From Chthoniobacteraceae bacterium (GTDB taxonomy: Bacteria > Verrucomicrobiota > Verrucomicrobiia > Chthoniobacterales > Chthoniobacteraceae): a DNA stretch of 34,795 bases. The notes under the pieces were generated by a model. That model did not search any database and was not told where the DNA came from. It saw only the letters and a program-made list of their open reading frames with translations. Below, one piece after another: positions 1-34,795 of the stretch; position 1 is the stretch's first letter, and the number at the start of each line of letters is the position of its first letter. A program made the position numbers and the translations under genes. The stretch covers positions 1-34,795 of the forward strand of contig CANFNA010000015.1 in the NCBI GenBank assembly GCA_947448395.1. Direction: 5' to 3'.

Positions 1-348
1 ATCGATCCAGCGTCGCGAAGCGTGGTGGTGGGAGAGGCTGAGGATTTGGTGGTGGAGGAGTTTGAGATGGATCATGCCACTTGGAATTTCGAAGGAGAGG
101 TGATTCCGGAATCGTTTGAGTGCGTGGTGAAGATTCGCTATGCGCATCCTGGAGCGGAGGCCACGATTTATCCCGACGTTTCAGGGCGTGCGAGAGTGCG
201 TCTCCATGTTCCGCAACGGGCTGTGACTCCGGGGCAAGCGGCGGTGTGTTATCGGGGAGATACGGTACTCGGCGGTGGCTGGATTATACGGAGCTGTTCG
301 GTTGTTTCGCCTATTTCTAACAATCTAACAGAATCTCCGGCGCGTTGA
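1..348 (+). CDS. mnmA: tRNA-specific 2-thiouridylase MnmA, C-terminal fragment (5' end outside window)
   Basis: The reading frame is open from the first base, so this is the 3' end of a gene that begins before the window. The visible 115 or so residues match the C-terminal beta-barrel region of MnmA (TrmU), which uses ATP and a sulfur relay to make 2-thiouridine at the wobble position of tRNAs for Lys, Glu and Gln. The diagnostic stretch is KIRYAHPG, followed by VTPGQAAVCYRGD and VLGGGWI near the end; this GQ-A-V-Y-GD-VLGGG-I pattern is the MnmA C-terminal signature. The PP-loop ATPase domain and catalytic cysteines lie upstream and cannot be checked. A GTG at 22 is an internal codon, not a credible start. 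cutA follows 9 bases after the stop, so the two are probably co-transcribed. Confidence 0.9.
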   Translation: MDPASRSVVVGEAEDLVVEEFEMDHATWNFEGEVIPESFECVVKIRYAHPGAEATIYPDVSGRARVRLHVPQRAVTPGQAAVCYRGDTVLGGGWIIRSCSVVSPISNNLTESPAR

Positions 349-357
349 AGTGACAGC

Positions 358-690
358 ATGCGCTCCGAATCTTGTGTGTTGGTAGTTACAACGTTTCCGG
401 ACATTGAAACGGCTCGCGATATAGCCAAGATCTTGGTGGAAGAGAGGCTTGTTGCTTGCGTGAATCTTATCCCTCAAATGGAGTCTATTTATCTTTGGAA
501 AGAGGGGATTCACAATAGTCATGAGGTTGGCGGCTTAATGAAGACCATGGAGTCTCGGGTTTCGGTTCTAGAGACGAGGCTTTGCCAGCTTCATCCGTAC
601 GAACTGCCCGAATTAATCGTTCTCCCGGTGAAGGGAGGTCTTCCCGCTTTTCTCGATTGGGTATCTGCCTCGGTTAAAAGGGGAGGCTGA
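358..690 (+). CDS. cutA: CutA1-family divalent cation tolerance protein
   Basis: A 110-residue protein of the usual CutA1 length. It opens with a beta strand (VLVVTTFPD), then an amphipathic helix with an acidic and hydrophobic pattern, then the family hallmark LVACVNLIPQMESIYLWK, and ends with YELPELIVLPVKGG and a C-terminal aromatic helix. CutA1 proteins form very stable cytoplasmic trimers of ferredoxin-like subunits and bind divalent metals such as copper; their physiological role is unsettled. The ATG at 358 lies 9 bases past the mnmA stop, which suggests one transcript. One departure is the loop HNSHEVGGLMKTM, where most members have a charged E-LL-IKT segment; the fold should tolerate this. 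Confidence 0.92.
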   Translation: MRSESCVLVVTTFPDIETARDIAKILVEERLVACVNLIPQMESIYLWKEGIHNSHEVGGLMKTMESRVSVLETRLCQLHPYELPELIVLPVKGGLPAFLDWVSASVKRGG

Positions 691-994
691 GCGGGGACTG
701 GCCGAATAAGTTTGTGCCAATGCAATGTCGCTTCGCTTTAGTCGCTAGTGGTGCATTGGTGGTTAAGATAACACAGGTACATCCTGCGGATAATCAGCGG
801 ACAATAACGAGACCCCTCTGTTTTTCTCGATTGTTACACAGAGTAAACAGGTTGATTTTTAAGCGCTAAATGCGGATGTTGGTGGGCTGCTAATGTCAAG
901 AGTCTGACCTATGTAGACTCGATGGCCCGCGATTTCTATTGGTTATCAATCGTAAGATGATTTCATACAAGATATTAAAGCTTTTTAAAAGTCC
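691..994. other. Intergenic region of 304 bases between cutA and the DUF1501 gene
   Basis: No credible reading frame or known RNA family was recognised. It is AT-richer than its surroundings towards the right end and must carry the promoter of the DUF1501 gene, but no convincing -35/-10 pair could be picked. It holds three short inverted repeats: CCAATGCA/TGCATTGG (717-724 and 752-759, 27-base loop), CTCTGT/ACAGAG around 815-843, and GAGTCT/AGACTC (900-905 and 915-920). None is followed by a T run, so none is a classical terminator. Confidence 0.5.
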
Positions 995-2469
995 ATGAAC
1001 CGTTCCCTAGAGTCTTCGCCTGATCGTTCGAATCTGATTCATCCCGAGAACATTCCCTACTCTTCTCGGAGGGATTTTTTGATTCGGCATGGACTTGGAT
1101 TTGGCGCAGTTGGAATGGCCGCGATGTACGGGATCAATCCTTTTGATCTTCAAGCGGCAGCTCCGCAGGCTTCTGTCGGAGGGAATCCAAGCGTTACGCC
1201 GAAAGGGCCTTTGGCGCCGAAGAAACCGCACTTTACTGCTAAGGCGAAGGCGGTGATTCACATTTTTGCACCAGGCGCACCCTCTTCCGTCGACACATGG
1301 GATCCGAAGCCTTTGTTGAACAAACACGACGGCAAGAACATTCCGGGCTATCAGGGCATCGCTTTTGGCTCTCCCTTTAAGTTTCAGAAGCAGGGTAAAT
1401 CAGGCATCGAGGTGTCTGAGGTTTTTCCGCAAATTGGGAAACACATCGACGACCTAGTGGTAGTGCGCTCTCTGTTTGCTGAGATTCCGGACCACGTTAT
1501 TGCTGGGAGCATGATGAACACGGGCTCGCCTCAGCTTCCGAAGCCGAGCATTGGGTCATGGGCTCTTTACGGGCTGGGGTCTGAGAATCAGAACATGCCC
1601 GGATTTATTACACTCGGAGGAGAGCCTGAATGGAGGCAATGTTCGTTCATGCCGGGGATCTACCAAGGCTGTAACGTCAACTATAGTCCGACGCAGCCAC
1701 TCTCAAGTATTCTTGCGAACATCCGAAGTCAGTTCAGTTCGCTGGATCGTCAGAAGCGACAGTTGGAAATGGCGAGCATGCTGAACAAGATGCATGCCGA
1801 GAAATTACAGCGCGACTTGCAGCTTGAGGCTCGAATCGAGGCGTTTGAAATCGCCTTCAAGATGCAGACTGAAGCGACGGATGCATTCGATGTGAGTAAA
1901 GAGACGCAGGCGACGCGCGACATGTACGAAAAGCTTCCTGGGAGCACGACGAAGAATGCGCACGGCACGAAACTCTTGGTGGCTCGGCGTTTAATTGAAA
2001 GAGGGGTGCGCTTCGTTCAAGTGCCGATTGGAGGTTGGGATCACCACAACGATATCGAGACTGCACTTCCTTTGATTGCGAACTCAACGGATGGTGCCGT
2101 TGCGGCTCTCCTGACCGACCTCAAGCAGCGCGGTTTGTTGGATTCTACATTGGTGATTTGGGGGGGGAGTTTAGCCGGACGGTGACTCGAGATGGGCAGG
2201 GAGGAGGAGCTAAGCCTGGGCGGGATCATAACGGGCAAACGCTTTGTTGCTGGATGGCGGGCGGAGGGGTGAAGGCGGGAACGGTTTACGGAGCTACGGA
2301 CGAATTTGGCGGCCGCTCCGTCGAAAACCGAATGCACATCCATGATCTTCATGCGACTTGGCTGCACCTGCTTGGGTTTGACCACACCAAACTCACTTAC
2401 GATTATAACGGCCGCAGTTTCCGTCTCACGGACAACTTTGGGGAAGTGGCCAAGGACCTGATTGCTTAA
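995..2469 (+). pseudogene. DUF1501 (sulfatase-like) Tat-exported protein, interrupted by a frameshift in a G8 run
   Basis: Two overlapping frames together encode one DUF1501 protein of about 491 residues, a normal length for this PVC-rich family, whose alkaline phosphatase/sulfatase-like fold has no proven substrate. The first frame (995-2185) starts with a twin-arginine signal (SRRDFLIRHG, near residues 24-33) and a hydrophobic segment, continues through FAPGAPSSVDTWDPKP and GGWDHHNDIE, then falls out of frame after LVIWGG. The second frame continues seamlessly with EFSRTVTRDG, GRDHN, WMAGGGVKAG, YGATDEFG and DLHATWLHLLG up to 2469; all are family hallmarks. The break is at eight consecutive G bases (2160-2167): one extra G would restore the frame. 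It may be a sequencing error, a true mutation, or slippage-dependent expression. The PSCyt1 gene follows at 2500, the usual partner of DUF1501 genes in these phyla. Confidence 0.85.
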
Positions 2470-2499
2470 CTTTATTTGGACAGGCCATTGACTCTTTGT

Positions 2500-5475
2500 A
2501 TGAAAGTAAATCGCGTCTTTATCAGTACGATTGCCAGTCTTCTTAGTTTGCCTCTGGCGGTGCACGCTGCGGTAGCCGTCGCCATTCCGCCGGAGCAAGT
2601 GCAGTTTTTCGAAAGCAAGATCCGACCAATTTTGGTGAATCACTGTCTTGAGTGTCATTCGGCTGAAAAGGGAAAGACCAAGGGTAGTTTTAGCATGGAT
2701 ACGCGGGAGGAGATTTTGAAGGGCGGCGAAACTGGGGCAGCCTTCAAGCCTGGTGACGCAAAAGGGAGTGCGATGATTAAAGCGGTGGAGTGGACGGATG
2801 ACCTTCAAATGCCGCCTAAGAAGAAACTTTCGGATGATCAGATTAAGGACTTAACGGAATGGGTCGCCATGGGAGCCCCGGATCCTCGGGCGGGAGGATC
2901 CGTGGGTAAGCCGAGTAAAAAAGATCACTGGGCGTTTCAACCGGTAAGTCGTCCGACGGCTCCTGCGGTGAAGAATGCGGACTGGTGCGTGAACTCCGTG
3001 GACAAGTTTGTTTTGGCGAAGCTGGAAGAGAAACAGATGCTTCCCGCTCCTCCTGCTTCGAAGGAAGCTCTTTTGAGGCGCGCTTATTTCGATCTCATCG
3101 GATTGCCGCCGTCTCCTGCAAAGATTCTGGCATTTGTCCAAGATGAAAGTCCCGATGCTTTTGCGAAGGTCGTGGAAGAGTTATTAGCCTCGCCGCAGTA
3201 CGGGGAGCGCTGGGGGCGTCACTGGCTGGATACCGCTCGTTACGCGGACACAAAGGGATTTATCCCTGAAAGTTCGATGGAAGATTATCATTATCCCTTT
3301 GCGTACACTTATCGCGATTGGGTGACTAAAGCGTTCAATGAGGACATGCCGTATGATCAATTCATCATACAGCAATTGGCTGCGGACAAGATTCCCAATA
3401 ACAAGCGCGAGAACTTGGCTGCGTTAGGGATTCTCACCCTTGGCAAGAAATTCCAGGATCCCGAGGAGGTCGTGGCGGATCGAATTGACGTTATTGGACG
3501 TGGATTGCTGGGTTTGACTGTGGCTTGCGCGCGTTGCCACGACCACAAATTTGACCCGATTTCCATCAAAGATTACTACGCCTTGCGCGGAGTATTCACG
3601 AGCGTTCGAGAGCCGGTGGATTTGCCCGTCATTCACGGCGATCCAAATTCTGCAGAGGTGCAAGAGTTCAACCAAAGGCTTGCCGATTTACAGAAGCAGA
3701 ACTTGGAAGGATTTTATGCCGCCCACAAAGAGTTTTCAGATGCCTTCCGCAAGCATGCTGAGGCGTATTTGGAAGTAGCCTACTTGTCCCGCAAGGATGC
3801 TCCTGAAGCGGAGCGCAAAAGGGCGGATCAGTTGGAGGCAACGCACAAACTGGATCCGAATATTATTGAGCAGGTGAAGAGATCTATCGTGCCGAACAAT
3901 CCTGTGGCGGGGCCTTTGGCAAAAATCCTTTCTGGAGAGAGCCAAGAGTCGGTGAATCAATCCATCGACCAAGGAAAGTTTAACAAGGGCAATGTGAACC
4001 TGATGGTCGCGCAGTTTTTGAAAGAAAGCCTCCCTGCGGCTCCGGAGAAGAAAGCGGCGGCTTTCGCGAAGTTGTTTTTGGCGGTGGAGTCAAAGGTTGC
4101 ATCCGCATACCAAACCATGGGGGATTCTTCCAAGAATGCGATGGAATCACCGGAAAAGGGGCTTTTGGAGATTGTCGGTTTTCCGCTCAAGCCGATTTCA
4201 GCAGCGGAGCTACCCGATCATGAGGCGGTGAGAACGGCGTGGATCAAGACGGTTCCGTTCCGTAGTCGAGGCCTGTTTTGGACTCGTTCCAAGTATGTCC
4301 AAATTAGTGAATTGATGATGAGTCCAAAAGGGGCGCCGGTCCGTGCTATGGTGATGGAGGATTTACCAAAGCCGATAGACTCACCTGTTTTTCCGAGGGG
4401 CAATAGACCTGCTCCGGATGCGCCGAAGGTGCCTCGTCGGTTTCTGGAAATTTTGAGTTCTCAACAGGCTGAGCCGTTCAAGGATGGGAGTGGGCGCTTG
4501 GAATTAGCGAAGGCGATTGCTGACAAGAGTAATCCTCTCACGGCGCGAGTGATGGTGAATCGGATTTGGATGCACCACTTTGGAGAAGGGTTGGTTCGGA
4601 CTCCTGATGACTTGGGAAACCAGTCCGGAAAGCCAACGCACCCAGAGTTGCTGGATTTTTTAGCGTCGTGGTTCATGGAAGATTTCGGTCCGGCTAAGCC
4701 GGCTTGGTCTGTTAAGGCGATGCACAAAGCCATCATGCTTTCCAAAACTTATCAGCAAACGAGTACTTCGGGGATGCGTCAGCAGGACGTGGATCCTGGC
4801 AATCAACTCCTCTGGCGGGCAAATTTGCGACGTCTGGATTTTGAGAGCTTCCGCGATTCGCTGCTGACGATGGCTGGGAAACTGGATCTCCAGATGGGTG
4901 GAGCGCCGGTGAATATTATCGACGAACCGTTTTCTCTCCGTCGGTCTGTTTATGGGTATGTGGACCGCGGCAACATGCCGGATTTGCTGATGCAGTTTGA
5001 CGTAGTGAATCCCGTGCAGCCTAACTCGCAGCGCCGATCAACCTTGGTTCCCCAGCAGGCGCTGTTCTTGATGAACAGCCCGTTTGTCGTGATGGTCACC
5101 AAACAGATCATTTTGAGGCCTGAGATTCAGCGTGCTGAAAATGATCGCCAGCGCATTTTGGCTATTTACAGAATTGTTCTTCAGAGGACGCCTTCGAAAG
5201 AGGAGTTTGATTTGGCCACTCAGTTTCTGGCGCGAGAGGCTAAAAGTCAGGCGGCCGAGGAAAAAGAAATGAAAGCCGTGGCTGCGGAGTCCTCAAAAAT
5301 GGCAGCCAAAAATAATGTAACTACTCCCAAGGTGGTTGGTGCAGCCGCTCTTCAAAAGAACATGACTAAGGCCGTCGTCAACGAGGGCGATGTGATTCAG
5401 AGGATTCGTCTCTCGCCGTGGGAAACGCTCGTGCAGACGCTTCTATTTGCGAATGAGGCGGCTTACGTGAACTGA
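2500..5475 (+). CDS. Secreted PSCyt1/DUF1549/DUF1553 protein (planctomycete-type cytochrome c)
   Basis: A 991-residue protein of the large PVC family with an N-terminal planctomycete cytochrome c domain (PSCyt1), then DUF1549, then DUF1553 at the C-terminus. The ATG at 2500 is preferred over an in-frame TTG at 2476 because it gives a clean signal peptide (MKVNRVF, then a hydrophobic stretch ending VHA-A). The heme-binding motif CLECH is at residues 49-53, with a likely distal Met in LQMPPKKKL. DUF1549 contains YGERWGRHWLDTARYADTKG and the second Cys-His motif CARCHDHKFDPI; DUF1553 contains RVMVNRIWMHHFGEGLVRTP and NPVQPNSQRRSTLVPQQ. The protein should act in the periplasm with covalent heme. 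It follows the DUF1501 gene by 30 bases, so both are probably one operon; the biochemical role of the pair is unknown, though redox-linked polysaccharide breakdown has been suggested for such families. Confidence 0.93.
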   Translation: MKVNRVFISTIASLLSLPLAVHAAVAVAIPPEQVQFFESKIRPILVNHCLECHSAEKGKTKGSFSMDTREEILKGGETGAAFKPGDAKGSAMIKAVEWTDDLQMPPKKKLSDDQIKDLTEWVAMGAPDPRAGGSVGKPSKKDHWAFQPVSRPTAPAVKNADWCVNSVDKFVLAKLEEKQMLPAPPASKEALLRRAYFDLIGLPPSPAKILAFVQDESPDAFAKVVEELLASPQYGERWGRHWLDTARYADTKGFIPESSMEDYHYPFAYTYRDWVTKAFNEDMPYDQFIIQQLAADKIPNNKRENLAALGILTLGKKFQDPEEVVADRIDVIGRGLLGLTVACARCHDHKFDPISIKDYYALRGVFTSVREPVDLPVIHGDPNSAEVQEFNQRLADLQKQNLEGFYAAHKEFSDAFRKHAEAYLEVAYLSRKDAPEAERKRADQLEATHKLDPNIIEQVKRSIVPNNPVAGPLAKILSGESQESVNQSIDQGKFNKGNVNLMVAQFLKESLPAAPEKKAAAFAKLFLAVESKVASAYQTMGDSSKNAMESPEKGLLEIVGFPLKPISAAELPDHEAVRTAWIKTVPFRSRGLFWTRSKYVQISELMMSPKGAPVRAMVMEDLPKPIDSPVFPRGNRPAPDAPKVPRRFLEILSSQQAEPFKDGSGRLELAKAIADKSNPLTARVMVNRIWMHHFGEGLVRTPDDLGNQSGKPTHPELLDFLASWFMEDFGPAKPAWSVKAMHKAIMLSKTYQQTSTSGMRQQDVDPGNQLLWRANLRRLDFESFRDSLLTMAGKLDLQMGGAPVNIIDEPFSLRRSVYGYVDRGNMPDLLMQFDVVNPVQPNSQRRSTLVPQQALFLMNSPFVVMVTKQIILRPEIQRAENDRQRILAIYRIVLQRTPSKEEFDLATQFLAREAKSQAAEEKEMKAVAAESSKMAAKNNVTTPKVVGAAALQKNMTKAVVNEGDVIQRIRLSPWETLVQTLLFANEAAYVN

Positions 5476-5509
5476 CGCGGCGGGCCCGCCTTATGCCCGA
5501 CTCTCTTCG

Positions 5510-5552
5510 GGGCGCGCAGGAGCTTTTAGTAGCGTCTGCGCGCCCTTTTTTT
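5510..5552 (+). terminator. Rho-independent terminator after the PSCyt1 gene
   Basis: A perfect 10-bp GC-rich stem (GGGCGCGCAG at 5510-5519 pairing with CTGCGCGCCC at 5536-5545) encloses a 16-base loop and is followed at once by seven T residues (5546-5552). It sits 34 bases past the PSCyt1 stop and ends the 995-5475 transcription unit before waaA. Confidence 0.85.
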
Positions 5553-5597
5553 GGATGAGATCCTACCTTTTTCAGGTGTTCTTGGGCGCCGTGTTGG

Positions 5598-6938
5598 ATG
5601 AGTCTTAGCGCCATGTCTGCTCGTGAACTTCCAGAAAGTATTGGGCTGCCCTTGCGATTGTATCGCATGTTGGGTCCGCTGCTCGCCGTAGTTCTGTTGC
5701 CGTCGCTGTTCCTTCGCTTGCGGCGCAGAGGAGGTTGGAGACCGAATTTTGAACAGCGCTTCGGGTGGTTTTTACAAAAGGACAAAGACCGTCTTACAGG
5801 GCATTCGTGGACATGGATTCACTCCATAAGTGTTGGAGAGACTTTAGTGGCTTTGAAGCTTGCGAGAGCACTCCAAGAGGTTCAGCCGAGTATGCGAATT
5901 GCGCTCTCAGTGACAACTTCAACGGGCTACGCGATTGCGGAACAGGCGACAGCAAATGGAATTTTTGTCATGTACAATCCCGTCGATTTTGAAGGTCCTG
6001 TGTCCCGCTGTTTGGATTTATTGAGGCCGGCGCGATTGATTCTGATCGAGGGAGAAATCTGGCCAAATTTGGTTTCGATGTGCTTTGAGCGAGGCATTCC
6101 AGTCTGTTTAGCCAATGCACGGCTTTCGCCTCGATCTGCGCGTCGTTTTACAAAGTGGCGGCGTTGGTGTGAGCCATTTTTTCAACTCTTACAATGGATC
6201 AGCATTCCTGACCCCGAGGAAATCCGGCGCTGGGAGTGCCTTGGCATTCCTTCTGATCGCTTGAAGCTTACTGGGAGCATCAAGTTTGATGAGGGTCTAT
6301 TAACGACTTCTGACGCACGTGCTGATCGCCTGCGAGCGCTTATGGAGTCGCTTGGTGGCGGGAGATTGAGTCCGATCTTGGTTGCAGGGAGCACGCATGA
6401 GGGCGAGGAGGAGATGCTTGTTCAACTTCTTCCGCACTGGAGAAGGACGCATGCGACGCTCAAACTAATTCTGGTTCCGAGGCACGTCGAGAGAGTCCCA
6501 GACTTGCTTCGCAGGCTCCGCTTATCTGGCCTTCAGATTGTGCTGCGCAGTGAACTAGAGAAGGTGTCTTCAGCCGATGTCATCTTGGTGGATAGTACTG
6601 GTGAGCTGCGAGACTGGTATAAACTCGCTACGGTCGTCTTTGTGGGAAAGAGCCTCACTGCGAATGGAGGACAGAACCCTGTGGAGCCTGCGCGGTTAGG
6701 AAAGGCCGTCGTATTTGGACCTCACATGGAGAACTTTGAGGTCGTCGTCAAACATCTCCTAGACGCGAAGGGCGCCATTCAAATTAGAGATAAGGCGCAT
6801 CTGGGTGAGGAAGTCAGTCGGTTGTTAGAAAGTCCGGATGAGCGTCGCGCGCTTGGGGAAAATGCGTGTGAGGTCCTGCAGAGACATCAAGGAGCTGCGA
6901 GACGGACGGCCGAGCTCATTTTAGGGGGATCTTATTGA
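5598..6938 (+). CDS. waaA: 3-deoxy-D-manno-octulosonic acid (Kdo) transferase
   Basis: A 446-residue glycosyltransferase that adds Kdo from CMP-Kdo to lipid A precursor at the cytoplasmic face of the inner membrane, the first core step of LPS synthesis. The order of parts is typical: an N-terminal membrane anchor (about residues 22-42), then the acceptor-binding Glycos_transf_N domain with HSISVGE, whose Glu81 corresponds to the catalytic base described for Aquifex WaaA, LIEGEIWPNL, ANARLSPRS and LTGSIKFD; the C-terminal donor domain has VAGSTHEGEEE, LVPRHVERV and a closing NGGQNPVEPARLGKAVVFGPHMENF. The ATG at 5598 is used; an in-frame ATG at 5613 is equally possible since no strong ribosome binding site decides. 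The last 23 bases overlap the 3' end of the opposite-strand propeller gene. Its presence implies a Gram-negative envelope with LPS. Confidence 0.95.
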   Translation: MSLSAMSARELPESIGLPLRLYRMLGPLLAVVLLPSLFLRLRRRGGWRPNFEQRFGWFLQKDKDRLTGHSWTWIHSISVGETLVALKLARALQEVQPSMRIALSVTTSTGYAIAEQATANGIFVMYNPVDFEGPVSRCLDLLRPARLILIEGEIWPNLVSMCFERGIPVCLANARLSPRSARRFTKWRRWCEPFFQLLQWISIPDPEEIRRWECLGIPSDRLKLTGSIKFDEGLLTTSDARADRLRALMESLGGGRLSPILVAGSTHEGEEEMLVQLLPHWRRTHATLKLILVPRHVERVPDLLRRLRLSGLQIVLRSELEKVSSADVILVDSTGELRDWYKLATVVFVGKSLTANGGQNPVEPARLGKAVVFGPHMENFEVVVKHLLDAKGAIQIRDKAHLGEEVSRLLESPDERRALGENACEVLQRHQGAARRTAELILGGSY

Positions 6939-8412
6939 GCGTATAATAGGCGTCCGAGTGATCGAGAGGCTCTCCGGCCTCCGATTTCAATCCGTCTGCG
7001 TGGAGCTCGTGGACGTACGAGGCACGGAGCCCTTCGACCTTCAGCCGAGTGCGCAGGCGGTCTTCGCTTACGACAGCGGCTATAATGTGGTTTGTCGCTG
7101 TTTCAATTTCGTCACTGCCGTAAGCGCTCGAATAAAGGTACGTGTAGTTCGTCATCCTGTAGGACTTCAAATCTGTTGCGCTAGCCACGTCCACCGGACG
7201 GGTGAATGAAAGTTCGAAGCCATCTGGAAGTGCGCGCATTTCGCGAATGGCGAATGGAACTTCGCCTTTCCAGCGAACACGTTGTAGGCCGTAAGATTTT
7301 GTGCCTAAAGAAGACCAGCCACGACTGGTCATACCGACCATGAGACTTCCGTCCTGAGCAAACAGGAGTCTAACGATGCCCGAGGCAAAGCCGCTCAAGA
7401 AAGGAAAGGTAGCGCCTTGGTATTCACCTCCAACTTTTTCGAGGAACACACGGCCGATCTTCGCGTCGGTGAATTCTGCTACGAAGAGCTGGCCGTCGAA
7501 AGGTCCGAATTTTCCACCCGCATTGCACACCGCAAGGTCTGTGCCGCTTCGGCCCATTTTATTGTAGGGGAGCCAAACGGCAGGGGGGCGCATCTCCGGA
7601 AGCGCCCGCAAGGCGTCTGGATAAGCAACCTTGGAGGGAACGGGCGCGGAGAGTTTTAATGGGGAGTCTTCTCGATTTTGTGATGCGATTCCCTCAGGGT
7701 TGAGAAAGAAGGTACCCTTCCGCATGTGGTAGATTGGGGTCGCTGGGATCCATGTTCCTTGCTGATCAACGCAGAACATATCGCCTTCAAGATTGGCGCC
7801 CAGTCCGCATGGAGAGCGCATGCCTGCGACCATGGGAACAAATTCCCCAGTTTCGGAGATTATCCCGCCCCAACCTCGCCAAGGCTTCTCGTTGGCAGAG
7901 TGGTCGCCCATGTCGACGTTCAATGTGACCCAGTGCTGACCTTTCCCGTCGCGTTTAGGGCCGTAGGCATAGCCGTGGTAAGCCCCTGAGACATTCCATC
8001 CGCGCCCCGCGGTGGAGTATTCATCGGCAATACCATCGCCATCAGAGTCACGCAGTCGCGTCATTTCGGTGCGTTGAGTGACTAGGAGGCTGTCTTTGTC
8101 CCAGAGCGCGCCCAGTGGTTCGTGGAGTCCAGCTGCGAACTGTTTGAATACGCGTTTACTTGGCGAGTCAGCCAGGGCGCCCTCAAGCATCCAGACTTCG
8201 CCTTTGCGGATCACCAGAGCGAGACGACCGTCTGGAAGCCAATCCATGCCGCCGACCTCAAGTGGAATACCGGAGCCCGGCTTCCAATCTTTGCTGCGGG
8301 AAGCGGTTGGCGAGTCTGCGGTCATAATATCGGCGATTTCGTATGCAGAGTTCTTGGCGAGCGCTGGGAGGGCGCTCGCGAAGACGATAAAAAGGAGAGC
8401 CCAACGTATCAT
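6916..8412 (-). CDS. Secreted beta-propeller, DUF7133/membrane-bound dehydrogenase-like
   Basis: A 498-residue exported protein with an obvious signal peptide (MIRWALLFIVFASALPALA). The fold reads as a six-bladed propeller of the soluble glucose dehydrogenase/NHL type that PVC genomes annotate as putative membrane-bound dehydrogenase. Supporting segments are GGMDWLPDGRLALVIRKG, DSDGDGIADEY (a calcium-type loop), AYGPKRDGKG, GGIISETGEFVPMVAGMRSPCGLG, and LFVAEFTDAKIGRV. The substrate is unknown; a sugar or polyol is a guess from the context. It is the last gene of the minus-strand operon and overlaps the pentaheme cytochrome gene by four bases (ATGA), so translation is coupled; the cytochrome is the natural electron acceptor. 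Its final codons overlap the 3' end of waaA on the other strand. Confidence 0.8.
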   Translation of the reverse strand: MIRWALLFIVFASALPALAKNSAYEIADIMTADSPTASRSKDWKPGSGIPLEVGGMDWLPDGRLALVIRKGEVWMLEGALADSPSKRVFKQFAAGLHEPLGALWDKDSLLVTQRTEMTRLRDSDGDGIADEYSTAGRGWNVSGAYHGYAYGPKRDGKGQHWVTLNVDMGDHSANEKPWRGWGGIISETGEFVPMVAGMRSPCGLGANLEGDMFCVDQQGTWIPATPIYHMRKGTFFLNPEGIASQNREDSPLKLSAPVPSKVAYPDALRALPEMRPPAVWLPYNKMGRSGTDLAVCNAGGKFGPFDGQLFVAEFTDAKIGRVFLEKVGGEYQGATFPFLSGFASGIVRLLFAQDGSLMVGMTSRGWSSLGTKSYGLQRVRWKGEVPFAIREMRALPDGFELSFTRPVDVASATDLKSYRMTNYTYLYSSAYGSDEIETATNHIIAAVVSEDRLRTRLKVEGLRASYVHELHADGLKSEAGEPLDHSDAYYTLNKIPLK

Positions 8413-10499
8413 TTCCAGAGATAGGTGAATTGACGACTACCTGTTTGCGAAGACGACTCTTCGAGGACCTGTGCGCCTTCGGGGTGGATGGGCGCGGGAT
8501 GTGTGGTTGAAGAAGATGTCCACTCGAGTGTTCTCCTAAAACCGTTGGGAATCCCTTCAAACCGATCGAAGCCTTTGTCTTGGCCGTGGCTGAGGAGGAA
8601 GACTGGGTTTCCCTCCTTATCAAGTTTGTAACCCTCGAAGCGGAATGGAGCAGTGGCTGAGTCCTGTAATTTCCAACGTCCAAGCACTCGGCCTGATGGT
8701 TTTTCAAAAGGTGTGAAGCGCGAGAACCAAGTGTTATAGGCATCGAAGAACTTGCCCTCCCATGCGAGCGCGGGTTGCCCTGTTTTTCCGTCATACGCGA
8801 GATGGATTCCCGTCGGGAATCCGACTAAGACGGCGTGCGATCCGACGCCTTCCATAAAAGTGCGCTGTACGATGGGCCTGTCTTTGGGAATGAGGTCAAA
8901 CTCTCCGTGACTCTTTTGCGGGAAACCCTCTGGCTCTCCATTTGCGCTTTTAGCAAACGAATAGATCGAAGCGATTTGGAGGTCTGTATTTCCGCCGCAG
9001 ATTTGGAGGTTCGATGCGGTGCCGTTTGGCCAGAAAGACGGCATGAGCGTTCCTGGACGATAGGCGGCAGGGTTAATGAGATATTCGCGGAGCCATTCTG
9101 CGGTGAGTCGGTTGCCGATGTTGCTTAGATCCAAGGCTTGTATGCCGAGGGCTGGTTGAGAGCCCCAACGATGGCAAGTGATACATCCAATGCCCCCGTT
9201 GGTTCCCAGGAGTTTCCGCCCCGCGCTATCGTCTCCTCCGGGCAACGGCTTTTCAGCACGCGCATCTGTTTTTGCGAGGAGCGAGGCGAGGCCGTTAGTG
9301 GATTTTCCAAAGATCGGCATCTTCGTGTGCAAGTAGGGGCGCACTCGGTAATCCCCGGAAAGAACCTTTTCAAGCCACTCCGGGCGAAGCTTTCGTCCTA
9401 CAGCGGTTAGCGGGGGCGGGTATCTGCCGGTGTCTCCTAGATTATGATCGCCGCCAAAATAGGCCTTCCGAGCCGCGTCCGGGCCGCCAGATCCAGAGCG
9501 ATCATGGCAGGCGGTGCAATTCAGCGCTTCTAAAGAAAGTGAAACCACCAAAGCATCGGAAGGTGTCTCGGGTCTCTTTTTTAAGAAAAGTTCAAGGGAC
9601 TGCCTCTGCTGGTCGGAGAGATTATATTCGGGAATGCCAATCGCGGGTTTGAGAGCGAGACATCCTTTCTGCATATTTGACAGCGGCACGACACTCGCTG
9701 CGGTTTCTTTTGGGAGTTCATGGCAAGCAGCGCATCGCGCTTCTCGAATCAACACTTCTCCCCGCTTAGCCAGAGCTGCATCTTGCGGCCAATCCTCGAT
9801 ACTGTTCGCTGCGACTCCATTACTGCCCTCAAACCGCATTAAATAGCCGGAAACATCGACGACGTCGTCATCTTCGGCAACAAACTTTGGCATGCGGCCG
9901 TCTGATCGATGTTTGAGCGGATCTTTCAAGAAATCGACCAGAGAGATGATTGAGTATTTAGAGGGGATTTCTGGGAATGCGATCGATGCGTAAGTGAATT
10001 CAGCGGCCTTAGGAATTCCTTCCGGAGGTTGAAACTCTGGGTCTGGTGCATGGCAGGCCACGCATCCGGAGGAATGAAAGAGGTCGCGACCTCGAGCACT
10101 GTTGATGTGGCGAGGAGGTTTCGTTTTCGATGCGGGCGATTTGAGGGAGGCCAAATAGGCAAGGATGGCGTCGACATCAGCAGCGGGAACGCCGTGTATC
10201 AGGCTGGGCATGGTGGTTCCAACGCGTGTTTCAGAGGGGTTTTCGAGGAATTGCTTCACCCATTCGCGGTGGAACTTTTTATCGATACCGGATAGCTGGG
10301 GTCCTTTTCGCTCTGGGAGCCCAGTGCTGCCCTCGTGACACCGTACACAATTTAGTTCGTTAAAAAGAAGCCTGCCTCCCTCAGCACTAGGGGCGTCCGC
10401 ATGAAATCGATTGAATCCCACCACAAAAGGCTCTGCGATGGCCCCAGGGGCGGTTAGAGCGAGCGCGGTAGAAATGAGCAGCAAGCGGATTGCGTTCAT
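8409..10499 (-). CDS. Secreted pentaheme c-type cytochrome with C-terminal extension
   Basis: A 696-residue periplasmic protein with a cleavable signal (MNAIRLLLIS, Ala-rich end near residue 22) and five CxxCH heme-attachment motifs: CVRCH (51-55), CVACH (146-150), CAACH (256-260), CTACH (328-332) and CITCH (439-443). Methionines that could be distal ligands follow in TMPSLIHG, GRMPKF, TKMPIFG and LMPSFWPNG. After the last heme module about 200 residues form a different, beta-rich domain (with GVGSHAVLVGFP and HLAYDGKTGQPALAWEGKFFD) that also occurs in Verrucomicrobiota cytochromes. Role: electron transfer, very probably from the dehydrogenase-like propeller encoded next. It overlaps both neighbours by four bases (ATGA), the mark of a tightly coupled operon. 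Heme attachment would need the ResB/CcsA pair encoded at 17060-20516. Confidence 0.9.
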   Translation of the reverse strand: MNAIRLLLISTALALTAPGAIAEPFVVGFNRFHADAPSAEGGRLLFNELNCVRCHEGSTGLPERKGPQLSGIDKKFHREWVKQFLENPSETRVGTTMPSLIHGVPAADVDAILAYLASLKSPASKTKPPRHINSARGRDLFHSSGCVACHAPDPEFQPPEGIPKAAEFTYASIAFPEIPSKYSIISLVDFLKDPLKHRSDGRMPKFVAEDDDVVDVSGYLMRFEGSNGVAANSIEDWPQDAALAKRGEVLIREARCAACHELPKETAASVVPLSNMQKGCLALKPAIGIPEYNLSDQQRQSLELFLKKRPETPSDALVVSLSLEALNCTACHDRSGSGGPDAARKAYFGGDHNLGDTGRYPPPLTAVGRKLRPEWLEKVLSGDYRVRPYLHTKMPIFGKSTNGLASLLAKTDARAEKPLPGGDDSAGRKLLGTNGGIGCITCHRWGSQPALGIQALDLSNIGNRLTAEWLREYLINPAAYRPGTLMPSFWPNGTASNLQICGGNTDLQIASIYSFAKSANGEPEGFPQKSHGEFDLIPKDRPIVQRTFMEGVGSHAVLVGFPTGIHLAYDGKTGQPALAWEGKFFDAYNTWFSRFTPFEKPSGRVLGRWKLQDSATAPFRFEGYKLDKEGNPVFLLSHGQDKGFDRFEGIPNGFRRTLEWTSSSTTHPAPIHPEGAQVLEESSSQTGSRQFTYLWK

Positions 10500-11413
10500 A
10501 CGGTTGCTTCCAAGCAGGAGTCGATGTAGGCCCTAGCTCGTTTCACTGCACTCGTAACCTCTTCAACAGTCGGCAGAATAGGGATTCCGCGGGGTGTGGG
10601 GTGCATGAATAGGGAAACGAGTCCAGAAAACTGGATCTGCCGAAGCGCCTTAACGATAGGGCGATAATCGAGCCCTCCGCCGAACCCTGGCAGCTGTTGT
10701 AATTCAATCTCCTTAGCGACTTTGGTCCGCGCGCCTTCGGAGTATTCCTGAAAATAGATGAAAGGGATCTGAGACGCGCCCAAGTCTTGAATGAGAGAGG
10801 GGATTTGGTCAGTCCAATGGTGGAGATGGTGGAAGGCCAAGGCGACTCCGACAGAGCGGTAAGGGTTGAGTTCGCCAAAATAACGGAGGGAATCCGGATG
10901 ATGCAAAGTGGAACCTTGGTGATTTTCGATAGCAATGGTGATACCGAGCTCAGCGGCCTTTTCGGCGTGAGGCCTAAGGGATTCGAAAAACGACCTGATT
11001 GTGTTTTTCAACTCCGAGCCCGTTACATCAGTTTTCCCCGGGAAGCCTGTGAGCACGATCTTTCCGCCATGCTGGTTGAGCCAAGCCATTTCCTCTTGGA
11101 CTCGGAATGGGCCGAGGGGATAGCAGGTGCTGACTCCTAATTTGACTTGGTGCCTTGATAGCAAAGAGGCGAAGGCCTCGTCTCCCATCTCTCGGATTTG
11201 TTCGCGTTGATTGCCATGCACGCGGCACCAGACATCAAGAGCCTCGCACCCTGACTTGGCGACCTCTGGAAGGATGGATTCCAGAGGCATCTCGCCGTAG
11301 AGCGCTGAAGAAAGAACATATCGCAACTTAAAACTAGATTCAGGCGCCGCCAACGAGCGCCTTGAAGTCGAAGTTGCGGCGAGGGCGCAGAGGAAATGGC
11401 GTCGTGAGAGCAT
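10496..11413 (-). CDS. Exported TIM-barrel sugar phosphate isomerase/epimerase-like protein
   Basis: A 305-residue protein of the xylose isomerase-like TIM barrel (AP endonuclease 2) superfamily. It starts with a twin-arginine motif (SRRHFLCALAA), so it is probably folded in the cytoplasm and exported by Tat. Barrel landmarks are the opening strand (LRYVLSSALYG), SGCEALDVWC, GITIAIENHQG (the Glu is a usual metal ligand), VGVALAFHHLHHW, and a closing FMHPTPRG. Such proteins in PVC bacteria usually act as isomerases, epimerases or lyases on sugars or keto-sugars, with a divalent metal. The reaction here cannot be fixed from sequence. Overlaps the cytochrome gene by four bases and lies 44 bases after the DJ-1-type gene; export suggests it works on the product of the periplasmic dehydrogenase. 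Confidence 0.82.
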   Translation of the reverse strand: MLSRRHFLCALAATSTSRRSLAAPESSFKLRYVLSSALYGEMPLESILPEVAKSGCEALDVWCRVHGNQREQIREMGDEAFASLLSRHQVKLGVSTCYPLGPFRVQEEMAWLNQHGGKIVLTGFPGKTDVTGSELKNTIRSFFESLRPHAEKAAELGITIAIENHQGSTLHHPDSLRYFGELNPYRSVGVALAFHHLHHWTDQIPSLIQDLGASQIPFIYFQEYSEGARTKVAKEIELQQLPGFGGGLDYRPIVKALRQIQFSGLVSLFMHPTPRGIPILPTVEEVTSAVKRARAYIDSCLEATV

Positions 11414-11457
11414 GGCGCGTTTTGGAAGGGGCTAGTCGCGTTGCAGAAGCCGTCGCT

Positions 11458-12024
11458 TTAAGCGCCGCTTTGCGAATCGAGCATGCGAATCCACGGAGCG
11501 ATGAAATGACCGCTATCGTGGTAGGTGCGTCCGCTGACCATATGACGGTCGATGACGCACGGCTCATTCACATAGATCCCGCCGCAGACCTCTAAGTCGA
11601 ATTTGCACTTTGCGACGGTTGCCATACGGAGACCTTTGACGATTCCAGCGCGCGCTGGGATTTCAACGCCGTGGCAGACGCTTGCCATGGGCTTTTGATG
11701 GTCCCAGAACCAACGGGTGATGCGCAGAAGATCTTCGTCCTCGCGGATGTATTCTGGGGCCCGTCCTCCGCTGAAGAAAATGCCGGCATAGTCCTCTGGG
11801 TTGATGTCTTTGAAAGCGATCTCAGCATCAATGGAGTAGCCTTCCCATTCTTTGGTGATGGTCCATCCAGGTTTGATTTCGTGAAGGACCATTTGGTACT
11901 TGCGCTTTTCTGGAGCAGCAACGACTGGCTGATAGCCGCCCTCAATCAAGCGGTAGTAAGGATAGAGAGTATCGACCGTTTCGGTTGCGTCGCCGACGAT
12001 AATTAGGACTTTAGGATGTGACAT
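11458..12024 (-). CDS. DJ-1/PfpI superfamily protein
   Basis: A 188-residue cytoplasmic protein (no signal) with the DJ-1/PfpI class I glutamine amidotransferase-like fold. The N-terminal strand KVLIIVGDATE carries the Glu (residue 15) that typically contacts the nucleophile. The nucleophile elbow is ASVCHGVEIPARAG with Cys117-His118. FFSGGRAPEYIRED is the family glycine-rich loop, and the C-terminus has the GRTYHDSGHFI strand and helix. Known members act as deglycases, glyoxalases, chaperones or proteases; substrates are rarely predictable. It is the first gene of the operon running from 12024 to 6916 and its start faces the XylR-like regulator across 156 bases. It may repair or detoxify reactive carbonyl products of the sugar oxidation encoded downstream; that is inference. 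Confidence 0.9.
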   Translation of the reverse strand: MSHPKVLIIVGDATETVDTLYPYYRLIEGGYQPVVAAPEKRKYQMVLHEIKPGWTITKEWEGYSIDAEIAFKDINPEDYAGIFFSGGRAPEYIREDEDLLRITRWFWDHQKPMASVCHGVEIPARAGIVKGLRMATVAKCKFDLEVCGGIYVNEPCVIDRHMVSGRTYHDSGHFIAPWIRMLDSQSGA

Positions 12025-12180
12025 GAGCAGAAGTGAGGAAGCGAGATTACACGAGCCGACTTCACTTTTTGGGCAAGCAGAAAACTCGTTTCAGTCCCTC
12101 ATCATAATAGGCCTTTTCTGGTTTGTGATTCCGATTATGATGCAGCGGCACTACGATTTTTCGTCACCCCAATTGCAATC
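12025..12180. promoter_or_regulatory. Divergent promoter region with an inverted repeat (candidate operator)
   Basis: This 156-base gap separates the DJ-1-type operon (left) from the XylR-like regulator (right), so it must hold both promoters. It contains a perfect 9-bp inverted repeat, CATCATAAT at 12100-12108 and ATTATGATG at 12134-12142, with a 25-base spacer, so the two half-sites lie about three helical turns apart. AraC/XylR-type dimers commonly bind pairs of half-sites in such divergent regions, making this a plausible operator for autoregulation and operon control. No convincing -10/-35 pair was identified. Operator function is inferred from position only. Confidence 0.4.
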
Positions 12181-13365
12181 ATGATAGGTCGTGATCATTC
12201 CATGCCGAGGGTCGCGCTTTTGATTGAAACCACTCGCAGCTACGCCCGTGAAGTGCTCTCAGGGGTTCGTCGTTATCTGGATGAACATGGGCCATGGTCG
12301 ACGTATTTGGAGCTGCGTGCTTTGGACTCTCCACCTCCACAGTGGCTCCGAGAGTGGGATGGTGATGGAATTTTAGCGCGGACGATGAGCGTAGAGATGG
12401 ACAAGGCACTCTCCGTGACAGGACTCCCTGTGGTGGAGCTGAGAGCCACCCATTTTTCAAGTCATCGGCCGTTTGTGGGGATGGATAATGTGCAAATTGG
12501 AAGGATGGCCGCGGAACACTTTCTGGAACGCGGATACCGCGTCTTTGCGGCTTACAGTCTGGAGACGGAGCGGTTTTTTGAGGAGCGTGTGAACACGTTT
12601 GTTTGTGAATTGAAGGCTAAGGGGTTTCCCTGCGAGGTGCTCCCCGAGAAGAAATCGGATACAGCAGAGGACTGGGAAAAAAGCCAGTTGAGGCTCATGA
12701 ACTGGCTTTCACAGCTCCCTAAACCAGTGGCGATCTTTGCGGCTAACGATCAGCTTGGAGTACGCCTTTTAGAAGCGTGCCGGCGCTCCGGAATTGCGGT
12801 GCCCGAGGAGGTGGCTGTGATGGGGGCAGAGAACGAGGAAACCTTATGTGCATTCGCGAGTCCAAAGCTGAGCAGTGTGCAACTCGATGGCTTTTCTGTG
12901 GGCTTCGCGGCAGCAAAACTTCTTGATGGCCTCATGCGTTTTAAGCGAGGCATGGAGACTCGCCCCGAGAACGTTTTGATCAAGCCGAAAGGGGTCGTAG
13001 TTCGGGGCTCGTCGGATCAGTTCATGATTGCTGACCAGCTAGTGGCGCATGCGGCGCGATTGATCCGTGAAAACGCGACTTTTGGATTAAATGTCGATGA
13101 GTTGTGTCGTCGGTTGAACGTTTCTCGCAGCACGCTAGATCGCAGAATGAAGGGTGCATTGAAGCGAACGCCGAAAGAGGAAATTCTGCGTGTACGCTTC
13201 CGCGAAGTGCATCGATTACTGCGGGAGACGGATTTGACCGTCGAAGCCATTGCGAGCCAGACGGGATTTACAGGTGCGCAGTACCTCCATGAAGCCTTTC
13301 GAAGTGAATTCGGAGTGACTCCAGGTGACTTTCGGTTGTCTGCCGTTTCAAATCGCGAACGTTGA
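12181..13365 (+). CDS. XylR-type transcriptional regulator (LacI-like sensor fused to AraC HTH)
   Basis: A 394-residue regulator of the XylR family: an N-terminal periplasmic-binding-protein-like ligand domain and a C-terminal AraC DNA-binding domain. The sensor starts with VALLIETTRSYAREVLSGVRRY, the family opening, and has GMDNVQIGRMAAEHFLERGY, VAIFAANDQLGVRLLEACR and VPEEVAVMGAENEETLC. The AraC part (about 283-388) has two helix-turn-helix units, LNVDELCRRLNVSRSTLDRR and VEAIASQTGFTGAQYLHEAF, ending with FGVTPGDFR. Such proteins sense a sugar, xylose in E. coli; in Verrucomicrobiota the sugar varies. It is divergent to the 6916-12024 operon and close to the CE7 esterase gene, so the sensed ligand may be a sugar processed by them. 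An alternative ATG lies at 12202 (MPRVALL), which fits family starts as well. Confidence 0.93.
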   Translation: MIGRDHSMPRVALLIETTRSYAREVLSGVRRYLDEHGPWSTYLELRALDSPPPQWLREWDGDGILARTMSVEMDKALSVTGLPVVELRATHFSSHRPFVGMDNVQIGRMAAEHFLERGYRVFAAYSLETERFFEERVNTFVCELKAKGFPCEVLPEKKSDTAEDWEKSQLRLMNWLSQLPKPVAIFAANDQLGVRLLEACRRSGIAVPEEVAVMGAENEETLCAFASPKLSSVQLDGFSVGFAAAKLLDGLMRFKRGMETRPENVLIKPKGVVVRGSSDQFMIADQLVAHAARLIRENATFGLNVDELCRRLNVSRSTLDRRMKGALKRTPKEEILRVRFREVHRLLRETDLTVEAIASQTGFTGAQYLHEAFRSEFGVTPGDFRLSAVSNRER

Positions 13366-13385
13366 AGAGCCTTACCGGCTCTTTT
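13365..13385. terminator. Hairpin between the converging XylR-like and CE7 genes
   Basis: A perfect 7-bp stem (AAGAGCC at 13365-13371, GGCTCTT at 13377-13383) with a 5-base loop is followed by only two more T residues on the plus strand. It begins in the stop codon of the regulator, and its loop contains the stop codon of the oppositely oriented esterase gene. It may serve as a compact terminator for the plus-strand gene, but the T run is short. Confidence 0.4.
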
Positions 13386-14697
13386 GTTGCTCGATATGCT
13401 TCAGAACGGCATCCGCCATGGCGGCGCTGGATTTGTTCGATTGAGCGTGGCCGCTAAGGATGTCGTTTTCGATATGCTTTGCAACGGGTACGCGATTGTA
13501 AGCCGCATAAACGCTACTTGGAGGACAGGTGGTATCGATGAAGCCGACGGTAAAGCAGCAACCGGATGCTTTAATCCGTGAGGCAAAATTCGCGGCATCA
13601 ATATAGCGCGACGCCTCGAGAATCTGCGCGTCTGGTTTTCCTGAATCGATGGTGGGAACGATTTTAGGCCAGCCCGCGATCCGATTGGCCACCATCCCAG
13701 AATGGTCGCATCCGGCGGGAACGCCTGCAGAGAAAAAAGTGACACGAGGGTCTAGTCCAGCGGCGACGATTGCTTGGTAACCTCCTTGGCTGCTGCCGTA
13801 GACGACGACGCTTTTCCCATCCCACTCGGGCCTTGCAGTGAGCACATCAATTGCACGAACCAAGCGCAGGAACATCCCGCGGAAGTAAGAAGTATCGCGA
13901 GATTCACGACCATCATACCGGTAGGTCTTAAGAGCGCCTTCCAGCAGGCCCTTATAAAACTCGTCCGGCTTTCCGTTGGGAATGCCGTGCGCGTTGATAT
14001 CCATCGCGAGAAAGCCTTTCGACGCCCAGCCGGTTGCGGATCCGAGACTGCTGCCTCTGACTCCGGCGCCGTGGACCGTTAATATGATTGGCAGGCTTTT
14101 GGGCTTCGCTTGCGCGGGAATTGCTAGATAGCCGGAGACGGGTGCGCCGATACACGGAGCCTGCAGATCAAAGGCTTCCACTGACTTGTTTGGCTGAGAA
14201 ACCGGGGTGAGTTCAGGAGATAAAGGGACTTTCGAAAGCAGGGCCTTTTGAGAGGACCAGAAGGAATCAAAGTCGTCAGGAACTGGAAGGCTCCCTTGTA
14301 TTTTCTCGGGATCAATTCCTGCCCCAGCAAGCGCTGTCAGCGGTTTTTCTTTTGGCGTTTCGCGGTACGATACCCGGAGTTGAAGAAAGCCGGGTTCATC
14401 CAGTTTTCCGGTGACGGAAGCCTTCCCGTTTTCAAGGGATGCCTTTCCCTGCAGGTTTAGCGGTAAGCCGTCTTTTAATAGGGACCACTCCACTTCGCCC
14501 GAGGCTACAGGAGTTCCCGAATGAGTGACGTGAATGTTGAAGAGAACATCTTCCGACTTTTTGTAGATGGCACTTTCTCGCTCTGCCCGAGCGGTGATTT
14601 TAACCGAACTTTCCGGCGCAGATGGGGGTGTTTGTGCCCCGTGCAGGTGGAAAGAAAGAAGGAGGAATGATAACGCGAGAAAAGCGCGGCGTTGCAT
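13372..14697 (-). CDS. CE7-family acetyl (xylan) esterase with N-terminal Ig-like domain, secreted
   Basis: A 441-residue secreted alpha/beta hydrolase. The signal peptide is MQRRAFLALSFLLLSFHLHG. Residues about 33-130 look like an immunoglobulin-like beta domain (KSEDVLFNIHVTHSGTPVASG), typical of the long Verrucomicrobiota/Planctomycetota form. Then comes the acetyl xylan esterase/cephalosporin C deacetylase domain: LPVPDDFDSFW, TVHGAG (oxyanion region), YRYDGRESRDTSYFRGMFL, the nucleophile elbow VVVYGSSQGG (Ser303), GFIDTTCPPSS (Asp388) and SGHAQS (His417). CE7 enzymes remove acetyl groups from short acetylated xylo-oligosaccharides and other acetyl esters. The 50-base gap to the upstream EF-hand gene suggests one operon. 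Convergent with the XylR-like regulator, which may sense a released sugar. Confidence 0.92.
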   Translation of the reverse strand: MQRRAFLALSFLLLSFHLHGAQTPPSAPESSVKITARAERESAIYKKSEDVLFNIHVTHSGTPVASGEVEWSLLKDGLPLNLQGKASLENGKASVTGKLDEPGFLQLRVSYRETPKEKPLTALAGAGIDPEKIQGSLPVPDDFDSFWSSQKALLSKVPLSPELTPVSQPNKSVEAFDLQAPCIGAPVSGYLAIPAQAKPKSLPIILTVHGAGVRGSSLGSATGWASKGFLAMDINAHGIPNGKPDEFYKGLLEGALKTYRYDGRESRDTSYFRGMFLRLVRAIDVLTARPEWDGKSVVVYGSSQGGYQAIVAAGLDPRVTFFSAGVPAGCDHSGMVANRIAGWPKIVPTIDSGKPDAQILEASRYIDAANFASRIKASGCCFTVGFIDTTCPPSSVYAAYNRVPVAKHIENDILSGHAQSNKSSAAMADAVLKHIEQQKSR

Positions 14698-14747
14698 GAG
14701 GTGATCTGGAGAGGGGTGGAAGGAGCGAAACGACTGCGGTTGCGGCG

Positions 14748-15041
14748 CTATTTCTTTTTGGTAGGAGCAGGCAACTTGATGACCGCGAGTTCTGCTTCAT
14801 CCAATTTTCCATCGTTATTGGTATCCAATAATTTGAGCGCTGAATCCCCTTCCGAGAAGGCTTTGAGCAGGGCCTCTTTTTCGTTTGGATCGAGGATGCC
14901 GTTGCCATTGGTATCGAAACGGGCGCAGCCGTAAGTACCGGATATTTTCCCATCATCCTTTTTTCCCTTTGCCAGGGCGGGAAGAGAGGAGAGGGCGATT
15001 GCTGAGATCGTTGCAATGACGAGGGAGATGTTTTGTTTCAT
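14748..15041 (-). CDS. Small secreted EF-hand protein
   Basis: A 97-residue protein with a signal peptide (MKQNISLVIATISAIALSSL, cleavage near PALA) and two complete 12-residue EF-hand loops: D43-TNGNGILDPN-E54 and D73-TNNDGKLDEA-E84. Both carry Asp/Asn at positions 1, 3, 5 and 9 and Glu at 12, so they should bind calcium. The tail is Lys-rich. The ATG at 15041 is chosen because a longer upstream frame would put the signal peptide in the middle of the protein. Small EF-hand proteins with one or two loops are common as secreted or dockerin-like proteins in PVC bacteria; no function is assigned. It precedes the CE7 esterase gene by 50 bases and is divergent from the SGNH hydrolase. Confidence 0.85.
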   Translation of the reverse strand: MKQNISLVIATISAIALSSLPALAKGKKDDGKISGTYGCARFDTNGNGILDPNEKEALLKAFSEGDSALKLLDTNNDGKLDEAELAVIKLPAPTKKK

Positions 15042-15215
15042 GGGAGGGAGGTTGTTGAAGACCAGGCATCGAACCGTGGGCTCGATGCGTACTGTAGTGA
15101 CGGGGCCGATTGTAGGGGTGTTTTTCCGGAGTGCGAGTCTCGAGGAGTCGGGCAACTGAGAGGAATCGACACCGAGGATGTCGACGTGCCTGAGTATAAG
15201 TGTTAACGAGACACA
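15042..15215. promoter_or_regulatory. Divergent intergenic region, EF-hand and SGNH hydrolase genes
   Basis: This 174-base gap must contain promoters for both directions. It holds a short inverted repeat, TCGACA (15166-15171) and TGTCGA (15179-15184), with a 7-base spacer, located 32 bases before the SGNH start, a position where an operator could act. No promoter boxes were confidently recognised and no strong Shine-Dalgarno sequence precedes either start. Confidence 0.3.
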
Positions 15216-15923
15216 ATGAGAGCCTTCCACCCTTGGACAAAAATCAGACACGTCTTTCTGAGCGTCCTTTTATCCTCGTTGAGTTTGATGTGTTTTGCGG
15301 TCGATGAGCAGGTCGGCGGGTTTGAGAAGTGGGAGAAGTCGGTTGCCGATTTTGAGAAAAATGATGCGCTTCAACCTCCGGAAAAAAATGGGATCGTTTT
15401 TGTGGGAAGCTCCAGCATCCGGAAGTGGACGACGTTGTCTGAGGATTTTCCAGACCAGCGGTTGATTAATAGAGGTTTTGGCGGATCGCAAATGGAGGAT
15501 GCCGCTTATTTTGCAGACCGCCTTGTCCTAGCTTACGCGCCAAGATTCATTGTCCTCTACGCGGGCGGAAACGATATTAACGCGCACAAATCTGCTGAGC
15601 AGGTGCTTTCGTCGTTCCAAAAGTTTGTGGAGAAAATCCGAGCCAAGCAGCCAGAAACGCCGATTGCCTGCATTTCGATAGCGGGCAATCCGAAAAGGTG
15701 GTCGCAAGTGGCTGAGGTGATTAAGGCGAATGCTTTGATCGAGATTTATACAAAGCAGACTCCTGGGCTGCTTTTCATCGACGTCTTTCACGCGATGCTT
15801 GGGGTGGACGGGTTGCCACGCCCGGAGATTTTTAGTTCAGACCAACTCCACATGAATGCGGAGGGGTACAAGCTTTGGACGAAGATTATCGGGCCGTATC
15901 TCCCAAAATCCAAAGTGCCTTAA
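15216..15923 (+). CDS. Secreted SGNH/GDSL-family hydrolase
   Basis: A 235-residue secreted hydrolase, with a signal peptide reaching about residue 29 (HVFLSVLLSSLSLMCFA). All four SGNH blocks are visible: block I VFVGSSSIRKW (nucleophile Ser66, in the GSSSIR variant of GDS), block II NRGFGGSQ (Gly90), block III LYAGGNDIN (Asn119) and block V SSDQLHMNAEGY (Asp209, His212). This variant is common for bacterial PAF acetylhydrolase-like and carbohydrate acetylesterases. The physiological substrate is not known; acetylated glycans are plausible, because the neighbour across the divergent promoter region is an operon with a CE7 acetyl esterase. It converges on sufT. Confidence 0.92.
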   Translation: MRAFHPWTKIRHVFLSVLLSSLSLMCFAVDEQVGGFEKWEKSVADFEKNDALQPPEKNGIVFVGSSSIRKWTTLSEDFPDQRLINRGFGGSQMEDAAYFADRLVLAYAPRFIVLYAGGNDINAHKSAEQVLSSFQKFVEKIRAKQPETPIACISIAGNPKRWSQVAEVIKANALIEIYTKQTPGLLFIDVFHAMLGVDGLPRPEIFSSDQLHMNAEGYKLWTKIIGPYLPKSKVP

Positions 15924-15949
15924 GGCTTGTCGAAGGCGCTGTTTGAAGC

Positions 15950-15985
15950 GGTTGAGAAAACGGTAGGAGCTTGAGGCTCTCAACC
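15950..15985. terminator. Inverted repeat between converging SGNH and sufT genes (weak terminator candidate)
   Basis: A perfect 8-bp inverted repeat, GGTTGAGA (15950-15957) and TCTCAACC (15978-15985), with a 20-base loop that has a smaller GAGC/GCTC hairpin inside. It lies between two converging genes, where a bidirectional terminator is expected, but lacks a T run on either side. Confidence 0.3.
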
Positions 15986-15997
15986 GGCAGGGTCGGA

Positions 15998-16531
15998 TCA
16001 ATCGAGGCCCAACTTTGATCGGCCTGCTGTGGAAATGCGTTCGGGGCCCCATGGTGGATCCCAGACAAGGTGGACATCGGCTTCGGCTACTCCTGGAAGG
16101 TCACTAATCCTCTGGCGGGCCTCGGCGGCGAGGGACGGTCCCATGCCGCATCCCGGAGCGGTGAGGGTCATCTGGACTAGAACCTTTCTGCCTTCGGGGA
16201 GATCTTGGACTTCAAGAGAGTAGATGAGTCCAAGGTCCACAATATTGACCGGAATTTCGGGGTCGTACACTTCGCGCAGTTGTGACCAAACAAGTTCCTC
16301 ATTGAATGGGCCCTCTGCGACAACCTTCGTGGATTGTTTTTCTCGACCAAGAGCGTCGGCATCCTTGCCGGATATTCTGAATAGCCCGCCTCCGGTATCT
16401 ACGTGGACCGTGAATGTTCCCCCCAGCGACTGCGTAATGGTCACAGGAGTTCCTTCGTCGAGGGTGACGGAATGACCGCTGGGGATTTGGGTGGCGTCTA
16501 CGGCGCGAAGGAGCAGCAAGGAATCGCTCAT
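15998..16531 (-). CDS. sufT: Putative Fe-S cluster assembly protein SufT (MIP18/DUF59 domain)
   Basis: A 177-residue cytoplasmic protein with the SufT layout: a beta-rich N-terminal region (GHSVTLDEGTPVTITQSLGGTFTV-type strands, about 18-55) followed by the MIP18/DUF59 domain (about 80-170). The DUF59 landmarks are LREVYDPEIPVNIVDLGLIY, TLTAPGCGMGP with the single conserved Cys, and VHLVWDPPWGPE. SufT is an auxiliary Fe-S maturation factor, shown in Staphylococcus to be needed when demand for Fe-S proteins is high. No suf operon is seen here; the gene stands downstream of an unknown gene and of ccsA on the same strand, with gaps of 75 and 78 bases, so co-transcription is possible. Convergent with the SGNH gene. 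Confidence 0.88.
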   Translation of the reverse strand: MSDSLLLLRAVDATQIPSGHSVTLDEGTPVTITQSLGGTFTVHVDTGGGLFRISGKDADALGREKQSTKVVAEGPFNEELVWSQLREVYDPEIPVNIVDLGLIYSLEVQDLPEGRKVLVQMTLTAPGCGMGPSLAAEARQRISDLPGVAEADVHLVWDPPWGPERISTAGRSKLGLD

Positions 16532-16606
16532 GAGGGACTTTAAATGGGAACGAGAGGGCGAATGAACGGTCGTCTGAGACGGTTGGCTGTGTTCTGGCGA
16601 AGTGCC

Positions 16607-16981
16607 TTAGAATTCCTCGCGGGTCACGCGCCAGCGGGTTTCCGGGTAAATGTTGATGTCGTCCGAGTTAATTTCGAAGCCGCAGGATTCGAGGAGATAG
16701 GCGACCCCTTCCTTTGAGGACATGGTTTCTCGAAGACTGCGGGCGAAAAGCTCCACGTATTCCTTGTAGCTATCGAGCGCGAGCGCTCCTTCGGAAACAT
16801 ACCGAGCCAACTCGGCATCGTGGCTGTCGATGAGATCGAATAGGGATTTGCGCAAGCGCATCCGCATGATCGGATCCACAACCAAGCGGAATGGGTTGGC
16901 TGCCGGGTCCGATGGGATCGGGTCGCGGGTGATCTCAAACGGAAGGGTTGAGAGGTTGTAGGTGGAAAGGGATTCGTCCAT
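16607..16981 (-). CDS. Hypothetical protein, 124 aa
   Basis: Not recognised. It encodes a soluble, acidic, mostly helical protein without signal peptide or membrane segment. The N-terminal third is proline- and aspartate-rich (FEITRDPIPSDPAAN), the middle is a long charged helix (MRLRKSLFDLIDSHDAELARY), and the C-terminal third has LESCGFEIN and ends in TRWRVTREEF. It was preferred over two longer overlapping minus-strand frames because its composition is ordinary and protein-like while theirs are Ser/Pro/Arg-rich. It sits between ccsA (78 bases upstream) and sufT (75 bases downstream), all on the minus strand. A role in heme or metal protein maturation could be guessed from the neighbours only. 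Confidence 0.7.
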   Translation of the reverse strand: MDESLSTYNLSTLPFEITRDPIPSDPAANPFRLVVDPIMRMRLRKSLFDLIDSHDAELARYVSEGALALDSYKEYVELFARSLRETMSSKEGVAYLLESCGFEINSDDINIYPETRWRVTREEF

Positions 16982-17059
16982 GGCGCTGGGATTGCAAAGG
17001 TACTCTGGGATCGGATGTCTGCAAGCAGAGGTGATTTTGAGTGAAAATTGAGTCTGCTT

Positions 17060-18955
17060 TTAGGCGGTTTGGCTCCTCCAGAGCCGGGGCGGGAGAAGGG
17101 CGAGGCCAATCAAGACCATCTGGCTCACAATGAAGGCCATCAGCCAGGTGAAGGCGGCGGACATAAAGCCGTAGGAATGAAGCCCAATGCCGAGCATGTT
17201 GACCCCAAACCAAGACCATGCGGTGACAATATTGCCGCCAAGAGCGATGGCCATTAGACCGCGCTCGCGCATTAAGCCCCCCCAACGGGCGTGAAGGAAA
17301 ACGGCGTTCCAGAGGACGATCATGAGGGCTCCGTTTTCCTTTGCGTCCCACCCCCAAAAGCGGCCCCAAGATTGATCTGCCCAAATGCCCCCAAGGACGG
17401 TTCCGACGAAACTGAAAAGCGCGGCGAAGCAAACGATGCCGTAGACCATTTTGGAGAGCGACTTGCCGATCTCGGGTGTCAGCGATGTCGTGAAGGCCCC
17501 GCGAATGACGTAAAGGATGGCGAGGAAGCCTGCCACGAATGTCGAGGAGTAGCCCAAGGTCACGACGACGACGTGAGTGGCGAGCCAGAAGTTAGTGTCT
17601 AAAACGGCTCGCATCATTTCCATGGTGTCACCCGTCAGTGAAAGATGGTGGGCGATGATCAGCGTGAGGAAGCCGGTGACGGAGGAGACGGATAGGCCGA
17701 TTCCGTTGCGCCAGATCCTTTCGAGCAGAAGTCCCAGAATGCAGGCTCCCCAGCCGATGAAGATTGCGGAGGAATAGAGATTGGTGACAGGTGGGCGACC
17801 TTCCAACGTCATTCGGTAGATCAGGCCCGCAGAGTGAACTAATAGAGCGAGGAGCGTGACCGATTGGGCGGTGTCTCGGAGGAGACGGAATCGATCTGGG
17901 TTCACCATGTAGATCAGCACGCAAATGCCTGCGAGAACATACAGGACAAGGGACTTATAGAACGGTTCTAGGGTGTTGAACTTCTGTTCCTTGGCCGCCT
18001 TTTTCACTTCAGCGGGGAAGCGAGAATTCAACTCTTCGAAATGGGCGGTGAGAATGCTTGAAAAGCCTGCCGTGCCATTGGAGCGGAAGGCTGCTCCCAG
18101 AGCTGCGTAGGAACGGAGCGAGGCCGGTAAAGGTGCGCCGCGGGCTACCTCGAATAGGGTTTCTCCAGTGCGTGACCATTTCGCTGCGTCTTTTGAATCT
18201 GGAGTCGCCGAAAGCGGTGCCACGACCAGTGGGGTATCTAGCTCATTCATTGCGGAGGCCCTCTGGAGATGCTGGATGAGTTGTTCCAGAACTTGCGCAT
18301 CGAATGGCTGCCCTGCCTGCTGTGCTTTTGCGGCCTCACGTCCGGCGGGGGCCAGAGCAACGAGATTTTGAAGGTCGCGATCCCAGTTTTTGGCGTCCTG
18401 TGGTTGCACCGTGTTTTGAAGCTTCATGTAGAGCCCCACACCGGTCCATAGCTTGAGAACGGCGCTGTCAAAGGAGGTCCTTGCGGACTGATCAACGGAC
18501 TGAGCGCGCCGAGCTTCGTCCTGAAGCTCCTTGAGTTTATCTCGAACCTGAGACCACGAGAATGACTTGCCATCGGTTTGTTTATCGGGGTCGGCTTCCA
18601 GCGGAAGTTCAAGGAGCCCTTTCAAGTCTGGGTGATCGATTCGAAATACTGGCCTTGAGTCGGCCGTGGACGGATCGAAAAACATCTCCATCAACCATTG
18701 GGAGGCGGAAAGGATTTTTGGCCCTTGGTAGAAGGACTTCCAAGGTTCGGTGTTTGCCGTTTGCTTCTCTCGAAGTTGGAGAAGTGCATTCCTCGCGAGA
18801 GAGTCTAGCGGTTGGGTTCTCCCATTAGAGACGACGGGGAGTCGACCAAACGCGTTTGCTGGAAAGGTGCCGGTTTTGTCCGAGGGAACGCGCCAAGATC
18901 CGGCGACCCAGAAAGCCAGAAAGGCACTGACGAGAATAGGAAGGTGCTTTTTCAT
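17060..18955 (-). CDS. ccsA: Cytochrome c biogenesis protein CcsA (system II heme handling)
   Basis: A 631-residue inner-membrane protein. An N-terminal membrane segment (ILVSAFLAFWVAGSW) precedes a large periplasmic region of about 300 residues that begins with LPVVSNGRTQPLDSLARN, a segment typical of the long CcsA forms of PVC and Bacteroidota. The C-terminal half (from about residue 325) has multiple membrane helices and the WWD heme-binding signature GIWADQSWGRFWGWDAKENGAL, followed by conserved histidine contexts LHARWG and GLHSYGF; upstream are HSAGLIYRM and THVVVVTLGYSS. With ResB it forms the system II synthetase that exports heme and attaches it to CxxCH motifs. The resB gene ends four bases upstream. 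Substrates in this window are the pentaheme cytochrome and the PSCyt1 protein. Confidence 0.92.
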   Translation of the reverse strand: MKKHLPILVSAFLAFWVAGSWRVPSDKTGTFPANAFGRLPVVSNGRTQPLDSLARNALLQLREKQTANTEPWKSFYQGPKILSASQWLMEMFFDPSTADSRPVFRIDHPDLKGLLELPLEADPDKQTDGKSFSWSQVRDKLKELQDEARRAQSVDQSARTSFDSAVLKLWTGVGLYMKLQNTVQPQDAKNWDRDLQNLVALAPAGREAAKAQQAGQPFDAQVLEQLIQHLQRASAMNELDTPLVVAPLSATPDSKDAAKWSRTGETLFEVARGAPLPASLRSYAALGAAFRSNGTAGFSSILTAHFEELNSRFPAEVKKAAKEQKFNTLEPFYKSLVLYVLAGICVLIYMVNPDRFRLLRDTAQSVTLLALLVHSAGLIYRMTLEGRPPVTNLYSSAIFIGWGACILGLLLERIWRNGIGLSVSSVTGFLTLIIAHHLSLTGDTMEMMRAVLDTNFWLATHVVVVTLGYSSTFVAGFLAILYVIRGAFTTSLTPEIGKSLSKMVYGIVCFAALFSFVGTVLGGIWADQSWGRFWGWDAKENGALMIVLWNAVFLHARWGGLMRERGLMAIALGGNIVTAWSWFGVNMLGIGLHSYGFMSAAFTWLMAFIVSQMVLIGLALLPPRLWRSQTA

Positions 18956-18959
18956 GGGG

Positions 18960-20516
18960 TTAAGAGTGGGAGAGGTTGGACGGCGACGACTTAGCAGCGC
19001 GGGGTTTGGTGAGGAAGCCGATGAGGTGCCGGAGAAACTGCCATGTCATGCCAAGAGCGACGATGAGGCAACCTGCGTAGGGGGTGAGCCAGCCGGGGTT
19101 CCGAACCACTTGGAGGCCGCTGGTTCCGCTCGTTCCTTTTTCCCCCCGCTCTTCCGTGCGTCCCATTTGGCTTTGGTAAAAAGTCAGTCCTCCGTAGCGC
19201 AGCGGATTGTTCATGGAAATGTCGACCTCCCGGCGTTCCTGTGTCTGAGGATTTTCGATGCGGACGCGGCTCTGGTAGTTTTTTGGAATCTCGGTGCCCG
19301 GATAAACTTCGTGGGTCGTTTTGAGGAGCGTTACGGAGAAAGGTTGGAAGTAGCGCTCATTGCGCATCGCGATCCTGAAGGTTCGTCCTTCGACGCTCAC
19401 ATCTTGCGGATTGAGCCAAGCAGAAAGGAGCCACACGCCGAGGCTCGCTTCCTTGCTGAAGAGCTCCACCTTCGCATAGGGCACATTCTGATCATCCATG
19501 CCTCGAGAGGCGGCGAGAGGTAGCAAGTGCATACGGGCTGCGGCCCCTTGGTTTCCGGCGGCTGGGAGTTGCTCTAAATTCAAGGAGCGGCCGGCCTCGG
19601 TTTCCTGAGCCACATAGGCCATAGCTCTCGCCTGACCCCCGCTCTGTCCTCGTGGCATTCGTTTGAAGGCCGCCAACATTTGGGTTCGGAAACGGCGCTT
19701 TAGGTCCTCTCGAAACGGCGGTGTCCGATCCGGATCTGCCGCGATTTTTTTTACGGAGGCAACAAGGTCCTTTCCTGTCTCGCCTGCAGCCTTTAAGGCG
19801 TCGCTCCAAATGGCAGCGCGACCGGGATTGTCTGCGCTTTTCTCAGCCTGTGCAATGAGACTCTCGGAGGTGGAGTAATTCGCCTCCAGCGTTGCTAACG
19901 CAGTGGCTAGGCGGGTTCCAGCCTCCCGAATGCTGTCGTGAGATAGCACTTCCCCGTTTTCTCCGTACTCCAAAATCCGGATTTCGAATGGAATCTCAGC
20001 GTGCTTTAAGATGCCCTTTTTCTCCAGAGCCGCTTGCGAGTAGGAGATGACGCGGTCTTTACCGTTGGCCTCTGGGGCGGTGGTATTGATGACCAACTCT
20101 GTTTCTCGATGGGCCTCGGAGTAGTTCCGAGTTTCGCCTTCTGCAAAATTAATGAAGCTTTCTCGGGAAAGCAGGTCGGTCATGAGTTGCCCGGCGAGGA
20201 GGAGGATGACGCCGAGATGCGTGAGATGGATGCCCGTCTTTTCCCAAGTGAAACGGAATCTTTTCAGGTGGGCTGCGATGAGATTGATGAGAAGACCGAA
20301 TCCGAGTGTATATCCGCCTGGAAAGATGGGAGGAACCCACCAGACATCCGTTGCGCTTCGGATGACCACAAAGCTTTTGAACCATCGAGTCTGAGCTTCC
20401 CAGAGACCCTCATGAACCTGAGCAACGGTGCCCAGAAAAACGAGAAGCACACATAGAATGAGGAGCACCACGGTCACCTTCAGTGAGGTGAGAAACTTCC
20501 AAAGAGAATTAGGCAT
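18960..20516 (-). CDS. resB: ResB/Ccs1-family cytochrome c biogenesis protein
   Basis: A 518-residue membrane protein, the partner of CcsA in system II cytochrome c maturation. The ATG at 20516 (MPNSLWKFLTSLKV) is preferred to a TTG 18 codons upstream because ResB proteins start just before this first membrane helix. Helices are visible at about 10-30 (TVVLLILCVLLVFLGTVAQ), 60-80 (GGYTLGFGLLINLIAAH) and 90-110 (GIHLTHLGVILLLAGQLMTD), the last with conserved histidines, plus one close to the C-terminus (YAGCLIVALGMTWQFL). A long periplasmic domain lies between, ending in RRREVDISMNNPLRYGGLTFYQSQM-like ResB sequence (key residues P-NPLRYGG--FYQS). It is the first gene of the ResB-CcsA pair; the upstream 296-base gap should carry the promoter. 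Confidence 0.9.
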   Translation of the reverse strand: MPNSLWKFLTSLKVTVVLLILCVLLVFLGTVAQVHEGLWEAQTRWFKSFVVIRSATDVWWVPPIFPGGYTLGFGLLINLIAAHLKRFRFTWEKTGIHLTHLGVILLLAGQLMTDLLSRESFINFAEGETRNYSEAHRETELVINTTAPEANGKDRVISYSQAALEKKGILKHAEIPFEIRILEYGENGEVLSHDSIREAGTRLATALATLEANYSTSESLIAQAEKSADNPGRAAIWSDALKAAGETGKDLVASVKKIAADPDRTPPFREDLKRRFRTQMLAAFKRMPRGQSGGQARAMAYVAQETEAGRSLNLEQLPAAGNQGAAARMHLLPLAASRGMDDQNVPYAKVELFSKEASLGVWLLSAWLNPQDVSVEGRTFRIAMRNERYFQPFSVTLLKTTHEVYPGTEIPKNYQSRVRIENPQTQERREVDISMNNPLRYGGLTFYQSQMGRTEERGEKGTSGTSGLQVVRNPGWLTPYAGCLIVALGMTWQFLRHLIGFLTKPRAAKSSPSNLSHS

Positions 20517-20812
20517 AAAAAAGGCCCCTGAATGGGGATGGCGAAAATGGAGGCGAGAATGTGCCAGCAAAGGGACAATCCTCCAGAGAAAAGCCTCCTT
20601 AGGATCTCAAAACAGGACGGGACAAAAGGAATCAGGGCACAGTGAAATCTCCTCGGCCTCATTCTCGAGTGCTCAGCGATAGATATTTCGGCCCCAGCCT
20701 TCATCGCCCCAATGCTTATAAAAGCGATAGGATTTATATTTGCGCCATTTTCTAAGCTCGCTCGGGGTGTTCGGGGGTGGCGCGGGGCCGGTGATTGGGC
20801 GAAGCCCTCGGC
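20517..20812. other. Intergenic region of 296 bases between the acyltransferase and resB genes
   Basis: Both flanking genes are on the minus strand. No RNA gene or terminator was recognised; GGGC/GCCC around 20797-20807 forms a small hairpin without a T run. On the minus strand, about 30 codons ending at 20673 read as a basic, aromatic-rich peptide (SELRKWRKYKSYRFYKHWGD) that resembles coding sequence more than the rest, but it has no start codon of its own apart from one inside the acyltransferase gene. It may be a gene remnant. The resB promoter should lie in the part nearest 20517. Confidence 0.35.
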
Positions 20813-22537
20813 TTAGGCATGTGTGTGGACTGTGGAGTGGGATGCTTCTTGGCGAGGTCGGCGCCCATTTAAGAATGAGCCGATAAAGGAGTAGCGCACC
20901 AGTTTGTCGTAGGTCGTAAGTAGGATCAGACTCACGAACAAGGTGACCATTAAGAATTTGAGCGACGCGGGTAATGCCCATTCACAGACGAAGGCTTGTG
21001 TGGCGATGACCAGGGGCAGATGCAGGAGATAGAACCAGTACGAAGCGTCCGATATGTAGCGGATTCGTTTACTCTCTTCGCTAAGGCATGAGCGAAAAAT
21101 TCCGATCCAAGCGAAGGACATCATCCAAGCGTACGAAGCCTGAAAAACAACCGATACAGGCCGATGATAGATGGCTGGGAGCAGTTTGTTTCGAAAGCCT
21201 AGTGCGCCTGTCGCGAATTCAAGAGCAATCGGAAAGACAAGGAACAAACTGATCGGAAAGGTCCACCGCCAGGCGCGGCCGAGTTTTCCATGAGCGTCAT
21301 CGCTATCGAAGTAAAGAACACCGAAACCGAAGAAAAGGGCGTAGTATGCCAGAACATGAGGCGTCGGAATGATGCTTGTGGAGGTGTCTGGGCCGAAGGC
21401 GCCGTTGCCCAATCGCATGAGCCATGTCGGGAGGATGGTCAGGGGAACTAGCCAGATTAGGTTTCGCTGCGAGATGATCAGCGAATGAGACGGTGTCTTC
21501 CAGCCAAACCGTTCTGCGGAAAAGGCATAGATGGAAAAGATAAGAACCAGCCAGACTAGGAACCACAGGAACCAAACCACTCCGAAAACGGGAAAGGTCA
21601 GCAGTTGCTCAACAATCTTCTTAAAATTATTTGCAGTGTTCACGGCCTCAGGAGCGACGTTTTCTGCGCCGAGTTCGTTTAGCTTTTTCAGTATTTTCTC
21701 CCTGCCTCGTAAGACCTGCTCCTTGTTTAACTCGATGCCGAGCAGGCCGGCGATGAACGCTGCTTTGGAATAATCAACGGCAGCGCTCTGAGTGGGCAAC
21801 TCCCCTTTAAAGCTCTTCGCGTTGATGTCCGCCCCTCGGCTGATCAGCAGATCAGCCACCTCATAACGGCCCAAAAACGCAGCTCCATGCAACGCTGTAT
21901 GGCCTTCCTTTGAGCGCCAATTCACGTCCGCGCCTCTGTCAAGGAGTGCGCCAACAATCGCTGCATGCCCGACCAACGAAGCCCAGGACAATGCTGTGAG
22001 CTGAAATGCGGGGTGAAGGCTCGTGACGACCTTCGGATGCTCCAAGTGAGCTTGCAAGGCATTGAAGTCCTCCTTGTTGATTGCACCCCAGACACTCTCC
22101 GTTGCTATGATATTCTCGCGGCTCTTCTTTCGCTTGGCGTTGCTGACTTCGTTCGCGTAACCGACTGACCACTTCATTGCGGGAATCACGGTAATCAGCG
22201 CCGCAAGACAAGGCAGAAAGACTCTTCGAAATCGGTGCCACAGCATGGCTCTCAAGCCCTTCTTTCTCCAGAGCATCGCGGTGAAGAAGCCGCTGACCAA
22301 CATGAATAGCGGCATCCGAAAGCCGTGGACGAAGGACTGGAAAATGTAGAGCCCGGTGCTCTGGCTGATGTCTTGGACCATCCATCCGAAGCCGAGTGAG
22401 AAAGAAAGGGCTCCGTGATAGGCAATGCCTAGGAGCATAGCGGCAGCGCGGAGTGCATCGAGATCATGCCTTCGCGAGGGACCGCGTTTGGCTTCTCCAA
22501 GCTGCGAGACCAATTCGGAAGTCCGCGTTTGAGTCAT
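20813..22537 (-). CDS. Membrane acyltransferase (acyltransferase 3 family) with inserted ankyrin repeats
   Basis: A 574-residue polytopic membrane protein. It begins with the acyltransferase 3 hallmark RRHDLDALRAAAMLLGIAYHG (conserved R-D-LR and the helix-1 His at 41) and HGFRMPLFMLVSGFF, as in MdoC/OpgC-like enzymes, which move acyl groups such as succinyl or acetyl onto periplasmic glycans. After the third helix (about 105-122) the family pattern is broken by about 190 hydrophilic residues containing ankyrin repeats: TALSWASLVGHAAIVGALLDRGADVN and HTALHGAAFLGRYEVADLLISRGADIN (about 147-265). The membrane helices resume at about 315 (FPVFGVVWFLWFLVWLVLIF) and end with DASYWFYLLHLPLVI. The ATG at 22537 is chosen over an upstream TTG. 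Divergent from aspS. Confidence 0.88.
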   Translation of the reverse strand: MTQTRTSELVSQLGEAKRGPSRRHDLDALRAAAMLLGIAYHGALSFSLGFGWMVQDISQSTGLYIFQSFVHGFRMPLFMLVSGFFTAMLWRKKGLRAMLWHRFRRVFLPCLAALITVIPAMKWSVGYANEVSNAKRKKSRENIIATESVWGAINKEDFNALQAHLEHPKVVTSLHPAFQLTALSWASLVGHAAIVGALLDRGADVNWRSKEGHTALHGAAFLGRYEVADLLISRGADINAKSFKGELPTQSAAVDYSKAAFIAGLLGIELNKEQVLRGREKILKKLNELGAENVAPEAVNTANNFKKIVEQLLTFPVFGVVWFLWFLVWLVLIFSIYAFSAERFGWKTPSHSLIISQRNLIWLVPLTILPTWLMRLGNGAFGPDTSTSIIPTPHVLAYYALFFGFGVLYFDSDDAHGKLGRAWRWTFPISLFLVFPIALEFATGALGFRNKLLPAIYHRPVSVVFQASYAWMMSFAWIGIFRSCLSEESKRIRYISDASYWFYLLHLPLVIATQAFVCEWALPASLKFLMVTLFVSLILLTTYDKLVRYSFIGSFLNGRRPRQEASHSTVHTHA

Positions 22538-22676
22538 GATACGAGGCTGCAAAGCTTTCAATCCTCAGGAATCTCGATGTGCAGGCGAAAGCAATCCATT
22601 TTTCGAACGCGCAAAAAGCCCCCTCTTCACTCCGCGCTGGAGTTGGTTCGTGTCCTGCGTATTGTCCAACGCCCTT

Positions 22677-24452
22677 ATGTACCGCTCCACCTCTTGTAAT
22701 AGCCTGCGCAAGGAACACACCGGCCACAGTGTCACTCTGGCGGGATGGGTTAATTCCCGCCGCGACCACGGAGGAGTCATCTTTATTGATTTACGAGACC
22801 GAGAAGGGTTGACCCAAGTGGTCTTTAGGCCTGAGGAGCACCCTCAGGTTGCCGAGGCGGCCCACGGGCTCCGCGGGGAAGACGTCATTCAAATTACGGG
22901 GACGGTGGTAGGCCGTTTGACAGGAAGCGAAAATTTGAAACTGGCGACTGGTGAAATTGAGGTGATTGCGAGCGCGTTGACGGTGCTTAACAAGGCGGAT
23001 GTACCTCCATTTCCCTTAGACTCGAAGGTCGCCAATGAGGATTTGCGTCTCTCTTATCGGTATTTAGATCTCCGTCGCGCGGAGATGACTCAGAACTTGA
23101 AGCTGCGGCACCGTGTGGCCAAGTCCACCCGTGACTTTTTGGATGAACACGGCTTCTTGGAAATTGAAACGCCGATCCTTTCAAACCCAACCCCTGAAGG
23201 CGCTCGCGACTTTCTGGTGCCTTCCCGGTTGAACCCTGGGTCCTTTTACGCGCTGCCTCAGGCACCCCAGCAATACAAGCAGTTGCTTCAGGTAGGGGGC
23301 TTGGAGAAGTATTTCCAGATTGCGCGCTGTTTCCGTGACGAGGATCTCCGAGCAGATCGTCAGCCTGAGTTCACTCAGATCGACGTGGAGGCTTCCTTCA
23401 TCACTGAGGTTGAAATTCAGTCGCTGATCGAGGGGTTGTTGAAGCGGATTTTTCGGGAGGCGAAGGGGGTTGAGATTCCAACTCCGTTTCCTCGGATGAG
23501 CTATGCGGAGGCGATGGACCGCTTCGGTTCGGATAAGCCCGATCTTCGGTTTGGGGTGGAGATTACTTCGCTCACGGACATTTTTCAGGACACGCAGTTC
23601 AAGGTGTTTCGGAGCGTTTTAGACGGCGGCGGCGTGATCAAGGCGATTAATGCCAAGGGAGCCGCTGGCGCGCTTTCAAAGGAACAGCTCAAGAAGTGGG
23701 AAGAGTGGGTAAAGACAGAGTTGGGGGCGAAGGGGCTCGCTTACATCCGTCTCAAGGATGGGGAGTGGGAATCGCCCATTGTGAAGTTTTTCTCCGAGGC
23801 AGAAAAAGCGGCTCTGGCTGCGCGGATGCAGTTTGAGGACGGAGACGTTCTTTTCTTTGGGGCGGACAAACATCAGGCGGTGTCGGATGTTCTGGGTCGG
23901 GTGCGCTTGCGTGTGGCAGATTTGCTTAAATTAACGGAGGGATCGACGGAGCTGAATTTTCTGTGGGTGGTGGATTTTCCGTTGTTGCAGTTCAGCCCGG
24001 AAGACAATGGGTGGGCGGCGGTGCATCATCCCTTCACGCGTCCAAAAGCCGAGGATATGGGCCTTCTAGAGGCCGGAGACTACGCGCGGGTGCGAGCGGT
24101 CGCTTATGACGTGGTTTTGAACGGAGTGGAGTTGGGCGGCGGTTCGATTCGGATTCACGAGCGGGAGCTGCAGTCGAAGCTGTTTGGGGTATTGGGGGTG
24201 AACGATGAGGAGCAGCAGCACAAGTTCGGACATTTGCTGAAGGCATTCAGTTTTGGTGCACCTCCTCACGGAGGGATTGCGTTGGGGTTGGATCGCTTGG
24301 TCATGCTGCTTTGCGGTGCAGATAGCATTCGCGAGGTGATTGCCTTCCCGAAGAACAACCGAGGTGTTGATTTAATGACTCAGTCGCCAGTGAGTGTGGA
24401 ATTGCGACAGCTTCGTGAGTTGTCGATCTCGAGCACGGTGAAGAAAGCATGA
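22677..24452 (+). CDS. aspS: Aspartyl-tRNA synthetase, probably the non-discriminating Asp/Asn type
   Basis: A 591-residue bacterial-type AspRS, a class II synthetase that charges tRNA-Asp. The ATG at 22677 gives MYRSTSCNSLRKEH, the normal start of the family; a longer in-frame extension to 22536 has no homologous look. The order is the OB-fold anticodon domain (1-105: TLAGWVNSRRDHGG), the catalytic core with motif 2 (CFRDEDLRADRQPEFTQID, about 217-235), the bacterial GAD insertion (about 290-420), and motif 3 (GIALGLDRLVMLL, about 530). Residues 31 (His) and 83 (Gly) are those reported in Pseudomonas AspRS to allow recognition of tRNA-Asn; discriminating enzymes have Leu and Lys instead. The enzyme probably also makes Asp-tRNA-Asn, to be amidated by GatCAB, which is not in the window. 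The stop overlaps the next start (ATGA). Confidence 0.96.
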   Translation: MYRSTSCNSLRKEHTGHSVTLAGWVNSRRDHGGVIFIDLRDREGLTQVVFRPEEHPQVAEAAHGLRGEDVIQITGTVVGRLTGSENLKLATGEIEVIASALTVLNKADVPPFPLDSKVANEDLRLSYRYLDLRRAEMTQNLKLRHRVAKSTRDFLDEHGFLEIETPILSNPTPEGARDFLVPSRLNPGSFYALPQAPQQYKQLLQVGGLEKYFQIARCFRDEDLRADRQPEFTQIDVEASFITEVEIQSLIEGLLKRIFREAKGVEIPTPFPRMSYAEAMDRFGSDKPDLRFGVEITSLTDIFQDTQFKVFRSVLDGGGVIKAINAKGAAGALSKEQLKKWEEWVKTELGAKGLAYIRLKDGEWESPIVKFFSEAEKAALAARMQFEDGDVLFFGADKHQAVSDVLGRVRLRVADLLKLTEGSTELNFLWVVDFPLLQFSPEDNGWAAVHHPFTRPKAEDMGLLEAGDYARVRAVAYDVVLNGVELGGGSIRIHERELQSKLFGVLGVNDEEQQHKFGHLLKAFSFGAPPHGGIALGLDRLVMLLCGADSIREVIAFPKNNRGVDLMTQSPVSVELRQLRELSISSTVKKA

Positions 24453-25012
24453 TGCATTGGGCCCCAGTTGCGAGATTGGCAGTGGTCGCGCTGGCGGCGG
24501 GGCTGAGTTTTCCCGCGGCTAGAGCGGATGCGCAACAAGGGTCTGCGAGTGAGATTAAGCCGCCCTTCAAACTGGTTTGGGGCGAGACATCCGACCGGTT
24601 GGAGCGCTTGGTCAGCGCAGCTGGTGGGAAGGTTGTGGGTCGACGGATGTCGCGTGGAAACCGCGAGGCAATCGACGTTGAGGGGTTGCTTCAGGATGGA
24701 TTGAAGAAAACGGTCTTTTATTGCAATCAAGGCATCCTGACTGGAGTGGAGTTGCAGTATCAGTCGGAGGCTTGGGGTGAGGATGATTACAACGGCATCA
24801 TGGGGAAATTGAGGCGCCGTTGCTCGGAGGTTTATGGAGAGGGAACGCAGATTGTGCGGAAGTCGGAGCCCGTTGGTGTGAGCCGTGTGATGCAGACTGT
24901 GACGGGCTACCGCTGGACCATCAATTCGACGTCCTTACAGCTCATTTATTTTTCGGCCTCAGACGCAAAGAACACGTATCGTACGGTGAGTTTGCACTAC
25001 AGTGCGTTTTGA
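24449..25012 (+). CDS. Secreted hypothetical protein, translationally coupled to aspS
   Basis: A 187-residue protein of unknown family. The first 27 residues form a signal peptide (VARLAVVALAAGLSFPAARA). The mature part is about 160 residues with alternating strands and helices: FKLVWGETSDRLERLVSAAG, KTVFYCNQGILTGVELQYQ, YNGIMGKLRRRCSEVYGEG and a C-terminal beta region (GYRWTINSTSLQLIYFSASD, YRTVSLHY). The two cysteines, in FYCNQG and RRRCSEV, could form a disulfide in the periplasm. The start overlaps the aspS stop by four bases (ATGA), so it is probably co-translated with aspS; why a periplasmic protein should be coupled to a tRNA synthetase is not apparent. It converges on the GntP-family gene 17 bases away. 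Confidence 0.8.
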   Translation: MMHWAPVARLAVVALAAGLSFPAARADAQQGSASEIKPPFKLVWGETSDRLERLVSAAGGKVVGRRMSRGNREAIDVEGLLQDGLKKTVFYCNQGILTGVELQYQSEAWGEDDYNGIMGKLRRRCSEVYGEGTQIVRKSEPVGVSRVMQTVTGYRWTINSTSLQLIYFSASDAKNTYRTVSLHYSAF

Positions 25013-25028
25013 AAGACCGCGGCTGATT

Positions 25029-26411
25029 CTAGAACCAGATCGCATTCGCGAGCAGGGTCAGAAGCAATCCGGCGATGCCGATCAGCGTCTCCGTGATGGT
25101 CCAAGTGCGGAGTGTTTCGCTGATGGAAAGGCCCAGACATTCTTTTACAATCCAGAACCCGCTGTCGTTGAGATGAGAGAGAAACAGGGAGCCGCAACCG
25201 ATCGCGACGATGGCTAGCTCGCGGTTGGTTCCCGGTGAGGCCCCGAGGACTGGGGCGAGTAGTTCGGCTGCCACGGTGATGGCTACGGTTGCCGATCCGG
25301 TCGCGACACGGATGAAGGCTGAGATGACCCAGCCGTATAAAATGGGCGATAGATTTGCCTGAGCCGCAAGGTCTCCCATGATTTTTGTGACGCCCACGTC
25401 TGTCATGACCCTTCCAAAGCCGCCGCCGGCTCCGACGACAACGAGAGCAGAGGCAACGGATGCGAGGGATTGTTCGCTGAATCGAAGCAATTCATTCATG
25501 GATCTGCCGCAACCGACTCCAAGCGACCAGAGGCTAAAAAGAACGGCTAGGATCAACGCGATGGTTGGGTTGCCGATAAAGAGCATGGCGGAGCGGAGGG
25601 CAGGGTTTTCGATGCGTGCAAGTTCCGCGATGGTTCCCATCAAAAGCAGGGCAACTGGAAGGAGGATGGTGAGAAGAGTCATTCCAAAGCCGGGAAGCTT
25701 TTGGCTGGCGCTTACCGAGGCTTGAAAGGCTGGGGGGCTCACGGAGACGCGTTTAATGGCGATGCGGGCGAATAGCGGGCCGGCGATTGCAGCAACAGGG
25801 ATTCCGAGAACGAGTCCCCAGAGGAGAACCTTGCCGGTATCTGCGTTGAGCTTTGCCACGGCGATGACTGGGCCCGGATGCGGGGGCATGACTCCGTGCA
25901 TCACGGAGAGGAAGGAAAGCATTGGGATGGCCAGAAGCAGGAAGGGTCGTTTTGTTTCTCGAGCCAAGGTCAGTAGAATGGGGAGGAGCAGTAGCAAACC
26001 CACCGCGAACCAGGTGGTGAGCCCGATGCACAGGGCGAGCAATGGCACCAGCCAGCCAACGCGGCTTGGCCCCAGAATCGCCGAGAATCGCTTCGCCAAA
26101 ACTTCGGCGCCTCCGGATTCAGCGAGGAATTTCCCCAACATCGCTCCCAAGCAAATGATGGCGCCGATACTTCCGAGCGTTTTGCCCATGCCAAATTGAA
26201 ACATCTCGACGGTATCCGTGAGCGTGAGAGCTCGCGTCGCGCCTCCCGCAGGAGTGATGGTGAGTCCGTGCCAGACGGCTCCCGCCCCCAGAAGGAGCGA
26301 GGAAATCATGAGCGCCAAAAAGGCGTTCATCTTGAACCGAGCGACCATCAGGATGAGGAATCCGATGACGCCGAGCGTGAGCAGAAGAACGAAAGTGCTG
26401 TTCTGGGGCAT
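25029..26411 (-). CDS. GntP-family gluconate/idonate:H+ symporter
   Basis: A 460-residue integral membrane protein of the GntP family, which imports gluconate, L-idonate or related sugar acids with protons. It consists of hydrophobic helices throughout, with GMGKTLGSIGAIICLGAMLGKFL, FLSVMHGVMPPHPGPVIA (the HG--PPHPGP family signature), VGAGGGFGRVMTDVGV, ATGSATVAITVAAELLAPVL and LSHLNDSGFWIVKECLGLS, which are all conserved GntP elements. It is the last gene of a three-gene minus-strand set after a zinc alcohol dehydrogenase and an SDR; the same order occurs as idnD-idnO-idnT in E. coli. On that basis L-idonate or 5-keto-gluconate are candidate substrates, although gluconate or another sugar acid is equally compatible. 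Confidence 0.93.
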   Translation of the reverse strand: MPQNSTFVLLLTLGVIGFLILMVARFKMNAFLALMISSLLLGAGAVWHGLTITPAGGATRALTLTDTVEMFQFGMGKTLGSIGAIICLGAMLGKFLAESGGAEVLAKRFSAILGPSRVGWLVPLLALCIGLTTWFAVGLLLLLPILLTLARETKRPFLLLAIPMLSFLSVMHGVMPPHPGPVIAVAKLNADTGKVLLWGLVLGIPVAAIAGPLFARIAIKRVSVSPPAFQASVSASQKLPGFGMTLLTILLPVALLLMGTIAELARIENPALRSAMLFIGNPTIALILAVLFSLWSLGVGCGRSMNELLRFSEQSLASVASALVVVGAGGGFGRVMTDVGVTKIMGDLAAQANLSPILYGWVISAFIRVATGSATVAITVAAELLAPVLGASPGTNRELAIVAIGCGSLFLSHLNDSGFWIVKECLGLSISETLRTWTITETLIGIAGLLLTLLANAIWF

Positions 26412-26447
26412 AATAAATCTGGGGGAGGGGGATTTCTGCTGGAGTTT

Positions 26448-27224
26448 CTAAACGGTGGCCTTGGTGGCACCTGTTGAAATGCCTCCGTCCACGAGCAGCG
26501 TTTGGCCTGTGATATAACGACTTCCCTCGGAAGCGAGAAATACGACGGCGGCGTCAAGGTCGTTGGGACTGCCCGGACGCTTCAGGGGGATGCGGTCGCA
26601 GAGGTAGCGCACCCAGTCTTCATTATCGTAAAGCACCTTGTTTTGGTTGGTCTTGAACCATCCTGGAGCGAGGCAATTTACGGTGACGCCATGTTTACCC
26701 CAGTCGTCGGCGAGACTCATGGTGAGTTGCTTAACGCCGCCGCGGCTAGCGCCGTAGGGGGCTAGTCCTGCGTAACCGGCCACGCAAGTGACGGACCCGA
26801 TATTGATGATGCGTCCATAGCCGCGGTTAATCATGCCTCGAGCTACCGCTTGGGCAGTGAAGAAGGATCCGCGCAGGTTTGTGTCTACGACGAGATTCCA
26901 GTCATCCCAAGTCACCTCTAGGGCGGGCTTTCGGACGTTGCATCCTGCGTTGTTGACGAGGATATCGATTTTTCCGAAAGCCGATTCGATTTCGGCGGCG
27001 GCGGCTTGAATAGATGCGTGGTCGCGCACATCAAGTTCTGTGGCGAAGGTGCGTCGTCCTAGGGCTTCGATTTCGGCCTGAAAAGGAGCGAGGGTTTCGC
27101 GTTTCCGGCTGGTCATGGCAATGTCCGCGCCAGCTTTTGCGAGAGCCTTGGCAAAATATTGGCCGAGGCCTCGGCTAGTTCCAGTGACGAGGGCGACTTT
27201 TCCGGAGAGATCGAATAGGTCCAT
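26448..27224 (-). CDS. SDR oxidoreductase, gluconate 5-dehydrogenase (IdnO)-like, with Arg in place of the catalytic Lys
   Basis: A 258-residue classical short-chain dehydrogenase. The NAD(P)-binding glycine motif TGTSRGLG is at residues 14-21, with a Ser-Arg-Lys stretch (TSRKRE) after the second strand that suggests NADP(H), followed by LDVRD, NNAG (91-94) and NIGSVTCVAG with Ser144. The active-site Tyr157 is in APYGASRGGV: position 161, normally Lys in Y-x-x-x-K, is Arg here. The end VFLASEGSRYITGQTLLVDGG is typical. Its closest match by eye is the gluconate 5-dehydrogenase group that reduces 5-keto-D-gluconate to gluconate. It lies 24 bases after the zinc dehydrogenase gene and 36 before the GntP transporter gene. 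The Lys-to-Arg change might reflect a subfamily with altered chemistry rather than loss of function. Confidence 0.9.
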   Translation of the reverse strand: MDLFDLSGKVALVTGTSRGLGQYFAKALAKAGADIAMTSRKRETLAPFQAEIEALGRRTFATELDVRDHASIQAAAAEIESAFGKIDILVNNAGCNVRKPALEVTWDDWNLVVDTNLRGSFFTAQAVARGMINRGYGRIINIGSVTCVAGYAGLAPYGASRGGVKQLTMSLADDWGKHGVTVNCLAPGWFKTNQNKVLYDNEDWVRYLCDRIPLKRPGSPNDLDAAVVFLASEGSRYITGQTLLVDGGISTGATKATV

Positions 27225-27248
27225 GGGAAGGGAAGGCTGGGTTTTGAA

Positions 27249-28280
27249 TTAGGGATGAAGAACGACCTTCATGAGGTTCGCCTCGTGGTTATAAAGGCGC
27301 TCAAACCAATTAGCGCCCTCTTCCAGTGGGGCGAATGCGCTTAGCATGGGCTCGACCTGAATGGCGCCCGAGGCGAGGAGATCGATGCAGGCCGGAATTT
27401 CTCCCGAAGATGCGCAGGAACCTTGTAGGCGGATTTGACGGGTCACTACGGATTGAAGAGCAAGTTCGATTTTTGGAGCAATGTTTCCAACTAGCGTCAC
27501 CGTCCCTCCTTTGCGGGTGGATTCAATGGCGGAGCTAATGGTGACGGTGGTTCCCACGCATTCGAAAGCAGCATCGGCCCCACGTCCGCCAGTGAGCTCC
27601 CGGACGGCAGAAGGGACGCTTGTTTTCTTCGCGTTCACCAAGTCCGTCGCCCCCATCGACTGAGCGGTGGCTAGGCGGCCGTCATCCACGTCTACAGCAA
27701 TAATACGTCGAGCGCCGGCAAGCTTCGCGGCCTGTAGGGTCAAGAGCCCGATCATTCCGGTTCCCACGACGGTCACGGTATCGTTGAGGGCGATCGGAGT
27801 CAGCGCTACGGCGTGGACGCCGACGGAGATGGCTTCAATCATCGCAGCTTTCTCGAAGGAGAGAGAATCAGGGAGGGGATAGAGAATTCTGGCTGGGACG
27901 GAGACGAATTCTGCGAAGGCTCCCGCTCGGCGGTAGTCCCCGCAGGAGACTCCCAGCACCTGCCGGTTGTCGCAGAGATTGATTTGCCCGCGCTGACAGA
28001 AAAAGCAGTGTCCGCAGGACACGGTTGAGTCGAAGGTGACTCGCTGGCCTACGCGGAGTCCGGAGACCTGAGAACCGATGTCAGCAACGGTACCTGCCGC
28101 TTCGTGGCCCATCACGAGCGGGGGAATGCGACGGCCAGTGCTGCCGTCGAATCCGTGAACATCGCTTCCGCAGACCCCGCAGGCTTCGACGCGAATGAGG
28201 ACTTCGTCTGGTTTAGGGTCGGGCTTCGGGAGATCTTGAAGTTCGAGTTTGCGGTAATCGGTGAGAACGAGGGCTTTCAT
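27249..28280 (-). CDS. Zinc-dependent medium-chain dehydrogenase, L-idonate 5-dehydrogenase/sorbitol dehydrogenase-like
   Basis: A 343-residue MDR-family dehydrogenase. The ATG at 28280 (MKALVLTDYRKLEL) is the family start; the frame is open a further 54 codons upstream but that part is not protein-like. Catalytic zinc ligands are Cys37 (in CGVCGSD) and His59-Glu60 (GHEAAG); the structural zinc site is complete with Cys89, Cys92, Cys95 and Cys103 (CGHCFFCQRGQINLC). The cofactor fold has VVGTGMIGLL and an Asp (VDVDDGR) that favours NAD. Family members oxidise a polyol or sugar-acid hydroxyl to a ketone, for example L-idonate to 5-keto-gluconate. It is the first gene of an operon with the SDR and the GntP transporter, in the same order as E. 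coli idnD-idnO-idnT. Its promoter lies in the 147-base gap divergent from manA. Confidence 0.9.
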   Translation of the reverse strand: MKALVLTDYRKLELQDLPKPDPKPDEVLIRVEACGVCGSDVHGFDGSTGRRIPPLVMGHEAAGTVADIGSQVSGLRVGQRVTFDSTVSCGHCFFCQRGQINLCDNRQVLGVSCGDYRRAGAFAEFVSVPARILYPLPDSLSFEKAAMIEAISVGVHAVALTPIALNDTVTVVGTGMIGLLTLQAAKLAGARRIIAVDVDDGRLATAQSMGATDLVNAKKTSVPSAVRELTGGRGADAAFECVGTTVTISSAIESTRKGGTVTLVGNIAPKIELALQSVVTRQIRLQGSCASSGEIPACIDLLASGAIQVEPMLSAFAPLEEGANWFERLYNHEANLMKVVLHP

Positions 28281-28427
28281 GAAGGGAGTTTCGGATAGGA
28301 ACGAAGTCTTAGCATGGCTTCCGCGCGCGGGGATGCCAAGCGCCGGCCCCACTAGGTTGGCAGGGAAGTGGGATTGAACCTTGTCCACGTTCGTCGTTTG
28401 GCGCGATTCTGAAGTGGAGTTCCTTTT

Positions 28428-29381
28428 ATGAGGTTGGATCACCCACTGTCTTTTACGCCGTTATACCACAGTCGCGTCTGGGGAGGGACGGCATTGGCGG
28501 ATCGTCTCGGGCGAATCCTTCCCCCCGGAGGTCCTTATGGAGAATCCTGGGATTTAGTGGATCGACCGGAGGCGCAGAGCGTGGTTGATTTTGGTCCTTG
28601 GGCCGGGACCAGCTTACATCAACTTTGGGTGGAGCATCGAGAGGCCGTCTTTGGTTCGGGGCTGAAGAATGCCGAGCGCTTTCCACTGCTGATCAAAATT
28701 TTGGATGCCCGAGAGGTATTGTCGGTTCAAGTGCATCCTCCGTGGGGAGTTGCTGTCGCCGCCGCGGGGGAGCCCAAGACGGAAGCGTGGGTGATTCTTG
28801 AAGCGTCTCCAGAGGCGAAGGTTTACGCGGGATTTCGTCGAGGGGTAACTCGGGAGATTTTTGAGGAGGAATTGCGGAAAGGAAATGTGGAGTCCCTTTT
28901 ACACTCGATCTCCGTGAAGTCGGGGGATGTCCTTTTTATTCCGAGCGGTCGGTGCCATGCGATTGGCGCGGGCTGTCTGATTGCGGAGGTACAGCAAAAC
29001 AGTGATACCACTTACCGCGTGTTTGATTGGGGACGTGTTGGGTTGGATGGCAAACCTAGGGAATTGCATGTCATGGAGTCTCTGGAGTGTATGCGGTTTG
29101 ATGATATTGAGCCGGAGCTGGTCAAGCCGGAGGGAGAGAGCCTCATTAAATGCCCGTTTTTTGAAATTTCCCGCAGGCGCTTACGAGGCGCGGGTTCTGA
29201 GAAGAGTGCGGTTCAGCAGGGGGCAATTTACCTCGTCGAGTCGGGTTCTGTGGAATGCGGGGGTCGGATTTTTTCGAGGGGCTCGACTTTTTTGACGCCC
29301 GCGGGGGCGGGCGCGCTGGACATCTCTTCCGTGGGGGAGGATGCCGTTTTAATGTGTTCTGCGATTGGCGTGGAGGGATGA
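28428..29381 (+). CDS. manA: Mannose-6-phosphate isomerase, class I
   Basis: A 317-residue cytoplasmic zinc enzyme that interconverts mannose 6-phosphate and fructose 6-phosphate, giving entry to glycolysis or to GDP-mannose for LPS and polysaccharides. It is of the short, Bacillus-type length. Opening residues are FTPLYHSRVWGGTALADRLG. Metal ligands are Gln101 and His103 in SVQVHPP, Glu119 in PKTEAWVIL and His177 in GRCHAIG. EVQQNSDTTYRVFDWGR is the conserved active-site strand with the Arg that holds the phosphate. The C-terminal cupin part is shorter and more divergent. It is divergent from the idn-like operon and its stop overlaps a tiny reading frame (29378-29443); amt follows 94 bases on. 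Confidence 0.94.
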   Translation: MRLDHPLSFTPLYHSRVWGGTALADRLGRILPPGGPYGESWDLVDRPEAQSVVDFGPWAGTSLHQLWVEHREAVFGSGLKNAERFPLLIKILDAREVLSVQVHPPWGVAVAAAGEPKTEAWVILEASPEAKVYAGFRRGVTREIFEEELRKGNVESLLHSISVKSGDVLFIPSGRCHAIGAGCLIAEVQQNSDTTYRVFDWGRVGLDGKPRELHVMESLECMRFDDIEPELVKPEGESLIKCPFFEISRRRLRGAGSEKSAVQQGAIYLVESGSVECGGRIFSRGSTFLTPAGAGALDISSVGEDAVLMCSAIGVEG

Positions 29382-29443
29382 GACCGAAGAAGATGGTGAT
29401 TTTTACTCAGAAAGAGGTGGTCGATTTGGCTGTCGGTGCGTAA
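29378..29443 (+). CDS. Possible 21-aa leaderless-type small ORF coupled to manA
   Basis: The frame starts with an ATG that overlaps the manA stop codon (ATGA) and encodes 21 residues beginning MRPKKMVIFTQKEVVDLAVG. The stretch reads like the N-terminus of a folded protein (strand then helix) rather than random sequence, so it could be either a translationally coupled micro-protein or the beginning of a gene that was lost. There is no independent evidence of expression. Confidence 0.15.
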   Translation: MRPKKMVIFTQKEVVDLAVGA

Positions 29444-29475
29444 AAAGCGCCACTCACTCCTGAATAAAAACAACC

Positions 29476-30753
29476 ATGTTCTTTCTCTCCGAAATCACTC
29501 CGTCGGCGGGCGATAATGCCTGGGTCTTAATTAGCAGCGCATTGGTTCTGATGATGTGCATTCCTGGGCTCTTCTTATTTTACGGAGGATTGGTCCGAGG
29601 GCGGAATGTGCTTTCAGTGGCTGCTCAGTGTCTAGCGCTGACCGCTATGGGGATTTTGATGTGGTGGGCGGTTGGTTACAGTCTTGTGTTTGGAAAGAGC
29701 TTTTCTGGCTCCATGCTTGGACACGTTTTTGGGGGATCTGAGCATTTTGGGTTTGCGGGTCTCGGGGTCACTCCGAGCTCGTATGAGGGGCGGATTTATT
29801 CCGGCGCATTCGCTATTTTTCAGGCGATGTTTGCGGCGATTACGCCTGCGTTGATTATTGGGGCAGTCGCGGAGCGGATGAAGTTTGCGGCGGTGCTTTT
29901 GTTTTCAGCGCTTTGGACGCTGGGGGTTTATTATCCGGTCGCGCATGCGGTATGGGGGCAGACGGGTGACTTTGCTGGCCTCGCGAACGAGGGCGCCTCC
30001 TTTAAGGCTTTAGACTTTGCCGGCGGGATTGTGGTTCACATGACTTCTGGGTGGTCTGCCTTGCTTTTATGTCTCTTGGTGGGGCCGAGGTTTCGGTTTG
30101 GGAGAATTCCGATGCCGCCCCACAGCATGGTGCTTTGCGTTCTGGGGACGGGCTTGTTGTGGACGGGATGGTACGGATTTAACGCTGGGTCAGCCTTGGC
30201 TGTTGATGGAATTGCTCTCCAGGCGTTTCTGACGACGACGCTTGCTGCTTGTTCTGCGATGCTTGTCTGGGGTTTGGTCGAGCGATTCCACCGCGGAAAA
30301 GCGTCGGTCTTGGGCCTTTGTTCTGGTGCGATTGCGGGCCTCGCAACGGTGACCAATGCTGCTGGATTTGTCTCTGGGGCGTCTGCGCTTCTAATCGGGG
30401 TTCTGGCAGGAGCTATTTCCTATTTGGCGTGTTCTTACCTGAAGCCCAAACTGGGTTATGATGATGCGCTTGATACGTTCGGAGTGCACGGGGTAGGCGG
30501 GACTATTGGGGCGCTTGCAACAGCCATTCTGGTCGATTCTTCCGTTAATTCTGGCGGAGCGGCGCTCGTGGAAAAAGGACTTCTCAAGGGGCAACTCTGC
30601 GCGATGGCCATGTGTATAGTCCTGTCCTTGGTGATGACTTGGATTTTGGCGTTGATCGTGAAATCCACGATTGGACTTCGTCCGACGGAGGAAGGGGAAT
30701 CACAGGGATTAGACATCTTCGATCACAACGAAGAGGGCTACAGTCACCAATAG
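29476..30753 (+). CDS. amt: Ammonium transporter, Amt/MEP/Rh family
   Basis: A 425-residue polytopic membrane protein that conducts ammonium/ammonia into the cell. It has the Amt/MEP architecture with an unusually short N-terminus and no signal peptide. Conserved elements are PGLFLFYGGLVRGRNVLSV (helix 1), YSGAFAIFQAMFAAITPALIIG, VAERMKF, YYPVAHAVWG, and the pore twin histidines His188 (GGIVVHMTSG) and His338 (LDTFGVHGVGG). GLATVTNAAGFVS and YDDALDTF are also standard. The cytoplasmic tail (RPTEEGESQGLDIFDHNEEGYSH) is the part that usually contacts a PII protein, but no glnK gene lies next to it. It is probably induced by nitrogen limitation; no NtrC or sigma-54 site was recognised upstream. 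Its end overlaps the opposite-strand HNH-like remnant by about ten bases. Confidence 0.95.
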   Translation: MFFLSEITPSAGDNAWVLISSALVLMMCIPGLFLFYGGLVRGRNVLSVAAQCLALTAMGILMWWAVGYSLVFGKSFSGSMLGHVFGGSEHFGFAGLGVTPSSYEGRIYSGAFAIFQAMFAAITPALIIGAVAERMKFAAVLLFSALWTLGVYYPVAHAVWGQTGDFAGLANEGASFKALDFAGGIVVHMTSGWSALLLCLLVGPRFRFGRIPMPPHSMVLCVLGTGLLWTGWYGFNAGSALAVDGIALQAFLTTTLAACSAMLVWGLVERFHRGKASVLGLCSGAIAGLATVTNAAGFVSGASALLIGVLAGAISYLACSYLKPKLGYDDALDTFGVHGVGGTIGALATAILVDSSVNSGGAALVEKGLLKGQLCAMAMCIVLSLVMTWILALIVKSTIGLRPTEEGESQGLDIFDHNEEGYSHQ

Positions 30754-31065
30754 CTATTTTGATGGGAGAGCGCTAAGGCTTCGCGGGGTCTCCGTGGAGA
30801 GGGTGGAAGGATCCTTTTAGAGATCCATTCTGCGAAACTACAAATTTCTGGATGAGAGCGGAGTTTATCCAGAGTGTTCCATTCCCGCTCGAGTTCCTTT
30901 TCCGTCAGGATAGCGTGAGTTTGCGAGTGGCACGGTCGGCAGATTCCTGAGGTTTGATGCACGGGGGCGCGTTCGAACCCCCGCTTGTTGTGGTGGCGGT
31001 TCTACGATGCGGTGATGGGGTGTGAAGGTTTCTACACGCCCGCAAATCGGATAGGGGCCGTTCAT
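30744..31065 (-). pseudogene. Degraded small HNH-like zinc-binding protein gene
   Basis: Two minus-strand frames together resemble one small HNH-type protein of about 100 residues whose consensus, from memory, is CPxCGR, then TPHHLIPR, NKRG, then CRPCHSQIHAxLTEKELEREWNTL. The first frame gives YPICGR and ETFTPHH; near 31002 the frame is lost (one base too many or two too few), and the second frame continues with NKRGFERAPVH, GICRPCHSQTHAILTEKEL and WNTLDKLRSHPEI. In addition the first Cys of the expected CPxC knuckle is Tyr, so a metal ligand is missing. A stop codon precedes the second frame. Both faults suggest a decayed gene rather than a sequencing error alone. The remnant accounts for most of the 395-base gap between amt and the propeller gene; the rest (31066-31148) holds the latter's upstream region with no recognisable motif. 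Confidence 0.6.
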
Positions 31066-31148
31066 TTCGATTGGCTGATCGATTCCGCTAGGATCTGTCT
31101 AGCGCCTTGTCGCTCGACTCCTCGTTAATCGAGCGGAATCATTCCGTG

Positions 31149-32414
31149 ATGTACCCCCTCCATCCCTTCAGTAAAAACGGCAAGGTTTTCGCGTTACAGC
31201 TGCTTCTGTCAGTTGCTCCCCTGCTTCAGGCGGCATCCGATTGGACAGAGTTCCGTGGGCCGAGCAGAGACGGGCTTTCGGATGCAAAAAATCTCCCGCT
31301 GGAATGGAGTGCTGAGAAAGGCGTGGCTTGGAAGGTTGAGGTTCCCGGAAAAGGATGGTCTTCGCCAGTGCTTTGGCGAGGGCGTCTGTATTTGACCAGC
31401 GCAGTTACTGACCCGAGCGAGGAGGTCAGCCTTCATACTCTTTGCTTTGATCAGGAAACTGGGCGGCTTTTGTGGGATCGAGAGGTTTTTCGTCCAGAAC
31501 TAGGAGATGCGAAAAAGATGCATCGCAAGAATACGGCGGCAAGTCCGACGCCAATCGTGCACGAAGGCAGAATCTATGTGCATTTCGGGCACATGGGGAC
31601 GGCGGCATTAGATCTTGAAGGGAACGTCCTCTGGAAACAGGAGACCCTTGGATATATTCCAGTTCACGGAACTGGCGGGTCGCCGGTGATAGTGGATGGA
31701 TTGTTGGTTTTTAGTGCAGATGGGAAGGAATCTCCGTTTGTGGCGGGATTAGATGCCAAAACAGGAGCGATCCGTTGGAAAACAGATCGCCAAACCACAG
31801 CTAAGAAAAACTTTTCATTTTCCACTCCGCAGGTCGTGAGCGTTGGCGGACAAAAGCAGGTGATCAGCCCAGGCAGCGGATTTGTCGGTGCCTACCGGCC
31901 GGCGGACGGGACGGAGTTGTGGAAAGTGAATTATGGGGAGGGATATTCAGTTGTTCCCCGGCCCGTATTTGCCCATGGCCTTTTGTTCCTGAGTTCGGGA
32001 TTTGATACGCCGACGCTTTTTGCGATTCGGCCGGAGGGAGCAGCGGGGGATGTGACGGACACCCATGTGGCGTGGACCTTGAAAAAAGGCGCGCCGCATA
32101 CTGCATCGGTGGTGGTGGTAGACGATCTATTATTTTGTGTTTCCGACGCAGGGATTGCGACGTGTGTGGAGGCGAAGACCGGAGACGTTTTATGGAGTGA
32201 GCGGTTGGGAGGGAATTTTTCTGCGTCACCGGTTGCTGCAGATGGACGACTCTATTTTCAGAATGAGACCGGCAGCACCTTCGTTCTCAAAGCAGCAAGA
32301 ACCTTTGAGTTGCTTGCCACTAACGAACTTGGTGAACGCACGCTTGCGTCTCCGGCGCCAACAGATGGAGGTTGGTTTATTCGAGGCGAATCCCATCTAT
32401 TCAAGATCCGATAA
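31149..32414 (+). CDS. Secreted PQQ-like (BamB-type) beta-propeller protein
   Basis: A 421-residue exported propeller. The ATG at 31149 (MYPLHPFSKNG) is preferred over a TTG at 31107; the signal peptide follows (VFALQLLLSVAPLLQA). The mature start DWTEFRGPSRDGLSDA is the typical opening of PVC PQQ-like repeat proteins. Repeats of the pattern G---W------A-PTP show as GRLLWDREVFRP, GNVLWKQETLG, GAIRWKTDRQ, GTELWKVNYG and GDVLWSERLGG, about seven blades. Proteins of this kind are annotated as BamB-like or PQQ-repeat; many lack the PQQ cofactor and act as secreted binding proteins or unidentified oxidoreductases, so no function is asserted. It stands alone and converges on the protease gene. Confidence 0.88.
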   Translation: MYPLHPFSKNGKVFALQLLLSVAPLLQAASDWTEFRGPSRDGLSDAKNLPLEWSAEKGVAWKVEVPGKGWSSPVLWRGRLYLTSAVTDPSEEVSLHTLCFDQETGRLLWDREVFRPELGDAKKMHRKNTAASPTPIVHEGRIYVHFGHMGTAALDLEGNVLWKQETLGYIPVHGTGGSPVIVDGLLVFSADGKESPFVAGLDAKTGAIRWKTDRQTTAKKNFSFSTPQVVSVGGQKQVISPGSGFVGAYRPADGTELWKVNYGEGYSVVPRPVFAHGLLFLSSGFDTPTLFAIRPEGAAGDVTDTHVAWTLKKGAPHTASVVVVDDLLFCVSDAGIATCVEAKTGDVLWSERLGGNFSASPVAADGRLYFQNETGSTFVLKAARTFELLATNELGERTLASPAPTDGGWFIRGESHLFKIR

Positions 32415-32478
32415 AGACCGGTCTTGGAGATCCCGCTTTAGGAAGGACTCCTGAAAAGGATTCTGCGCGTACTGTCCA

Positions 32479-34716
32479 TTAACGACCGAGCCGATCCAGC
32501 CAGCGTTGGAGCATTTCGCGTTGTTCATCGGGCAGTGATCCGTGGTGTTGCTCCAGCATCCAGCGGACATCTGCGGCCGCTCCCTTTTTGTCGCCAGACC
32601 TTTCTCGAAGAAGCGCTCTGGCAACCCTTTCTTGGTTGGATTCCGGATCCAGCACTAGGACAAGATCGATGTAGGGGAGGGTGTCCTGAGTTGCCAATTT
32701 TGAGTCACTTGCTTGACCGAGTAGATTTCGGATCATCCGCAGCAAGATCTCTTTTGTAGACGCCGGTTTGGTGAATCGCTCAGGCAGCTCACCATCTGCG
32801 CCCACCGCCGCGAGTGCTTCCTCGAAAGTTCTTCCTTTTCCTCCCTCGAACACGTCGATGATAGAAAATGCATCTTGGGGGTTCGCACGAAAGCCGATCA
32901 TAAATCGCCCTGGGAGGGGAATGCCGACAACTTCGTTAATTCCGAGGCGCCGAGCCATTTCAAGAAAGATGACCGAGAGGGTGATAGGGAGTCCTTCGCG
33001 GTCGTCCATGGCCTCGTTGATATAACTGTTGGAGCGGTGGTTGTACTCCACGCGACTTCCATGGAAACCGTTTTCTTGGAAAAGGTATTGTTTGAGGCGT
33101 TCGACAGCCGATTTCGTTCCGGCGTGGATTTCCGGGAGCTCTCGGAGCTCGTCGGCCATGTGCTGAAAATCTTGTTCGTAGCTTTCTATATCGAGATCCG
33201 GATTATCAAATTTCGAGAGAAGTAACGCGCAGCGGAGCAAGTTGGCTGTAGGATCGCCTTTTTCGAGTTCGTCTCTGAGCGCCCCAGCAATGGCGCGTCT
33301 ATGCAGCTCAGAGACTAGGTTGCGGACTCGGTCTGCCTGAACTTCCAGTCTCCGCTGGCCAGCCTCAAGAAAGCTCCGTCCTTTGATAGGGTCTTTGAGA
33401 AACCTGCTGAGCACCGCATCGTGGCTTGTGGTTCCGTCAAGGAATGTGGCCAACAAGTCGCGGGCTTGGTCATCCTCTTCAGGAGAGGCTGTCGGTCCAT
33501 TCAAAGAGCCTCCCACTTTGAAGTTTTTGAAAGAGGCGATCGTGTTTCGAAACTTGCACAGGCCAGAATGCCCGCCTCGCAGCTCTGCATCCTTCAAATC
33601 GAGAACAATCTCTCCATTTACGGAGCACGTGATTTGTTGATCCTCCACGTGAATCTTCAAAGTGTTCCACTCTCCGGGATGATAGGCTTGAGAGGAGACT
33701 TCCGCGAGAATCTGCCAAGTGAATACATCCTTTCCGTCGAAGCGTGTTAAGCGCAGCTTTCCGTTGGTGGGATAGAATCCATAATGGCGTTGATCCAAGT
33801 CTGAACAGAATGCGAGACCTGCCGCGCCGCTTTCTTCTTCGAGACGGACAGCGACACTGGCCTCGAAACAGTGCTCTGGAGGTTTTTCTCTCCACAAACA
33901 GAGCGATCGGCCGCCGAACCCGGAGCCAGGATGAGTGACATTTACGGATCCGGCGCGTTGCGTCCATTGCGCGCCCATGAGCGGTTGCCAGAGCCGAGGG
34001 TTCAGTACGCCGATGGTTAACCAACGCTCCATGGGAATGGGGTTGGGTTTATCGATTAATTTTCGGAGGAGATTAGATGGCATCGCAAACCCCAAATTTT
34101 GTGCCAAAGCAGATTTTAGGGTGAGCACGCCGAGGACCTTGCCGTGTTCGTCTAAGAGTGGGCCGCCGCTGTTTCCTTGTTCGATTGGAATGGCGACTTG
34201 GATCATCGGTTGTCCGTCGATTTCGCGCCGTGGCTCCGAAACCACGCCCGCAACAACGCTGAACGTGAGTCCTTTTGGATTTCCCATCGCGATGATGGGA
34301 TCGCCTTGGCGCAATTTATCAGAATCACCAAATTCAAGGGCCATGAGGCTGGTGCCGCGGACTCTGAGGATGGCTAGGTCGAGGAGGGAGTCGTTGGCAA
34401 CGACTTCAATCACCTCGAGGCTTTTGCCATCACTTGTTTCTACGGTGATTCTGCGACCTTCGCCGATGACGTGCCTGTTAGTTGCAATGAGACCACTTGA
34501 ATCAATCACGAAGCCGCTTCCGATCCCAGAGGGTCCGTCTCGACCTTCTTGAACGACTTTGACGAGGCTCGGTCGAATTTGCGCGGCAATTTCAGCGACG
34601 GATTTTGGCGTGGGTGCGATGAGTGTAGGGCCCTTCTTTTTTTGAGCGCCTTCATCGCCTGGAGACACGGAGACTTGTCCGCTTGACTTCTCGCTGACGC
34701 TCCTCGGTACCGACAT
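32479..34716 (-). CDS. Trypsin-like (HtrA) protease fused to a LamG-like domain and a SirB1 transglutaminase-like domain; 5' end doubtful
   Basis: A three-part fusion of 745 visible residues. Residues about 40-220 form a trypsin-like HtrA domain with the full triad: His82 (ATNRHVIG), Asp113 (LLDLAILRV) and Ser183 (GNSGGPL). Residues about 240-405 are a beta-sandwich of the LamG/DUF1080 type (HYGFYPTNGKLRL, GEWNTLKIHV, ITCSVNGEIVLDLKDAELRGG). Residues about 480-745 are a SirB1/transglutaminase-like domain (FHGSRVEYNHRSNSYINEAM, GLPITLSVIFLEMARRLGI, GIPLPGRFMIGF), ending in a TPR-like tail. No PDZ domain is present. The ATG at 34716 lies in the loop of a 79-bp inverted repeat that probably is an artefact, and no signal peptide precedes the domain, so the true start and export signal are probably missing. 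The protein would then be 5'-partial. Confidence 0.8.
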   Translation of the reverse strand: MSVPRSVSEKSSGQVSVSPGDEGAQKKKGPTLIAPTPKSVAEIAAQIRPSLVKVVQEGRDGPSGIGSGFVIDSSGLIATNRHVIGEGRRITVETSDGKSLEVIEVVANDSLLDLAILRVRGTSLMALEFGDSDKLRQGDPIIAMGNPKGLTFSVVAGVVSEPRREIDGQPMIQVAIPIEQGNSGGPLLDEHGKVLGVLTLKSALAQNLGFAMPSNLLRKLIDKPNPIPMERWLTIGVLNPRLWQPLMGAQWTQRAGSVNVTHPGSGFGGRSLCLWREKPPEHCFEASVAVRLEEESGAAGLAFCSDLDQRHYGFYPTNGKLRLTRFDGKDVFTWQILAEVSSQAYHPGEWNTLKIHVEDQQITCSVNGEIVLDLKDAELRGGHSGLCKFRNTIASFKNFKVGGSLNGPTASPEEDDQARDLLATFLDGTTSHDAVLSRFLKDPIKGRSFLEAGQRRLEVQADRVRNLVSELHRRAIAGALRDELEKGDPTANLLRCALLLSKFDNPDLDIESYEQDFQHMADELRELPEIHAGTKSAVERLKQYLFQENGFHGSRVEYNHRSNSYINEAMDDREGLPITLSVIFLEMARRLGINEVVGIPLPGRFMIGFRANPQDAFSIIDVFEGGKGRTFEEALAAVGADGELPERFTKPASTKEILLRMIRNLLGQASDSKLATQDTLPYIDLVLVLDPESNQERVARALLRERSGDKKGAAADVRWMLEQHHGSLPDEQREMLQRWLDRLGR

Positions 34717-34795
34717 CGAGAAGTCAAGCGGACAAGTCTCCGTGTCTCCAGGCGCTGAAGGCGCTCAAAAAAAGAAGGGCCCTACACTCATCGCA
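34615..34795. repeat. Near-perfect 79-bp inverted repeat (foldback) reaching the end of the window
   Basis: Bases 34615-34693 are the reverse complement of 34717-34795 with a single mismatch (T at 34655 against C at 34755), around a 23-base loop (34694-34716). The repeat includes the coding sequence of the protease N-terminus, and reaches the final base, so it may continue beyond the window. Such perfect foldbacks at a sequence end are usual for assembly or amplification chimeras; a genuine cruciform would be remarkable within a coding region. Confidence 0.95.

Follow-up and report, generated by a model that had tools for sequence, protein, structure and literature searches.

What is served by a row of four tightly packed genes encoding an exported propeller (PROP), a pentaheme cytochrome (CYT), a Tat-exported TIM barrel (ISO) and a DJ-1 protein (DJ1), placed opposite the gene of an XylR/AraC-type regulator, is the question raised by this locus of a Chthoniobacteraceae bacterium. 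The window, i.e., the whole stretch of DNA that was analyzed (contig CANFNA010000015.1), comprises 34,795 nucleotides. The reading which we favor, and which we hold to be rather probable, is that of an inducible periplasmic oxidation module activated by the XylR-type regulator, in which the propeller would feed its pentaheme partner and the substrate is probably a sugar. All evidence discussed here consists of sequence and structure models.

The open reading frames are exactly those claimed originally, with DJ1 (11458 to 12024), ISO (10496 to 11413), CYT (8409 to 10499) and PROP (6916 to 8412) on the minus strand, opposite the regulator gene (12181 to 13365, plus strand). Both predicted ATGA junctions are found in the ORF list as 4-base overlaps, at 8409-8412 between PROP and CYT and at 10496-10499 between CYT and ISO. 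Signal peptides had been proposed for three products: for ISO, the Tat-type motif SRRHFL at the start of the protein bears this out, and RRx[FL] recurs near the N-terminus in 57 of 81 sequences of its family, while the signal peptides of PROP and CYT were judged by eye. Since DJ1 has no signal peptide, it should act in the cytosol.

The linkage of this gene set in other PVC genomes, which had been put forward as a check, recurs in order and strand across dozens of genomes, and for this reason the arrangement XylR, DJ1, ISO, CYT, PROP is far beyond chance; similar loci come from related genomes, so they are not independent. When 84,980 species genomes were scanned with an ISO profile, at least 528 relatives were obtained. 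Among the best 80 of these, and within five ORFs of ISO, CYT was found in 67, DJ1 in 62, PROP in 56 and XylR in 36, and DJ1, CYT and PROP occurred together in 47 of the 80, counts which describe the nearest ISO relatives only and in which some absent genes fall past contig ends. The loci belong to Verrucomicrobiota, plus one in Planctomycetota, with named hosts chiefly among Opitutia, Chthoniobacter relatives and Verrucomicrobiales; Chthoniobacter flavus Ellin428 is a named, cultured host carrying the operon, although in its draft genome the reading frame of PROP seems to be interrupted around residue 420, and the CYT-PROP pair is present in a Phycisphaeraceae MAG, too (L136). The operon is an accessory unit: of 387 genomes sampled from the phylum, 13 have a close ISO, and in a search within the order, strong PROP and CYT relatives were restricted to the window's own family, with one weak PROP match and two weak CYT matches outside it. 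No description of the module was found in the literature searched, a search outside which most subscription papers fell.

The exported PROP was assigned from its ORF, structure model and fold match. Its model, which is confident (pLDDT 83.8), finds its best match in 3a9g (Z 29.4, 2.8 A over 294 residues, 14% identity), and six PQQ-type sugar dehydrogenases head the list of structure matches (Z 27.7-29.4). PROP shares with the soluble PQQ aldose/glucose dehydrogenases (PF07995; 3a9g, 2ism, 2g8s, 3das) the six-bladed propeller and the periplasmic location, but it is 14-18% identical to them, does not match PF07995 (GSDH) at E 0.001, and has a dedicated pentaheme partner gene, in hosts nearly all of which lack PQQ synthesis. 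A DUF7133-type propeller had been predicted; this similarity holds but is weak, the hit covering 61 residues and scoring 22.7 bits where the cut-off is 27, and TIGR02604 is likewise not reached (27.5 bits, cut-off 122.2). Thus, PROP stays under both cut-offs of these propellers of PVC bacteria, which are of a heme-binding type, and in contrast to them its own chain is devoid of CxxCH, the hemes being carried by a separate pentaheme protein. A sequence search of solved structures for the identity of PROP returned nothing meaningful.

PROP is not a dead scaffold, because a dense array of its charged and aromatic residues is strictly or almost invariant across 54 sequences. As regards the catalytic His and the PQQ-binding residues of GSDH, H146 and R199 are among the invariant residues, and the RNP motif of GSDH reads RSP in PROP, as judged from a weak profile alignment whose register is unsure. 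The cofactor is a matter of its own: PqqC was detected in one of 14 operon-bearing genomes and PqqE exceeded the cut-off in one of 25, leaving 24 without pqqE, and the sole genome with pqq genes among the operon carriers searched is G139. As 9 of the 14 and 10 of the 25 genomes are at least 90% complete, incomplete MAGs hardly explain this absence, and almost every host would need to scavenge PQQ if this is the cofactor of PROP.

The near absence of PQQ synthesis would also suit a PROP that is a hydrolase (a lactonase or esterase of the SMP30/gluconolactonase type) or a binding subunit, with CYT serving another enzyme or being the catalyst itself. The genes would then be co-transcribed on account of a common substrate, with no electron transfer from PROP to CYT. 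Lactonase propellers do match the PROP model as well, coming next with other propellers at Z of about 23-24; the dehydrogenases, however, are clearly the better structural match. We regard the hydrolase or binding subunit as unlikely, also in view of the electron carriers found beside the propeller, to which a hydrolase has no need.

These carriers are best introduced by CYT, an exported pentaheme cytochrome with a C-terminal beta domain (ORF and family scan, the latter naming cytochrome c domains). All five CxxCH motifs of the original prediction are found, five are present in 62 of 65 sequences of the family, and the invariant residues M97, M203, M394 and M486 are the likely sixth ligands of four hemes. 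The C-terminal domain (residues 521-696; 8409 to 8939, minus strand) is all-beta in the structure model and was also detected, by local BLAST of modules, in the cupredoxin partners of propeller paralogues, of which operon-bearing genomes hold several each. Most carriers of both kinds, pentaheme and cupredoxin, end in this common domain, which we propose to be a docking domain. Its matches to mutarotase-like or YidC-like beta sandwiches were weak (Z up to 8.7) and were not used.

In total, 69 propeller loci were read, including the window's operon and some relatives. A redox carrier lies beside the propeller or is fused to it in 60 of them, 31 pentaheme (29 adjoining, 2 fused) and 29 blue-copper (28 adjoining cupredoxin proteins, 1 fused). 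The remaining 9 have neither carrier, and 3 of these lie no more than 600 bases from a contig edge. The window's own genome encodes DUF6797, a propeller and five hemes in one chain, and one copper partner exceeds the Pfam cut-offs for plastocyanin/azurin-type and PA14 domains. Mapped on the propeller tree, a quick tree with some long branches, carrier type requires three changes, at least two of which are forced by starred branches. The strongest evidence for PROP as a redox enzyme, with the carriers as its acceptors, is this exchange of heme and copper carriers beside one and the same propeller, which also argues against the hydrolase. Together with the fold match and the fused paralogues, the exchange supports the predicted passage of electrons from propeller to pentaheme protein, but in which direction the electrons flow is not evident from it. 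Of the original proposal that a sugar is oxidized in the periplasm, the dehydrogenase-plus-acceptor part is thus upheld, and a sugar as substrate is plausible from fold, regulator family and gene context.

The TIM barrel had been assigned the isomerization of the keto product. ISO belongs to the AP_endonuc_2 family (PF01261, 57.3 bits against a cut-off of 31.1) and shares its fold with the sugar isomerases and epimerases IolI, TM_0416 and D-tagatose 3-epimerase, from which it differs by being exported and by its ligand residues. The metal ligands of IolI, which we take to be E142, D174, H200 and E246, correspond in the alignment to E163, A193, F221 and F269 of ISO, where the IolI positions were counted in the alignment and E246 lies just past its printed end. 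E163 is kept, and the exchanges of D to A193, H to F221 and E to F269 are found family-wide (A193 and F269 in 81 of 81 sequences, F221 in 78 of 81), so that ISO is left with one of the four canonical metal ligands and the predicted isomerization loses its footing. H165, H195, Q222, E223, K234, E237, H271 and R275 are invariant in ISO as well, and H196 is present in 79 of 81 sequences; these new invariant residues suggest a different active site.

A further role for such a barrel is known from OGE and CGE, TIM barrels with a Mn site which carry out 3-keto-glycoside elimination, the metal ligands of OGE being His, Asp, His and a weak Glu (PMC10628242). By analogy, glycosides might be opened by oxidation and beta-elimination, PROP oxidizing a ring carbon and ISO, as a 3-keto-glycoside-eliminase-like enzyme, eliminating the aglycone. 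The PA14 domains in paralogous copper partners, which suggest carbohydrate binding, and TonB receptors within some operons speak in its favor, but the ISO equivalents of the OGE Asp, second His and Glu are replaced (compared via the IolI register only) and the operon contains no flavin-type C3 dehydrogenase, which makes this route quite improbable in our judgment. The receptors stem from several Opitutaceae, in which DJ1 and ISO are separated by a gene some 1,000 codons long; the one tested encodes a TonB-dependent receptor, and its place inside the operon points to the uptake of an outside compound. Xylose was considered as the substrate and set aside, since a xylose-isomerase-related gene precedes DJ1 in two related genomes only, with a score under the family cut-off, and is a hint at best.

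DJ1 is the most conserved protein of the set. It belongs to the DJ-1/PfpI family (PF01965, 96.2 bits), stays below the cut-off of TIGR01382 (113 versus 139 bits), and retains the catalytic residues E15, C117 and H118 in 60 of 60 sequences. Among solved structures, plant DJ-1D (3uk7, 4ofw), for which glyoxalase III activity is reported, is the closest to DJ1; fold family and the Glu, Cys and His positions are common to both, but DJ1 is a single-domain protein, sub-threshold for TIGR01382, and sits in a redox operon. The high conservation of DJ1, and the occurrence of DJ1-ISO pairs without CYT or PROP, could be taken to mean that DJ1 is the core of a carbonyl-stress response, in which the exported proteins serve to detoxify reactive sugars or aldehydes and not to supply catabolism. 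XylR-family control and the in-operon TonB receptors point to the use of outside compounds instead, and we give the stress response very little credence.

The regulator combines an XylR-type sensor, which is periplasmic-binding-protein-like, with an AraC-type helix-turn-helix, as the family scan revealed (PF13377, 108.5 bits; PF12833, 70.5 bits; PF22177, 29.4 bits; all over cut-off). The intergenic set comprised 35 regions, including close relatives, and in 34 of them the regulator gene directly follows the block TmAGGTTTTTsGTCA, matched at 11 or more of 15 positions and in most cases with TATGATGCA ahead of it. Observed scores were mostly 13 to 15 of 15, the best of shuffled sequences being 7 to 12 and mostly 8 to 9; the window's copy is weaker, at 12 of 15. 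In 32 of 34 regions, the best -35 hexamer of the operon lies at a single fixed offset from the block, and the spacer between -35 and -10 is usually 16-17 nt. In the window, the promoter predicted on the minus strand from the consensus scan and the conserved offset (12101 to 12129) consists of -35 ATCACA (12129-12124), 17 nt and -10 TATGAT (12106-12101). Conservation and self-similarity, the latter peaking at a 22-bp shift, define a candidate activator site (12132 to 12166) with the proximal half-site CGATTATGATGCA (12132-12144) and the distal half-site TACGATTTTTCGTCA (12152-12166). The half-sites are in direct orientation, a geometry which fits an AraC-family activator.

Originally, a 9-bp inverted repeat at 12100-12142 had been proposed as the operator. 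The repeat is real, with 12-nt arms that are 92% complementary; the -10 element lies inside its left arm, and there is an overlap between its right arm and the promoter-proximal half-site. However, both 9-mers occur together in none of the 34 other intergenic regions, and what is conserved instead is the -10/-35 promoter with the block of two direct half-sites, for which reason the repeat was rejected as operator. A regulon search with this block in 14 genomes yielded one informative site beyond the operons, at a second XylR-DJ1 locus with PSCyt and DUF1501 genes in a relative (L216); a further site between PSCyt and DUF1501 genes (L222) may be due to chance, and the remaining sites examined were mostly intragenic, with counts little above the control. 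Planctomycete-specific cytochromes (PSCyt1/2, PSD1) with DUF1501 can thus adjoin DJ1 under an XylR-type regulator, but their domains are unrelated to those of the operon and no propeller is present.

Taken as an inducible periplasmic oxidation module, the operon would work as follows. The XylR-type regulator, judging from its family and the site geometry, would bind the direct-repeat site adjoining the -35 box and switch the operon on in the presence of its ligand, which is probably a sugar or a derivative of one. Exported PROP, by its fold and invariant charged residues, would oxidize the substrate in the periplasm and pass electrons to CYT, docked via the common C-terminal domain, as the fusions and the heme/copper exchange suggest; from there, the electrons would presumably enter the respiratory chain. 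The Tat-exported ISO may act on substrate or product by a chemistry unlike that of the classical metal-dependent isomerases, and cytosolic DJ1 may handle a reactive carbonyl after uptake, similar to its glyoxalase III-type relatives. Only tentatively do we extend this to a class of periplasmic propeller dehydrogenases, so far undescribed and widespread in Verrucomicrobiota, which would be PQQ-free, with another cofactor or none that is known, swap heme and copper carriers via the C-terminal docking domain and be accompanied by a TIM barrel with a new active site.

Many heme and propeller proteins of PVC bacteria lack an assigned function and are suspected to take part in carbohydrate use, a suspicion documented for the heme proteins (PMC5615132). 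The module described here is a concrete and testable unit among them, with a regulator, a promoter, a cultured host and a redox hypothesis. The absent PQQ pathway raises the question of the cofactor of PROP, and the exchange of heme and copper carriers would offer a general handle on the whole propeller family.

Within the exported pentaheme cytochrome of the operon (8409-10499, minus strand), the comparison of 65 sequences revealed no invariant methionine that could serve as the sixth ligand of the third heme. The cysteine at position 280, which lies close to this heme, is retained in 61 of these sequences, and a His/Cys-ligated third heme is possible.

The gene of the exported six-bladed propeller (6916-8412, minus strand) and a convergent KdtA-like gene (5598-6938, plus strand) share their 3'-terminal 23 bases (6916-6938). 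In Chthoniobacter flavus (locus L065; genome G139, contig C54, about 5341-6829), the reading frame of the propeller is disrupted at around residue 420 in the draft sequence; either the sequencing is in error or the gene is damaged. In many Opitutae, a gene for a MATE-type transporter directly follows the propeller gene (locus L085, 7211-8575, and 17 other loci). The genome from which the window derives also encodes a blue-copper version (contig C46, locus L148, 6883-8511), in which a cupredoxin-PA14-C-terminal domain protein precedes a propeller paralogue.

Downstream of the XylR/AraC-type regulator lie an acetyl xylan esterase-family gene (13372-14697) and a GDSL hydrolase gene (15216-15923). 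Since these genes seldom adjoin the operon in other genomes, they provide only a hint of a connection to xylan.

A short way past the operon, the window carries two genes (995-5475), one of the DUF1501 family and the other of the PSCyt/DUF1549/DUF1553 type. In a relative (locus L216), the same pair is located downstream of the gene of the DJ-1/PfpI protein, under the control of an XylR-type regulator with the same conserved block, the candidate activator site; because of this arrangement, the DUF1501 and PSCyt/DUF1549/DUF1553 pair may constitute an alternative oxidation module.
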